From positions 43,694,406 to 43,758,405 of the forward strand of contig CP092877.1 of NCBI GenBank assembly GCA_030710605.1: a stretch of DNA of 64,000 nucleotides, read 5' to 3'. This stretch comes from Cordylochernes scorpioides. Lineage: Eukaryota; Arthropoda; Arachnida; Pseudoscorpiones; Chernetidae. A model generated the notes under the pieces. That model had not been told where the DNA came from. It saw only the letters and a program-made list of their open reading frames with translations, and made no database searches. Both the position numbers and the translations under genes were made by a program. Positions 1-64,000 of the stretch are shown in pieces (position 1 is the first letter of the stretch; each line of letters opens with the position of its first letter).

Positions 1-267
1 GTCAGCAAAACTTTCACATTCGACCAAACTTGCCGCGCTTTTTTCGGTCTTGGTTCGTGCGGCAGCTTCCATTGAGATGATTGAGCTTTGGTTTCCACGT
101 CATAACCATAAACCCACGCTTCGTCACCAGTTATGACCCTCTGGAGCAAATTTGGGTCGTCGCGGACAGAGTCCAACATCTCATTAGCAATGTTCATGCG
201 ATGCTGTTTTTGGTCGCAATTGAGCAATTTTGGTACGAATTTCGCGGCGACCCGTCTCATGCCCAAA
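1..267 (-). pseudogene. mariner transposase, catalytic domain start
   Basis: Continuation of the transposase from the 1731-2047 segment in the same frame. It carries the first catalytic Asp in GDEAWVYGYDVETKAQSSQW and the following PRPKKARQVWSNVKVLL block. The second and third catalytic Asp residues are beyond the window start. Codons are uninterrupted across the 89 residues visible. Confidence 0.92.
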
Positions 268-1730
268 TCTATATATATATAAAAATGAATGTATGTGTGT
301 GTGTCTGTCCTTTATGCCTGACCAAACCACTCATTGGAACGCCATGAAACTTTGGGAAGTTATTTAGTATAGTACTGGGAAGGTTTCTGAAAAATAATTT
401 CTTGAATATCTTGAATATCCTTAGAGTTATTTACAGATTTGTTGATTTAACTCGCAAGCAGCGCCACCTTGCGCCGGAGATAGGCTTAGGCAGGAAGTCT
501 GCTCCACGCCTGATTGCCTTGGGTCTTTCAGGGCTAATATATTAAGTAAAACTAATTCAAATATTAGTGCTTTATAATATCTATCTCCTTGAGGTTACCG
601 ATTTAAAAGTTTATTTTCTAATTTTAGATTGAATAAGAAACATATTTTATTTTAAGTATTGTACTTTATTTAAAAATGTTTAAATAATTGTGCAAGACGA
701 TATATACGATATATAAAAATCAAAAGAAATAATGAGTATCGTTTGAATATAAAATTCGAATAAATATAAATGCGATACTAAAAATTAAATAACTTATATA
801 GAAGCTTTTGCATAGTTTCGTCCTGTAAGCATACCAACTTGATAAAAGTTTCCTGTTTTCCCTCTGAATATGCTTGATAAGAACCTCTATTCATTTTTGA
901 ATTAGTAGAAATCAGACGATAACCATAGGTCATAGCCATTCAAAATTTGGTTTAGGCCGTCAATCCTTTGCGAACAAATGGAAATCTCCACGTTGGCGCT
1001 GTCTCCGCAGATTTTTTAAATGATGTTCCGTGTAGTTTTTTTTATTATTATTATTTTGAGAGCCACCCCTCGCTTGAAGCAAATCCTTTAATCCCAAGAG
1101 ACTGCGCGAAAGACTTGAACATGACCGCCGATGGAACGTTTTGTCCTCTACACTGACAAAACCACTTAACCAAGCTCTGATCTCCGCCCGTAGAGCGTGG
1201 GAATTTTGATCTCTTACTTTATTTAGTTTGTTTGCGGGCTGGTCTGGCTTGAGAAAGTCGCCGGCACATTTTTCCTCATATCTTAATTTTCAGATAGCAT
1301 CTCACATATTAATGAAATTCCATCTATTGTCACTGTCGGGTGAAAATCAAGGGTAAAAGACAAGAATAATGATACAATTCCAAGGCAAAGATACTATTCT
1401 TTTAACTTCCAATTACCGAGGGAACCAATTAATATTGATTTTATTCAACTTATCGAGTATTTTTCAAGGGACTGGGAAAAAATGTTCACTAGATAAAACG
1501 ATGATTTTGTAATGTAGAAAATTAGGAAAGACAAAATTCAGGATGACACGGCACACAGGGACCAGGAAAAATTGTTCACTTTATCGAGAGATTCAAATTT
1601 ACGAGTTTCAAATTATCAAAATATATCTATTATTTTTTTTTATAAGTTTATAGAGAATTGTTTTAACAAATGTTCGTTAGACAAACCTTTACTCGGGTAA
1701 AACCCGGGCGAAGCCGGGTACATCCGCTAG
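268..1730 (+). mobile_element. non-autonomous Helitron, 1463 bp
   Basis: Begins TCTATATATATATAAAAATG immediately after a host A and ends ...CCGCTAG immediately before a host T. A GC-rich palindrome (CCCGGGCGAAGCCGGG, 1703-1718) sits 8 nt before the CTAG end. TC start, CTRR end, subterminal hairpin, A/T target and no target-site duplication are the defining Helitron (rolling-circle) signs. No Rep/helicase ORF is present, so it must have been moved in trans. Its ends and subterminal segments match the larger Helitron at 38309-43443. Confidence 0.93.
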
Positions 1731-2047
1731 TCATTGATAAAAATCAAATGGCACGAGCCAATCGATATGTTTAGGTCCTCAGCAACTTCTCTAACGGTGA
1801 TTCGATGATTGGCCAATATCATTTTCTCCACTTCATTAATTTTTTCCTCTGTTATTGAAGTGCTCGGGCGTCCGGCACGCTCTTCGTTGTTCACATCTTC
1901 TCGGCCTTCTGAGAACATTTTGTACCACCGATAAACGTTGCTTCGGTCCAAGGTAGCTTCTCTGTATGCCACAGTCAACATTCGGAATGCATCCGCGCAC
2001 TTAATTTCATTTTTCACACAAAATTTGATACAGGTTCTTTGATCCAT
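1731..2047 (-). pseudogene. mariner transposase, N-terminal DNA-binding half
   Basis: Starts at the ATG at 2047 (MDQRTCIKFCVKNEIK...) and contains the paired helix-turn-helix region of mariner transposases, including NVYRWYKMFSEGREDV, the GRPSTS linker and ITVREVAEDLNISIGS. An upstream in-frame ATG exists at 2092, but the family normally starts at the M before DQR. The reading frame ends artificially where a Helitron enters at 1730/1731; the sequence on the other side (267 to 1) continues in the same frame. The product would bind the element's inverted repeats in the nucleus. It is broken by insertion only. Confidence 0.92.
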
Positions 2048-2253
2048 TTTTTTTAATAGGTAAAAATCGAAGACGATCCAAAACACCTGCAAGCAAAGCA
2101 GCTGTCAACAATTAAGTGAACATTCAAAATGGCCGAGCTTGTCGGCATAAGTGAGAGACATGAGTACCAACATAAAGCCACAAAAAGATCGAAATTCGAA
2201 TATACGTAACCCGCGAAAATTCAAAGTTCGCGATACTTTTTGAACACACCTCG

Positions 2254-2450
2254 TAGGTAGCCACTAAACAAAACATATACATTATAGGTAGCCACTAAAC
2301 AAAACATATACATTATAGGTAGCCACTAAACAAAACATATACATTATAGGTAGCCACTAAACAAAACATATACACTATAGGTAGCCACTAAACAAAACAT
2401 ATACACTATAGGTAGCCACTAAACAAAACATATACACTATAGGTAGCCAC
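2254..2450. repeat. 31-bp tandem repeat, about 6 copies
   Basis: Unit TAGGTAGCCACTAAACAAAA followed by CATATACATTA, repeated about six times with only a T/C change between early and late units. It begins at the TA that flanks the mariner terminus. Confidence 0.95.
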
Positions 2451-2459
2451 CATACACTC

Positions 2460-3860
2460 AACACTACATAAACAACAAGTTTAGAATTCAAACAGGGTTT
2501 ACTGGACTCCTTACACAGTCTTTCAGATTAGAAACAAAACAACAAAAGACCAAATCAATAAATTGTGTGAAAGGCTAAGTTAGCAGTGTTGTTACCATCT
2601 TCAGATCAAAGTACTGAAGAAGTACTAGATGTCAGACACAATTCATTTAGTCTTGTTATCTTATGTTTCTAATTTGTAATCCAAATTGTACCCAGTATCA
2701 TCCTTAAGAGTTAGTTGTGGCATAGAATACAAAGAAAGATTCTGGGAAGTTGGGGAAGTGTTTACTGAGAGAACACAAGAAAGAGAAGATTTAAGAATTA
2801 TGACCTTGTAGCTAGAACATTGTCATCAGGGAGGTCAGCAGAAGACTGGCCAGGAGATTGTAACAATATTGAGTTGTGTTGGCAAGATATACAGTAAAAC
2901 CCGTCTTGGGAGTCACTTGTCTTAGCAGTTTCCCTGTGTTAGAGAGTCAATTTTTAGCAGGAACCATTTTATTTCAATGAATTTAATTATTTTGGCCATT
3001 TGACCACGTCAAACTCATTCACCTCAACATTTTCAAAGCCCCGAAAGGCTAAATGTACTGTATATCCTATATTAAGAGCACATCATTGAATTTGCTTAGA
3101 AAAGAATACTTTTTGGTTTATTGTATTCAATCTGTCATGTAAGAAAAATAGTTGGTGAACAAGTGGTACCGTCAATTTCCGAAAGACATAAACTGAGATA
3201 TAATCCCGCATTGGACACTTTTTTTTTCTATTATTGATGAACCCGTACATATTATTCATTTTGTTGAAAAATATTTTTCCTATATGTAAAAATATACTTT
3301 GCTTTCTTCTATATATGTAAATAGATATTTTGTATATTTTCTTTTGTTTGTATTTTGTTTTTAAAGAAAGAGATGCTGCCTGTGCCGGCAGAAGAGCTTG
3401 TGGCTAGAGGAGAGCGCGCTACTAGCTGTTACAATAAACATGTCTCTTTTACAAGGCTTTTAAAACTTGTCCAAAGTTATTTCTGCAGTCTTCAACTTCT
3501 TGAAACATTACAGGGCAAGTTTTCTCATGGTACAGCCATATTGGGATTTACCTAAGCTAGGTTTCTCTTTTTGAGCAGTACCTAATAAAGTTATTTTGGA
3601 ATCTGTCTTGTGAGTGAATTTTTCCTTGGAACCAAATGGAAACTCCCACAACAAGGTTTTACTGCATGTCTTGCACAATAAAACCTCCCATAAGTGACCA
3701 TAGCATCCACTATTGTATAAAATCAGAAAGAAATTTACATTTGATATCTTCAGGAGAGAGACCAGGGATATTTCTAGGTCTCTTGTGGGAGGTTGGTTGT
3801 ACAGTAGAGTTGTTGTTACTTGATGAGAAAAGAAAGGAATAGAATAAAAAAGATGCTTAC
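2460..3860. other. downstream part of NIPSNAP intron, repeat scraps only
   Basis: Contains a Penelope-like terminal-repeat scrap around 2513-2640 (GTTACCATCTTCAGA core), a pogo-like terminus at about 2894 (CAGTAAAACCCGTCTTGGGAG) and a SINE head at about 3150-3230 (ATAATCCCGCATTGGACAC). A possible splice acceptor at 3369 followed by a short open stretch and AATAAA is not strong enough to call a gene. Confidence 0.5.
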
Positions 3861-3906
3861 TAGCCCTTGATGTAATCATCCGCACTGTCGGGCTTGACAT
3901 CATGCA
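3861..3906 (-). CDS. NIPSNAP-family protein, second recognised exon
   Basis: A 46-nt exon on the minus strand encoding (L)HDVKPDSADDYIKGY. The acceptor is ...TTGTTCCAG and the donor GTAAGC. The 2-nt start completes the codon left by the exon at 13782-13939 (phase 1), and the exon ends with 2 nt of a Tyr codon (phase 2). The residues match the start of the NIPSNAP ferredoxin-like (ALBD) domain, where HNVKP-x(4)-DEYL-type sequence follows YELQ. NIPSNAP proteins are mitochondrial and are implicated in mitophagy signalling. Later exons would lie beyond the left edge; none was found at 1-3860. The identification rests on motif recall and splice phase, not on a search. Confidence 0.8.
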
Positions 3907-4312
3907 CTGGAACAATGCCATCATAGATAGATAGATACACTTTGTAGGCTGGTAAGGAGTGATGGAACATGAGAACCTGTTTATTCTGATGTTTGGGAGA
4001 CCCACTCTTGTCTTTTCCAAAGGAAATAACAGAATAGTGCGGATAAAAGTAAGCATTTTATAACTGTGTGAATATACAGCACTGTATTTCCTTGAAAAAA
4101 GAAAAAAAAAAGTGGGGAGACAGTAGATTACAGAAATATCAGAATAAAAAGTCAACAATTGACTTTTCCCAATGTTCCATCCTCCCAAAGCCATATATAG
4201 AAGTCAGGATAGCTAGCTAACAAACTAACTAGTATTATACTATATAACAATCAAGTTTAATAAACTAAGATACTTTTTTACTGGCAATATGGCAATTAAT
4301 GGCATTTAAACC

Positions 4313-4652
4313 AATGCCTGCAGGAATGGAAATCTAATGTTGCACATGACTGGTACAGAGCAGGAGGGACAAGCACTGGTTCTGTCCTAACAAGAGAACA
4401 GCAGTCTTTGATTTCCAGACTTGAGTCTGGTCATCTATGGACAATGACTTTCTAGAATGGTTGCAAGGTTTTCCCACTATGTACTAAGTGCAATTCTCAA
4501 CCTGCAACCCCAAGACATACTATTGACTGTATTGACTCATCCATTGATTAGCTCTACTCTTCCCTGGCAGACACCATCAAAAGTCTCAAGCTTTACAAGC
4601 TTGATACCTTAGTGTGATTGAGTGGAGATAAGAAAGAAGAAGAAGAAGATGG
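4313..4652 (+). mobile_element. LINE 3' end fragment (GAA-tailed family)
   Basis: Encodes, with stops, the cysteine-rich C-terminus of a LINE polyprotein (PLCTKCNSQ...IDCID) and ends in KSLKLYKLDTLV, a stop, GATTGAGTGGAGATAAG, then a (GAA)n tail. Several copies in the window share this end, always with the GAA tail. It is 5' truncated, as usual for target-primed reverse transcription. Confidence 0.8.
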
Positions 4653-4692
4653 GATTTAACATGTATCAATTGATTTAAATCTCCTGGATATA

Positions 4693-4915
4693 AATAATTA
4701 AACAGGTTTCTGGAGATGTGTTTCTTTTGGTTTTATTAAAGCAGTGTCAAGCTTTCAGGCATCTCTGCCAAACAATTTGGCATCAGGGGGTGTTTTATTC
4801 GTTTATTTATGTTCTCCTGTAGAGAGTAGAGCAGAGATGCCTGAAAGCTTGAGACTGCTTTAATAAAATGAAAAGAAACTCATCTCCAGAAACCTTTTTA
4901 ATTATTTAATGTAAC
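4693..4915. repeat. foldback MITE with ~70-bp arms
   Basis: Long imperfect inverted repeat. AATAATTAAACAGGTTTCTG at the left pairs with the complement near 4893-4915, and GCTTTCAGGCATCTCTGC pairs with GCAGAGATGCCTGAAAGC. No coding content. Confidence 0.8.
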
Positions 4916-4964
4916 ATGTATATTTTGGGATTAAAATGAAAGAAAAAATCCAATATTTTACATT

Positions 4965-5325
4965 TATTCCAGTATCAAAATATGGAACTATTATAGACGC
5001 ATATGATTCATTTTAAAAATAAATAATTTCTACTGCCCTTACTGCAATGGAAAAATTAAAGGGAGGGCCTGGCTCATCAGTGCTGAACCCTCCCAGCGGT
5101 TTCGCCAGTTTAATCTACTATACCGCTGTTATATTGCATTTTTCAATCTTCCTTTTATAGTGATACTGATGCTAGACTCTTGGAATGGATATTTTAGATG
5201 AACTATGGACATAAGCTTTGAGGGCAGCAGAATTACATCCATTTATAAATATATAAAAAGAATCATATGCGTCTATAATAGTTCCGAATTTTGATAATTG
5301 ATGGCGCGCTACTGCATCATAATTT
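4965..5325. mobile_element. non-autonomous TIR element (family T)
   Basis: ACTATTATAGACGCATATGA near the left is inverted as TCATATGCGTCTATAATAGT near the right. Internally it carries GGGAGGGCCTGGCTCATCAG and its closing complement CCCTCCC, a short GC-rich hairpin. A second copy, split by mariner, is at 57028-58650, and a weaker one lies at 12330-12460. Confidence 0.7.
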
Positions 5326-5439
5326 ATTCCAGTGTTACAATTCAAGTATTTTTATAACCATGTCAGAGATACTATAGGAGTATTTTAAATACATATTTAA
5401 TAAATAGAAGTATTCAATATTTTTTTACTTATCCCAAAT

Positions 5440-5700
5440 ACACATGGTAGAGACTATGGTTATCATGAAGGGCAGCTTGTGACTACACAGGTGTACTATA
5501 GGCATGTGTTGTACCAGTCCTTGGAATCAGGGTGGGGAGGGTTTTTTTTTTTGCTTATCCCTAGCACACATGGTACAGGCCATAATAATCATGGTGGGTA
5601 AAGGTAGGTGCCTACTTTTACTGTAAGTGTACCACATGTCTACACATGTCAAAAGCAGCTCAACTTTGCACTTAGTTACTTAGTGGTTTATGAGTTCTGT
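5440..5700 (-). repeat. two SINE-B tail fragments
   Basis: Two adjacent minus-strand stretches match the 3' part of the tRNA-derived SINE at 15681-15996: ACATGGTACAGGCCAT, the TTTTACTGTAAGTG block and TCTACACATGTC. Their tRNA-like heads are missing. Confidence 0.65.
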
Positions 5701-5854
5701 GACTCCAACTAAGTAATTTATAGGTGACATTTTGATATGTTACCAAATATTACTTATCTGTATTTAGTTTTGTTATCTAGTGATTCCTATCTATAATCCA
5801 AATTGCCACAAGTAAAACACTTTACATAGAATTCCAGACCTTCATTTGGTTACT

Positions 5855-5958
5855 ACACATTATAGACTGTATTGGTTCATCCATTGATGATCTCTACTCA
5901 TCCCCAGCAGACACCATCAAAAGTCTCAAGCTCTACAAGCTTGATACTCTTCTTCTTT
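5855..5958 (+). mobile_element. GAA-tailed LINE 3' end
   Basis: Plus-strand copy of the LINE terminus (GACACCATCAAAAGTCTCAAGCT... then AAGCTTGATA). It meets an opposite-strand copy tail to tail, so 5870-6050 forms a large inverted repeat. Confidence 0.75.
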
Positions 5959-6215
5959 CTTATCTCCACTCAATCATATCAGGGTGTCAAGCTTGTAAAG
6001 CTTGAGACTTTTGATGGTGTCTACCGGGGAAGAGTGGAGCTCATCAATGGATGAGTCAATACAGTCAATAATGTATTTTGGGGTTGCAAGTTGAGAATTG
6101 CACTTAGTACATAGTGGGAAAACCTTGCAACCATTCTGGAAAGTCATTGTCCTTAGATGACCAGACTTAAGTCTGGAAATCAAAGACTGTTTTCTCTTGG
6201 GAGGACAGAACCGAT
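5944..6215 (-). mobile_element. GAA-tailed LINE 3' end, opposite strand
   Basis: The minus strand encodes ISRLKSGHLRTMTFQNGCKV and then FPLCTKCNSQLATPK, IIDCID and LKLYKLDTL: the zinc-knuckle-like C-terminus of an RNase H-type LINE protein. Its tail is the TTCTTCTTTCTTATCTCC block at 5947-5968. A further plus-strand tail follows at 6216-6252. Confidence 0.78.
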
Positions 6216-6389
6216 ACTCTAATATGATTGAGTGGAGATAAGAAAGAAGAAGATTGGGTTACTTTCATTCCTTGGGTGGAATTGTGAAAGACTAAGTGAA
6301 GAGAAAATAACTGATATAATTGGGACAATATCATTTTATTTTTCAATGGAGTCCTCTCAAATGATGACAGTATTGCTGATGGAAACACG

Positions 6390-6660
6390 TGGTATAAAAG
6401 GTGAGAGAGGTGGTGTAAGGTACAAGCTGGTCCCTTGGCAACAGATGCTACATATCTCAACCATCTTAGCAACCTCTTATCACCATACAGAATGGATAAG
6501 AGCTTGCCAACAATTTTGAGTTCCTTGAGTGTGTGAGGTAGTGTAAGGTACAAGCTAGGCTGGTCCCCAGCTAACAGATGCCACCTATCTCAACCATCTT
6601 AGCACAACTCTTATCACCACACAGAGAGGATAAGAGCTTGCCAACAATACTGCATTCCTT
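6390..6660. repeat. imperfect tandem duplication, ~143 bp unit
   Basis: GTGTAAGGTACAAGCT...CTCAACCATCTTAGCA...GATAAGAGCTTGCCAACAAT occurs twice, at about 6415-6515 and 6540-6645. Function unknown. Confidence 0.75.
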
Positions 6661-6814
6661 GTCCCTGAACTTTCTTACCTTCTGGACTTTCTTAACTTCT
6701 TTCTATCTCTCTATATATATAAAGACGCGCCAAGAATGTGTTAGAAGTCTTATTTACATATAGCCAAATATTAAAAATGACATTCACTGCTATAATCAGT
6801 TCCAATTATAAATA

Positions 6815-6974
6815 CAGTAGAACCTCCCTTTAGCAGACACCTCTCTACAAAAGACAGTTTTCATTTGCAAAATTACCATTTTTACAATTTACCAACTCTT
6901 GGGTAAGAGGACACCCCTCTCTAAAGGACACTTTGGCTCTGAAACTAGGTGTCTTTTACAGGGAGGTTCTACTG
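6815..6974. mobile_element. MITE-1 (pogo-like)
   Basis: Flanked by TA on both sides. Begins CAGTAGAACCTCCCTTTAGC and ends AGGGAGGTTCTACTG. No ORF. It is the best-preserved of about 13 copies in the window. Termini starting CAGT with a TA target are typical of pogo/Tigger-derived elements. Confidence 0.88.
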
Positions 6975-7282
6975 TAGTACCAATTGATTAATTTTTTTTT
7001 TTAAATCATGTATATTCACATTGATTTTAAAGCAATAATTTACCTGCTAATTTAATAATTGAAACTAATTTTTGTATATTTTAATTATATTCTTCCCAGT
7101 CAATAGACATTGACTGTAATTCTGTAATATCTAGTGAGATTTTTACTACTCCATCTCTCTTTGGCAACAACTGAACAAACCTTTTAATAAATACAGTCAA
7201 ACAGCCTTTTCTATCTCTATCACTTTAACTTTAAATATCACTAATTTCTATAAACTATCACCCCCCAAACTTTATAAACCAA

Positions 7283-7698
7283 ATGTTTGCAAGAAGTTTT
7301 AATAATATATTCAAAAAGTATGAAAAAATAAAAATTGCATGGAAACCATGTAATCCTATCTCTCAATATAGCAACAACCATAAGAACACTCACATACCAA
7401 AAAGAGCAGGTTTAATTTATGAAGTGAAATGTGAAAAATGTGACCAATGTTATGTAGGACAAACATCCAGAACTTTAAAAGAAAGAATGAAAAACCATGA
7501 ATATGCTCTGAAATGGGATAAAATTGAAAATTCTGCACTTTTAGAACATAGAAAAATCACAGGGCATAATAATTTTAACCTAAAAGAAACAAAGATACTA
7601 GATTATGAGAAAAATTACTATAAGAGACAATTTAAAGAAGCTTTTTTTATTCAAAAGAAATGTGCTACAATTAACAGAATGGAAGAAAGAGGAAATAT
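7283..7698 (+). pseudogene. Penelope-like GIY-YIG endonuclease domain
   Basis: An open frame of about 139 residues containing LIYEVKCEKCDQCYVGQTSR and then TLKERMKNH. This is the GIY-YIG nuclease signature preceded by the Cys-pair insertion typical of Penelope-like elements. It goes on through LLEHRKITGHNNF to NRMEERGN, where a SINE enters. The domain would nick DNA during insertion of the element. The N-terminal RT is absent and the last residues lie beyond the SINE, so this is a fragment. Confidence 0.88.
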
Positions 7699-7874
7699 AA
7701 GTCGGTGGACGAGTGGGTAACCCACTCAAATCCCGACAGTCATGAACCGGGATTGAATCCCGCGTTTAAATTTTGTTTAATATGTGAATAACCTTCACAT
7801 ATTATTCATTGTTCAATTATCATGAACTAGGTTGCTCTTGCTGAGCGGTACCTATTTATGTGAATTTGAACCAT
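7699..7874 (+). mobile_element. SINE-A, tRNA-derived, with 14-bp target-site duplication
   Basis: Flanked by GAAAGAGGAAATAT at 7685-7698 and 7875-7888. The head resembles a tRNA: GGTGGACGAGTGGGTAACCC (box A-like), then CCGGGATTGAATCCCG (box B-like). The 3' part ends ...GCGGTACCTATTTATGTGAA. The uninterrupted target is visible at 54745-54770. Confidence 0.85.
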
Positions 7875-7918
7875 GAAAGAGGAAATATCAATGATATTTA
7901 CAGATATGCTTTTAATTA

Positions 7919-9201
7919 CAGTAAAACCCCGCTAATACGAACCCTGGATATAACGAACCTTCCCTTATAACGAACCCACGGCGATTCCCGATTCCATTCC
8001 ATTGAAAATACCATCGTTATAACGAACTTTGCGATTTTTAAAATAACGAACTACCCCTATAACGAACCTATTTTCGGTCCCAAAATGATAAAATCTATTT
8101 AAAATACTATGCTTATAACGAACTTAGAACTGTAATAAAAAAAAATTAAATCAACCAAATTTTGAGCATGTTTCAGCTCGCGGATCGCGATTTCAAAACA
8201 ATAAATTTAGCGGCATTGTTTGTTTTGAATTTTGCACTTTATTTTTGCTGTTATGTTGTATAAATTTTAACACATTATACTTTTTATTAAATAGAATATA
8301 TTTGCATCCATTAAATTTGAAATATAAAAATACAAATGGCTTCCAAAATGAAGAAAACAAAGGCATTTTAAAAACAAAAGCGTTATTTCTTTAAAAAAAA
8401 AAAAGGCCATTTTCAGAACTTTTAAAGTGAAACAACACAGGCAAAATGTTAAGAACATATTAAAATAAGAGAATATAACATTTCTATTATAAAAGATAAA
8501 ATATAAAGCTATTAAAATTGTTACAAAGAGGAATCAACCTCAACTTTTGCCGCGATCGCGATCGTACATTTTAGGGCTAAAAAAAAAAAAAATCCAAATA
8601 AATGGTCCCGTGATGAAACAAAAACTATTTTTATGCCATTAACTATGGTGATTTTAAAGTCAGCAATGTTTTGCATGACAGGTTAAAAAAAAAAAAAAAC
8701 AACGAAATCTAGACCTATAAGAATATGTGGGAAAATGAAATGGAAGAAAAACACTAACTTTATTTGAATGGCGCAATACTTGAAAAATGCTTTGAAGTAA
8801 CAAGGTGTTAGAGCCATTTTTCCAAGTAAACATTGTATTATATAATGTGATAATGATTTTTTAAAATAATTTTATATCTTTGAATATATATTTAATAAAA
8901 CTTGGCCTAGGATTTGTCTTGATTTTTAAATTAGACATAGAGGTACATGTATGTTAATGATAAGAAGAACCTATCATCTAATGATTTCTATTGTTATTCA
9001 GTATTAATATAAGGAAATAGGTCAATTAAGGGAATTAAAACAAAGTGACCACTATTAAGCGGCAGCCTCTTCCTGTGTGTATGGCTATCCTTCAATTATA
9101 CGGTCTAAAAATTTTGAAAAGTAAAAAAAAATAGCCAAACCGTGGCTATAGTGAACCAAAAGCTCTGTCCCATTGGGGTTGACTATAGAGGGGTTTTACT
9201 G
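7919..9201. mobile_element. pogo/Tigger-like non-autonomous element, 1283 bp (copy 1)
   Basis: TA-flanked. Begins CAGTAAAACCCCGCTAATAC and ends GGGGTTTTACTG. Subterminal repeats of the type TATAACGAAC. No credible transposase is seen. Copy 2 at 34624-35918 is nearly colinear throughout. The target TA is confirmed by the empty Penelope copy at 54.8 kb. Confidence 0.9.
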
Positions 9202-9525
9202 TATATCTAAAAATAAAAAATGCTTTTTTTTCCACTTCTAATTATATCAATAAAATATTTTAGGGTTCCTATAAAACTATCTTCTTATTTGCTATCTTGT
9301 TTACACCCTTGATAACAGTAACTATTTAAAACATGCTGTGATATTTTTTCTCATTCAGTACTTTTGTCTGAAGATGGTAACAACCATCGGCTATTACCAA
9401 AACGTCACACACTATATATTTATTTGGAATTTCTCAATTGCCCTTCTTCAATGTTTTCAAAATGCTGTCCTTTCATCCACTTCTATAAGACTTTGTAAAA
9501 TAAAAATTTGCATCTTATGAATATA

Positions 9526-10842
9526 CAAGGTGGGATCAATAAACAAGGTGAATTATAATTTATTTAAAAAATAAGAACAATATTAAAAATTAGGACTTGA
9601 TTTATTCAAAATAATCACCTTGGCTTTCTATACATCGTCTCCATCGTTCTGGCAACTTGCAAAAACCCTCTTTATAGGCACTCTTAGGAAGCGTGTGAAA
9701 AAAATCTTGCACCACTTTCTGGACATCTTCATCCGAGTCAAATCGCTTTCCCTTTAGCTCCTTCTTTAGTAGTCCAAAAAGGAAATAGTCAGAGGGGGCT
9801 AGGTCTGGACTATATGCAGGATGTGTGTGTGTTCTAAAACTTCAAAACCTAATTTAATGATTGTAGATACAGTTTTACATGATGTATGCGGCATTGCATT
9901 ATCATGAAGGAAGAGAACACCTTTACTAAGCTTCCCTCTTCTTTTGTTTCTTATACCGGGCTTTAGCTTATTTACAAGAATGTCACAATAAAGGTCACTG
10001 TTCATACGTTGCCTTGAGGATAAAAAATCAAGACAGATTGGTCCATCAACATCCCAAAAAATTGTTAACAAAACTTTACCGGCCGAACGTTGAGACCTGA
10101 TTTTTTTTGGTCTTGGAGAGTCGCCTCGTTTCCATTCCATAGTTGCACGTTTTGTCGAAGGATCATAATGATAACACCAACTCTCATCTCCAGTTACAAT
10201 TTGGTCAAGGAAATGATCACCTTCCTCTTCATACCGCTTTAACAGAGCCTTTGAAACCCGAATACGGTTGAGTTTTTGGCCCAAATTAAGGAAATGTGGA
10301 ATCCATCTGCAGCATATTTTTATAAATTGCAATTGTTCTTTAATAATGGTGTGCACAGTTCCATAGCTTATATTCAAATTGTCGGCTATGGTAAAAATGG
10401 ATATTTTTCTATCTTCCAAAATTAAGTTTTCAACCTCATTTATCGTGCTTGGCGTCGCTGTAACACTTGGTCGTCCAGGTCGCTCAATATCGGTACATGT
10501 AATTCGTCCATTTTTGAACTCGTTAACTCATTTATAAATGTTTTTTTGAGACAAACAAGACTCACCATAGATATTTTTCTTTTTTTGGCATATTTGAGAT
10601 GTTTGAATACCTTCTGCATTCAAGAAAAGAATAACTGCACGTTGTTCAAGCGTGGTGCAATCCTTCAAGGGAGCTTCCATTTTAGTTTATTTATATGTCT
10701 TGCGCCGCGCGTGGGAAAAAAGAACAGAACACCTTAAATAGTCTCTCGATGTTATATTTTAATATTCTGTGGTTTAAATTATTTTTGCTTTTTTAATTTT
10801 TAAGAAATAAGATAATTCACCTTATTTATTGATCCCCCCTTG
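9526..10842 (-). mobile_element. mariner (D,D34D), full-length, 1317 bp
   Basis: Terminal inverted repeats of about 32 bp. The left end starts CAAGGTGGGATCAATAAACA and the right end, on the minus strand, starts CAAGGGGGGATCAATAAATA. TA flanks both sides (9524-9525 and 10843-10844). It encodes a minus-strand transposase with inactivating mutations. Confidence 0.93.
9604..10680 (-). pseudogene. mariner transposase with stop and frameshift
   Basis: ATG at 10680 (MEAPLKDCTTLEQRAVILFL). A TGA at 10528-10530 falls where the family has Trp (IYK-stop-VNEF). The frame then stays open through GRPSVTATPS, GDESWCYHYD (first catalytic Asp) and LHDNAMPHTS (second Asp). A frameshift near 9815 precedes SPDLAPSDYFLFG (third Asp, 34 residues after the second). 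The tail FCKLPERWRRCIESQGDYFE ends at about 9604. It is a family-length transposase of about 350 residues, inactive as read. Confidence 0.92.
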
Positions 10843-11081
10843 TATCTATCTGTGCATGATGTGTTCTTTGTTTCTCATCTGTGACTTTGTTGTGAAAATA
10901 AAATAAGATGATGATGATAAATCTAATATCGTTGTAGTTGTTTCCAATGAAGAGTCTCAGATATCTCCATACATCTCTATCACAGCAGTTGCAATGTCCT
11001 CTATCTTGGGTGTGTAAAGTTCTGGGTCCATGTCAATTTTCTGCGAGACTGTGGCCATCGCTGGGCAAGAGAATATGTGGG

Positions 11082-11466
11082 AACTCCGCCGTTGCCGGTC
11101 CCAAGCCCGGATGAAAAAGGAGGAGGGGAAGCAGTAACAAGCTCACTAAAAAAATCTGGGCTCAGCTGGCCCGGCTGATAGTACCCTGTAAGGGCCCTTA
11201 ATCCAGGGATACAGGATAAGCAACGTTTGTACTCCATGTTAGGAGCCGCTGCACATGGCGTCTGTTCCTCATGTTAGAGGCGGCCATTTCTTTTGGAGCT
11301 AAGTCGGCCTGCCACTGAGTAGTGCTCCCAGTCTTAATGACAAAGGCAGACACATTCTACTTCACCCAGTCATGATGGTTGTCAACAGACACCATCAAAA
11401 CTCTCAAGGTTTACAAGCTTGACACCCTAATATGATTGAGTGGAGATAAGAAAGAAGAAGAAGAAT
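11082..11466 (+). mobile_element. bipartite LINE derivative (5' end fused to 3' end)
   Basis: Begins AACTCCGCCGTTGCCGGTCC, the common 5' terminus also seen at 22156 and 45940. It continues through the LINE 5' region to GATGGTTGTCA and then jumps directly to the last ~80 bp of the GAA-tailed LINE (CACCATCAAAACTCTC...AAGAAAGAAGAAG). The whole coding interior is absent. It is probably mobilised in trans. Confidence 0.75.
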
Positions 11467-11622
11467 ATGTGGGTAGGTGTCAGTTCCACACCAGGACAGT
11501 TGTTGTATGTCCTATAGGTTCTTGTGCCATCTAGATGTATTGTCATTCTTTTGTAGTGATCTACTATTGAAAAAACCAAGTGATATTTCTAGGGATCATA
11601 AAAATAAAAAAAAGAGTTAAAA

Positions 11623-11756
11623 ATGGAAAACAGAATTGAGGAGATTCTACTACATATAAACAACAGTGACTGGGCACAATATCCCAAAATTAGAACCAAA
11701 AGATCGGCCTGCACATCTATTTATTGGCATCCAAACACACCAGATGGCCAGAGAGG
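11623..11756 (+). CDS. candidate exon, unassigned
   Basis: ATG-started open stretch MENRIEEILLHINNSDWAQY and onward to WHPNTPDGQR, ending at GAGAG|GTAAAA (phase 1). It could be a first exon of the plus-strand DUF4200 gene: a phase-1 acceptor is possible at 22588/22589 (...ACGAG|AT). However, it lies inside the opposite-strand NIPSNAP intron and I do not recognise the residues. Low confidence. Confidence 0.25.
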
Positions 11757-11846
11757 TAAAAATAACCTTTTTTTTCTTCAATATCTATTGTGCATAGGGT
11801 GTGGGGTAGTACTAACATTTTTTAAAAGCATTCATTTCATTATATA

Positions 11847-12021
11847 CAATAGAACCTCCATGAGAGGCCACTCACGCTAGAGGACACCTCTCTATAAAGG
11901 ACAGTTTTTATTTGAAAAATTACCATTTTTACTATTTAGTAACTCTCTGGTAAGAGGACACCTCTCCCTAAAGGACACTTTAGCTCTGAAATTAGGTGTC
12001 CTTTACAGGGAGGTTCTACTG
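11847..12021. mobile_element. MITE-1 copy
   Basis: CAATAGAACCTCCATGAGAG ... CAGGGAGGTTCTACTG, TA on both sides. Internal GAGGACACCTCTC blocks are characteristic of this family. Confidence 0.85.
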
Positions 12022-12488
12022 TAATACAACTTCGATCACAAACTTTTATTTGGTTCATAGGGACCTTTAAACAGCATTAGTCTCAAAGTTACATCTTGGA
12101 AATTTGTTTTACTTAGGAGTGAAATGTCAATCCCAGATGACCCACCTTTATAATGGAACTACATGGTGATGATAACAATGTGCTCTAACAATACATATTT
12201 AGAAACACATTTCCAGCTCAATACACAATACACATAGAATTTATATGGATTTGGTCTTGTAACCTTGTGCATTCTTATTCATAAGAAATGTAAACTATTG
12301 TCAATGCCTATACTTCTTTTTGAATTAAGACAATTTTCTACTGCTCTTGCTGCAATGTTAGGGGAGTAGAAAGCTATTTTATTTCAAAAGGAATCATAGG
12401 CGTTGAAAATAGTTTAAATTTCTTATAACAGATGATGTGCTAATGCATCATATTAATATTATTATTTATATTGTACGTTATATGATGT

Positions 12489-12960
12489 AGATAAACAATA
12501 AACACTCATGGATAAAACTTTAATGCTGCCAGTCGGCTATTTTTTTGTGGAAACATAGACAATTTTGTTTACACTTGGTTATCTCGTGTCTACAAAAAAG
12601 GTCACTGTGTATCAAATATCTTTTAGAGTTATTGTCTGAATCCTGATATACATGTTAAAAGGTACAACTTCCTTAAGTTTTGTCAGTGAATGTATATAAT
12701 GTTCACACTTGGTTATCTTGTATGTCTACAAAAAAGGTCACTGTGTATCAAATATCTTTCAGTTATTGTCTGAATCCTGATATACATGCTAAAATGTACA
12801 ACTTCATTAAGTTTTGTCCGTGAATGTATATAATGTTCACACTTGGTTATCTCGTGTGTCTTCAATAAAGGTCATTGTGTATCAAATAGCTTTCAGAGTT
12901 ATTATCTGAATCCTGATATACATGCTGAAAGATACAACTTCCTTAGGTCGTGGTTCCTTA
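12489..12960. repeat. triplicated ~131-138 bp segment of a Tc1-like MITE
   Basis: CACTTGGTTATCTCGTGT...TCCTGATATACATG...CAACTTCCTTAAG occurs three times in tandem (about 12571, 12700 and 12838). The flanking ACACTCATGGATAAAACTTT resembles the terminus of the complete element at 32103-32310. Confidence 0.8.
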
Positions 12961-13781
12961 GGTTACTTTGGTCTTATAACCTTGTGCATTTTATCTATAT
13001 TGTACCTTATATGATGTATAGATACATTAAAAATGATCTTAAATGGGTTTATAATTAATTAAACCTCTTTGTATACTATTGGTGTGTTTAAAATCGGTAA
13101 ATTTTTACTACAAAAAAATCAGAGCTACCTACTCACAGTAAATTCCCTCTGATAGCCAAAGTAATACAGTTTTATCTTTCATAAAGTCAAGATCACTTGC
13201 AGAAAAATCCCAAGTTTTACTGTATTTTTATATATTTCTTATGAGGCTGATCTGATTCCGAATTATAAGGGTTTATGGTGATACATCACCGCATTTTCCC
13301 ACCGTTAGGTGTCCCAGAAAGTCATCTCTGGTCAGATGGTCACAGTGAGAGGCTGGAGAATGTACCAGCCTTCCATTCTGCACTCTGTAAAAACTGTATT
13401 TTTAAAAAAGAAAAATTCAACTCTCAAGGCTATTTAATTTTAAGGAATGGTCAGTCTAGGATAACCATGTCAAATTCTTTTTCAAATTTACTTTTTGTAA
13501 TTAGTTTCATCTTATGTGAATTTCAATAATTATTATTTGGAAAGGTAAAAAAAATGTAATATAGAGGGTGTTAAAAATGGAGATAATAATACTTATGTTT
13601 TTCACGTGAGAACGCCCTTGAAACCTCAGAATAATTTTTAACGTCTTGCCAAATACTTTATTCCTCCTTACGAAGACACAAAATTTTTGTTGAAACGTTG
13701 AGAAAGAACTGGCCGAAGTGTCTATTTTTACAGAACTATGAATGCTGGTCAGGCAAGCTCTATCTTCAAGATAATACTTAC
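12961..13781. other. NIPSNAP intron adjacent to the N-terminal exon
   Basis: AT-rich. A short higher-GC stretch at 13290-13395 is open on both strands but has no recognisable domain and no coherent splice pair. Nothing else is seen. Confidence 0.4.
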
Positions 13782-13939
13782 GTTGGTATTCATACACAAT
13801 CTCCGAGTCTGAGAGGAGACGGGAGTGGGAATCCTTGCCAGGTTCAATCTTACGTACATGGAGAAGCTTGGTGAACCACCCTTCACTGGCCGGAGTTTCA
13901 AGTTTGGCACAGGTGCTGAGGGCCCTGCCACACATTCCA
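13782..13939 (-). CDS. NIPSNAP-family protein, N-terminal exon
   Basis: A 158-nt minus-strand exon. The acceptor has a long pyrimidine tract ending CCTAAG (phase 2) and the donor is GTAAGTATT (phase 1). It encodes 52 codons including GWFTKLLHVRKIEPGKDSHS followed by RLLSDSEIVYEYQ. This is the characteristic NIPSNAP segment after the mitochondrial presequence (WFxKLFVRKIEPxKxAHSxLLSxKE pattern). A 9.9-kb intron of mobile elements separates it from the next exon at 3861-3906. The first exon with the start codon and presequence was not identified. The other reading frames of this stretch are shadows. Confidence 0.85.
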
Positions 13940-14051
13940 CTTAGGAGTGTGCGAAATGGAAAAATAAATAAAAACACTAATCTTGTTATGCAAAATGTGA
14001 ACATACCACTCAATAATGATAAAGGACACTTTGTATTAAAGATTATAGATG

Positions 14052-14226
14052 CAGTAGAACCTCCCTTTAGCAGACATCCTACTAGCAGACACCTCTCTAC
14101 AAAGCACAGTTTTCATTTTCAAAATTACCATTTTTACTATTTAGCAACTTTCCAGTAAAAGGACACCTCTCCCTAAAGGACACTTTGGCTATGCAATTAT
14201 GTGTCCTTTACAGATAGGTTCTACTG
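14052..14226. mobile_element. MITE-1 copy
   Basis: CAGTAGAACCTCCCTTTAGC to CAGATAGGTTCTACTG. A partial second copy follows at 14345-14500 and runs into the hairpin at 14505. Confidence 0.83.
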
Positions 14227-14504
14227 TATTGATAGTGTTTGATACACACTATATATTTACATATACACACTATAAATTTATTTGGATTAGGTCTTATTTT
14301 CTTGTAGCTATAACTCAGTAAAAATAGTATTAATAATAACACTATGAAGTATATAACTGCTAAGAGAGGACACATATCTCTACAAAGAATTTTTAATGCC
14401 AAAATTACAATTTTTTACTATTCAGAAACTCTCCTGTAAGAGGATCCCTCTTTCTAAAGGACACTTTGGCTCTGCAACTAGATGTCCTTTGCAGAAAAGT
14501 TACT

Positions 14505-14592
14505 AAATCCAAAAGACAAAAAACCTCTCGTAATTAGTATCTTTTTAGAATAAAAGATACTAATTGCGAGAGGTTTTTTGTCTTTTGGATTT
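14505..14592. repeat. near-perfect 88-bp hairpin
   Basis: AAATCCAAAAGACAAAAAAC... folds onto ...GTTTTTTGTCTTTTGGATTT. Arms are about 40 bp with a single visible mismatch and a 6-8 nt loop (TTTAGAATAAA region). It would form a pre-miRNA-sized hairpin if transcribed. It may equally be a tiny MITE. Confidence 0.9.
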
Positions 14593-14632
14593 AATTTGAT
14601 GCGCAAGTTCTTTGATCTTAGAAAAGTTACTA

Positions 14633-14809
14633 CAGTTAAACCTGTCTATAGCGCCCCCTCTTGGGACTCGCCAAAATAGGGTGCTATAGAGAGGGGGGTG
14701 CTATAGACAGGTCACTTTTAATGTAAATCGATCGTACTATGTATTTAAAATCAGGTGCTATAGAGAGGGAGGCGCTATTTAGAGGGTGCGCTATAGACAG
14801 GTTTAACTG
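14633..14809. mobile_element. 177-bp MITE (family CAGTTAAACC)
   Basis: TA-flanked. Begins CAGTTAAACCTGTCTATAGC and ends GCTATAGACAGGTTTAACTG. Internal GGTGCTATAGAGAGG repeats. Pogo-like termini. Confidence 0.9.
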
Positions 14810-14829
14810 TATATTTTGAATCCTGATAT

Positions 14830-15245
14830 ATTTTCTTGATACATCAGTGGTGGTGGTGTCTTGTCCATGGAGCAGATCAGATCGGTCCGTGCACCCTGAT
14901 CACAATACCAGCCAACAAAGGTGCCTTGTTCACATGGATGTCCTCTTCTGGATTGATGTCTGTAAATATTTTAATTTCTATGAAGATTGACTTGTTGGTC
15001 TTGCAGCCACTTCCGAGCCCCAAGTATGGTATTCTTGTTTGGGGGAGGACAGAGTCTGGACACATCTGTGGCGAGTGGAAGGTGCGGTGAGTTGCCTCCA
15101 GGCTGTGGATGATCCTACAAGACGGTGTCGGAGAACTTGCCTGACCTGGACGGGAGCCGGCTGTAGACAAGGAGGATCCTTCTGATGGCGGATATTTGAG
15201 ACAAGTCCATCTACCTAGTTCTATCAACGGCTCCTGGCAATAAAG
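14830..15245 (+). repeat. dispersed repeat, copy 1
   Basis: About 300-400 bp matching the reverse complement of 46080-46440, e.g. GGAGGACAGAGTCTGG, GGATGATCCTACAAGACGGTGTC and GGAGGATCCTTCTGATGGCG against their partners. Identity unknown; possibly a retroelement 5' region. Confidence 0.6.
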
Positions 15246-15680
15246 TACATCGAACTAAGCTGTGTCCACAACAAACCTACATTGAACCTTGTATGCAAAC
15301 AACGACCACTGCAATTATTAAAAAAAAAAAAAAAATTAACAAAAATAAGATACAAAAAAGATAATTCAACTTTATTATTCAAAGAACAAAAGTTAACAAC
15401 AACTTGTTCGATGCGCACGCGCCTCGTGAAGTCACTAAAGCGCGAAGGGCACATGCAGCTGGCAAACAATTTATCGCTTTCTCTCCTTTCCTTTCTTCTT
15501 TTATATTACAAGGTATATTACAGTAATAATATCCATTAGAAATGAAGGTTTGTGATAAAATCACCTAAACTTTCTTTAATTCAACCGAAAGTTCAGATCC
15601 CTTGCTGTGTATAATTAACGAGGTTATACTGTATGTGATAATTGGTGGTAAGAGAGTGGTGATGGTAATTTAAGAATATT

Positions 15681-15996
15681 GGGGGGTCAGTGGAAGGATG
15701 GTCTAAACCATTGGTTTTTCGACCGCTACGGCACGAGTTAAATTCCCGCGCATTGGGCACTTTTTTCTGATTTAAAATAAATGCTCCAGTTGCCCCTGAT
15801 TCTTGCAAAAGTCCAACCCCACCAGTGAGTGCAAGTAACCAAACAGGGCTCTGGTACATTTGTAAGTGCAAAGTCGAACTGCTTTTCACATGTGTAGACA
15901 TGTAGTGCACTTACAGTAAAATAGTCGCCTACTTCTACCCACCATGATTATCATGACCTGTACCACAGGTACCTGGGATAAGCAAAAAAAAAAAAA
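15681..15996 (+). mobile_element. SINE-B, tRNA-derived, poly(A) tail
   Basis: The head GTCAGTGGAAGGATGGTCTA is followed by a degenerate box B (ACGAGTTAAATTCCCG) and CATTGGGCACTTTTTT. The body contains GTCCAACCCCACCAGTGAG and ends GGATAAGC(A)n. Related copies: 29655-29935 (+), 45048-45345 (-), 56585-56785 (-). The 56.7-kb copy keeps a canonical box B, GGGATCGAATCCC. Confidence 0.85.
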
Positions 15997-16273
15997 AGCA
16001 TATTGGAGAAAGATTGGTTTCATACCAAAACAAATGAGTTAAATTTGTGGGGATTGAAGAAAAAAAGTAGGTGATTAAAACCTGGCCTTGCCAGCTGGCA
16101 CACTTCCTGATGTGGAGAAAGTTTCCCCCTCACAAAAATACCTTCCTACTTTATTGGTGCATGGTGTACATAATACCTAACATTGATTTATGAAAAATTA
16201 ATTTATTTGGACTAGGCCTTATTTTCTTATAGCTATAATCTATAATTCAAATTGTGCTATATCATTATATATA

Positions 16274-16442
16274 CAGTAGAGCCTCCATGAGAAGACATTC
16301 ACGCTAGAGGACAACTCTCTATAAAGGACAGTTTTCATTTGCAAAATTACCATTTTTACTATTTAGCAACTCTTTGGTAAGAGGACACCTCTCTCTAAAG
16401 GATACTTTGACTCTGCAATTAGGTGTCCATTACAGGGAGGTT
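16274..16442. mobile_element. MITE-1 copy, right end lost
   Basis: CAGTAGAGCCTCCATGAGAA at the left; ends TACAGGGAGG without the final TTCTACTG. Confidence 0.78.
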
Positions 16443-17610
16443 TTTTAGGTTTATTAGTGTTTTTATCAGGGAGGGGGGGGTTGTTATATAATTTAAAAAA
16501 TATTCTAATTTATTCATAAATTATTAATTATAAACATATTTTGCCCATTATTTTTATGATGCCATTGTCTTCTTTTAAATTAATATATTTTTTCTTTTAG
16601 CTCCTAAAAATAATGTAGATAATTGTTTTTATATTTTTATTTTTCACAATAATATAGAAATGAATTAACAAATTCTATATTAACTGTGACATTTGTATTG
16701 TATATTTTATTCAATAGTGTTAAAAAAAACAACAATTTGATAATAAATAATTTCAATTTTTTACCAAACGCCTGCATCTATATTAAGAAACCTTCCTAAA
16801 AACAATTCTTTTTACAAATATCATAACAGTTAGTTGACACCAGATAGACACATTCTAATAATTTATTATTCAATATATTACAGCAAAGTATTTATTATAT
16901 TATTAACAGATTATTAATTTTGATGTCTATTTTATTACAAAGTCGCTCTTCATGCCGCAAGAAAAAGGACGCAAAGCTACTAGAAACTTCCTTCCAAGAT
17001 GACCATGTCCCTATGGACAATATGACGACAAAACTGTTCTTCATGCTGCAAGAGAAAGGGCGCAGAGCTACTAGAGGCAGAGTCCCAAGACTCCGAAGGA
17101 ATCCTTGGCAGAAGCACGTCAGATCCATGTCAGTATCTACAATATTTGCAAGCTGTGGGTCACAGCTCCAATAGGGAAGGAGCTATGTAGCAAAGTATTT
17201 ATTATTTTATTAACATATTATTAATTTTGAAGTTTATATATTACATTACTCTGCGTAAACTTCCCTCATTGCTTCTCTTATTTTTTATAAATTTTAGTAG
17301 GTGCCTGTGCCTTAAATAAATTGCTGTGTCATCCTCTAGTTTGTCTTTCCTAATTTTCCACATGACAATAATTTCAAGATGCCACTATAGAAAAAGAAAA
17401 GCCTAATAAAAAAAATCAACTGTATCGACCACACATTTCCATTTGATATACCAAAATATGATGTGGACATAATTTCAATATTACTTCATGAATAAAGTTC
17501 TTTAACAAAAAATGTCAACCACAACTATAGCTTTCTTCAACCAAATAAGCCATCTACAACAAACATGGCCATCTTCAACAAACATGGTCATTTTAAACAA
17601 AATAGACATG
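16443..17610. other. AT-rich intergenic DNA with a local duplication
   Basis: AAAGTATTTATTAT...ATTAATTTTGA occurs at about 16886 and again at 17191. Between them is a short GC-richer stretch with an internally repeated GCAAGAAAAAGGACGC-like motif, open on both strands. No domain or splice site convinces. A short Helitron 3'-region scrap lies at about 17310-17365. Confidence 0.4.
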
Positions 17611-17614
17611 AACA

Positions 17615-17720
17615 CAAGGTAATAAGACCAAATCCAAATAAATAGTGTGTGATCTTTCGGTAACAACGTTGTTACCAAAACATCACACACTATTTATTTG
17701 GATTTGGTCTTATTACCTTG
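17615..17720. repeat. Penelope-like terminal repeat as a palindrome
   Basis: CAAGGTAATAAGACCAAATC ... is mirrored by ...GATTTGGTCTTATTACCTTG with the axis near 17667 (GGTAACAACGTTGTTACC). Two head-to-head copies of the element's terminal repeat. Confidence 0.85.
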
Positions 17721-17989
17721 TATTTAAATTCCAAATTGTGCCTTATCAAAATAGAGACATCTTCAACAAACAAAGCCATCTACAACAAACTGAAATAGTG
17801 CTCAAAATAGACACCTTGATGTAATTCCAAATATTTCACAAGGAACATCTATTTTAGATAGGGACAATGAAGAAACCACACCAAGCCTACTTGTATAATA
17901 AACTTTTTATAAGCTCTTAATCTAACCATCTATCACTTCTTTTGTGCCTAAAAATGCCACTATATCATATACATCAAATATTTGTGAAA

Positions 17990-18660
17990 TATTGTTGTGT
18001 GTCAATAAGTAGTCGACCGATGGTACACGGGAGCAGTAAAAATTATTTAATTTTTGTTTATTTTTAATTAATTATTTAATCAGAGAAACCGCACCACAGA
18101 GAAGACTGGTATAAATTGTATTTGACCCTTGACCACCGTTTTGCGGCAATGCGTTAAATACAACAATACAACGTGCCAGTTATCGTTTACCCTTCATCCT
18201 TTTTTTATTTTTATTTTTTCTCCTTGACCGGCGAACCAAAGATGTCCTGTCACAGCTACAAACCCTCCTACGGCCACACTGACGAGAACCGGAAACCAAC
18301 GACCCTCTGAGAGTGGACCATGAACCCAGCACTGGAACGGGCCCTGGTGACCATAGCCCACCAGGACACTGCAGTCTTTAAATAAACTGAGTATTACATC
18401 CGTACCTCAGTCTCATCAATATATTACCTCAAATATTATTATAGTGTTTATAAATAAGCTTTATTTATTTTCAAGATGCATATTGATTGGCATACATACG
18501 GTATAGCTTTGTTAATTCGACACACGCCAATTCGACACTCTAAGTTAATTTGACCATATTCTGATGTCCCGACCTCCGACCTATCAAATAACAAACCGTA
18601 ATTCGACATATCGATAATATGACACTTCCGATAGTTCAACCATTTTAAAATTCGAATTTC
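17990..18660. other. intergenic; possible decayed LTR and TIR scrap
   Basis: 17994-18440 has TGTGTGTCAATAAG... and AAATAAACTGAGTATTACAT, which looks LTR-like but shows no clear duplication or partner. 18510-18640 repeats ATTCGACA/TTCGAC motifs like a degraded TIR element. Confidence 0.3.
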
Positions 18661-19560
18661 AACAACTTCACCGCTATAAAGGTATTACGGCAGCGGCACT
18701 GATCACCAATGGGATCGCACCTGCACACTTTTGTTTCTGGTTAGTTTAAGTTTCACTTTGCAATGCCGTTGCGAAATGTCGCGAGTGTTTTTTTTTTTTT
18801 TTTTACGCGGGAATTTAGGCTTCGTGTGCTAAATAATAATGTTATTTTCTTTTTAAATTTCAGCATTGAAATATTTTAGTTATTTAAAAATTTACAAATA
18901 ATTTCCTTTTAAATTAAAAAAAAATCTTTATAAATTGTAGCCACAATAATTATGATAACATTTCATTTCAATATTCCATTTCCGTGTTATTATAAAAGAT
19001 TTAAACACAAAATCAATAACACCTGCAGCAGCAGTGGATGTCTTTAATACAATAAAAACTCTTTGTTATTTAAAACACATTCCAGAGGAAGAAAGACATG
19101 CATGTTTTTTTTTTAAATGACCATCTGGAATACATCCTGAAAAGGATTTCAGTGCAAAAACAGACATCTATAAAGGAATTTTTTAAAAGATCTACATGAT
19201 TATTTTTAAATTTTATTTTCCATATTTATTTCCTTTCAACTGCTATATTCTTCAATTAGAATAAAATATTATTTAATATATTATATTTAATATTTTAATA
19301 AGGTCTGTAGAGTTAATATTCGATTATATTATTGAAAAGAAACACATTGCCAGTAAATTTATTTGTTACAATTATTTATGTTTAGAAAAAAATGTATTAA
19401 TGCCATTTTGTCCCTAATACTAAAAGTTAATCATGAAAAAAATAAAAATAAAATAAATAAATACAAAAAAGTACACATACAATGGTTTAATTAATATCAT
19501 TAATTTATATTACAAAGACACTTTTAAAAAGATATTATTTTAGCAAGTTAGATGATTAGC
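18661..19560. other. AT-rich intergenic DNA
   Basis: No ORF, RNA gene or element was recognised. A poly(T) run lies at about 18788-18804. Confidence 0.5.
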
Positions 19561-19787
19561 TAATCATCTAACTTTAATTCAACCGAAAGCTCTGATCCCT
19601 TGGGGTGTTGAATTAAAGAGGTTTGACTGTATATTGATGCCTAACTCTAGCTGTTAATCATTTTTGTTCTTATTAATATGTTTTTAAAATAACCATATTA
19701 CAAAAAACTAGACACACATCAGTATTGGAATATATTAGTCTTTTCATAGAGGAGAAATTTCATATTTTTGAAAATATTCAAATTTAT

Positions 19788-20098
19788 GGTAAAAGTCTGA
19801 CTTTTCCTGTAATTTGAGGTTGTTCCTAACATGGAAGCCTTTGCTGCCGACTCTAACATGAGTACAGAAACAGCTACTCCGTATCCCTGGAGTGGGAACC
19901 TTGCTGAGGTCTATCAACCGGGTCAGTTGAAGTCAGGATTTTTAAAGAGGTCTTTCTCCTCTTCTAACAATGCTGCTGTTGGTGCTTATTTGTCAGAGTT
20001 ATTTTGCTTGTTTCACAGCTGGCCTTCATATCCGAAGGTCGTTCCCCTATCTGCCACCTGGGGACGCGCCCTGTAGTAGTCAGCTCTGCCGAAGGAGA
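19788..20098 (-). mobile_element. LINE 5'-end fragment
   Basis: Matches the 5' region (43040-43360) of the LINE at 39135-43361, read on the minus strand from GGCAGAGCTGACTAC. The apparent plus-strand ORF here is its antisense. No 3' end is attached. Confidence 0.72.
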
Positions 20099-20099
20099 A

Positions 20100-21930
20100 A
20101 TAAAATTAGTTTTTATATTAAAAAAAGATAACATCCATCAGCTACGTTAACGACCAGTTAGCAATGTAAACAATGAGGGGGGCTGGAGAGTGATGTTCTA
20201 ACTCCTTATAATTTGGAATATATGTCTGCAGCATTAAAAGTTCAATTATGGTAATCATACTTTTTTTTATTTTAGTGTGCATGCTCTCTTATAGAGACAA
20301 ATTAATAAAATAATTTAACATTAAGGAAGCTGAGCTAAAATATCTTTCTACACTCTCTACCCCCATATGTTTATATTTTTCTGTAATCAATTGGCTATGG
20401 AATCATAGTGGCATGTGTTCTTTTTCCCTTAAAGTTGATATTTTATTTAACAAGAAAGTACTTTGGTATTAAAATATGGTTTAATAAAAGTGAAAACTAT
20501 ATGCAATAAATATCTGATCACCTTTTTCAAGTATATTAAAATCTTAGGAGACTAATGGAACTTCTATTTCACTGTATTTATTCAACTTGTTTATATAGTC
20601 AAAACCTTTTAATTCAGCAGACTATAATGCAATAGTTTTTCAAACCTCAACCAATGTGACTTTCATAGTAATAGTTCAATACCAATTTAAATCGACAGGA
20701 AGCACCTTTGAGATGCTATATTAAAGAAATATGGCCAATTTTGTGTGTACGATCTATTATAATCTATTTAAACTTTTAAATATATAAATATACAATTCAA
20801 AATATGCTGATATCGGGCAGTTATGCGAAAAAAAAAAAAACTAATTATCAAAAAACTAAAAATTGGACGCTAAAAATGAATGCACCTACCTTAAAGGCTC
20901 TTTAAATAGCAAACTAGACCTAGCTAATTTCAGCATCTCTTTGTAGTGTATGTTTATTAAATTTGTTTTTCATCTAAAGTCCCATCAGCCTTACCAAATC
21001 GTTTTAAATTTTTCACCTGTGGAAAATTTTATCATTACAAAATAAAACTAAAAATTAAGTAGATATAATTATGCAATAATATCTTAATAATATTTTAGAA
21101 AATATTTTAAAATATTATTGATTATTTCAAATTATATTTTCAATATATTATTCATTTCTATTTTTATTAATAATATTGGCATATGATGAGTTAAAAATAA
21201 TTCAACTTTAAAAATAAATAAATAAGATTATCGTGGAAAAAATTATATTAAATTTAATGAATATTTAAGGGGCTTAAAATATAGAGTAAAATTTATTATT
21301 TACTATATGGTAACCATGGTAACAAGGACGCCTTAAGAGAAACCGAAAAAAATGAATATCTAATGTTTTATTATTGAGTCAGGAATATTCGTTCTTCAAA
21401 GGTCTTTAATTTAAAAAAAAAATGTCCTATATATATTTGTGCTTTTAAATTATTATGTTATTAATTTATTTGTAATTATATATATACTATTATAAACAAA
21501 GTTTTGACACAAGAGTAAAGATATTAGGTTTCAAAAATGCACCAAAATATGGCGAAACGAATGTTAAAAAATAACAAAACACAAGATTACGAATATTATA
21601 TAAATAATGTTTTTAAAATATATGATGTAGCATTGTAAGTATGTCATAAAATTATATAATTGTAAGTAAAATCTGTTAAAAATGATATTTTTTACGAGGT
21701 AACAAGATAAAATCCAAATATGTCTTGTTACCTTAGGAATTTTATATATAATACAAATTGTACCTTATTGTGATAACATATTCTATTTAATTTGTGTATC
21801 TTGTATTTTTATATATTTCTTCAAATATCAAGTATTGTTAATATAAATGCAGTATGATAATTAAACTTGTATGAAGTACATTATTGACTCCTGAGGTATT
21901 ATGGGTAATGCATCCTGGTGCTATTTATAT
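20100..21930. other. AT-rich intergenic DNA, little content
   Basis: Mostly low-complexity AT sequence. A Penelope-like terminal-repeat scrap is at about 21695-21760 (GGTAACAAGATAAAATCC...CTTGTTACC). Nothing else is recognised. Confidence 0.5.
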
Positions 21931-21937
21931 TATTAAA

Positions 21938-22094
21938 CTTCTCTGTAAAGGACACCAAGCTGCAGAGCCAAAGTGTCCTTTAGAGAGAGGTGTTTTCAAG
22001 AAAGAGGTTGGATCACTAAATAATAAAAATAGTAATTTTAGCAATAAAAAATCTGCTCTTTGTAGAGAAATATCCTCTTATGGAGGTTCTACTG
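21938..22094. mobile_element. MITE-1 copy, degraded left end
   Basis: CTCTGTAAAGGACACCAAGC ... TATGGAGGTTCTACTG with the family's internal blocks. Confidence 0.75.
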
Positions 22095-22155
22095 TTTAAT
22101 AATAACAGAAGGTAAGACCAAGTCCAGATTAATAAATGGTATCTACCATTTTGGT

Positions 22156-22536
22156 AACTCCGCCTTTGCCGATCCCAAGCCCGAATGAAAAAGAGGAGGG
22201 GGAGCTTTAACAAGCTCACTAAAAAACCTGGGCTCAGCTGGCCCGGCTGATAGTATCCTGTAAGGGCTCCTAATCCAGGGATACAGGATGAGCAGCGTTT
22301 GTACTCCATGTCCCTCATGTCAGAGGCAGCCATTTCTTTTGGAGCTAAGTCGGCCTGCCACTGAGTAGTGCTCCCAGTCTTAATGACAAAGGAAGACTTA
22401 TTCTACTTCACCCAATCATGATGGTTGTCACTGTATTGACTCATCCATTGATGTGCTCTACTCATCCCCGACAGCCACCATCAAAAGTATCAAGCTTTAC
22501 AAGCTTGATACCCTAATAAGAAAGAAGAAGAAGAGA
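22156..22536 (+). mobile_element. bipartite LINE derivative
   Basis: The same 5' terminus (AACTCCGCCTTTGCCGATCC) and internal junction after GATGGTTGTCA as at 11082-11466, here with about 105 bp of LINE 3' end. Ends AAGAAAGAAGAAGAAG. It lies directly upstream of the first recognised DUF4200 exon. Confidence 0.78.
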
Positions 22537-22583
22537 CCATTTTGGTAACAGCATTGTGTGCATACAATCGCTGTGTGTGACAG

Positions 22584-22680
22584 ACGAGATGTCCCAGAAA
22601 CCTGGGCCAGGTTGGACTCTCCACTTCAAGCCCATCAAGCTCTTGAAGAAGCAGAGACCAGCCTCAAGAAGCAAAAAACC
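22584..22680 (+). CDS. DUF4200 protein, exon 1 (first recognised)
   Basis: Encodes ...ETWARLDSPLQAHQALEEAE and TSLKKQKT, the opening of the DUF4200 coiled coil, where family members have SPxxxLLExRRxxEEaexxLxxQK. The donor is ACC|GTTAGT, phase 0. The acceptor is uncertain: GACAG at 22583 (phase 2), ACGAG at 22588 (phase 1) or GCCAG at 22610 (phase 2). Residues before LDSPL are therefore provisional. Confidence 0.7.
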
Positions 22681-22895
22681 GTTAGTTTCCTCACCATTTA
22701 TTTCCACTACAACACTTATCTCACAGCCATGTTGAAAATCACAGATTGTTTAAAATGAAATAATTGGAAAGCTTCCATTTATAAGCAATCTTTTGATGAA
22801 GTCACCAACTAGGCATTGAGAGAAGTTCTACTCTACCAATATGTTCTTTCTTCATGAAACCTCTTATCCAAAGTTGATTTTTATTTACAATAACA

Positions 22896-23070
22896 CAGTA
22901 GAACCTCCCTGTAAAGGACACCTAATTGCAGAACCAAAGTGTTCTTTAGGAAGAGGTGTCCTCTTTCCATAGAGTTGCTAAATAGTAAAAATGGTAATTT
23001 TTCAAATGAAAACTGTCCTTTGTTGAGAGGTGTCCTTTAGCGCGAGTGTCCTCTCGTGGAGGTTCTATTG
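22896..23070. mobile_element. MITE-1 copy in DUF4200 intron 1
   Basis: CAGTAGAACCTCCCTGTAAA ... CGTGGAGGTTCTATTG, TA at the right. A second copy follows at 23197-23356. Confidence 0.85.
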
Positions 23071-23196
23071 TATAACAAAAATAGAAGTCCAACAAACACC
23101 ATTGCTAACCAAACCTTATAACCTTATTTGAGGATTTTATCTAACTTCAATATGAGTTTTTTTTTTTTGTCTGATTTCTTAATATAATCCAAAATA

Positions 23197-23356
23197 CAGT
23201 AGAACCTCCATGAGAGGACACCTCTCTACAAAGGATAGTTTTCATCACCAAAATGGTCATTTTTACTATATAGCAGCTCTCCAGTAAGAGGATACCTCTT
23301 CCTAAAAGACAATTTATCCATGCAACTAGGTGTCCTTTACAGAGAGGTTCTACTTT
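23197..23356. mobile_element. MITE-1 copy in DUF4200 intron 1
   Basis: CAGTAGAACCTCCATGAGAG ... CAGAGAGGTTCTACT with a mutated terminus. Confidence 0.82.
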
Positions 23357-23767
23357 ATTGTAAAAAGTTTTCTTAAGTCTTTTTAAGTGGGACACCTAAG
23401 CTGTAAATTCAGGGTAAAATGAAACATTCTCTATTTACACCCTGTCCATAAATCAATACAATAATGATTTTATTATGAGGAAAAAAAGATGTTTTTTTTT
23501 TTTTTTTAAATCAATGGAACTGTAACAATTAAACATTCTATTGTAGCTGTGAGAAAAAAGAACTTGCCCTTTTAATGCTGTGTTTTCTCAACTTCTTGAA
23601 ATAGAGGAGAGCTTCAGATCCTGAACCCTTTAAAATAGAATCTTCAAGTGATGGCATCAACATTGATATTTACTTTGGAATTCATTTTCTTCAGCTTATA
23701 GGAAGAATAACTTCTTAGGTCCATTGAAGTCTATAAAAATGATAAGGCACAATTTGGGTTATTGAAT

Positions 23768-24185
23768 ATGAACACAAGGTAATAAGACCAAATCCAAATA
23801 AATAATTAGTGTGTGACGTTTCGGTAACAGCATTGTTACCATCTTCAGACAAAATACTGAATGAGAAATTTTACCACAGCATGTTTTAAATAGTTACTGC
23901 TATCAAGTGTGTAAACAAGATAACAGATAAGAAAAAGATAGTTTTCTGAGAAACACAGAAATAATTAGTGTGTGACGTTTCGGTAACAGCGTTGTAAATG
24001 ATATTTATAGATTATATTCAATTATATTTTTTAAAAAGTGGGTTTTTCCACTTTTAATTATATGAATAATATTGTTTTGTTAGAATGTTTATCAGAAAAC
24101 TATCTTCTTCTTATCTGATATCTTATTTACACACTTGATAACAGTAACTATTTAAAACATGCTGTGGTAAAATTTCTTATTCTAT
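23768..24185. mobile_element. Penelope-like 3' ends in inverted arrangement
   Basis: Minus-strand 3' UTR plus terminal repeat (23768-23960), then a partial terminal repeat (23961-23997), then plus-strand 3' UTR (23998-24185, ...ACATGCTGTGGTAAAATTTC). The arrangement is inverted, as is common for this class. Confidence 0.75.
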
Positions 24186-24459
24186 TGTAGCAATATTTAC
24201 TTCTATCAGCTTCCCAATATTTCAATTTTCAATATTTCAGCAATCCTCTGTTATCCTTTTTGAGGAATATTTGCATACAATACATAATACATGCCAATTT
24301 TAATGCTCTATTTAAAAATTTTATAATGTATGAAATTTTGATAGAGAGATTAGTATCTAGGAGAATTTTGGTTAAAAGACTTTCATGTTTAATGGTATTA
24401 TTTCAATTTGGAGTTATTCCTGCCCACAATACATCTTTCTAGATGTTGGTGTTGTGTAG

Positions 24460-24564
24460 AAATTTGAGGCTACCCAACGGATGCTCAATGTTCGTAAGAA
24501 AGAAGTCCAACATAAGAAAAACCTCCTGAAAGAATCCATTGATAAATATGCAGTCTTCTTAAAG
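24460..24564 (+). CDS. DUF4200 protein, exon 2
   Basis: 35 codons, KFEATQRMLNVRKKEVQHKK then NLLKESIDKYAVFLK, between acceptor GTGTAG and donor GTAAGT, phase 0 at both ends. KExxLKESIxKYxxFLK is the hallmark of the DUF4200 domain (eLkeslikFdkFLkEN in relatives). A MITE-1 starts 27 nt after the exon end. Confidence 0.85.
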
Positions 24565-24590
24565 GTAAGTTCCCTTCTTCTATTCCTATA

Positions 24591-24773
24591 CAGTATATTC
24601 TCTCTCTGTAAAGGACAACACCTATTTTCAGAGATAAAGTGTCTTTTAGGAAGAGGTATCCTCATACTGGAGAACTGCTAAATAGTAAAATATGATCATT
24701 TTGACAATGAAAACTGTATTTTGTAGAGAGATGTCCTATAGAAAGAGTGTCCATTCATGGAGGTTCTCCACTG
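24591..24773. mobile_element. MITE-1 copy next to exon 2 donor
   Basis: CAGTATATTCTCTCTCTGTA ... CATGGAGGTTCTCCACTG. It begins 27 nt after the end of exon 2. Confidence 0.78.
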
Positions 24774-24796
24774 TATTTTCATCAGTTTTCATTGTT

Positions 24797-25098
24797 AGAT
24801 CATCAGGGTATCAAGCCTGTAGAACTTGAAATGGTGTCTGCTGGGGATGAGTAGAGCTCATCAAAGGAGATTTGACATCCATAATGAGATTGGGTGAAGT
24901 AGAATGTGTCTGCTTTTATCATTAAGACTGGGAGCACAACTCAGTAGCAGGCTGACTTAGCTTCAATATGAAATAGCCCCTCTGACATGAAGTACAGGTG
25001 CCACGTGCAGCCACTTCTAACATGAAGTACAGACATATCCTGTATCCCAGGATCAGGAGCCCTTACAGGGTACTATCAGCCGGGCCAGCTAAGCCCAG
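24797..25098 (-). mobile_element. bipartite LINE derivative, 5' part cut by Penelope-like sequence
   Basis: On the minus strand: LINE 5' region (25098 to ~24870), then the 3' end of the GAA-tailed LINE (24868 to 24797, ATGAGTAGAGCTCATC block). The same composite as at 11082, 22156 and 45940, more diverged. Confidence 0.68.
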
Positions 25099-25215
25099 GT
25101 GTGGTAAAATTTCTCATTCAGTACTTTTGTCTGAACATGGTAACAACGCTGATACCGAAACATCACACACTATTTATTTATTTGGATTTGGTCTTATTAC
25201 CTTGTGTTTATGAAG
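25099..25215 (+). mobile_element. Penelope-like 3' terminal fragment
   Basis: GTGGTAAAATTTCTCATTCA ... CTGAACATGGTAACAACGCT ... GAAACATCACACAC, then TTATTTGGATTTGGTCTTAT. Confidence 0.8.
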
Positions 25216-25426
25216 GATAGTTAAATCTTGTATACCTTGAATACCAATTCTCAAAGGTTGGTTGCTTCTGCAGTTCTTGATTTTCCTCCACATTACGTCT
25301 CCAAGCCATCCAGTACAATCATTCATCCTTATCCTCCTTCTCCCACAAATATTTTCTTCCAGAGCATTAAAGAATATCCCTTTCAACTACCTGACATTTT
25401 ATTTTAACTATCGAAAATGGCTTCTA

Positions 25427-25677
25427 CAATTTTACCGCATAAGTTTCTTTTTTATTTATGAAAAATCATTTTTAATTTCAAAGAGAAATATTTTAATATT
25501 TCTAACTTTTGGATGACGTATGAAAAGGTTGAATATATGAAGAGTGATGGTGTATATATGAATGGATGACGTATGGAAGGGTGAAAAATATGAAGAGTAA
25601 TGGCGAACGGAAAAATAAAAGTGTCCAGGAGCGGGAATTTTTTCATAAATAAAAAAGAAACTTATGCGGTAAAACTG
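25427..25677. mobile_element. 251-bp TIR element related to the tRNA-bearing palindrome
   Basis: CAATTTTACCGCATAAGTTT at the left is inverted as AAACTTATGCGGTAAAACTG at the right. The interior shares AAGAGTAATGGCGAACGGAA and AAAAGTGTCCAGGAGCGGGA with the palindrome at 33685-34355 but lacks the tRNA-like middle. Confidence 0.75.
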
Positions 25678-25742
25678 ATTGTATAGCATTATAATTATAC
25701 GCCGCAGTCATTTATAAGTACAATTTTAATTATTGATTTAAA

Positions 25743-25922
25743 ACACAAGATAATAAGACCAAATAAATAGTGTGTGACAGATTTGGTCTTATTACCTTGT
25801 GTTTATAATCTACAATCCAAATTGTACCTTATCAATAGTGTGTGACATTTAGGTAAAAACATTGTTACCAAAACGTCACACACCATTTATTTATTTGGAT
25901 TTGGTCTTATTACCTAGTGTTT
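25743..25922. repeat. Penelope-like terminal repeats, palindromic pair
   Basis: Two inverted pairs of the GACCAAATAAATAGTGTGTG / CACACACCATTTATTTATTT block, separated by a short spacer (25804-25840). Confidence 0.75.
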
Positions 25923-26323
25923 TCAATTCAACTGACTTTAATTAAACTTTAAAAAAAAATTCCAATAAGACAATTTACTTACTATAATTCAACATCGATT
26001 GAATTCTACTGAAAATTCTGATCCCATGGGAATTTGAATTAAAGAAGTTTGACTGTGTGTATTAAAGTTGGGAAGTAGCTTATATAGAATCCATGTTGGT
26101 AGCTCCAGAGATATCTGATAAAACAGATGCCATATGGCTTAGGCCAATTATATTCGTGATAAATAAATAATAAAATAACACATAGTAAATATCAATAATC
26201 GAATCGAAAGATTACAATAGACTTCAGATGCGAGACATTCATCTACAATGAAGCCTCTATTATAACAACAACTTATTTTATAAATTCTATAATATAAAGT
26301 CCAAGTTTTCAAGCCACAAAATC

Positions 26324-26845
26324 TTGGTCCCAAGTGATATGTTGAAATTGAGAGATAAGACTGTATTTAGTAATGATGAGATAATGAACCCTCTAGAAAC
26401 ATTGCTAATCATCCCATCAACCGGATACTTAAAAAAAGAAAAAATGAAAAGTCTCTTGAATGATTTATTTCCAGGTGATGATGTACATTCAGATAAAGAG
26501 GAACATGTTATTATTAGAAACTATAAACCTGAATATAAAAACAAAAATAACATTTTCATAGAAATAAAAGATGTTGAAAATATTATTTCAAAATTAAATA
26601 TCAAGAAAGCACCAGGTCCAGATTTTATCAGCAATAATATGATCAAACATGCAGGTACACTTTTAATCCCGATTTTACAACAAATATTCAACAAATGCAT
26701 TGAATTAGGTTACTATCCGGATATATGGAAAGACTCTACTGTAAAGATCATTCCAAAACCTGATAAAATAAACTATGAAACAAGCAAAAGCTATAGACCA
26801 ATATCATTGACATCAAACATTTCTAAAATATTTGAAAAAACATAA
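26324..26845 (+). pseudogene. R1-like reverse transcriptase, N-terminal part
   Basis: About 170 residues of RT fingers, from an arbitrary start to SYRPISLTSNISKIFEKT. An A-rich run at 26845-26870 carries the frameshift into the next segment. Confidence 0.82.
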
Positions 26846-26886
26846 TTAAAAACAAAATTAATAAATATTATGAAGAGAACAATCTA

Positions 26887-27495
26887 ATGAGTGCAAGGCA
26901 ACATGGATTTACTAAACATAAATCAACGAACAGTGCAATGGAATATATAATGGAAACCATACTGAAACACAGGCAAGGAGAACTGACTTCTTTGATTACA
27001 GTAGATATATCAGGCGCATTCGCCAACACATGGTGGCCAGCAATTATTAGAAGACTCGATTTAGATAACACTCCCTCCAAACTAATAAGAATTATACAAT
27101 CTTATTTAAGCAGTGAAAGAAGGGCAAATTTTTCATATGAAGACACAAATGTTACAAAAAATCTGACAAAAGGATGCCCTCAAGGCGGTCCTTTATCCCC
27201 AATATTATGGAATATTTTGTTAAACGACTTGCTGAAGAGTTTCAAACATCCGAATGCAGAAATAATTTGCTACGCAGACGACTTTTCCATCATTTGCTGG
27301 AGCAAGTCTGTCGAGGACCTCAAAATATTAAGCGAATATATTCTATGCTACGTGATCCAATGGTGTAATAGGAATAAATTATCAATAAGCCCAGAGAAAA
27401 CTAATTTACTTTACTTACATAAAAAACCTAAAGTTCCAATTGAAATACCGAATATTATTTTAAACCCAGTAGATCAAGTTAAGATATTAGCATAA
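26887..27495 (+). pseudogene. R1-like reverse transcriptase, catalytic palm
   Basis: About 200 residues from SARQHGFTKHKSTNSAMEYI to KTNLLYLHKKPKV. Contains the catalytic Asp of VDISGAF and the YADD box at about residues 125-128 of this segment. Disrupted after 27495. Confidence 0.86.
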
Positions 27496-27859
27496 AATTC
27501 TCAAATCATAGAATAAAAAAAAAGATAATTTTCTCTCCACATATCAACGACATTCTGTGTAGGATCGTAAGAATGAAAAATTTTCTGTTTTCACTTTGTG
27601 GAAAGATGTGGGGAATAAATACTAAAAAAAAGAATAATTTTGTATAAAACAATTATCAGGTCAGTTCTTACATATGGTTCAGAAATATGGTATAAATTTA
27701 TAAATAAGCGATGCAAAGAAAGACTAAATTCTACTCAATATCAAATTCTTCTTTGGGTGAGCAGAGCCTACAAAACTACATCTTCAACTGTGTCCATAGT
27801 CTTGCGAACATCCCCCTTCTCACAGATTATATTGAATCTAAAATAATTAAATATATGAT

Positions 27860-28303
27860 TTGGCTCATCTTTCGACGAAGGATCAAAATGCTTTTAGACC
27901 GCATTCTCTGAGTATAATTGGTTCATTTTTAAGTGCAAAAATGGATGAATTATTTCCAAAAACAAATGAAACATTCCAAAGCTTTTTCCCATTTGGAATT
28001 CCAACATTTTTCCGTTCGAATTTTTATAATGCTCAGTTTACAACGAACCATGGAAATTTTAAGGGATTTTTATCAAAAATTGGAGCGGTTGAAGACTCTA
28101 GCTGTCATTGTGGCAACGAATTCCAGGATTCAAGACACCTACTGCTGGAATGCCCACTCTTTTCTAGCGCTAGACAACAGACAATAAATAATGTTGTAGA
28201 TCTATATCAATTTGTAAATAGCAGAGAGAATTATCATAGGTTTAAATATTTTTGTAAATATATTTATGATTGTCTTTTGGGCCTGAAAGGTTCAGGTTCC
28301 TAA
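27860..28303 (+). pseudogene. R1-like LINE C-terminal domain
   Basis: Includes FGIPTFFRSNFYNAQFTTNH and the zinc-knuckle CHCGNEFQDSRHLLLECPLF, then ends at KGSGS and a stop at about 28303. No poly(A) tail is obvious. Confidence 0.75.
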
Positions 28304-28355
28304 TATATATTATTTTTTCTCTTTTTTATTTTTAATTCCTTTTCTTGTATAATAT

Positions 28356-28693
28356 TGTCACGGTAGTGATAACGAGTATAACAAAAGTTTAAGTAAAAAT
28401 AATTTATTTATAAAATGCAAACTATTTCTAAAAATTTATTTACAAGTAATAATATACAAGCATGGTAATGGGTGATGACTATGCAAATATTTATGATGAT
28501 ATACAACAGAATATTTAAAATAATTATTCAGTGACAATATGTTCATAACCGTTTCTGTTTAAAAAAAAAATGTAAATCGACGCAATTATCCCTAGCCGGG
28601 ATATTGTGTTTTGTGTGTTGAAATAAATAAATCCCATCATTTTAGTTTCACTTGATCTCAATGAATCTCTTCAATTCCATATGTCACTACAAG
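28356..28693. other. possible solo LTR (weak)
   Basis: TGTCACGGTAGTGATAACGA at the left, AATAAATAAATCCCATCATT near the right and a possible CA end. No target-site duplication was found. Confidence 0.25.
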
Positions 28694-28785
28694 TAAAGTT
28701 CCCAAGGAAGGAGAGAAACATAGAAATTTCCCCTACAAGCTAGTATTTGGAAAAATCCCAATAAAGCTGAGGTCCTACATGGGTA

Positions 28786-28995
28786 AGTCTGCTGTTACCT
28801 TTCCCAATACCCATGGTACAAGCCATGGTAATCAAGGTGGATAGAAGGTTGTGCCTCTGCTTGAACTCTACATGTATCATATAACTGCTCAGATGGAAAC
28901 AATTTAGTGCACAGACTTTACCCACAGACAATTATTCCAGTCTCATACAAATGGCAACTTCACTCACTGGTGGGGTTGGACATGTGCAAGCATTG
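28786..28995 (-). repeat. SINE-B fragment, diverged
   Basis: ACCCATGGTACAAGCCATGG and CTCACTGGTGGGGTTGGACA match the tail and body of SINE-B on the minus strand. It ends shortly before exon 3. Confidence 0.6.
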
Positions 28996-29053
28996 AGGAG
29001 ACATTGAATCAATTTATTTTTATGTTTCAATGTATGAGAGTGTCTGGATGCAG

Positions 29054-29139
29054 GAGAAGGCTGACACCACCCAGTTCCTGAGGGAGAAAATTGCCCATGA
29101 CCAGGAGATCCAGGCTCAGAAGAAAGAAGAGATTTCAGA
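29054..29139 (+). CDS. DUF4200 protein, exon 3
   Basis: 28 codons plus 2 nt: EKADTTQFLREKIAHDQEIQ then AQKKEEIS(E). Acceptor GGATGCAG, donor GA|GTATGC (phase 2). It continues the coiled coil directly after FLK of exon 2, where relatives have END-K-R-x-R-A-x-K-K-A. Confidence 0.82.
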
Positions 29140-29319
29140 GTATGCTCCATCATTCTGTAGTTTTATTTAAATTATAAAATACACTGGAACCCCTGTTACA
29201 ATAGCTTCTTTTATAACAGCAACTTGGTTCTAACATTATAAGGTCCCAAGTTTAAGTCCTCTAGTTATTTAAACTGTGGTTATAGCAACATAAAACTTTT
29301 GTTGATAAGGTATATGCAC

Positions 29320-29412
29320 AAAGTAATTAGACTAAATCCAAATAAATAATTAGTGTGTGACGTTTCGGTAACAGCGTTGTTACCATCTTCAGACAAAAGT
29401 ACTGAATGTACA
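29320..29412 (-). mobile_element. Penelope-like terminal repeat with hammerhead-like core
   Basis: The minus strand reads CTGAAGATGGTAAC-AACGCT-GTTACCGAAACGTCACACAC. It has a CUGANGA box, a GGUAAC/GUUACC stem and GAAAC-GUC, as in the hammerhead motifs described in Penelope-like elements. Stem I is weak and one extra U precedes stem II. Confidence 0.6.
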
Positions 29413-29654
29413 TCATAGTATGATAAGGTCTTTGTATTTGGTATTATTATTTTTTATTTCTAAGTATTGCTGTTATAGCAGGTTTAACACCGTTTAATTG
29501 ATTTTTTTTTTTATTTATCTTTTGATCATACTTCAGGCTTCAAAATTATCTTTTGTCAGTGACACAGAAAAATCCACTTTACTGAGATGCATAATAAGTA
29601 GGTATTACTGTACCATTACAGCAGCTCTGGGAGTTCTGTAATAATGATGGAGGC

Positions 29655-29935
29655 TAGGGATTGGTTAAGAAGTGGTGTAGGCAGTCAATTTTTGACATCA
29701 ACAACTCAGGATTGAATCCAGCATTGGGCACTTTTTTTTTTCTGAAGAGAAAATTACTTCAATGGCCCTCTGATTCTAGCAAAAGTATGAGTTGCCAAAT
29801 GGAGCTCTGGCATACTTGTAATTGCAAAAGACAGGCTGCCTTCTACATATGTAGATATGTGATGCCTTTGCAGTAAAAGCAGTTACTAACTACCCACCAT
29901 GATGGTCTATATATCATAAATACTAAGGATAATAA
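29655..29935 (+). mobile_element. SINE-B copy in intron 3
   Basis: GGTGTAGGCAGTCAATTTTT, box B-like CAGGATTGAATCCAGCATTG, GGCACTTTTTTTTTTC, and a body ending CTAAGGATAATAAACAC. Confidence 0.75.
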
Positions 29936-30165
29936 ACACAAGATAATTAGACCAAATCCAAATAAATAAATAGTGCATGACGTTTCGGTAATAGCGTTGT
30001 TACCATCTTCAGACAAAAGTACTGAATGAGAAAAAATATCATAGCAAATTTGCTGTGATATTTTTCCTCATTCAGTACTTTTGTCTGAAGATGTTAACAA
30101 TACTGTTACCAAAACAATAAACACTATTTATTTATTTGGATTTTGGTCTTATTACCTAGTGTTTA
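29933..30165. repeat. palindrome of two Penelope-like terminal repeats
   Basis: TTAGACCAAATCCAAATAAA ... mirrored by ...TTTATTTGGATTTTGGTCTT with the axis near 30050 (AAAAATATCATAGCAAATTT / GCTGTGATATTTTT). Ends 89 nt before exon 4. Confidence 0.82.
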
Positions 30166-30253
30166 TAATCTATAATCCAAATTGTGCCTTATCATTAAAG
30201 ATGATATTGTATAATGAGGGAGGTACAGCATATATGAAGCCAGTGATGTACAG

Positions 30254-30368
30254 ACTGAGGGAGAAGGTGGACCAGCTGAGCCGCAGAATCCTCCTGGTGA
30301 AGAAATGTCTAGTGAGACACCAGGTGGCCAGGGACTTCCTTCAGGACTTTGTGGAACACAGTCCCGAG
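30254..30368 (+). CDS. DUF4200 protein, exon 4
   Basis: Acceptor ATGTACAG with a single nucleotide completing the Glu codon of exon 3, then LREKVDQLSRRILLVKKCLV and RHQVARDFLQDFVEHSPE, then GAG|GTGGGT (phase 0). The YxxFLExVVExSPEF-type motif closing the helix is conserved in CCDC42-like proteins. Confidence 0.83.
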
Positions 30369-30460
30369 GTGGGTAGGTTAGTACACTTACAATAAAACTC
30401 AATTTGAATTGCTAACAATGTTTTTTTTTTACAACACGTTTCTTTTTTAAAAAGTCAAAA

Positions 30461-30581
30461 CTACAAGAAAATAAGACTTAATCCAAATAAATTAATAGTG
30501 TGTGATGTTTCGGTAACAACGCTGTTACTAAAACATCACAAAACTATTAATTTATTTGGATTAGGTCTTATTTTTTGGTAG
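30461..30581. repeat. palindrome of two Penelope-like terminal repeats
   Basis: CTACAAGAAAATAAGACTTA ... TAGGTCTTATTTTTTGGTAG, axis at GGTAACAACGCTGTTACT. Confidence 0.8.
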
Positions 30582-30944
30582 ATATAATCTATAATCTAAT
30601 TTTGTGTTTTTTATCAAAAACTTTAAACTGTAAACTTTAAAATGAAAATCACTCACATATTGACTATTTTAGCAAGGATATTGTTTGCTTGAGTATGTAT
30701 GTACATTTTAGCTTGAAAGTGCACATTTTTAAATGATGAAAAAAAAAACTAATTAAAAAATATATTCTAATATTTTAAAACCCTCTTTATCGGAGGTAGA
30801 GTGGAGTATGTCAAGTGTTAAGTGCATTTTTAATTTACAAAGGCTCAAGAAGGTAATTTCTTATCTGGTGGATTGTTCATGGGAAGTTTTAATATCCTCT
30901 CTGTACTTCTCTTTCATTTCTTATCCTCTGCTTTGTAAGTATCT

Positions 30945-31118
30945 GTGGTAGAACCTCTCTTTCTCTAAAAGACAACACCTACTTCCAAATCTAAAGTGTC
31001 CTTTAGAGAAAGGTATCCTCTTATAATGGAGAGAAGCTAATTGGTAAAAATGGAAACTTTGATCCTTTGTAGAGAGTTGAAAGTGTGAGAGGTGTCCTCT
31101 CATGGAGTAGGTTCTACT
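30945..31118. mobile_element. MITE-1 copy, diverged
   Basis: GGTAGAACCTCTCTTTCTCT ... GAGTAGGTTCTACTTT with the internal AAGTGTCCTTTAGAG block. Confidence 0.72.
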
Positions 31119-31479
31119 TTGTCTGAGTGTGTCAGGTCACTTTCTACCTGCCATCATCTCCCATATATAAGAACAATTAACCTAATTAATCCATTTAAAG
31201 GATAAGAAGACCAAATAAGTCTTCTTCTTTCTTATCCCAGTGCCTAAAACATTGGACAACTTGGTGGACTTCATGTTAGATGAAATGTAGGTTTGTTGTG
31301 GATTCCAAGAATACAAAGCACATATATTGTGGCAGTCTGACTTGGCTTCATATATGGTTGCTCCTAACAATGGAGAACAGAAACATTTTACTATGGTCCC
31401 TAACATGGAGTCAGATATAGCTGTTGGTTACTTTTAAGCATACTCTCTGGCAAAGGCTGGAGCTCTTGGCCTACCTGAA

Positions 31480-31876
31480 GCCAGAGAATCTACCACCCAA
31501 CTAGACAGAAGAGACCTCCTCCGTACCATCAAAACCCAATGCCTGCAGGAATGGAGTTCTAATGCTGCACACATGACTGGTACAGAGCAGGAGGGACAAG
31601 CACCGGTTCTGTCCTCCCAAGAGAACAACAGCCTTTAATTTCCAGACTTAAGTCTGGTCATCTACGGACAATGAATTTCCAGAATGGTTGCAAGGTTTTC
31701 CCACTATGTACTAAGTGCAATTCTCAACCTGCAACCCCAAAACACATTATTGACTGTATTGACTCATCCATTGATTAGCTCTACTCTTCCCTGGCAGACA
31801 CCATCAAAAGTTTCAAGCTTTACAAGCTTGATACCCTAATATGATTGAGTGGAGATAAGAAAGAAGAAGAAGACTT
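31480..31876 (+). mobile_element. GAA-tailed LINE 3' fragment, ~400 bp
   Basis: The longest copy of this 3' end in the window: ATCAAAACCCAATGCCTGCA, then AGCAGGAGGGACAAGCACCG, ending GATTGAGTGGAGATAAGAAA and GAAGAAGAAG. Frames are interrupted. A short opposite tail lies at about 31216-31238. Confidence 0.78.
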
Positions 31877-32102
31877 TTAATGGACTGTTTATTAGACATT
31901 CATGGTTAACAACATATCTAATGGCCATTATGCTGGCTGGGATTAAGCTCTCTTCCTTCGGACAAAATAATGATGCAACAGCATTGTGCTTCTAGTCTAA
32001 AGACCAAACCTATTTAAGCCAAATGCTCTGTTAAATGATCGGTTGGAGGATAATACACTAGTCTCTTAGGAGGGTCTGGAATTGGAGGAGAATTGCTCAG
32101 AA

Positions 32103-32310
32103 TACACTCATGGACAAAACTTAAGGAAGTTGTACCTTTTAGCATGTTTTTCAGGACAATAACTATGAAAGATATTTGATACAGAGTGCCCTTTATTGAA
32201 GACACACAAGATAACCAAGTGTGAATAAAATGCCTCTGTCTCCTTCAAAAAATAGACAACTGGTGACATTGAAGCCTTTCCATGTCCTTAAGTTTTGTCC
32301 ATGGGTGTAG
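32103..32310. mobile_element. Tc1/mariner-like MITE, ~208 bp
   Basis: ACTCATGGACAAAACTTAAG at the left, CTTAAGTTTTGTCCATGGGT at the right. No ORF. Same family as the triplicated segment at 12.5 kb. Confidence 0.8.
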
Positions 32311-32485
32311 ATTGAAATGATGTTTCATGATAGCTGGCCTCCATATTGAGGTAACATTATTGTTTAACAAAAGTACTGAATGAATATAGATTTAAATATG
32401 TTTTGTGAAAATTTCTAACTATATATATGTAATTGTAGAAGAGAGATGATGTATGGAGAGGTTCTAATTGTAAGATGTCTGACAG

Positions 32486-32542
32486 TTCAGCAGTGTGGAT
32501 GCTGTGGTCAAGAAATGTTCCCTGCTACTGGAGATCAACAAG
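32486..32542 (+). CDS. DUF4200 protein, exon 5 (57 nt micro-exon)
   Basis: 19 codons, FSSVDAVVKKCSLLLEINK, acceptor GTCTGACAG, donor AAG|GTAGGT, phase 0/0. Length and pattern fit the F-x-E-I-x-x-(I/V)-(I/L)-x-R-Y-x-T-L segment that follows SPE and precedes DL in relatives. It was found because the flanking exons required it. Confidence 0.8.
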
Positions 32543-32559
32543 GTAGGTTTCTCTTTGTT

Positions 32560-32710
32560 ATCTTCACAAGAGCTGCTAGGGTGTTAATGATTCCTCAAGT
32601 ACAGCATCATAGTATAGACCATTATTTCTTGAACTGTAACCTCATGTCTATACATGTAGATGCTGACCAACTTTACACTTGAAAGCTGCCACAGTCTCAT
32701 TTGGTTACTT
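32560..32710 (-). repeat. SINE-B fragment
   Basis: Matches the SINE-B body on the minus strand (GTACAG...CATGTCTATACATGTAGATG...CAGTCTCATTTGGTTACTTG). Starts 18 nt after exon 5. Confidence 0.6.
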
Positions 32711-32711
32711 G

Positions 32712-32872
32712 TTGTTGTTGTTTCTTATCCCCTTGTGTAAAGATTACACGAATTCCATGAGTCCAAGCTCCTCTAGCTGTATCTCATGGAATGGGGTGTA
32801 GGGGTGCAACTTCCGTTGATTATGGCACCATGATCCAGGCACACGTTGGTAAAAGTATGACTTTGCTTGTAA
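32712..32872 (-). mobile_element. bipartite derivative of the 39-43 kb LINE
   Basis: On the minus strand: LINE 5' region (about 32872 to 32782, matching 42974-43060), joined directly to the last ~74 bp of the same LINE (AGATTACACGAATTCCATGA inverted) and its (CAA)n tail. The interior is deleted. Confidence 0.75.
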
Positions 32873-33015
32873 TTGGTTACTTGTACTCACTTGTAGGGTT
32901 AAACTTGGAAAAGAATCAAAGGAAAAATTGGATAATTATTTTTCTAAATTATGTTTCAATATTTTTGGAGGAAATGTGCTGGAGGCTCATTGGAGTAACT
33001 TCAATGATGAAGTAA

Positions 33016-33500
33016 ACCTCCAGGACAATCAAGGCCCTTCTGGGCGGTGTACATGTCCTTGGTGAGGTTCCTCCCTCCCTTCCTCCTAAACAATTTCTCT
33101 TCCAAATATTGCAAAAAATATTTTTGACTCAATATTAAAAATAATATTATCATAGAGAGAAAAACTAATCGTATAATAAAATCGATTAATACTTATTTAA
33201 TATTGGTAAATAAATTATTTTTGAACCCATATATGCCTTTTTAATTAAATATTTATTTATGGATTTCTCTATTTTCAAAATAATAAATACTTATATGCAC
33301 CATTTAATTAAATCAGCTACAATGTGATCACCTCTTGTTTTTTAATGTTCTTGATTGTTAATAAATCTTTATTGGTAATTTTCAACACTCTTATTTTATC
33401 AATAAATTCTTTAATCTTTTTTTACTATTTTTTTATTTTAATTTGAATGACTCCTTGTCCTCACTACTATTAAAATATACAAGTATCAGAGTCATGCACA
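33016..33500. other. AT-rich intron 5 DNA
   Basis: No coding or repeat structure is recognised; runs of TTTTTATT-type sequence. Confidence 0.5.
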
Positions 33501-33513
33501 ATTCTGTCACCGT

Positions 33514-33584
33514 TTGCTTTTGGTTCAGTGGTAGAATGCTCGCCTGCCACGCGGGCGCCCCGGGTTCGATTCCCGGCCGATGCA
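33514..33584 (+). pseudogene. tRNA-Gly(GCC) pseudogene with mismatched 5' acceptor strand
   Basis: D arm, anticodon arm (loop CTGCCAC, anticodon GCC at 33546-33548), T arm (CCGGG-TTCGATT-CCCGG) and 3' acceptor strand CCGATGC plus A are canonical for tRNA-Gly-GCC. Box A (TGGTTCAGTGGTAG) and box B (GGTTCGATTCC) are intact and a poly(T) Pol III terminator follows. The 5' strand is TTGCTTT instead of the expected complement, so the acceptor stem cannot form. It looks as if the gene was replaced upstream of position 8. Confidence 0.88.
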
Positions 33585-33821
33585 TTTTTTTTTTTTTTTT
33601 TTACAATTTTTAAAACTCATTTATAATATTAAAATATTTTAAAATACAATATAACGCGGCTGATGATTGTAAAACGAAAATTTCAATAATACCGCAAATG
33701 TTTCTTTTATACAAAAATCGAAATTTATCTCAAAGAGAAATAGCGACCATTTCTAACTTTTTTGAATGAAGTATGAGAGGGTGAAAATATGAAGAGTAAT
33801 GGCGAACGGAAAAATAAAAGT

Positions 33822-33895
33822 GTCCAGGGGCGGGAATCGAACCCACAACCTTCTGCTTACCGGGCAGGTGCCATGTCCGCTAGGCTACCCTGGAC
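33822..33895 (-). pseudogene. tRNA-like sequence, left arm
   Basis: GTCCAGGGTAGCCTAGCGGA ... CACCTGCCCGGTAAGCAG ... TGTGGGTTCGATTCCCGCCC and TGGACA. Acceptor GTCCAGG/CCTGGAC and the T arm pair well, and box A/B-like sequences are present. The anticodon loop CCGGTAA lacks U33 and the acceptor may be 8 bp, so it is a tRNA-derived element, not a functional tRNA. Confidence 0.75.
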
Positions 33896-34145
33896 ATATT
33901 TCTCCGTTCATAAATATTATATAAAGTAATTTTAAAATACAATATAACGCGGCTGATGATTGTAAAACGAAAATTGCAATTATACCGCGTTAGAAATGGT
34001 CGCTATTTCTCTTTGAGATAAATTTCGATTTTTGTATAAAAGAAACATTCGCGGTATAATTGCAATTTTCGTTTTACAATCATCAGCCGCGTTATATTGT
34101 ATTTTTTAAAATTACTTTATATAATATTTATGAACGGAGAAATAT

Positions 34146-34219
34146 GTCCAGGGTAGCCTAGTGGACATGGCACCTGCCCAGTAAGCAGAAGGTTGTGGGT
34201 TCGATTCCCGCCCCTGGAC
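34146..34219 (+). pseudogene. tRNA-like sequence, right arm
   Basis: Inverted partner of 33822-33895 with two differences (TAGTGG for TAGCGG; CCCAGTAAG for CCCGGTAAG). The downstream ACTTTTATTTTCCGTTCGCC body is SINE-like. Confidence 0.75.
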
Positions 34220-34623
34220 ACTTTTATTTTCCGTTCGCCATTACTCTTCATATTTTCACCCTCTCATACTTCATTCAAAAAAGTTAGAAATAGTCGCTAT
34301 TTCTCTTTGAGATAAATTTCGATTTTTGTATAAAAGAAACATTCGCGGTATTATTAAAATATATGTGCTTTTCCTGTCTATGTACAGATTTATGGTCTAT
34401 GTACACAAGTATACAAGTATGTATACAAGTTATTTTCAAATTGCGTTGCAAATTTGCCCTTTCGCTCGCAAGCAGCGCCTCTAGCGGTGAAGATGGGAGG
34501 TAATATCAGCTGACCTAATGGACATGTAAAACGTGTTTTAACAAGACATAGAGAAAAATCTGGAAAATATATTTTTTGGATTTTTAGTCAAGAAAATAAA
34601 TTGACAGGTTCTGGGAAAAAGTA

Positions 34624-35918
34624 CAGTAAAACCCCGCTAATACGAACCCTGGATATAACGAACCTTCCCTTATAACGAACCCACGCCGATTCCCAATTCC
34701 ATTCCATTGAAAATACCATCGTTATAACGAACTTTGCGATTTTTAGAATAACGAACTACCCCTATAACGAACCTATTTTCGGTCCCAAAATAATAAAATC
34801 TATTTAAAATACTATGCTTATAACGAACTTAGAATTGTAATTTTAAAAAAATAATAATAAAACAACCAAATTTTGAGCATGTTTCAGCTCGCTGATCACG
34901 ATTTCAAAACAATAAATTTAGCGGCATTGTTTGTTTTGAATTTTGCACTTTATTTTTGCTGTATGTTGTATAAATTTTAACACATTATACTTTTTATTAA
35001 ATAGAATACATTTGCATCCATTAAATTTGAAATATAAAAATACAAATGGCTTCCGAAATGAAGAAAACAAAGGCATTTTAAAAACAAAAGCGTTATTTCT
35101 AAAAAAAAAAAGGTCATTTTCAGAACTTTTCAAAGTGAAACAACACAGGCAAAATGTTAAGAACATATTAAAATAAGAGAATATAAATTTTCTATTATAA
35201 AAGATAAAATATAAAGCTATTAAAAATTGTTACAAAGAGGAATCAACCTCAACTTTTGCCGCGATCGCGATCGTACGTTTTAGGGCTAAAAAAAAAAAAA
35301 AAAAATCCAAATAAATGGTCCCGTGATGAAACAAAAACTATTTTTATGCCATTAACTATGGTGATTTTAAAGTCAGCAATGTTTTGCATGACAGGTTTAA
35401 AAAAACGAAATCTAGACCTAGAAGTATATGTGGGAAAATGAAATGGAAGAAAAACACTAACTTTATTTGAATGGTGCAATGCTTGAAGAATGCTTTGAAG
35501 CAACAAGGTGTTAGAGCCATTTTTCCAAGTAAACAATGTATTATAAAATGTGATAATGATGTTTTAAAATCATTTTATATCTTTGAATATATATTTAATA
35601 AAACTTTCCCAAGGATTTGTCTTGATTTTTAAATTAGACATAGAGGTTCATGTATGTTAATGATAAGAAGAACCTATCATCTAATGATTTCTATTATTAT
35701 TCAGTATTAATGTAAGGAAATATTAAATTAAGGGAATTAAAACAAAGTGACCACTATTTAGAGGAAGCCTCTTCTTGTGTGTATGGCTGTCCTTTAATTA
35801 TACGGTCTAAAAATTTTGAAAAGTAAAAAAAATAGCCAAACCGTGGCTATAGTGAACCGTGGCTATAGTGAACCAAAAGCTCTGTCCCATTGGGGTTCAC
35901 TATAGAGGGGTTTTACTG
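34624..35918. mobile_element. pogo/Tigger-like non-autonomous element, 1295 bp (copy 2)
   Basis: TA-flanked; colinear with 7919-9201. Carries a small internal duplication, AACCGTGGCTATAGTGAACC, near the right end (about 35840-35873). No transposase. Confidence 0.9.
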
Positions 35919-36179
35919 TAGTTGTTTTTTATTCAGAAAATGATGATGACAATATTGCTGTATCATATTTGATTATCAGATACAAAATTATATCCGGAAA
36001 AATTCCAAAAAGCCGAGACCACGAGTGAAACCAGTTCATTTTTAGTATGCAGGAACAAAATTCTAACAGGAAAACATTCATTCGAGCAGAAGACACAAAG
36101 CCAGATCATCTCCTTATAAAAATATCGCTTCTCAGACACAAAGTTTGGAGCGGGACGTTTCACAAGAATGACATCCACG

Positions 36180-36266
36180 GCGCCAATTTATAATTGTAAT
36201 GAATAGTATTTGAATAAAAGCATTTAATTGGGTAAAACCCGGGCATTGCCCGGGTCATTCGGCTAG
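36180..36266 (+). mobile_element. Helitron family 2, 3' end
   Basis: TTTATAATTGTAATGAATAG ... GGGTAAAACCCGGGCATTGC and CCGGGTCATTCGGCTAG|T. The hairpin and CTAG terminus match the copy ending at 59449. The 5' boundary was not identified; it may extend left over an unrecognised minus-strand open stretch (35963-36178). Confidence 0.8.
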
Positions 36267-36599
36267 TGGCAATATAATAGGGAGTTTGAAATCATTTTTT
36301 TTTGTTGTAGAAATTAAACTCTTTAAAACGATCATTAAAACAATAATAAACAATAAGAGGAGCTTCTTATGTAGATTTCTTATTGTTTATTATTGTTTTA
36401 ATTTTTTTTTGTATCGTTATTTTTATTTCACACAATTTGCAATTTTATTGTAACACCCCCTGTGTTCTGGGGTGACTGCCCCATATTCCCTACCCTCAGG
36501 GCAGCCCTAATAACACTTAAGTCTCCACTTAGCCTATAACTTTAGGTGAAGTGTGTGTGTGCATCAACTAGAGGTAGATGACATATGGGATGTCTCCAG

Positions 36600-36805
36600 G
36601 ACCTGGTGGAACAGAAGGAGGCCTGCCAGCAGGAGATAGACATAGCTAGGAAGAAGCAACAGCAGGTCCAGGCCAGGAGGGCCTTACAGTGGATGGAGGA
36701 CAATGCTAGGAAGGAAGTCCTGCAGTGTGAGGCCTTCCAGCCCCAACCTCCAGGATCCCAGCTGGCTATGAGGCCGGAGCCCTCGGAACTCTCTGTGGCC
36801 CGGAT
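36600..36805 (+). CDS. DUF4200 protein, exon 6
   Basis: 68 codons plus 2 nt. DLVEQKEACQQEIDIARKKQ and then QQVQARRALQWMEDNARKEV continue the coiled coil. The latter part (QPQPPGSQ...RPEPSELSVAR) is Pro/Gln-rich and less like relatives, which keep a helical WESRW-type stretch there. Acceptor TGTCTCCAG, donor AT|GTAAGC. The junction to exon 7 makes the Met of ARM-AIKNMY. Confidence 0.82.
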
Positions 36806-36836
36806 GTAAGCTTACCTACACCTCAATCAGTTCTAT

Positions 36837-36946
36837 TGTTGTTGTTGTTTCTTATCCCTTTGTGTAAATATTACATGAAGTCCATGAGTTCATGCTTTTG
36901 AGCTGTTTTATGATAAGCAGCAGTCTCTCCCAAAGGTCCTGTTTAG
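36837..36946 (-). mobile_element. 3' tail fragment of the 39-43 kb LINE
   Basis: TTGTTGTTGTTTCTTATCCC... and GTCCATGAGTTCATGCTTTT. Minus-strand 3' end with (CAA)n tail. Another, at 37051-37148, is more diverged. Confidence 0.8.
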
Positions 36947-37511
36947 TGTATCAGCTTTATTTGTAACAAGACCAAATCTAAATATGAAAATTATACATGA
37001 AGTTTTGATAACAGCCTCGAGAATCTTCAGAGAAAAGCACTGAAAATTTATTGTTGTTTCTTATCCCCTTATTTAAATATTACATAAATTCCATGAGATA
37101 TACTCCTCGATCTGTTTGATGATAAGCAGTGGCCTCTCCCAAAGGCCCATACTGAAAAGTACAAGCATTCGGTATTTTTATTTGAGGGTGGTAACAAAAT
37201 GCTGTTACACACCGAAAAGTAATGCATAATTTTCTTAAATGAATGACGCATTTGATGAAATTCCTTATCCCTGAGTGATTTTATAAAATCCAAACTGATG
37301 TTCAGACATCTTTCAACCTCCAAAAAAAACCACTTCCAGGAGAAAATTCTTATTTTTAAGTTGTAGTCTGTTCATTGGAGATTTTACTGGGCATCAAAAC
37401 CTTTTCTTATAAAAAAATTAAGAACGCAAATATATATATATATATGAAAAAACAATAGAAAAAAATAAAAGATAAGTGGGTCAGGTGTTGATATTAAAAT
37501 ATATATATATA

Positions 37512-37635
37512 TAGTAGAAACTCTCTGTAAAGGACACCTAGATGCAGAGCCAAAGTGTCCTTTAGGTAGAGGTGTCCTCTTACCGGAGAGTTGTTAAATA
37601 GTCAAAATGGTTATTCTGGCAAGAGTGGAGTCTTT
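37512..37635. mobile_element. MITE-1 partial copy
   Basis: TAGTAGAAACTCTCTGTAAA and TTAGGTAGAGGTGTCCTCTT. The right terminus is replaced by another TIR-type sequence (37635-37770). Confidence 0.7.
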
Positions 37636-37824
37636 TTATAACAGCCTCCTTTATAATAGAGAGCAACTTGGTTGTTCCATCATAATTCATAGTTTTAATT
37701 CCCAATTATTTTAACCATGGTTAACATAATATCTTGATCCATAGTGATATGTTGTTATACAGAGATCTGACAGTACATGGATTCTCGATAAATGACAGAT
37801 ATATACACATGTATATATATTATA

Positions 37825-38030
37825 ATCAAAAAAGGTATATCCTGACCATGTTCATATGAACTTTTTAGATAAAAGAATGCCATTTAGTGGAACAGAAATC
37901 AACTAAATGTTGATTTAGCCTGTTCCCTGATATTTGACAAATGTTTAGTTGATTTCTGTTCCACTAGATGGCGCTCTCCCATCTAAAAAGTTTATGTGAA
38001 CATGGTCAGGATATGCCTTTTTTGATTTTA
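37825..38030. repeat. foldback element with ~80-bp arms
   Basis: AAAAAAGGTATATCCTGACC ... GGTCAGGATATGCCTTTTTT; the arms include ACATGTTC.. and GGAACAGAAATCAACTAAAT mirrored. No ORF. Confidence 0.85.
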
Positions 38031-38317
38031 ATACCAGCCTCTGACCTTTTTTATTATTTTATTATTATTATTTTTTTCACATATATATATTCAAAATGGT
38101 TCGGTCACTCCAACTCATATAAACAATACTTTTCATGCATCACACGGGTGAGGGGCTTACAAGGAGTTTGAATTCTTAGAGGAAGATAGGTGAACAGCCT
38201 CGTTGAAATACCGAAATATGTTTTAATAAATATTATTCATCTAAAATATGCACTTCTTTTAATGTTCTTAAAATGGATTGCTCAATTTTTTGACATATAT
38301 ATATTATACTAGCGGAC

Positions 38318-38901
38318 GTACCCGGCTTCGCCCGGGTTTTACCCGAGTAAAGGTTTGTCTAACGAATCTCTCGATAAAGTGAACATTTTTTTCCCGGTCC
38401 CTTGAAAAATACTCGATAAGTTGAATAAAATCAATATTAATTGGTCCCCTCGGTAATTGGAAGTTAAAGGAATAGTATCTTGCCTTGGAATTGTATCATT
38501 ATTCTTGTATGGATGTACCCGGCTTCGCCCGGGTTTTACCCGAATAAAGGTTTGTTTAACGAATCTCTCGATAAAGTGAACATTTTTTCCCGGTCCCTTG
38601 AAAAATACTCGATAAGTTGAATAAAATCAATATTAATTGGTTCCCTCGGTAATTGGAAGTTAAAGGAATAGTATCTTGCCTTGGAATTGTATCATTATTC
38701 TTGTATGGATGTACCCGGCTTTGCCCGGGTTTTACCCGAGTAAAGGTTTGTTTAACGAATCTCTCGATAAAGTGAACATTTTTTCTCCGGTCCCTTGAAA
38801 AATACTCGATAAGTTGAATAAAATCAATATTAATTGGTTCCCTCGGTAATTGGAAGTTAAAGGAATAGTATCTTGCCTTGGAATTGTATCATTATTCTTG
38901 T
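38318..38901 (-). repeat. three tandem Helitron 3' termini, unit 196-197 bp
   Basis: Units start at 38318, 38515 and 38711. Each contains GTACCCGGCTTCGCCCGGGT (third: GGCTTTGCCC) and ends ...TTGTATCATTATTCTTGT. Differences between units are few. Only the leftmost unit has the CTAG terminus. Confidence 0.92.
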
Positions 38902-39169
38902 CTCAAATAAATTGCCGTGTCATCCTGAATTTTGTCTTTCCTAATTTTCTACATTACAAAATCATCGTATCATCATGATAATATTTAGAGCAGATTGTTG
39001 AATTATAACAGATAAATTAGAATATTTATCTTGATTATTTCTAGGCGAAAAGTTATTTCAAAAATTTTATTTGCTAGAAACCTTCCCAGTACTATACTAA
39101 ATAACTTCCCAAAGTTTCATGGCGATCCAATGAGTTGTTGTTGTTGTTTCTTATCCCCTTGTGTAAAGA

Positions 39170-39562
39170 TTACACGAATTCCATGAGTTCATGCTCCTCG
39201 AGCTGTTTTATGATGAGCAGCGGCCTCTCCCAAAGGTCCTGTTTAGTGCATCTAATGCAAGCCAAAATGTGATCTGGAGCTGCAGGTGCCAAGCTACATT
39301 TTGGGCAAGTGGGGTAGATTTTGTTATTATTTTCTATCTTCAATGGCTTGAGATGGCCTGTTCTAAATCTTGTTAGTGTTGTTTGATGCTGTCTATTTCT
39401 GATGTTCAGAGCTCCTCCTGGGTTCACTCCACTGTACCAACTGTGCATAGGTGGGATCCTCCAGTTCTTGTTTATTTTTGTTTTGACTACTGTTTCTATT
39501 TCTTTAAAAGTAAGTTTATTTTTCTGTGGCAAGGGTTCTTTTGTGCCTTTTTTCGCTAGCAC
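39170..39562 (-). pseudogene. LINE C-terminus
   Basis: Covers HSWYSGVNPGGALNIRNRQH, LTRFRTGHLKPLKIENNNKI, the cysteine motif CPKCSLAPAAPDHILACIRC, and the end LEEHELMEFV with a stop at 39170. The upstream AKKGTKEPLP is the end of RNase H. Confidence 0.82.
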
Positions 39563-39732
39563 ATCAGCAGCTTCATTGCCTTCAATTCCAACATGCGAGG
39601 GTATCCATTGAAGGTGAATTTTTGAGGTTTTTGAGAGTTTGTGAGATAACCAATTATGTTCCTGCTTACTTTGTCTCTGAGTTCCCCTGTGTGACTCAAG
39701 TGTTGTATGGCACTTCTACTATCAGTAAGAAT

Positions 39733-40260
39733 TCAGATATCTTGATAATTAGTATTTCTGATGGATTTTAAGGCTTCATAGATGGCTATAAGTTCTGATC
39801 TGAAGACTGAGCAAAAATCTGGGTTTCTTCTGTTCATTTTCTCAATGCTATTTGTGGTTTTGATGAGACAGCCACTGCCAGTGTGTCCTAGCTCGTCTCT
39901 GCTACCATCGGTATAAATAGTTATTGCATTTTTAGGAATGTTATTAATTATTTCTAATGATAATTGTTTTAAGTATTCTGGATTTTGGCATTGTTTGTTG
40001 GTGGGTTCATTTAAAGAGGCATTAAAAATAACATTTTGTAGTGGTTCGCATGGAGAAATTTTTTCTGCTAAATAATTTTTTTCTACTTTATATTTTAAAA
40101 ATCCATTTCTTTTGGCCAGGTGGAGAGGGCCTTCTTTTTTGAGTCTTAGATTGGATTCCCAATTAAGTATGTAATTGGAAGTTCTGTGTTTGTTTCCATA
40201 ACTCTTGATTTTGTTTATATATTTTGGCAGATTGTAGCTTCTTCTATCCTTTAAGGGCAT
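39733..40260 (-). pseudogene. LINE RNase H domain, first part
   Basis: The region after RT (SYNLPKYINKIKSYG...) leads into NAITIYTDGSRDELGHTGSG and then VFRSELIAIYEALKSI, the YTDGS and E-L-x-A-I motifs of cellular-type RNase H. Interrupted near 39733. Confidence 0.87.
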
Positions 40261-40713
40261 AATGTCCGCCTCGTAAAGTACAATATCGTTAGGGCAGGTA
40301 TTTCGAAGACCTGTAATAATTCTAGCTGCACTTAGTTGTATCCTTTCCAGTGATTTTAGATTTGTTTCAGATGCTGTATCATAGATTTGATATCCATATT
40401 CCAGGATAGGTCTAATTAGAGATGTGTAAGTTAATTTTAGTGTGGCTGCATCGGCTCCCCACTCTCTTCCTGAAATATATTTCAGGATTTTTAGTCGGTC
40501 TCTTCCTTTTCTAATAACTTCTTCAATATGTTTACTGGAGTTAATTTCTGGATCCAGGGTGTAGCCAAGATATTTAGGATGTTTATTATATTGTAATTGT
40601 TGTTCTTTCAGAATAATTTTTGGCCTTATTTTGTATAGTTTCTTATCAGTAGTAAAAAGACAGGTTTCAGATTTTTGAGGGTTAAATTCTAATTTATGTT
40701 TATTAGCAAATTT

Positions 40714-40905
40714 TTATAGGTGGAAAAGAGTCTTGTTCAAATCCCTTTCAGCTTTTTTCCAGATAGTGTTACTGCTCCATAGAATAATGTCATCAGCGAA
40801 AAGTCCAATATTGGTTTTATGTGAAATTTTTTCTTCTATGCCTGCAATAAATAGGGTGAAGAGAGTTGGGCTAAGGACTGATCCTTGTGGTAATCCTTGG
40901 TACAA
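40714..40905 (-). pseudogene. LINE reverse transcriptase, catalytic box
   Basis: YQGLPQGSVLSPTLFTLFIA and then IGLFADDIILWSSNTIWKKA: the PQGSxLSP and FADD motifs of non-LTR RTs. Continuity with the neighbouring RT pieces is broken by stops or shifts. Confidence 0.88.
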
Positions 40906-41024
40906 TTTGAAGGTTTTAGATAGAGTTCCATTATATTTGACCCTGATGTATCTATTTTTAAGGAAATCATTTATCCAAGTGATAGCTTTTCCATCAATTT
41001 TGAAATGCTTGTATAATTTTGTAA

Positions 41025-41595
41025 TTAACTTGTTTTTCCATACTCTTTATCAAAAGCTTGTGTAAGGTCTAAAAAAGCAGCTATGGTGTGGTTAGTTGGT
41101 TTTCTGTTTTGTGCATCTTTTACCTTTTGTGTGAAAAATAAGAGTTGGTCTATTGTCCCATGTCCTTTCCTAAATCCATATTGTTCTTCTGGTAAGAGAT
41201 TTTTTGTGTCGAGGTGGTAGGTGAGTCGTCTGAGTATAATTTTTTCCATTAATTTGCAGCAAATACTTGTGAGGGAGATAGGTCGGTAGTTTTTTTGGGT
41301 CATCAGCAGATTTGTCAAGTTTTTTAATAGGAATTATTGTTGCAGTCTTCCAGTCTTGAGGCAATTTTCCGGTTTTCCAGGAGTTATTGAAAATATCAAG
41401 AAGTCTTTCTTTGCCATTTTTGCCCAAGTTTGATATCATTTGGCCATGGATTCCATCTGGTCCAGGAGTCTTGTTTAGGTCAGTGTTTTCTAATGCATAA
41501 TCTAGCTCTTTCATATTGATTTTTTCATGGAAAATATTATGAGTGCTGGTGAAATTTTTACAGTCATGAATAATCTTTCGGGCCTTTTTTTTCAA
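41025..41595 (-). pseudogene. LINE reverse transcriptase, fingers/palm start
   Basis: Two overlapping frames cover NTDLNKTPGPDGIHGQMISN, TGKLPQDWKTATIIPIKK and, after a shift near 41310, KNYRPISLTSICCKLMEKII, EEQYGFRKGHGTIDQL and AAFLDLTQAFDKEYG. The catalytic Asp of LDLTQAFD is present. Confidence 0.86.
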
Positions 41596-43117
41596 CTTTC
41601 TTATCTTTTATTTCAAATTTGATTTTACTACTTATTTGATATGAATTACCTAAAAGATTAGCAGCATTTTTGTCATTAGTTGCTGGGGTACCATCTGTAT
41701 TCTTAATCATATTTGTGTTTTCAGTTTGTGGCTGGGCTCTGTCAATTTGTTTTGCCAAATGCCAAAGTTTTGTATTTGGGTTTCTTGGGTTCAGGTTTTC
41801 ACAAGTTTGTTTCCATTTTTCCCTTTTCATATTTACATATAACCTTTTTATTTTTGCATTCACAATATTCAGTTCAGTTCTACAATTTGTTTGGTTTTGG
41901 GTGAACTTTTTTTGTAGTTCATTTCTTTTAGTTATAAGTGTTTGAATATCTTTTGCCTGGTGTGTATAATTTGGAATCCATTTCTTAATATTACCTCTTG
42001 GTATTGAAACTTTGGCTGCTTTAATAATGGTGTTTTTGAAAGATATCCAATTTTGTTCCAGATCTTTTATTCTAGTGGGTGCTTTTCTAAAGTCTTCATT
42101 GGTGTTTTGCTGGCAAAGATTCCAATTAGCCTTTTTGAAGTTCCAGAATTTTTCTTTAATTGAGCTTGTTTTGGTCTTGGTGCTAATTTCTATCAAAATA
42201 GGCAAATGATCACTTCCAATACTTTTTAATATTTGCCATTTGCATTTGTGGAAAATGTCAGGACTGGAGAAACTTATATCAAGTGCTTGTGCAGTATTAT
42301 AGCTGTAGGAATGGTGGGTAGGATTCCCATCATTTAAGCACATGAAGGCATTGTCGTCAAATAAGTTTGAAAGTATTTTGCCTCTTGGGTTTGGCATGGA
42401 ACATCCCCATAGTTGATGTTTGGCATTAAGGTCACCTACAATAATAGTGTTGTCTGTAAGAAATTGAGATATTGTTCCATCGTCAATAAGTTTATTGTTT
42501 GGTGGGTGATACATATTGAATATGTTGATGGTTTTGTTTTGACTGAGGTAAACTTTGATACCTTGGGCTTCGAGGTCTGATGTATTTGGAATAGTAATGG
42601 CTATGTCTTCATAGTACAAATTCTTGATTAAAAATGCAAGGCCACCCCCTTCTTTATTTCTGTCTTTTCTGAGGATATTGTAGTTTTTGTATTTGAGATT
42701 GTATTTTTCATTTAATTTGGTTTCCTGTAGGGCTATAATTTGTATCTTTTGTTTTTCAGCTATTTCCATTATTTCTTCTAATTTTATTTTTGTTGCTGTT
42801 GAGCACAATCCATTTATGTTGCACTGCAAAATTCTCAATTGCTTGGAAGCTGCAAAGTTAGAAGTTTGTGGAGACTGTATTATACTTATCGGACAGAACC
42901 CTCTACCTAAGTCCTGAACGCGCCCCTGTTTATTCTGCGCGACGGGCGATGCAGCATGCAAATCAACATCTGATCTCATGGAATGGGGTGTAGGGGTGCA
43001 GCTTTCGTTGATCATGGCACCATGATCCAGGCACACTTTGGTGAAAGTCTGACTTTGCCTGTAGTTTGAGGCCGTTCCTAACATGGAAGCAGACGCCTTT
43101 ACTGCCGACTCTAACAT
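41564..43117 (-). pseudogene. LINE endonuclease region ORF, 517 aa
   Basis: From MLESAVKASASMLGT to KKVEKKGPKDYS. Apurinic-type endonuclease (EEP) motifs: LRILQCNINGLCS at about residues 93-105, ALQETKLNEKYN, GGGLAFLIKN, GDLNAKHQLWGCSMPNPRG and IGSDHLPILIEIS. The rest is the linker before RT. The frame ends by a shift near 41590 into the RT segment. The nuclease would nick target DNA to prime reverse transcription. Confidence 0.88.
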
Positions 43118-43443
43118 GAGTACAGACGCAGCTCCTCCGTATCCCTGGAGTGGGACCCTTGCTGAGGTCTATCAACTGGGTCAGTTGAAGTCAGGATTTT
43201 TAAAGAGGTCTACTCCTCTTCTAACAATGCTGCTGTTGGTCCGCGACTGCTTATTCGTCAGTTATTCTGCTTGTTTCGCAGCTGGCCTTCATATCTGAAG
43301 GTCGTTCCCCTATCCGCCACCTGGGGACGCGCCCTATAGCAGTCAGCTCTGCCAAGGGATAATCCAATGAGTGGTTTGGTCGGGCATAAAGGACAAACAA
43401 ACAGACACACACACACACATACATTCATTTTTATATATATAGA

Positions 43444-44287
43444 TTTAAATAAAAAAAAAAGATAAGATTTCTGTTGTAATATTATATAAATTTTAAAAAT
43501 AAGATTTCTGTTTGATTCTGGAATTGTTGAGATTATCTTAATTTTGGTTATCTTGAGGATTAAAGGTGTGGGTAATTTAAAGGGCAATGGTAAAATTGGT
43601 ATATAAAATGATTTAACAAAAAGGAATATATCTCTAAATATGTGAATGAAAACTATTGAAAAGTATGGGTGAGAATTAGAAAAGTGGACATTAGGTAAAT
43701 CATGTAAAAGGTAAGATACAATACAAAGTACCTTGAAATGGATGATGGGCTGGATTTTAAGATGTCGGGAGATGGCTGGCGTTGGGCGGAAGATGTGATG
43801 ACTGGAGATGGAAGGGAGAAGGCGATGACTTGTCGAAGCTATGGTTGTTTGTGGAGAATGCTATGTAATTTATATATTATATTTTTTAAAAAATGATTGA
43901 GAGTTTCTGCTTGATATTTTGATCATGTTGAGGATTATTGTAATGGTGGTGCAGTCGTGGTTGAAAATCTTGTGAAGTATAATAACAAAAATGGTTTTGA
44001 TCAGATATTGATTTATTTGAGATAAAGTGATATATAAGAACATAATTTGATTAAAGTACTGCCTGGCTTAAGGTGTAAGAATAAAAAAAATGAAAAGATT
44101 ATTTACATAATTACAAAGTTTTGGGTCGACCAATGGGGAACAACAACAACGAGTATTTATAGGGGAAGAGTGACCTCTGGCGGTCAATTTAAACAGAGTA
44201 TTTGAATCTATTAAATTATATAATTTAAAATAAAATAATATTTTTATATAACATTTTTAAATAAAATATTTCAATATAACATATATA
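43444..44287. other. intron 6, unassigned
   Basis: AT-rich with a GC-richer stretch at 43740-43850. No ORF, RNA or element was recognised. Confidence 0.45.
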
Positions 44288-44447
44288 CAGTAGAACCTTC
44301 CTTTAGCGGACACCTCTCTACAAAGGACAGTTTTCATTTGCAAAATAACCATTTTTACTATTTAGCAACTCTCCGGTAAGAGGACACCTCTCCCCAAAGG
44401 GTACTTTGGCTCTGCAATTAGATGACCCTTACAGGGAGGTTCTACTG
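44288..44447. mobile_element. MITE-1 copy
   Basis: CAGTAGAACCTTCCTTTAGC ... CAGGGAGGTTCTACTG, TA on both sides. Followed by a poly(G) run at 44463-44474. Confidence 0.87.
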
Positions 44448-44484
44448 TATATATTTATTGCTGGGGGGGGGGGGGAAATGATGT

Positions 44485-44800
44485 ATAAAAATAAAGGTTG
44501 ACTCTCCTGTCAAAATAGATGTTAATACTAAGCGCCATAGCGACTCTGCCAGTTAAACACCTCTTTGGCAGATTGTGAATATTTCATTTGATCTCTTGTG
44601 GATTTTATGAAATAAAATCTGCCCTGGACTGAAGAGTGTCACTAGCCCAAAACCATGGTCTCCAGGTTGATGCTTCTTAGTTTGCCAAAGCTGGTGTTGT
44701 TATTTTGTTATCGACCTGAGTCCACTAGTTAATGGAGATGGTCAATAGATGGTGCTTAGTTTTAACGTCTATTTTGATGGGAGAGGCGATCTTTATTTAT
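44485..44800. mobile_element. TIR element, ~316 bp
   Basis: AAATAAAGGTTGACTCTCCT, AAAATAGATGTTAATACTAA and GCGCCAT are inverted at the right as ATGGTGCTTAGTTTTAACGT and CTATTTTGATGGGAGAGGCG. No ORF. A (TA)n microsatellite follows. Confidence 0.75.
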
Positions 44801-44901
44801 ATATATATATATATATATAAAATAAAAAAGGCATGTCCTGACCAGGAGCACATGTGTATATATATATACAGTCTACTCTATATATTGGTCTGTATGTCCA
44901 G

Positions 44902-45028
44902 GGCCATAAAGAACATGTACAACCAGGTGTACAAGTCCAATGTTGCCGTAGCCAGGATGATCAAGGTCCACCAAGGCTGGGATGTACCCACACCATATCA
45001 TCAGGACATGGCCAACCAGATTATGGCG
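44902..45028 (+). CDS. DUF4200 protein, exon 7
   Basis: AIKNMYNQVYKSNVAVARMI then KVHQGWDVPTPYHQDMANQI and MA. Acceptor TGTATGTCCAG, donor GCG|GTGAGT. Relatives have (I/M)KMATLNLYQLV followed by a QLDxIQ helix at this place. Confidence 0.83.
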
Positions 45029-45047
45029 GTGAGTTCTATCATTGTTA

Positions 45048-45345
45048 TACGTGGTGTGTACACGTGGTACAGGCCATTATAATCAAGTTGGGTAGTAAGC
45101 AACTGTTTTTACTGTAAGTGCACCATATGTCTACACTTGTGAAAAGCAGTTCAACTTTTGAACTTACAAATGTGCCAGAGCCTCATTTGATTACTTGCAC
45201 TCGCTGGTGGGGTTGGACTTTTGCAAGAATCCGGGGGCCATTGAAGCATTTTTTTTTATTAGAAAAAAGTGCCCAATTCGGGATTCGACCCCAGGTCATA
45301 GCGGTCGAAAACCAACAGTTTAGACCATCCTTCCACCGACCTCTA
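45048..45345 (-). mobile_element. SINE-B, well preserved
   Basis: On the minus strand: GAGGTCGGTGGAAGGATGGT, box B GGGGTCGAATCCCG, AATTGGGCACTTTTTTCTAA, GTCCAACCCCACCAGCGAGT, and the tail region GGCCTGTACCACGTG. Lies 20 nt after exon 7. Confidence 0.85.
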
Positions 45346-45625
45346 AGTTCTATCATTGTTGGATCCAATATCTTGATATTAGAGATGGTGTAATCTTTAG
45401 TCTCACACCAAGTTTTACTGTAAAACCTCCCATGAACCCATCTGAGCAACTGATTGCTTCTCCAGTGTTGAAGTATGGTCTGTTTCACTTATACTGAAAC
45501 CTGTCTTGGGAGGTTTCTTATTTTAGGAGTTGATTTTTTATTGGGATAACAGTTTATAATAAAAGAATAATAACAGTTTGTTTTTCTAAATAATATAGTT
45601 TTTTATTCTTAGGCATCTGACTCTG

Positions 45626-45940
45626 TCTTCTTCTTCTTTCTTATCTTTATGACTGGGTGAAGTAGAATGTGTCTGCCTTTGTCATTAAGACTGGGAGCAC
45701 TACTCAGTAGCAGGCTGACTTAGCTCCAAAAGAAATGGCCGCCTCTGACCTGAGGAACAGACACCATGTTCAGCCGCTCCTAACAAGGAGTACAAACGCT
45801 GCTCATCCTGTATACCTGGATTAGGAGCCCTTACAAGGTACTATCAGCCGGGCCAGCTGAGCCCAGGTTTTTTAGTGAGCTTGTTACTGCTCCCCCTCCT
45901 CCTTTTTCATCCGGGCTTGGGACCGGCAAAAGCGGAGTTT
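45626..45940 (-). mobile_element. bipartite LINE derivative
   Basis: On the minus strand it starts AACTCCGCTTTTGCCGGTCC at 45940, runs through the LINE 5' region to CACCCAGTCAT, and joins the GATAAGAAAGAAGAAGAAGA tail. Only about 20 bp of the LINE 3' end remain. Confidence 0.75.
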
Positions 45941-46079
45941 GATCCTGTCTAAATTTTGTGAGCCCCTAAAAACTAAATATTGTTATGTCATACCCAGACA
46001 CTGTTCGTGTTCTTTGTCTAATCAGGATGCCACAAAGATACATACGTGAGTTTGAAGGGATGCAGCAAAAGTTATGGCT

Positions 46080-46440
46080 TTATTATACATGGCAATAAAC
46101 AGAAGGAGAACAATCGGTGGAACCTGCCTTCAACCTCCCCGTCAGAAGAATCCTTGGCGCCTTGAATGTCTCTCTTGTGAAGCGTTCCGCCCCTCACTAT
46201 ACATGTCCAGCCTGGCTACACCGGCTTGTAGGTTGCTCTGATGTCAGGCTCTCCTGACACCGTCTTACAGGATCATCCACACAGTGACATTCCTCGGAGA
46301 CAACTTCCCACGTCTTCTCCTCGCCGCAGATGTCACCAGACTCTGTCCTCCCCCACACAGGAATGCTGTTTTTGGCGCCTACCACATGGCAGCTGGAGTC
46401 CACCCCTCTTTCCCCAACTTTACTCTGGAATCTTGGCCTT
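46080..46440 (-). repeat. dispersed repeat, copy 2
   Basis: Reverse-complement match to 14830-15245. Minus-strand open stretch VWGRTESGDICGEEKT against VWGRTESGHICGEWKV in copy 1, so the similarity holds in one frame. Identity unknown. Confidence 0.6.
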
Positions 46441-46682
46441 GTAATCCATGTTACAATATGTTGAATATCCTATATTAAAAGAATTATTGAATTTGTGTGA
46501 GAAAAAAGTATTTGGTTTATTTTGTAACCAATTTTATTCAACTTTTCTTGCAAGTGCAATTTTACTTGAAACCCAATGAAATCTCCCAAGACAAGTTTAC
46601 AGTACTTAGATATGATGACAACCTGGGTGATATTTGTATGTTTCTAGATACTGTGGGTTATACCAAAAAAATTATATAATAC

Positions 46683-46920
46683 TGTCAGGAGGACAGAGTT
46701 TCCTGGTATTCCTTCTTATCTGGACCGACCAGTCGGGGTAAACAGTGGCGCCACGAAAAAGGAGGAAAGATCTCAGTTCTCCCCTCTGGCTCTAACGGCT
46801 GGGTCGATTTGGCTAATGTAAATATTAACTCTTATTTTATATTTAAAATCTCGCATATAACTCATTAAATAAATATTTAAAGTAATTCGAAGGCCTAGTT
46901 AATTATTTTTCATCGCGACA
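46683..46920 (+). repeat. 5' LTR of the Gypsy element
   Basis: TG...CA bounded, 238 bp, matched by 51704-51941. Contains AAATAAATATTTAAAGTAAT near its 3' side as a possible polyadenylation region. Confidence 0.95.
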
Positions 46921-46924
46921 ATTG

Positions 46925-46943
46925 TGGTGGAGACGCCGGGTAA
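46925..46943 (+). promoter_or_regulatory. tRNA primer-binding site
   Basis: TGGTGGAGACGCCGGGTAA starts 4 nt after the 5' LTR and is complementary to a tRNA 3' end with CCA. The tRNA species was not identified. Confidence 0.75.
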
Positions 46944-47028
46944 CGAGACAGTCACCAGACGAAGTCGTCGCCTTCAAGGATTGCAGCCAGAGCTATCTAC
47001 AGTGTTTGCCTTTCCTGCTCGGAAGAAA

Positions 47029-48208
47029 ATGGAGAGAGAAGAAAACCGACCATTCTGCCATCGGTGGAGAGATCCTACTGTCTTCTCGGGGGAACGTGGG
47101 GAAGATTCGCAGCGTTGGCTGAGCGACTTCCAGCGTGTGGCATGTTACAACAAGTGGGATGACTCCATGTGTCTGGCCAACGTCATCTTCTACCTCACTG
47201 GCACAGCGAAGTGCTGGTTCGAAAATTTTGAGGAAATCTTGAATTCGTGGGAGGAATTTAAGATAAAGTTTTGTGAAATATTTGGGAACAAGGAAGACAC
47301 GGCTAGAAAAGCTGAGAACATTCTTCGAACTAGAGCGCAGATGAGTGGGGAAAACGTCGAGAGCTACATACAAGAAGTCCTCCTTCTTTGTAAACAGAGC
47401 AACCCCAGAAGGAGAAAAGGTGAGCCACCTGATTAAAGGCATAGCGGAGGAAGTGTATCAGGCACTTGTTGGGAAGGACATCAGCATGGTGGACCAATTT
47501 GTTGCATTCTGCCGCCGATTCGAGGCATTCAAGAGGATGCGTGTTGCACCGCCCAGGTTCAACCGACTGCCCAATGTGACCACCATCTCGACCGCTGAAC
47601 CTGAGAACCTAGAAGCCCTGATTAGAAGAATAGTAAGAGAGGAGGTTCAGAAGTTTATGGCTCCTCCTTCTACATTTGCCGCCCAGGATATCGACACTCC
47701 ACCTCCCGACCTACGGGATGTCATCCGTAGTGAAATCCAGCAAACATTGGCTCCTATCTCTGCCCCTCATCAGCCCGAGAGCTTCCGCCCTCGGCGTCAA
47801 TACCTACCCCAGAACGATCAAGGTTACCGACCAAGAACCGAAGGGCCACCAAATAATCAAAGGACTCAGTGGCGTACTGAAGATGACAGACCGATCTGCT
47901 TCCACTGTGGGCGCCCTGGCCACGTTGCACGTTATTGCAGAGACAGACGCCAAGCTTTTGCGGATGCCAGACTTGGAAGAGAAACAGTCGATTTCGGAAG
48001 ACCAAGAACGGAAAATTACACCATGGGCGAATCAGGAAGCGAACTATCCCAAGGAAGATTTAGAAACCCGTCCCCATATCCCCACCGCGGAAGATTTCAA
48101 GCCCCCAGAAGAACCTCACAATCCCCTGCTCGCCGTCCCAGCCACTCACCCAGTCGCCGCGGTGAGGAAAACTATATGGCGCGCCCTCTGGAGGTGGGGC
48201 CACCATAG
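47029..48208 (+). pseudogene. Gypsy gag (frameshifted)
   Basis: The first in-frame ATG is at 47029. The capsid-like region (WLSDFQRVACYNKWDD, WFENFEEILNSWEEFK) reads to about 47400. A shift then moves to the frame with VSHLIKGIAEEVYQALVG and the CCHC knuckle CFHCGRPGHVARYC at about 47899-47940. Ends with a basic Arg/Ser/Pro-rich tail. It forms the particle and binds RNA in intact relatives. Confidence 0.88.
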
Positions 48209-48240
48209 ACGAAAATCCTCCCTGCCGTATAGCCGCTACA

Positions 48241-48582
48241 ATGGAAAAGAACTGGATATCTGTCAACATACAAGGACAAAATGTACAAGCTCTTGTGGAC
48301 TCCGGCGCTGATTACTCAGTAATTTCTGAAGCTTTCAGACGTTCTATAAAGGATCCAGTTTTTAAAGAAAATGGACCACTTCTAAGAGCCGCGGACAAGA
48401 AGCATATCGTGACCCTTGGAAAGTGCTCTTTAGAAGTTCAAATCAAAGGACTCAATATTATTTTTTATTTTGTAGTAGTCGCTGAATGTAGCCACGATGT
48501 TATACTGGGCTGGGATTTCTTCAGAGCCACAGATGCCATTATAGATTGTGGAAAAAAACAAATTGTATTTAAGCGAAGCTGA
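48241..48582 (+). pseudogene. Gypsy aspartic protease
   Basis: ALVDSGADYSVIS (DSG catalytic motif) near residue 18 and DVILGWDFF (ILG flap-partner motif) near residue 82, about the expected 65 apart. The frame differs from pol; the change probably lies in the A-run at about 48552-48558. Confidence 0.9.
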
Positions 48583-48727
48583 AAAATCCTACGAATGGAA
48601 AGACCTGAAACTTTGTGCTGCTATGGACTGTGTCCTACCGCCGAAATCTTTTGGCAAGATAGTTGTCACCAACCAGGATGTATTTGGCAGCAGAGATGTA
48701 GTCATTACAGGTTCCAAACGCCTATAG

Positions 48728-51600
48728 TTGGAAAAAGGACTTTTTATTCCCTCTTCCCTCGTTAGGTTCTTACATGGCAGAGCGGTGTTATGGGTGACTA
48801 ACAGTACTCACCAGTCTCAAGTGATACCTTCGGACATGAAGGTAGGAACAATGCAAGATCTAGAAGTAGGGAGCATATCTAATCTTGACGCTTGTTATGA
48901 AATAGCTGGAAAAGACGAAGTAACTTCCCCAGATGTGAGAGAATGTTTAATTTCAATGATTTCTACTGATTTGGAGGAAACAAAGAAAAACAGATTACTC
49001 ACATGCCTAAATGAGTTTGCTGATATATTCGACTTTGAGAAAAAGAGCTTCCCTGTCTCTGGCGAAATAAAACATAAAATCGATACGAGTGATTATCCAC
49101 CTGTCAGACAGCGTCTTTATAGAGTGTCTCCCGCCGAAAGACATGTCATTCAGAGTGAAGTGGAGAAAATGATGGAGACTAAAATCATCCGGCCATCATC
49201 AAGTCCATGGGCCTCTCCCGTTATATTAGTGAGGGAGAAGGACGGCTCGTTGAGATTCTGTGTCGACTATCGTCATCTAAACAAAATTACAAAGAAAGAT
49301 GTTTACCCTCTCCCTCGTATCGATGACGCGCTGGACACCCTCTCTGGATCCAGGTACTTCTTCACTATGGATATGAGATCGGGTTACTGGCAAATCGAAG
49401 TAGACGATAAGGACCGGGAGAAAACGGCATTTATCACTCCAGATGGGCTTTATGAATTTAATGTAATGCCATTCGGTCTATGCAACGCACCAGCAACTTT
49501 CGAGCGAATGATAGACAATGTCCTACAGGGATTGAAATTGAACATGTGTTTATGCTACTTAGACGACATTGTAGTCTATGGATCGACCTTTAAAGAACAT
49601 TTAACACATTTATACAAAGTTTTGAGATGCATTCAGCAGGCCAGGCTGTGCCTGAATTATAAAAAGTGTCATTTTGCCTCGAGACAAATAACTATCCTCG
49701 GGCACGTCGTTAATGAATTTGGAACGCAGCCAGACCCAGAAAAAGTGAAAGCCATTGTCCACTTTCCAAAACCCCGTAATATCAGTGAGACCAGAAGTTT
49801 TCTTGGGTTAAGTTCCTACTATAGACACTTCATCAAAAGTTATGCTAACAAGTCTCGACCCTTGAATAACCTTTTAAAGAAAGACAAAAAATTCATTTGG
49901 GGCGAAGAACAAGATGAATCTTTCCGGATTCTCAAACAGGAATTGGGATCTTCGCCTGTGTTAGGACATTTCGTAGAAGGTGCGGAAACTCATGTCCATA
50001 CTGATGCAAGCGGTTATGGTTTAGGGGCAGTTCTTGTTCAAATCCAGAATGACGTGGAGAGACCTATAGTCTATGCCTCGCAAACACTAACCAAAGAGGA
50101 AAAGAATTATTCCACTACAGAAAAGGAATGCCTCGCAGTTGTTTGGGACCTTGGTAAATTCCGCCCGTACCTATATGGCAGACCCTTTACTGTGGTTACC
50201 GACCATCACTCTCAATGTTGGTTGGTAGGCTTAAAAGATCCATCCAGCCGCTTAGCCTGTTGGGCCCTCAAACTACAAGAATACGACATAAACATCGTTT
50301 ACAAAAGCGGACGGAAGCATAAAGACGCTGACTGTTTGTCAAGAAGCCCCTTGGCTGTTATCGCGGAGATAGAAGGGCACATTATTTCTATCCAAGACGT
50401 TGCAGAAGAACAAAGTAAAGACCCTCATTTGGTTGGGATCCGTGAAAAACTTGCCAATGAAAATTTAAAAGGGTATCAGATGATTGGAGGCGTTCTCTAT
50501 AAGAAAAATTACCACCCTGAGGGCAAACCATGGCTGCTAGTAGTCCCAAAACAGATGAGGCACGAAATTCTTAAAGATGTCCACGACACTCCAATGGCCG
50601 GTCATTTGGGGTTTGCCAAGACCTATGACCGCGTTAGAAAGAGATTCTATTGGCCTGGACTTTATAGGACAGTTTCCCAATACATTGCTCATTGTAAAGA
50701 ATGCCAGTGAAGGAAGGGCGTGCCTCAGAAACCTCCTGGACTACTGGTCCCAATACCGCCAACTACCGCGCCTTTTCTAAAGATAGGAATTGATTATCTG
50801 GGAAGATTACCCATATCTCACATGGGAAATAGATGGATAATAGTCGCGACTTATTATCTCACCAGATTTGCGATAACAAAGGCTGCGACAACAGCGGAAG
50901 CTACTGAATTAGCAACCTTCCTTATTGAAGACGTCATACTCAAGCACGGCGCTCCTCGGGAAATCATCACAGACAGAGGAAGAAATTTCATGTCTCAGAC
51001 CATACGAGAAATAAATACTCTAAATGGAACAATTCACAGATTTACCACGGCGTACCACCCTCAAACGATTGGTTTGACAGAAAGACTTAACAAGACCCTA
51101 ACTGACATGATCTCGATGTATGTTGACGTTGATCAGAAAAATTGGGACAACATCCTACCATATGTGACCTTCACCTACAATACCGCTCGACAAGAGACAA
51201 CAGGATACAGCCCGTTCTTCCTCGTCCACGGCCGAGAAGTTGAAACACCGCTGGATTCTATACTGCCCCGTACCAGCCGGCAGGAACTGCAGAAGATTAT
51301 GTGGGCCATCTTGTGACCAACACTGAGGACGCACGGATGTTAGCCCGTCTTAACATCCTGCAGGCTCAGAGCAAAGACAAAGAACGCTACGACAAGAAGC
51401 ATCAGGAGGTGACGTACAAGGAAGGTGATTTGGTGTGGGTGTTCACCCCAGTCCGTACCGTTGGCTTGTCGGAAAAGTTATTGAAGAGATATTTCGGACC
51501 CTATCGAGTGATCAGAAAAATATCGAGTGTAAATTATCAAGTAGAAGGCGTGACGAATACTAGGAGAAGATGGAAAACCCAAGATATCGTCCATGTGTGA
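48728..51600 (+). pseudogene. Gypsy pol: RT, RNase H, integrase (stops and frameshift)
   Basis: TAG at 48725-48727 separates this from upstream same-frame sequence. RT motifs YPLPRIDDALDTLSGSRYFF, MPFGLCNAPATFERM and CYLDDIVVYG; RNase H THVHTDASGYGLGAVL; integrase zinc motif (HDTPMAGHLG...CKECQ). A TGA at 50708-50710 interrupts right after CKECQ. The integrase core (IGIDYLGRLP, ITDRGRNFMS, AYHPQTIGLTERLN) continues in the same frame to a shift at about 51300, then the C-terminal KEGDLVWVFTP...GPYRVIRK segment ends at 51600. Described as read; not functional. Confidence 0.92.
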
Positions 51601-51703
51601 GAATGAAGCCCTACCACGACCCCGAAGTCCAAGAACAGATTGCCCAGGGTCATGTGACCGACTAGTAAACAGCAGGACGCTGTTTCTCTTGTGGAGGGAG
51701 TGA

Positions 51704-51941
51704 TGTCAGGAGGACAGAGTTTCCTGGTATTCCTTCTTATCTGGACCGACCGGTCGGGGTAAACAGTGGCGCCACGAAAAAGGAGGAAAGATCTCAGTTC
51801 TCCCCTCTGGCTCTAACGGCTAAGTCGATTTGGCTCATGTAAATATTAACTCTTATTTTATATTTAAAATCTCGCATATAACTCATTAAATAAATATTTA
51901 AAGTAATTCGAAGGCCTAGTTAATTATTTTTCATCGCGACA
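51704..51941 (+). repeat. 3' LTR of the Gypsy element
   Basis: Preceded by a purine stretch, GTGGAGGGAGTGA (polypurine tract). Followed by ATAC, the target duplication, then CAGTAGACTCCCATGAG, which looks like a MITE terminus, so the element probably inserted at a TIR. Confidence 0.94.
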
Positions 51942-52259
51942 ATACAGTAGACTCCCATGAGCTAACATGACATAAAAATATAATTAAAAGCCAGTCTCTC
52001 CTGTAGCTGGTCCAGAAGCTCTGTTTGAGCTGAATGACTCCTCATAACTTGACCTGACATGACAGAATCTCTGATAAACAATCATTGCTGGAAAATCTAT
52101 GGAATTAATTCCCTATATGTAAACTATGTCCCCACGACATCACCTCAGGGTTTCTTTCTTGATACCATATCAGCTCTCATGGAACACCACTCTGTCTTGT
52201 GCCAATCTCTGTCCATACCTCAATGTGACATCTCCCCAGAACAGCGTGGTATGTAACAG

Positions 52260-52370
52260 ATCAGGGACTATGTCAAAGAGTGGAAAACCAACATTGAACA
52301 ATATGAAGCCACCCAAGCTGCACAGCGCCACTCAGGAATGGCCACTCATGCTTCCCAGGATTCCCTCTAA
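52260..52370 (+). CDS. DUF4200 protein, terminal exon 8
   Basis: 36 codons, IRDYVKEWKTNIEQYEATQA then AQRHSGMATHASQDSL and TAA at 52368. Acceptor GTATGTAACAG, phase 0. It matches the closing IQxFIxDLxxI helix of the family. No clear AATAAA was seen nearby; 52420-52450 is AT-rich. Confidence 0.8.
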   Translation: MRDYVKEWKTNIEQYEATQAAQRHSGMATHASQDSL

Positions 52371-53306
52371 CTCCAGCTGCCACCACTGGACTATAACTCT
52401 AGTCTTGTATAGTGTACATAGTATGGAATATATAAACCAACTATAATATATGAATGTGTCCATTTTATTCCCCTGCTGTCTCCTATTCTGGTGGTCCCTG
52501 CTGCACAGTTCATTTTCCTTTCCGTCAAACTTGGCTCAGCAAAAGTGGAAGGTGGGGCACTGCCAGCAGCAAATGTCAACAACCAAGAGATAGGGGAAAA
52601 TTATCTCTAAGCATAAAAGAACATCGACAATGAAGAACACCATTAAATAACATTGGCCAAAGTTGACTCATATTTTAAAGTTGAATTAAAATAAATATTT
52701 AATACAATTTGAAACTAGGTATAATTTTAGGGCTTAAAGTTATATAAAAAAGTAGTTGGTCAGGACAGTAGAAAATTATTTTATTTGAAAAGAAATATAT
52801 AAAGTTCTCAATTGTTTCTTTTCTCAAAACAAGTTTGTATTTTGGTTAAGAAATACTCACAAATTTCTCCATCACATATGCTAACAAACTTTAATTGTAT
52901 ATATATAAAGATGGTAATCATCTACTAAAAGAGGCACCTCTCTTTTTAAAATGCATGGAGACATTTGTTTTTGTTCATCGTCCAAGAGAGCAAAAACTTA
53001 AAGGTGTGGGGATAAAGAATGCTACAATACCAGTTTTTGCAAATTCAGACAAAAGCCAACCTGTATACAATAGTTTCAGGCTATAACCTTCATGATGTTG
53101 TGAAATTAAAGCTACCTTTGTACAGATGAGGGTCATAACCCAAAAACATGATATTCCTGTTGGCTTTTGTCTGAATTTACCAAAACTGGTGTTTTGGGAT
53201 GTGTTTGGATCCATCACCTCAATATTTATTTACCACAGTAATTGTTTCAATTCAATCTTGATGTCGGTTTCTTGAATTTGTGAGAGTCAACATCATATAT
53301 AATATA
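52371..53306. other. region downstream of the DUF4200 gene
   Basis: AT-rich. Around 53035-53205 a loose inverted repeat (AAATTCAGACAAAAGCCAAC and GTTGGCTTTTGTCTGAATTT) flanks about 130 bp. An open stretch just before it (52955-53086, ETFVFVHRPREQKLKGVGIK...) looks coding in composition but is not recognised. Confidence 0.45.
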
Positions 53307-53628
53307 CAGTAGAACCTCTCTATAAAGGACACCTAGTTGTAGAGCTAAATAGTTTTCATAAAAGAACCACTAGACAAACTACTAGAAATGCCAAAGATAC
53401 ACCATGTAAATACGGTAAAAATTGTTACTGTAAGAGCTCAGAACACATTAAAGACTTTTGTCACCCTGGAGATTCAGATTTTAATTCAGAAGCTGATACC
53501 TTTAGGGAGAGGTGTCTTCTTAATGGAGAGTTGCGAAATAGTAAAAATGGTAATTTTGTAAAAGAAAACTGTCCTTTGTAGATAGGTGTCCTCTAGCATG
53601 AGTCTCCTCTCATGGAGTATGTTCTACA
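53307..53628. mobile_element. MITE-1 with an inserted coding fragment
   Basis: CAGTAGAACCTCTCTATAAA at the left and GTCTCCTCTCATGGAGTATG...TTCTAC at the right are MITE-1 halves. In place of the usual GTGTCC between AGAGCTAAA and TTTAGGGAGAGG there are 150 bp of unrelated sequence encoding a zinc finger (53351-53500). Confidence 0.85.
53351..53500 (+). pseudogene. PBZ-type zinc-finger fragment (APLF/CHFR-like)
   Basis: 50 open codons containing TPCKYGKNCYCKSSEHIKDF followed by CHPGDSDF. This fits the poly(ADP-ribose)-binding zinc finger C-x-(Y/F)-G-x-x-C-Y-(R)-x(4)-H-x(5)-H-P-G-D-x-D-(Y/F). The Arg normally following CY is Cys here. In intact proteins such as APLF the finger binds poly(ADP-ribose) at DNA breaks. 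This is a fragment inside a transposon, with no start codon or donor site, so probably captured and not expressed as such. Confidence 0.85.
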
Positions 53629-53639
53629 GGATATATATA

Positions 53640-54124
53640 TGTGAGTGGCATGGTAGTGATGTACGGCATCATGCTGCTCTCCAAATTCCATCCACTTTGC
53701 GCTTTCCTCGGTATAATGTCTTACCCCAAGCAATAGCAGTCATGGGGCCAAGTGGTTTCAGGCATCTATGGGTAACACAAAGAATGAGGCAGATTGGATG
53801 ACACCTAAGAGAGGCCAGCGGCTGAAGATGTAGCAAAGTCGAGGAGGGTGTGATCTGCAAGAGTGGGAGATATGATCTGTTGTTATCCACTGTTGTTCGT
53901 AAAACACACTAATGACTTATGGAAGTTTTACAGGAGGAAATGATACAATCATGACGAAACTGGATCTTGCTTTGCCTGGGTGTGGCTAACTCAATAAAAT
54001 TTTATTGTCTTGTTTGTGATTACATAATGGCCAAGCTCGCACGTTGATTTTTATCTACATTTTAGGACTGTTACACTATTTATGATACATATGAAAACGT
54101 TGTGTACATTGACATATATTACTA
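53640..54124. other. unassigned intergenic DNA
   Basis: 53640-53830 is GC-richer and open on both strands but has no recognisable domain. Nothing further is seen. Confidence 0.4.
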
Positions 54125-54639
54125 CACATATATGGTGATTTGTGTGAAGCAATCATGGTAGTTGTGTGGTAAGGACACACACAGGAGATAGGATCCAGGA
54201 GTCAAAAAACCTGTGAGGAGAAAATGGGAGAGGAAAGTGAAGAAGGTTCGAGAAACTATCTCTAAGTGAATTGTTCCCTGATAATCAATTCCAGGTGCTT
54301 TTAAACTGTTCTCAGTAGGTTAAAATAGTGCTTTCGGAGGGAGAACAGGGTGGTGACTCTCTGAAATGGCTAGTTTTAGAAGGTAGGCATGTGGTCAACT
54401 ATGATCTGACCAACCAACTTTATCTTCCCTCTCATACTCACAGGCTATCTTTACTTAAGTATTTCTATAAGTTGCATTTCTGTGAGAACCAGAAGACTAA
54501 TCTCACCCACATAGACGGCCATTTTAGCTGATGCCTTGATGAAGGTGGGTAGATCATTTAGGTGAATATTGAAGAGAATGAAGCTAAGAATTAATTCTTG
54601 GGGTGATGATAAGGCACAATTTGGATTATAAACACAAGG

Positions 54640-55030
54640 TAATCTGAAAGAAACAAAGATACTAGATTATGAGAAAAATTATTTTAAGAGACAATTTAAA
54701 GAAGCTTTTTCATTCAAAAGAAATGTGCTACAATTAACAGAATGGAAGAAAGAGGAAATATCAATGATATTTATAGATATGCTTTTAATTATATCTAAAA
54801 AAAAGTGGGTTTTTTCTACCTTTAATTCTAAGAATAATTATCTGTGTTTCTCAGAAAACTATCTTCTTCTTATCTGCTATCTTGTTTACACACGTGATAA
54901 CAGTAACTATTTAAAACATGCTGTGGTAAAATTTCTCATTCAGTACTTTTGTCTGAAGATGGTAACAACGCTGTTACCAAAACGTCACACACTATTTATT
55001 TGGGTATGGTCTTATTACCGTGTGTTTATA
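54640..55030 (+). mobile_element. Penelope-like 3' fragment (uninterrupted reference copy)
   Basis: Carries the end of the GIY-YIG ORF (CTGAAAGAAACAAAGATACT...) and the full 3' UTR to CTGAAGATGGTAACAACGCT and AAAACGTCACACACTATTTA. It has neither the SINE nor the pogo-like element found in the 7.2-kb copy. Confidence 0.85.
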
Positions 55031-55452
55031 ATTCTTGGGGTAATTATTTTTGAAAGGCAAACATTTTGTAAAGGCCTCTGATCCCAAGAAAACAGGCTAA
55101 GCAGTGTTTTTATTCCGAGTTAGGAGTAGCTGCTCATGAAGTCTGTTCTTTATATCAGAGACGGACAATTAATATTGGAGCTAAGTGTGTCTACTACTGG
55201 AGAATGCTCCTTGTCTAAAGCATTTTACTTCTCTCATTCATAATGGTTGTTGTGCGCTACATGAATATCATCAACTAAATATCAAAAGTACATTATGGAT
55301 TTTATATGATTTCATAATAAACATTGGGACTAACTAGTCATTTTTTATTGTTGTATATTTGTTTAATCAAGTTTATTATTATTTTATATATTATTTTCCT
55401 GTTTATTTGAATATTTTATAAGCCAGGGGTTTTATCACCTCAAAACTCTCTT

Positions 55453-55746
55453 TTATCCTACTTTGAAGCTTGCCTTACTTTTTGAAAAGACAACAATGGG
55501 CTGGTTGCTAGTTAGAAGAAACGGTTTTTGTCTCCCCCTGGGTTTTTGGATGCTGATTCCTTCTGGGACAGCTAGCAGTAAATCTGCCTCCATCCTATTG
55601 CTGAGCTGCTCGACAACGTGCAAGTGGAAATGTGTGCATCTTCTCTGTAGATATACAAGCCTCTTCATTGTTCTAAGACTCTTCATGTACTTGCATTGCA
55701 TGAAATCAAGAAGCTCTTTGAAGCTCCTAGCCTGTGATATCGTCAA
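55453..55746 (-). CDS. unknown open frame, conserved in both duplication copies
   Basis: 97 codons from TISQARSFKELLDFMQCKYM; the counterpart at 63061-63249 reads TISQARNFEELLDFMQCTYM. Over about 60 aligned residues roughly 70% agree, but most DNA changes alter the protein, so selection is not evident. No domain is recognised and no start context. It may be a decaying gene or chance. Confidence 0.3.
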   Translation of the reverse strand: MTISQARSFKELLDFMQCKYMKSLRTMKRLVYLQRRCTHFHLHVVEQLSNRMEADLLLAVPEGISIQKPRGRQKPFLLTSNQPIVVFSKSKASFKVG

Positions 55747-55925
55747 CCTGGTACCTCTTTGCCGCTGAATGTAGCTGGATTTTAGGATCTATTTGTCGAA
55801 TCAGGAGCAAAATAATTATTCGACGTGGAAATCATTGTAGTCTGTCATGAGTTCTTTTGGTCGTTGCACATGTCTGTTAATAACTGGAACGATAGAATTC
55901 TGCTAAGTGGAAGCCTGCGTCGTTG

Positions 55926-56185
55926 TCTTCTGAAACTTCGCCGTCGCCGCCCGTAGCTGGAACCTCTTCGTTGTCGCCCGCGCCTGGAACTACGTCGCCG
56001 GCGCCTGCACCAGGAACCTCTTCGCCGTTGCCGCCCGCGCCTGGAACCTCTTCGTCGTCGCCTGCACCAGGAACCTCTTCGCCGTCGCCGCCCGCGCCTG
56101 GAACCTCTTCGCCGCCCATAGCTGGAACCTCTTCGTCGTCGCCCGCGCCTAGAACTACGTCGCCGTCGCCCGTAGCTGAAACAAG
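55926..56185 (+). repeat. 30-bp minisatellite encoding Pro/Ser/Thr-Gly repeats (copy A)
   Basis: Unit close to GCCCGCGCCTGGAACCTCTT plus CGCCGTCGC, about 8 units. Plus-strand frame GTSSPSPPAPGTSSxSPAPG, ending PVAETREFFDVHLRPAPS. Very GC-rich against the AT-rich background. The minus-strand Arg-rich frame is a shadow. Confidence 0.85.
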
Positions 56186-56584
56186 AGAATTCTTCGACGT
56201 CCATCTTCGACCCGCACCAAGCCTCAAGAACAGTGGCTTTGGGTCAGGATAGGATGTTCTTCTCGGTGTTATTAATAAAGGTTTGTGGTTTTTATTTTAC
56301 TGTTGTAGAGACATCCTATCCTACCCAATGCCCCACCCCAAGTCCCAAGGATCCTCCTCAAGATCTTCCCCAAGTATCAACAGCGTCTTCTTCCCAGCGA
56401 TATCTCGTGGCCTCAATAAACCAGCAGTTTGGTGGATTCTTGTGTTGTTAGCCAGATAATGGGATAACATAAACTACATATTTGGCTCTTACAATCCTAA
56501 ATAATTTTAAAATCATATATCTATATATTAAAGCGTTCTCTGTTCATAACCTGCGCATAATCCACATAGTACAAATATGATTAA

Positions 56585-56785
56585 ATTTTGTAGCACTTAC
56601 GAATGTGTCAGAGCCCCGTTTTGTTACTTGTACTCGCTGGTGGGGTTGGACATTTGTAAGAATCGGGGGCCATTGGAGTATTTCTTTTTTTTTTATTAGA
56701 AAAAATTGCCCAATTCGGGATTCGATCCCGGGTCACAGCGATCGAAAACCAACGGCTTTGACCACCCTTTTACCGACCCCCTAAA
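56585..56785 (-). mobile_element. SINE-B with canonical box B, 3' truncated
   Basis: On the minus strand: GGGGGTCGGTAAAAGGGTGG, then GACCCGGGATCGAATCCCGA, ATTGGGCAATTTTTTCTAAT and GTCCAACCCCACCAGCGAGT. The clearest tRNA-like head of the family. Confidence 0.85.
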
Positions 56786-57027
56786 AACTTTCGTAAATAC
56801 ACTAAACATGTGAAAATAAATTTAAAATAAAAATGTATTAAAAAATAAAAAGTTCAGGTGTTAATAATAAAAACAAATAAGGCATATCCAAAAAAAAGAG
56901 AGAGAGAGATTTTCCTAATGAAGAAAAAAGTAATCTGAAACATTATGAAGTTGTTTCCAATCTTAAAAAATGCCTTTACTATCAATATTTTATATATTAA
57001 CTAGAATTATATTAGGAAAATATAATA

Positions 57028-57207
57028 TGATGCATTGGCGTGCCATTTGTTATGAAAATTTCAAACTATTATAGGCACGTATGATTCTTTTAAAAATTAA
57101 ACAATTTTAGCTGCCCTTACTGCAATGGTTAAAGTTAATGGGAGGGCCTGGCTCATCAGTGGTGAACCCTCCCAGCGGTTTCTCCAGTTTAATCTACCAT
57201 ACCGCTA
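57028..57207. mobile_element. family T TIR element, left half (split by mariner)
   Basis: TTCAAACTATTATAGGCACG, CTGCCCTTACTGCAATGG and GGGAGGGCCTGGCTCATCAG, ending ATACCGCTA. The right half resumes at 58530 (TATATTGCATTTTTCGGTGT ...). Confidence 0.78.
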
Positions 57208-58529
57208 TTGCCTAGTGTGATCAAAAATATCCAGGAATGCTAAATATTTATAGAAATACAAAAGTATAATAAAGTTTTATTTAAAATTTCTCAAAATGAT
57301 CACCGTCACTATCTATACATTTATTCCATCTTTTTTTCTAGATATCAAAACACCTCTGAAAATCCACATCTTTCAGGCTTTTCAAAATATTATATGTATT
57401 CTTCTTTATTTCAGGTATTGAGTCAAATCGATGTCCTTTTAAGGCTTTTTTAATCTTAGGGTAAAGAAAAAAGTCGCTGGGAGCAAGTCAGGAGAATAGG
57501 GTGGCTGGGGTAGTAAAGCATTTCCGTGTTTAGCCAAATAGAGTTGTACAGTGACGGCCGTATGTGGCCGCGCGTTGTCATGATGCAAGAGCCAATTTTC
57601 CTGATGCTAATTTTCGGGTCTTTTCTAACGCACAGCCTCCCTTAAACGTCGCAATACATCAAGATAGTAGTGTTGATTAATGGTCTGACCCTCGGGCACT
57701 AATTCATAATGTACCAATCCCTTTACATCAAAGAAAGTGATAAGAAGACACTTAAGCTTCGATTTGATCATCCTTGCTTTCTTGAATCACGGTTCTCCAG
57801 GCTCTAGCCACTGGCTTGATTGCCTCTTAATCTCGGGATCATATCCGTACACCCATGTTTCATCTCCCATGATAACATTTTTGAGCCAATGGGGATCAGA
57901 ATTAAACATTTCGACCATGTTTTTGCACGTTTCTTTGCGATGCTCTTTCTGCTCATTCGTTAAGAGATGTGGGGCAAATTTAGCCGGAGATCGTTTAAGA
58001 TGCAGATCATTCTTTATAATGGTTTGGCATGTTCCAAAAGAGATATCCGAGTCTTCTGATACCTCTCTGATAGTTATTCTTGGGTTTTCTTTGATCGATG
58101 ACTTGATTTTGAGTAATTTTCCGGGGTTTCCTATCGATAAAGGTCCGCCAGTGTGTAGATCATCCTGGACACTTGTTCGACCAGCTTTAAATCGTGCAAA
58201 CCATTCAAATGTCCTCGATTGTGATAGGGCATCTTCTTTATAAGTCTGCTTCAACATTTGAAATGATTCGGAAGCTGTTTTCCCTAATTTAAAGCAAAAC
58301 TCTATGCAGACTCGCTGTGTTTCAATACAGTTCATACTGAAGTTAGAAAATGTTCTGATATACTCGAGCTTATAAATTCCAAAAAACGTCAGGGTGTGTG
58401 TCTGTGTGATCAATTTTTTTCTACGTGTTGATAAATGTTTTATCTATAAGGTCCTTATAGAATTATTTCTTTATTATGAATATTTTATGTGATCCAGTCT
58501 CATTCCTGGAAATTAATGATCACAGGTTG
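57208..58529 (-). mobile_element. mariner, ~1.32 kb, inserted in a family T element
   Basis: Imperfect terminal repeats share GTGATCA and TTTCCAGGAATG-type sequence; TA at both junctions. It encodes a minus-strand transposase with at least one frameshift. The uninterrupted family T copy at 4965-5325 gives the empty site. Confidence 0.85.
57300..58335 (-). pseudogene. mariner transposase, frameshifted
   Basis: ATG at 58335 (MNCIETQRVCIEFCFKLGKT). Helix-turn-helix region with ITIREVSEDSDISFGTCQTI; first catalytic Asp in GDETWVYGYDPEIKRQSSQW. The open frame runs to 57787. Below it, other frames give HHDNARPHTA (second Asp) and, after a one-base loss near 57490, YSPDL and the SDFFLY-type block (third Asp). 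Confidence 0.88.
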
Positions 58530-59080
58530 TATATTGCATTTTTCGGTGTTCATTTTATAGTGACACTGATGCTAGACTCTTGGAATGACTCTTTAGAAGA
58601 GCTATGGACACAAGCTTTTTTAAATATTAATGAATATATATATATAGCTCTTCCTTAATAGTCCTTAATAGTGTAAATTTTCATAATATAATAACATTGA
58701 AGGTTATTAAATGTGATTTTGAGAAGATCTACAGGAGTTGGCTGATAATTTTGGCCACGATGGCTTCAACTCGTTCTATTTCAGATTGATCCTGATAGAC
58801 TAAGAAACAGCATTTTCCAAAATAGGTCTTATGAATGTGTGGTATTATGTTTGTAAGGTATTTACATTTAAACATTTTTTTAAAGATTTCTAAGTCCGTT
58901 TTTTAGCTTTGTGTGTATCATGGGATCGAAAATATTTCTTTAAAGTGATAGCAGGGTCAGTTGTGATACCAAGGCATCTTAGAGAATCTGAAAATTTAAG
59001 ATTGCTGAGGTATTTAGAATAATATTTATATACAGTTACGAGCGTCATCAATTCTTCATCCCTTTATCAGTTTTCATCTC
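58530..59080. other. family T right half and unassigned DNA
   Basis: 58530-58650 matches 5140-5250 (TGATGCTAGACTCTTGGAAT). The remainder is AT-rich with no recognised content. Confidence 0.5.
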
Positions 59081-59215
59081 TGTCACCGTTTGCTTCTTTT
59101 TTGGAATGGCGCTCTCCTATTGGTTGGCTACGATCACGCCACCTTTGCCCCCCCCCCCCCCCCCCCCCCCACTCGCTTTTTCGTTTTTGTAACTATTGTG
59201 TTGGAGCGGGTCGCT

Positions 59216-59372
59216 CCTTAAATAAATGCATATATTAGTTAATAACTAAATGGAATCCTCTCTTTCTCTTTCCCAGTAAGAGACGCCTACGGAAGCCAAC
59301 AGTACATAGACAGATAAAGCACATAGGCTATAGTTATTAACTAACATATGCGTTTATTTAAGGCGCTAATTT
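59216..59372. repeat. inverted repeat, 33-bp arms
   Basis: CCTTAAATAAATGCATATAT...TTAATAACTA mirrored by TAGTTATTAACTAACATATG...TTTATTTAAGG. It sits just inside the Helitron 3' end at 59449. A poly(C) run of about 22 lies upstream at 59148-59170. Confidence 0.85.
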
Positions 59373-59449
59373 ATAATTGTGACAAATAGTATTTGAATCA
59401 AAACATTCAATCGGGTAAAACACGGGCGTTGCCCGGGTCATTCGGCTAG
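59373..59449 (+). mobile_element. Helitron family 2, 3' end
   Basis: TTTATAATTGTGACAAATAG ... CACGGGCGTTGCCCGGGTCA and TTCGGCTAG|T. Same end as 36266. The 5' boundary was not identified. Confidence 0.8.
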
Positions 59450-60410
59450 TATTTATATATATGTGGTTATTTGTGAGAAGCGGTCGTGGGTTGAGTGGTA
59501 AGGATGCACAAGGGGGCAGTATCTAGGAGAAATCGTACTCGCAGAGGGAAAACAGGGTGGTGACTCTTGAAATGTCTATTGTTAGACATGTGGTTGACTA
59601 GAGGTTTGATCTGACCAGCCAATGTTCTCTTCCCTATCCTTATACTCTCTCTCTCTTCCACACAGATCATCTTTATTTAAATTTTTCTACAAGATACATT
59701 TCTATCGGAATTATGACAAATGTATAAATTTCGATGGTGTCTGATAAAAGTAACGAGGCTAGTTTTAGATTTACAGGTGTAATCTTCTAATTCAACCAAC
59801 TATAGTTCAACACTTACTGGAATTCAACCATCTTTTTTTTTTTATCTTAATCAGCCAATCTACTTTACCCAACTTTAATGCAAACAAATTTTAATCCCGT
59901 GTGGTATTTAACTAAAGAATTTTGATTGTAATTTCAGTTCTTACGTGACTTTTTGCAAATTTTCATAGCCTTGATTAGAGAATGCTCTGTATGTTGTCCC
60001 CAGGCCCCTCCAACAGTGCAATGTATATAGTGCTTGTTTATATTCCGCTTTATGCGTCCATCGGGGTTCAAAAATCATTCATTCTGGTTAGCAGCCCCGT
60101 AAATAAAGATATTTCCGTAGATCCAGATTACCAATTTCATCCGCATAGACGGCCAATTTAGCTGATGGCTTGATGAAGATGGGTAGATTTTTCAGGTGAA
60201 TATTGAAGAGAATAAAGCTAAGGATTCATTCTTAGGGTGATTCTTTTAAAAAGCAAACATTTTGTGAAATTAAGAAAAAGGCTTCTTCTTATCGAGCAAC
60301 TGAAAGTTGCTGATGGCTTGCGCCATCTATCGGAATAAATATCAACTATTCTCGTTGATTTTTAATTATTCCAGAGTTGGCCAAATACCCATTCTTGATT
60401 AATCAAGAAA

Positions 60411-60464
60411 AGCTAACCACGGACGCGTTTCGGGCTGTTGGCCCTCATCAGCGTGGTGCAAGCT
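60411..60464 (-). ncRNA. hammerhead ribozyme motif, unit 1
   Basis: On the minus strand: ACCACG (stem I), CTGATGAG, stem II GGC-CAACA-GCC, CGAAAC, a very short stem III (ACGCGT), GTC cleavage triplet, CGTGGT (stem I). An outer AGC/GCT pairing extends stem I around an internal loop. All core positions are present. Confidence 0.85.
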
Positions 60465-60750
60465 GTACCTCTTCGACCAAAAAATTGGTCATTAAGGCAT
60501 CCTGAAAAATCATTAAACGGGTAGTTAAGGCCAGAATTGCGTGAGAACGCTACACAATGTGAAAAAATAGTACAAATGTAATATTGTACTGGGATAAGGT
60601 GCATAAATTAAGAAAAAGGCTTCTTCTTATCGAGCAACTGAAAGTTGCTGATATGGCTTGCGCCATCTATCGGAATAAATATCAACTATTCTCGTTGATT
60701 TTTAATTATTCCAGAGTTGGCCAAATACCCATTCTTGATTAATCAAGAAA

Positions 60751-60804
60751 AGCTAACCACGGACGCGTTTCTGGCTGTTGGCCCTCATCAGCGTGGTGCA
60801 AGCT
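60751..60804 (-). ncRNA. hammerhead ribozyme motif, unit 2 (one stem II mutation)
   Basis: As unit 1, but the C before GAAAC is A (CCAGAAAC), breaking the base pair next to the core. Activity is probably reduced. Confidence 0.78.
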
Positions 60805-61088
60805 GTACCTCAACGACCAAAAAATTGGTCATTAAGGCATCCTGAAAAATCATGAAACGGGTAGTTAAGGCCAGAATTGCGTGAGAACGCTACACAATGT
60901 GAAAAAATAGTACAAATGTAATATTGTACTGGGATAAGGTGCATAAATTAAGAAAAAGGCTTCTTCTTATCGAGCAACTGAAAGTTGCTGATGGCTTGCG
61001 TCATCTATCGGAATAAATATCAACTATTCTCGTTGATTTCTAATTATTCCAGAGTTGTCCAAATAGCCATTCTTGATTAATCAAGAAA

Positions 61089-61142
61089 AGCTAACCACGG
61101 ACGCGTTTAGGGCTGTTGGCCCTCATCAGCGTGGTGCAAGCT
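61089..61142 (-). ncRNA. hammerhead ribozyme motif, unit 3 (core mutated)
   Basis: CGAAAC has become CTAAAC, so the invariant G12 is lost. Expected to be inactive. Confidence 0.75.
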
Positions 61143-61425
61143 GTACCTCAACGACCAAAAAATTGGTCATTAAGGCATCCTGAAAAATCATGAAACGGGT
61201 AGTTAAGGCCAGAATTGCGTGAGAACGCTACACAATGTGAAAAAATAGTACAAATGTAATATTGTACTGGGATAAGGTGCATAAATTAAGAAAAGGGTTC
61301 TTCTTATCGAGCAAATGAAAGTTGCTGATGGCTTGCGCCAACTATCGATATAAATATCAACTATTCTCGTTGATTTTTAATTATTCCAGAGTTGGCCAAA
61401 TACCCATTCTTGATTAATCAAGAAA

Positions 61426-61479
61426 AGCTAACCACGGACGCGTTTCGGGCTGTTGGCCCTCATCAGCGTGGTGCAAGCT
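61426..61479 (-). ncRNA. hammerhead ribozyme motif, unit 4
   Basis: Identical in the core to unit 1. The array turns around immediately after its outer stem (61479/61480). Confidence 0.84.
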
Positions 61480-61693
61480 ATTTATTCCGATAGATGGCGC
61501 AAGCCATCAGCAACTTTCAGTTGCTCGATAAGAAGAAGCCTTTTTCTTAATTTATGCACCTTATCCCAGTACAATATTACATTTGTACTATTTTTTCACA
61601 TTGTGTAGCGTTCTCACGCAATTCTGGCCTTAAATACCCGTTTCATGATTTTTCAGGATGCCTTAATGACCAATTTTTTGGTCGTTGAGGTAC

Positions 61694-61747
61694 AGCTTGC
61701 ACCACGCTGATGAGGGCCAACAGCCCGAAACGCGTCCGTGGTTAGCT
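61694..61747 (+). ncRNA. hammerhead ribozyme motif, inverted unit 5
   Basis: Plus strand ACCACGCTGATGAGGGCCAA...CCCGAAACGCGTCCGTGGT. Complete core; predicted cleavage after the C at 61736. Confidence 0.86.
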
Positions 61748-62009
61748 TTTCTTGATTAATCAAGAATGGGTATTTGGATAACTCTGGAATAATTAAAAAT
61801 CAACGAGAATAGTTGATATTTATTCCGATAGATGGCGCAAGCCATCAGCAACTTTCAGTTGCTCGATAAGAAGAAGCCTTTTTCTTAATTTATGCACCTT
61901 ATCCCAGTACAATATTACATTGTGTAGCGTTCTCACGCAATTCTGGCCTTTACCCGTTTCATGATTTTTCAGGATGCCTTAATGACCAATTTTTTGGTCG
62001 TTGAGGTAC

Positions 62010-62063
62010 AGCTTGCACCACGCTGATGAGGGCCAACAGCCCGAAACGCGTCCGTGGTTAGCT
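62010..62063 (+). ncRNA. hammerhead ribozyme motif, inverted unit 6
   Basis: Same sequence as unit 5 through the core and stem I. The unit around it has a deletion upstream (the CATTTGTACTATTTTTTCA stretch near 61920 is missing). Confidence 0.85.
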
Positions 62064-63429
62064 TTTCTTGATTAATCAAGAATGGGTATTTGGCCAACTC
62101 TGGAATAATTAAAAATCAACGAGAATAGTTTATATTTATTCCGATAGATGGCGCAAGCCATCAGCAACTTTCAGTTGCTCGATAAGAAGAAGCCTTTTTC
62201 TTAATTTATGCACCTTATCCCAGTACAATATTACATTTGTACTATTTTTTCACATTTTGTGAAATATTGTTATTAAAATTTACCTGTATGGTTTGATTTT
62301 GAATAGAAAGTTGTTGATCCAACCCAATATGTTTCCCAAGTTTTCTGAGTTTGAGGGAGTTCATTTTTCTAATCAGACCCTGTCAAATTTGTAGAGATCG
62401 ACAAAGGCTGCTATAACTTATTTTGAGTAATGGGGAAAATTATTCTGAATTTGGTGATCAATTTTATATAATAACTCCACTTTCAAGTCCGGATGAGAAT
62501 GGAGGAGTGAAAGCAGTAACCAACTCACAAAAAAAAAGATAAGTTCAGCTGGTCCGGTTGATGGTATCCTGCAAGGGCTCCTGATCCAGGAAAACGAGAG
62601 AAACAGTGCTTTACTCCATGTTAGGATCAGCTGCACATGAAATCTGTTCCTTATGACAGAATCAGCCATTTCATTTGGAATCTAAGAGATGACCTACTAC
62701 TGAGGAATGCTCCCAGTCTTAATGACTAGAGCAGACATTTTACATATCTCATTCATTATGGTTTTTGTGTTACATGAATATCATCAAATAACTTTCAACA
62801 GTACACTATTTGTTTCATATTGTTTCGAAATAAACATTGTGACAAACTAGTATTTTTTGTTGTTGTATATTTGTTAAGTCTATTACTACATTTGTGTATT
62901 CTTTTGGGTTTATTTGAATATTTTATAAGCCTATGTTTTCTCCTCTCATAACTCTTTATCCCACATCGAGGTTTGCCTTACTTGTTGAAAGGACAACAAT
63001 GGGCTTGTTATTAGTTAGAAGAAATGGTTGTTGTCTCCCCCAGAGTTCTCGGATGCTGATTCATCCTGGTATAGCTAGCAAGAAATCTGCCTCCATTCTA
63101 TAACTAAGCTCTTCGAAAACGTGCAAGAGGAAATGTGTGGGTTTTCTCTGTAGATATACAAGCCTCTTCGTTGATATGGGACTACTCATGTACGTGCATT
63201 GCATGAAATCAAGAAGCTCTTCGAAGTTCCTAGCCTGTGATATCGTCAACCTGGGATCTCTTTGTTGCCGAATGTAGCTGGAATCTAGGATCTATTTGTT
63301 GAATCTGGAGCAAAATAATTCTTCGACGTTGAAACCTGTGGCATCGTTTAGTCTGTGCCTAAGATCTCTTGGTCGTTTCACGTGTCTTGTCATAGCTGGA
63401 ACGATAGAATTCAGATATGTGGAAGTCTG

Positions 63430-63715
63430 CGTCTACGTATTCTGAGACCTCTTCGCCGTCGCCGCCCGCGCCAAGAAACTCATCGCCGTCGCCGCCCGTA
63501 GCTGGACCCTCTTCGCCGTCGCCGCCCGCGCCTGGTACCTCTTCGCCTTCGCCGCCCGTAGCTGGAACCTCTTCGCCGTCGTCACCCGCGCCAAGAACCT
63601 CTTCGCCGTCGTCGCCCGCGCCTGGAACCTTTTCGCCGTCGCCGCCCGCGCCTGGAACCTCTTCGCCGTCGCCTGCCTCAGGAACCTCTTCGACGTCGCC
63701 CGTAGCTGAAACAAG
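63430..63715 (+). repeat. 30-bp minisatellite encoding Pro/Ser/Thr repeats (copy B)
   Basis: About 9-10 units with plus-strand frame PRNSSPSPPVAGPSSPSPPA..., ending VAETREFFDVHLRSAPSQ. The frame continues open to 63953, through FSVLSIKVCGFYFTVVETSY. It differs from copy A in unit number. Confidence 0.85.
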
Positions 63716-64000
63716 AGAGTTCTTCGACGTCCATCTTCGCTCCGCACCAAGCCAAGTCTCAAGAACGGTGGCTTTGGGTCGGGATAGGATGTCTTTCTCG
63801 GTGTTGTCAATAAAGGTTTGTGGTTTTTATTTTACTGTTGTAGAGACATCCTATCCTGCCCAATGCCCCACCCAAGTCCCAAGGATCCTTCTCAAGAACT
63901 TCCCCAAGTATCAACAGCGTCTTGTTCCCAGCGATACCTCATGGCCTCAATAAACCAGCAGTTTGGTGAATTATTGTGTTGATTAACTTGATAATGAGAT

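What the first reader, a model, noticed from the sequence alone, without database searches (positions are those of the whole stretch)
60271..62253. Inverted array of ~338-bp units, each with a hammerhead ribozyme, inserted with a 12-bp target duplication
Seen: 3.6 direct and about 2.3 inverted units, target duplication ATTTTGTGAAAT, and in each unit CTGATGAG, a short stem II, CGAAAC, GTC and a matching stem I. Known: hammerheads occur in Penelope-like elements, in ~300-bp satellites of newts, schistosomes and cave crickets, and in retrozymes that circulate as RNA circles. Inference: this is a retrozyme-like family. Unusually, it is laid down as an inverted (foldback) array in one insertion, whereas known satellites are head to tail.
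Basis: partly seen in the sequence, partly recalled or inferred. Interest (0 to 1): 0.92.

Follow-up and report, generated by a model that had tools for sequence, protein, structure and literature searches.

The report
Foldback insertions of a ribozyme retroelement
A short self-cutting RNA parasite in a pseudoscorpion genome has been copied in as a two-armed mirror-image insertion whose arms start at two neighbouring points on the RNA, as in the Penelope-type retrotransposons of the same genome, which points to how such parasites move.

Summary
The array is real: 3.6 direct units of ~338 bp (60267-61479), ~2.3 inverted units (61479-62260), flanks sharing 14 bp. Six type I hammerheads, four with intact core and stem II; all score below Rfam's gathering score (18.8-28.3 bits against 52) but E is 0.0002-0.23 on the array alone. 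The host is Cordylochernes scorpioides (pseudoscorpion). Its genome holds 22,735 copies of this hammerhead at up to 3 mismatches (control 0).

The foldback is this family's usual form, not an oddity. Of 48 independent loci, a script two-armed, 29 of 29 with hammerhead-sense strands pointing outward. In 24 one arm ends near unit position 157 (A) and the other near 205 (B); 1 scores B+B, 4 have one unassigned end. Inner junctions are independent. TSDs of 10 bp or more: 22 of 29 (null 106 of 600).

The genome's abundant Penelope-like element shows the same outward foldback with two adjacent 3' ends (5 two-armed copies examined).

Best reading: a non-LTR retrozyme inserted by Penelope-type machinery that starts reverse transcription on both target strands, one at each of two adjacent RNA sites. 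RNA circles, ribozyme activity and the helper's identity are not shown.

The parts
60257..60270 (.). left target-site duplication ACATTTTGTGAAAT (last 4 bases also fit the unit)
   Evidence: sequence
60267..61479 (-). left arm, 1213 bp, 3.6 units; hammerhead-sense strand is minus; outer 3' end at unit position ~157 (site A)
61479..61480 (.). inversion junction; inner unit positions 298 (left arm) and 81 (right arm), 1-base overlap
61479..62260 (+). right arm, 782 bp, ~2.3 units; hammerhead-sense strand is plus; outer 3' end at unit position ~205 (site B; the call's end runs into the TSD)
62252..62265 (.). right target-site duplication ACATTTTGTGAAAT (first ~5 bases also fit the unit)
60402..60467 (-). 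hammerhead 1, full motif (HH9 26.5 bits)
60742..60807 (-). hammerhead 2, stem II closing pair lost (18.8 bits)
61080..61145 (-). hammerhead 3, core G of GAAA changed (23.0 bits)
61414..61485 (-). hammerhead 4, full motif (28.3 bits)
61691..61756 (+). hammerhead 5, full motif (26.5 bits)
62007..62072 (+). hammerhead 6, full motif (26.5 bits)
62207..62256 (+). stretch between sites A (~62207) and B (~62255) in the last right-arm unit, with the hairpin GTACAA...TTGTAC (62223-62242); the putative 'tail' between two reverse-transcription start sites
   Evidence: sites; weak predicted hairpin (no control)

Best explanation
It is one insertion of a small non-autonomous retroelement of the non-LTR retrozyme kind, made by target-primed reverse transcription that was started on both strands of a staggered cut. 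Proposed steps: (1) a transcript with hammerheads is made and, inferred, cut to unit length and closed to a circle; (2) inferred, a Penelope-type reverse transcriptase/GIY-YIG endonuclease, probably as a dimer, binds the RNA, cuts AT-rich DNA on both strands about 10-15 bp apart; (3) each free 3' end primes one cDNA inside the RNA, one at site A (unit ~157) and the other at site B (unit ~205); (4) each cDNA runs a variable distance, sometimes several times round the unit; (5) the two cDNA ends are joined with little or no microhomology, giving a 3'-out foldback flanked by a TSD. Shown by sequence: outward polarity, paired A and B ends, independent inner junctions, TSDs, multi-unit arms, sharing of variants between the two arms, and the same geometry in the genome's Penelope-like element. 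Inferred: RNA circle, ribozyme activity, dimer, and that a Penelope-like element is the helper.
For: Polarity: 29 of 29 script-called two-armed loci have the minus arm left and plus arm right, i.e. hammerhead-sense outward (p 3.7e-9). Ends: 24 A+B, 1 B+B, 4 with one end unassigned (24 against 1, p 1.5e-6), while single-armed loci use A (12) or B (6) (1 unassigned). TSD >=10 bp in 22 of 29, 13 of 29 not simple repeats; mismatched-locus null 106 and 26 of 600. Inner positions independent: circular distance fits uniform, KS p 0.94, n 28; 19 of 28 junctions have 0-8 bp overlap, 8 a gap of 1-10. Opposite arms of a locus share variants: 192 of 674 against 2966 of 56091 between loci; for variants in <=3 loci 49 of 435 (my sum of the printed rows) against 127 of 32928. 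Multi-unit arms: 35 of 66 longer than 338 bp, 5 longer than 676; one single arm of 1911 bp. Helper: GIY-YIG Penelope-like copies give 33,477 first-look candidates (150 scored), with 22 close minus/plus pairs and 1 plus/minus by my eye count of the 150 rows; their 3' ends fall in two clusters 30 nt apart (27 and 19 of 65 alignment ends); 5 two-armed copies with both ends in hand are all 3'-out with one end in or near each cluster, 4 of 5 with a TSD of 13-18 bp. Published: the Anolis Penelope-like protein cuts and extends both strands, prefers ATT/AT-rich DNA and starts at two adjacent internal RNA sites (PMC11167929, about half of text read).
Against: No RNA, protein or activity data. No primary-sequence similarity between the start region of the retrozyme and that of the abundant Penelope-like element (score 22, reached by 351 of 500 shuffles), so that element may not be the helper. 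19 of 48 loci are single-armed by script, so two-armed insertion is not obligatory. In the window itself the arms share only 1 of 110 rare variants. In the published in vitro work the start site did not differ between strands, so the A+B pairing is not predicted by it. 7 of 29 two-armed loci lack a TSD >=10 bp. One locus with plus-then-minus order exists (L096), a three-arm composite. Many TSDs lie in TA repeats.
Confidence: 0.72

Rival explanations
1. Twin priming by a LINE (L1/jockey type) reverse transcriptase in trans: one nick primes normally, the second strand's end primes internally, giving inverted arms with a TSD. (Twin priming in L1 is recalled, not looked up here.)
For: Inverted arms, TSD, microhomology or blunt inner junction fit. 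LINE-type endonuclease/reverse transcriptase genes are present in the window.
Against: LINE twin priming gives one fixed 3' end and a second, variable internal start; here both outer ends are fixed at two adjacent sites in 24 of 29. The same two-end pattern is seen in the genome's GIY-YIG element.
Confidence: 0.12
2. Self-priming: a cDNA end folds back on itself or a palindrome and copies itself, as proposed for Penelope elements of Adineta vaga with an antisense template.
For: Proposed in print for head-to-head Penelope copies with palindromes at the junction (PMC3846280 Discussion). 5 of 28 junctions here have inner positions within 17 nt.
Against: Inner positions of the two arms are unrelated overall (KS p 0.94, n 28), and the two outer ends differ (A and B), which self-copying of one cDNA would not give.
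Confidence: 0.08
3. DNA-level rearrangement of an ordinary tandem satellite (inverted duplication, template switching in replication, or assembly error).
For: Segmental duplicates of single loci do occur (L017/L019/L020/L022, L081-L083, L091/L092).
Against: Predicts both polarities, random ends and no TSD; observed 29 of 29 one polarity, fixed ends, TSDs in 22 of 29 at scattered chromosomal places.
Confidence: 0.03
4. The hammerhead is a passenger: the repeat is a plain pseudo-LTR fragment or SINE-like derivative of a Penelope-like element, and no ribozyme cutting or RNA circle is involved.
For: In the Anolis system hammerhead mutants still inserted in vitro (PMC11167929). No RNA data here. 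Penelope elements also occur in tandem.
Against: The hammerhead blocks are among the least diverged of the unit (1.2-1.3% non-consensus against 1.6-4.8%) and 64 of 73 copies keep the core. Arms run through the cleavage site, up to 5.6 units. No sequence similarity to the Penelope-like 3' region was found.
Confidence: 0.2

Closest known systems
Non-LTR retrozymes of animals (Cervera and de la Pena 2020, PMC7229834)
   Same: Type I hammerhead, unit of ~170-400 nt in multimers, low GC, TSD longer than the 4 bp of plant retrozymes, co-existing Penelope-like elements; helix III of one pair with a palindromic tetraloop as in the axolotl Amex1 motif (here A-CGCG-U).
   Different: Described as tandem repeats; in the passages and sections I read no inverted, two-armed form, no fixed pair of end points and no pseudoscorpion is described. 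Circular RNA shown there, not here.
Penelope-like elements, canonical GIY-YIG type (Adineta vaga, PMC3846280; Anolis PAc, PMC11167929)
   Same: Inverted head-to-head copies with 8-10 bp TSDs, an optional 30-40 bp 'tail' on one side, two adjacent reverse-transcription starts, cutting and extension of both strands, AT-rich targets, hammerhead motif.
   Different: This repeat has no reading frame and no detected similarity to the genome's Penelope-like 3' region. The strict pairing of the two ends within one insertion is not stated in what I read.
Hammerhead satellites (newt, schistosome W-elements PMC8490949, cave cricket pDo500)
   Same: ~300-bp repeat units with a type I hammerhead, transcribed in the published cases.
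   Different: Here dispersed short insertions with TSDs, mostly foldback, rather than long head-to-tail arrays.
LINE-1 twin priming (recalled)
   Same: Inverted arms with TSD from two primings on one RNA.
   Different: Here both outer ends are fixed and differ.

Membership tests
animal non-LTR retrozyme | type I hammerhead in each unit | tested here: met
   Motif, stems and core present; 4 of 6 in the window and 64 of 73 genomic copies with intact core; Rfam HH9 E 0.0002-0.23 on the array. Below gathering score.
animal non-LTR retrozyme | 150-450 bp unit in multimers without LTR, PBS or PPT | tested here: met
   Unit 337-340 bp. Absence of PBS/PPT not searched for separately.
animal non-LTR retrozyme | TSD longer than 4 bp | tested here: met
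   14 bp in the window; >=10 bp in 22 of 29 two-armed loci.
animal non-LTR retrozyme | dispersed high copy number | tested here: met
   22,735 ribozyme copies at <=3 mismatches, control 0.
animal non-LTR retrozyme | self-cleavage and circular RNA in tissues | not testable with these tools
   No RNA reads or bench assay available.
Penelope-like insertion signature | 3'-out (head-to-head) inverted copies with TSD | tested here: met
   29 of 29 two-armed loci 3'-out; TSD as above.
Penelope-like insertion signature | two adjacent 3' start sites ('tail' on one side) | tested here: met
   24 of 29 A+B, about 46-48 nt apart; in the resident element 30 nt apart.
Penelope-like element (as a member) | reverse transcriptase plus GIY-YIG reading frame | tested here: not met
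   No ORF of 100 aa or more lies within 60267-62260.
Penelope-like element (as a derivative) | sequence similarity to an autonomous element of the same genome | tested here: not met
   Against one abundant family only: no similarity of start regions beyond shuffles; the unit hits in 30 loci are neighbouring insertions or weak matches. Other Penelope families of this genome not tested.
head-to-tail satellite DNA | long uninterrupted tandem arrays | tested here: not met
   In 48 loci the longest arm seen is 1911 bp. Large arrays elsewhere in the genome were not searched for.

The most novel reading that the evidence does not exclude
Animal retrozymes are to Penelope-like elements what SINEs are to LINEs, and a Penelope-type complete insertion is intrinsically two-ended: a protein dimer seizes one small circular hammerhead RNA and primes two cDNAs from the two cut strands, one at each side of a single start hairpin, so each full insertion is an asymmetric 3'-out foldback with one A and one B end. 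This would explain both the long-standing head-to-head structures and the 'tail on one side' of Penelope elements without self-priming or an antisense template.
Probability: 0.5. Interest if true: 0.85.

Novelty: new variant of a known kind. Interest (0 to 1): 0.72.

Why it matters
How animal retrozymes get back into DNA has been a hypothesis: the 2020 description names Penelope-like elements only as a strong candidate (PMC7229834 Discussion). How Penelope-like elements make head-to-head copies is stated as open in 2013, and the later steps as unvalidated in 2024. Here thousands of small, sequence-simple copies in one genome record both ends of each event. They carry a two-start-site, both-strands signature shared with the resident Penelope-like element, and so make the mechanism testable with one RNA of about 340 nt.

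Tried and rejected
Rejected: that the foldback is unusual within its family. Rejected for most loci: self-priming at palindromes. Considered and dropped: that outer ends mark Pol III terminators (T-runs stand near both A and B); no promoter search was done. Led nowhere: hammerhead-like strings CTGATGA...CGAAAA at 33660, 33953 (+) and 34086 (-) near tRNA genes; I could not fit stem III or a cleavage site by eye and did not pursue them. Rfam does not see the short hammerhead-like motif of the Penelope-like element (one locus); I name it from the core pattern CTGANGA...GAAAC-GTC, which is recalled. Pfam gave no reverse transcriptase or GIY-YIG match for the 476-aa frame of L055, although the 145-aa frame in the window matches GIY-YIG (24.1 bits); its nature rests on relatives with PF00078 and PF01541 (e.g. 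P0128) and a weak sub-cutoff NCBIfam match. The search for an empty insertion site did not complete. Papers not held: Cervera 2014, Craig 2021.

Rows dropped or set by hand: three segmental duplicates (L017, L019, L022) dropped before counting; L028, L033, L040, L045 replaced by longer fetches L050, L047-L049 of the same places; L014's first, separate plus arm left out and L021's two arms (273 bp apart) joined by hand; L082, L083 (= L081) and L092 (= L091) counted once and L096, picked because its order was odd, kept out of the 48. By eye only: L011, scored B+B, has a ~13-base A-end stub outside its left arm; L030, scored single-armed, has a short second arm ending at B. With these the tally would be 30 two-armed, 26 A+B, 0 same-end, 4 with an unassigned end. 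The first 36 loci come from the best 40 of 1808 candidates, so near-complete units are favoured; the 12 come from 15 consecutive places on one contig with an exact hammerhead (L015's place left out).
Full report
What is there. TRF places 3.6 direct copies of a 338-bp unit at 60267-61479 and 2.0 copies of a 316-bp unit at 61598-62241. Alignment to the unit extends the inverted part to 61479-62260. The two parts are reverse complements at 98% over up to 386 nt. The flanks share ACATTTTGTGAAAT, 14 bp, at 60257-60270 and 62252-62265. Four to five bases at either side also fit the unit, so the exact cut is not fixed.

Hammerheads. Six sites carry CTGATGA. The left four are on the minus strand and the right two on the plus strand. 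Read 5' to 3': CCACG, CTGATGA, GGGC CAACA GCCC, GAAA, CGCG, TC, then CGTGG, that is stem I, core, stem II with loop, core, a one-pair helix III with a palindromic CGCG loop, and the cut site. Helix III like this is described for the axolotl Amex1 motif (PMC7229834 passages). Four sites are intact; one has lost the stem II closing pair and one has a changed core G. Rfam at gathering score finds none. Scanned alone, the array gives six HH9 matches, 28.3, 26.5 (three), 23.0 and 18.8 bits, E 0.0002-0.23. In a scan of the whole window at E<=5 two of the six appear and no hammerhead appears elsewhere.

Host and copy number. A protein of the window matches Cordylochernes scorpioides records at up to 97% over 99% (98% over shorter parts), on contigs whose lengths equal those of this genome, e.g. 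90421875, 208110490 and 180100396. The 39-nt ribozyme occurs 22,735 times at <=3 mismatches; the reversed control occurs 0 times.

Structure of the family. A search with one unit gave 110 matches from 40 scored of 1808 candidates. I grouped them into 39 loci and fetched the other 38. Three are segmental duplicates, leaving 36. A script of these two-armed: minus arm left and plus arm right in 24 of 24; ends A+B in 20, B+B in 1, one unassigned in 3. Twelve are single-armed: 9 end at A, 2 at B, 1 unassigned. A second sample of 15 consecutive exact-hammerhead places on contig 1 (L015's place left out) gave 12 independent loci. Five are two-armed, all minus/plus, 4 A+B and 1 with an unassigned end. 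Seven are single-armed, 3 at A and 4 at B. Together 29 of 48 are two-armed, 29 of 29 outward, 24 A+B against 1 same-end (p 1.5e-6). By eye L011 (the B+B case) has a short outer A stub and L030 has a short second arm. Among the 100 exact places listed, all on contig 1, I count 7 minus/plus clusters and 1 plus/minus within 1.3 kb; the latter, fetched as L096, is a three-arm composite.

A and B. With u1 the first base after the cleavage site, A is near u152-159 (after GCCTTTTTCTTAATTT) and B near u199-207 (after CTATTTTTTCACATT). They bracket a weak predicted stem with the hairpin GTACAA...TTGTAC (no control was run). The fold of the whole unit as a circle is -102 kcal/mol, also without control.

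TSDs and junctions. A TSD score of 10 or more is reached in 22 of 29 two-armed loci, 13 of 29 outside simple repeats, against 106 and 26 of 600 pairs of ends from different loci. Targets are AT-rich. The inner positions of the two arms are unrelated (KS p 0.94, n 28); 19 of 28 junctions overlap by 0-8 bp, 8 have a 1-10 bp gap, 1 a longer gap. Single arms can also carry TSDs: L010 8 bp, L085 10, L088 13, L094 10.

One template? Opposite arms of one locus share 192 of 674 variants against 2966 of 56091 between loci. For variants found in at most 3 loci the figures are 49 of 435 (summed by me from the printed rows) and 127 of 32928. This fits one RNA, or sibling RNAs, for both arms; gene conversion between arms would also do it. 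The window's own arms share only 1 of 110. Arms longer than a unit are common (35 of 66; 5 of 66 above 676 bp) and a single arm of 1911 bp has five exact hammerheads 338 bp apart. That needs a circular or multimeric template; I cannot tell which.

Ribozyme conservation. Of 73 spanned hammerheads in the 36 loci, 64 keep the core; 31 of 36 loci have at least one intact copy. The blocks around the ribozyme are among the least diverged (1.2-1.3% non-consensus against 1.6-4.8%). The sample favours copies close to the query, so this is a hint of selection, not a test.

Resident Penelope-like element. The window has a GIY-YIG frame at 7283-7720 (24.1 bits, cut-off 22.6). In the genome it gives 33,477 first-look candidates, 150 scored. 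In those 150 rows I count by eye 22 minus/plus pairs closer than 5 kb and 1 plus/minus. In 30 fetched loci the 3' ends of alignments fall into two clusters, 680-689 (27) and 712-717 (19), of 65 ends. Five loci had both ends of a two-armed copy in hand. All are 3'-out, with one end in or near each cluster; TSDs are 16, 13, none, 18 and 14 bp. For L055, the reference itself, I set the right end at 714; L079's right end lies at 671, short of its cluster. A motif CTGANGA...GAAACGTC is present in 27 of 30 loci, upstream of these ends (the core pattern is recalled). Relatives of the L055 frame carry reverse transcriptase and GIY-YIG domains, although Pfam on the frame itself found neither. The start regions of this element and of the retrozyme share no detectable sequence.

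Reading. The paired, fixed, adjacent ends and the outward polarity are what is expected if one Penelope-type complex cuts both strands and primes one cDNA from each, at the two start sites. The Anolis protein does cut and extend both strands and starts at two adjacent internal sites (PMC11167929, first two of four parts and passages read). That paper reports no strand difference in start site, so the one-A-one-B rule goes beyond it. The Adineta paper reports inverted pLTRs with 8-10 bp TSDs and a tail on one of them, and proposes self-priming on an antisense template while leaving the matter open (PMC3846280). The independent inner junctions here speak against self-priming for most loci.

Literature. 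The 2020 retrozyme paper (abstract, passages, sections 13 and 17) describes tandem units, TSDs longer than 4 bp and Penelope-like elements as the likely helper; I saw no inverted form there. Passages only were seen of PMC7761336, PMC8490949, PMC6431247, PMC12910113, PMC11722881 and PMC8969392. I found no report of two-armed retrozyme insertions or of a pseudoscorpion retrozyme in searches of this open-access library, which lacks most subscription journals; (hammerhead ribozyme, head-to-head, retrotransposon) returned 0 papers.

Verdict. The foldback is not an anomaly but the family's main form, and it carries a Penelope-type signature. Cleavage, circles and the helper remain to be shown.

Noticed in passing
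window 45890-45944 (-), 11077-11131 (+), 22151-22204 (+): Twister-P1-like ribozymes (44.3, 40.6, 33.5 bits; gathering 67.2) at the start of an interspersed repeat: similarity between the copies begins about at the ribozyme, as if it marked a retroelement's 5' end.
   Followed up: partly
window 7283-7720 and 30 genomic loci L051-L080: GIY-YIG fragment of a very abundant Penelope-like element whose copies are often 3'-out foldbacks with two 3'-end clusters 30 nt apart.
   Followed up: yes
window 33515-34221: Three tRNA genes (Gly, Thr, Thr) amid inverted repeats with the string CTGATGATTGTAAAACGAAAATT three times; hammerhead-like at first sight, no full motif found by eye.
   Followed up: partly
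window 61917 and around: The middle unit of the right arm lacks about 20 nt between two ACATT repeats, which removes half of the hairpin between sites A and B.
   Followed up: no
window 55930-56182 and 63447-63702: GC-rich 27-60 bp tandem repeats in two related stretches flanking the array region.
   Followed up: no
window 38314-38901 and 2254-2450: Tandem arrays of 196 bp x 3.0 and 31 bp x 6.4.
   Followed up: no
L061: Retrozyme copies (98% identity) lie beside a Penelope-like copy within 3.4 kb, perhaps shared target preference.
   Followed up: no
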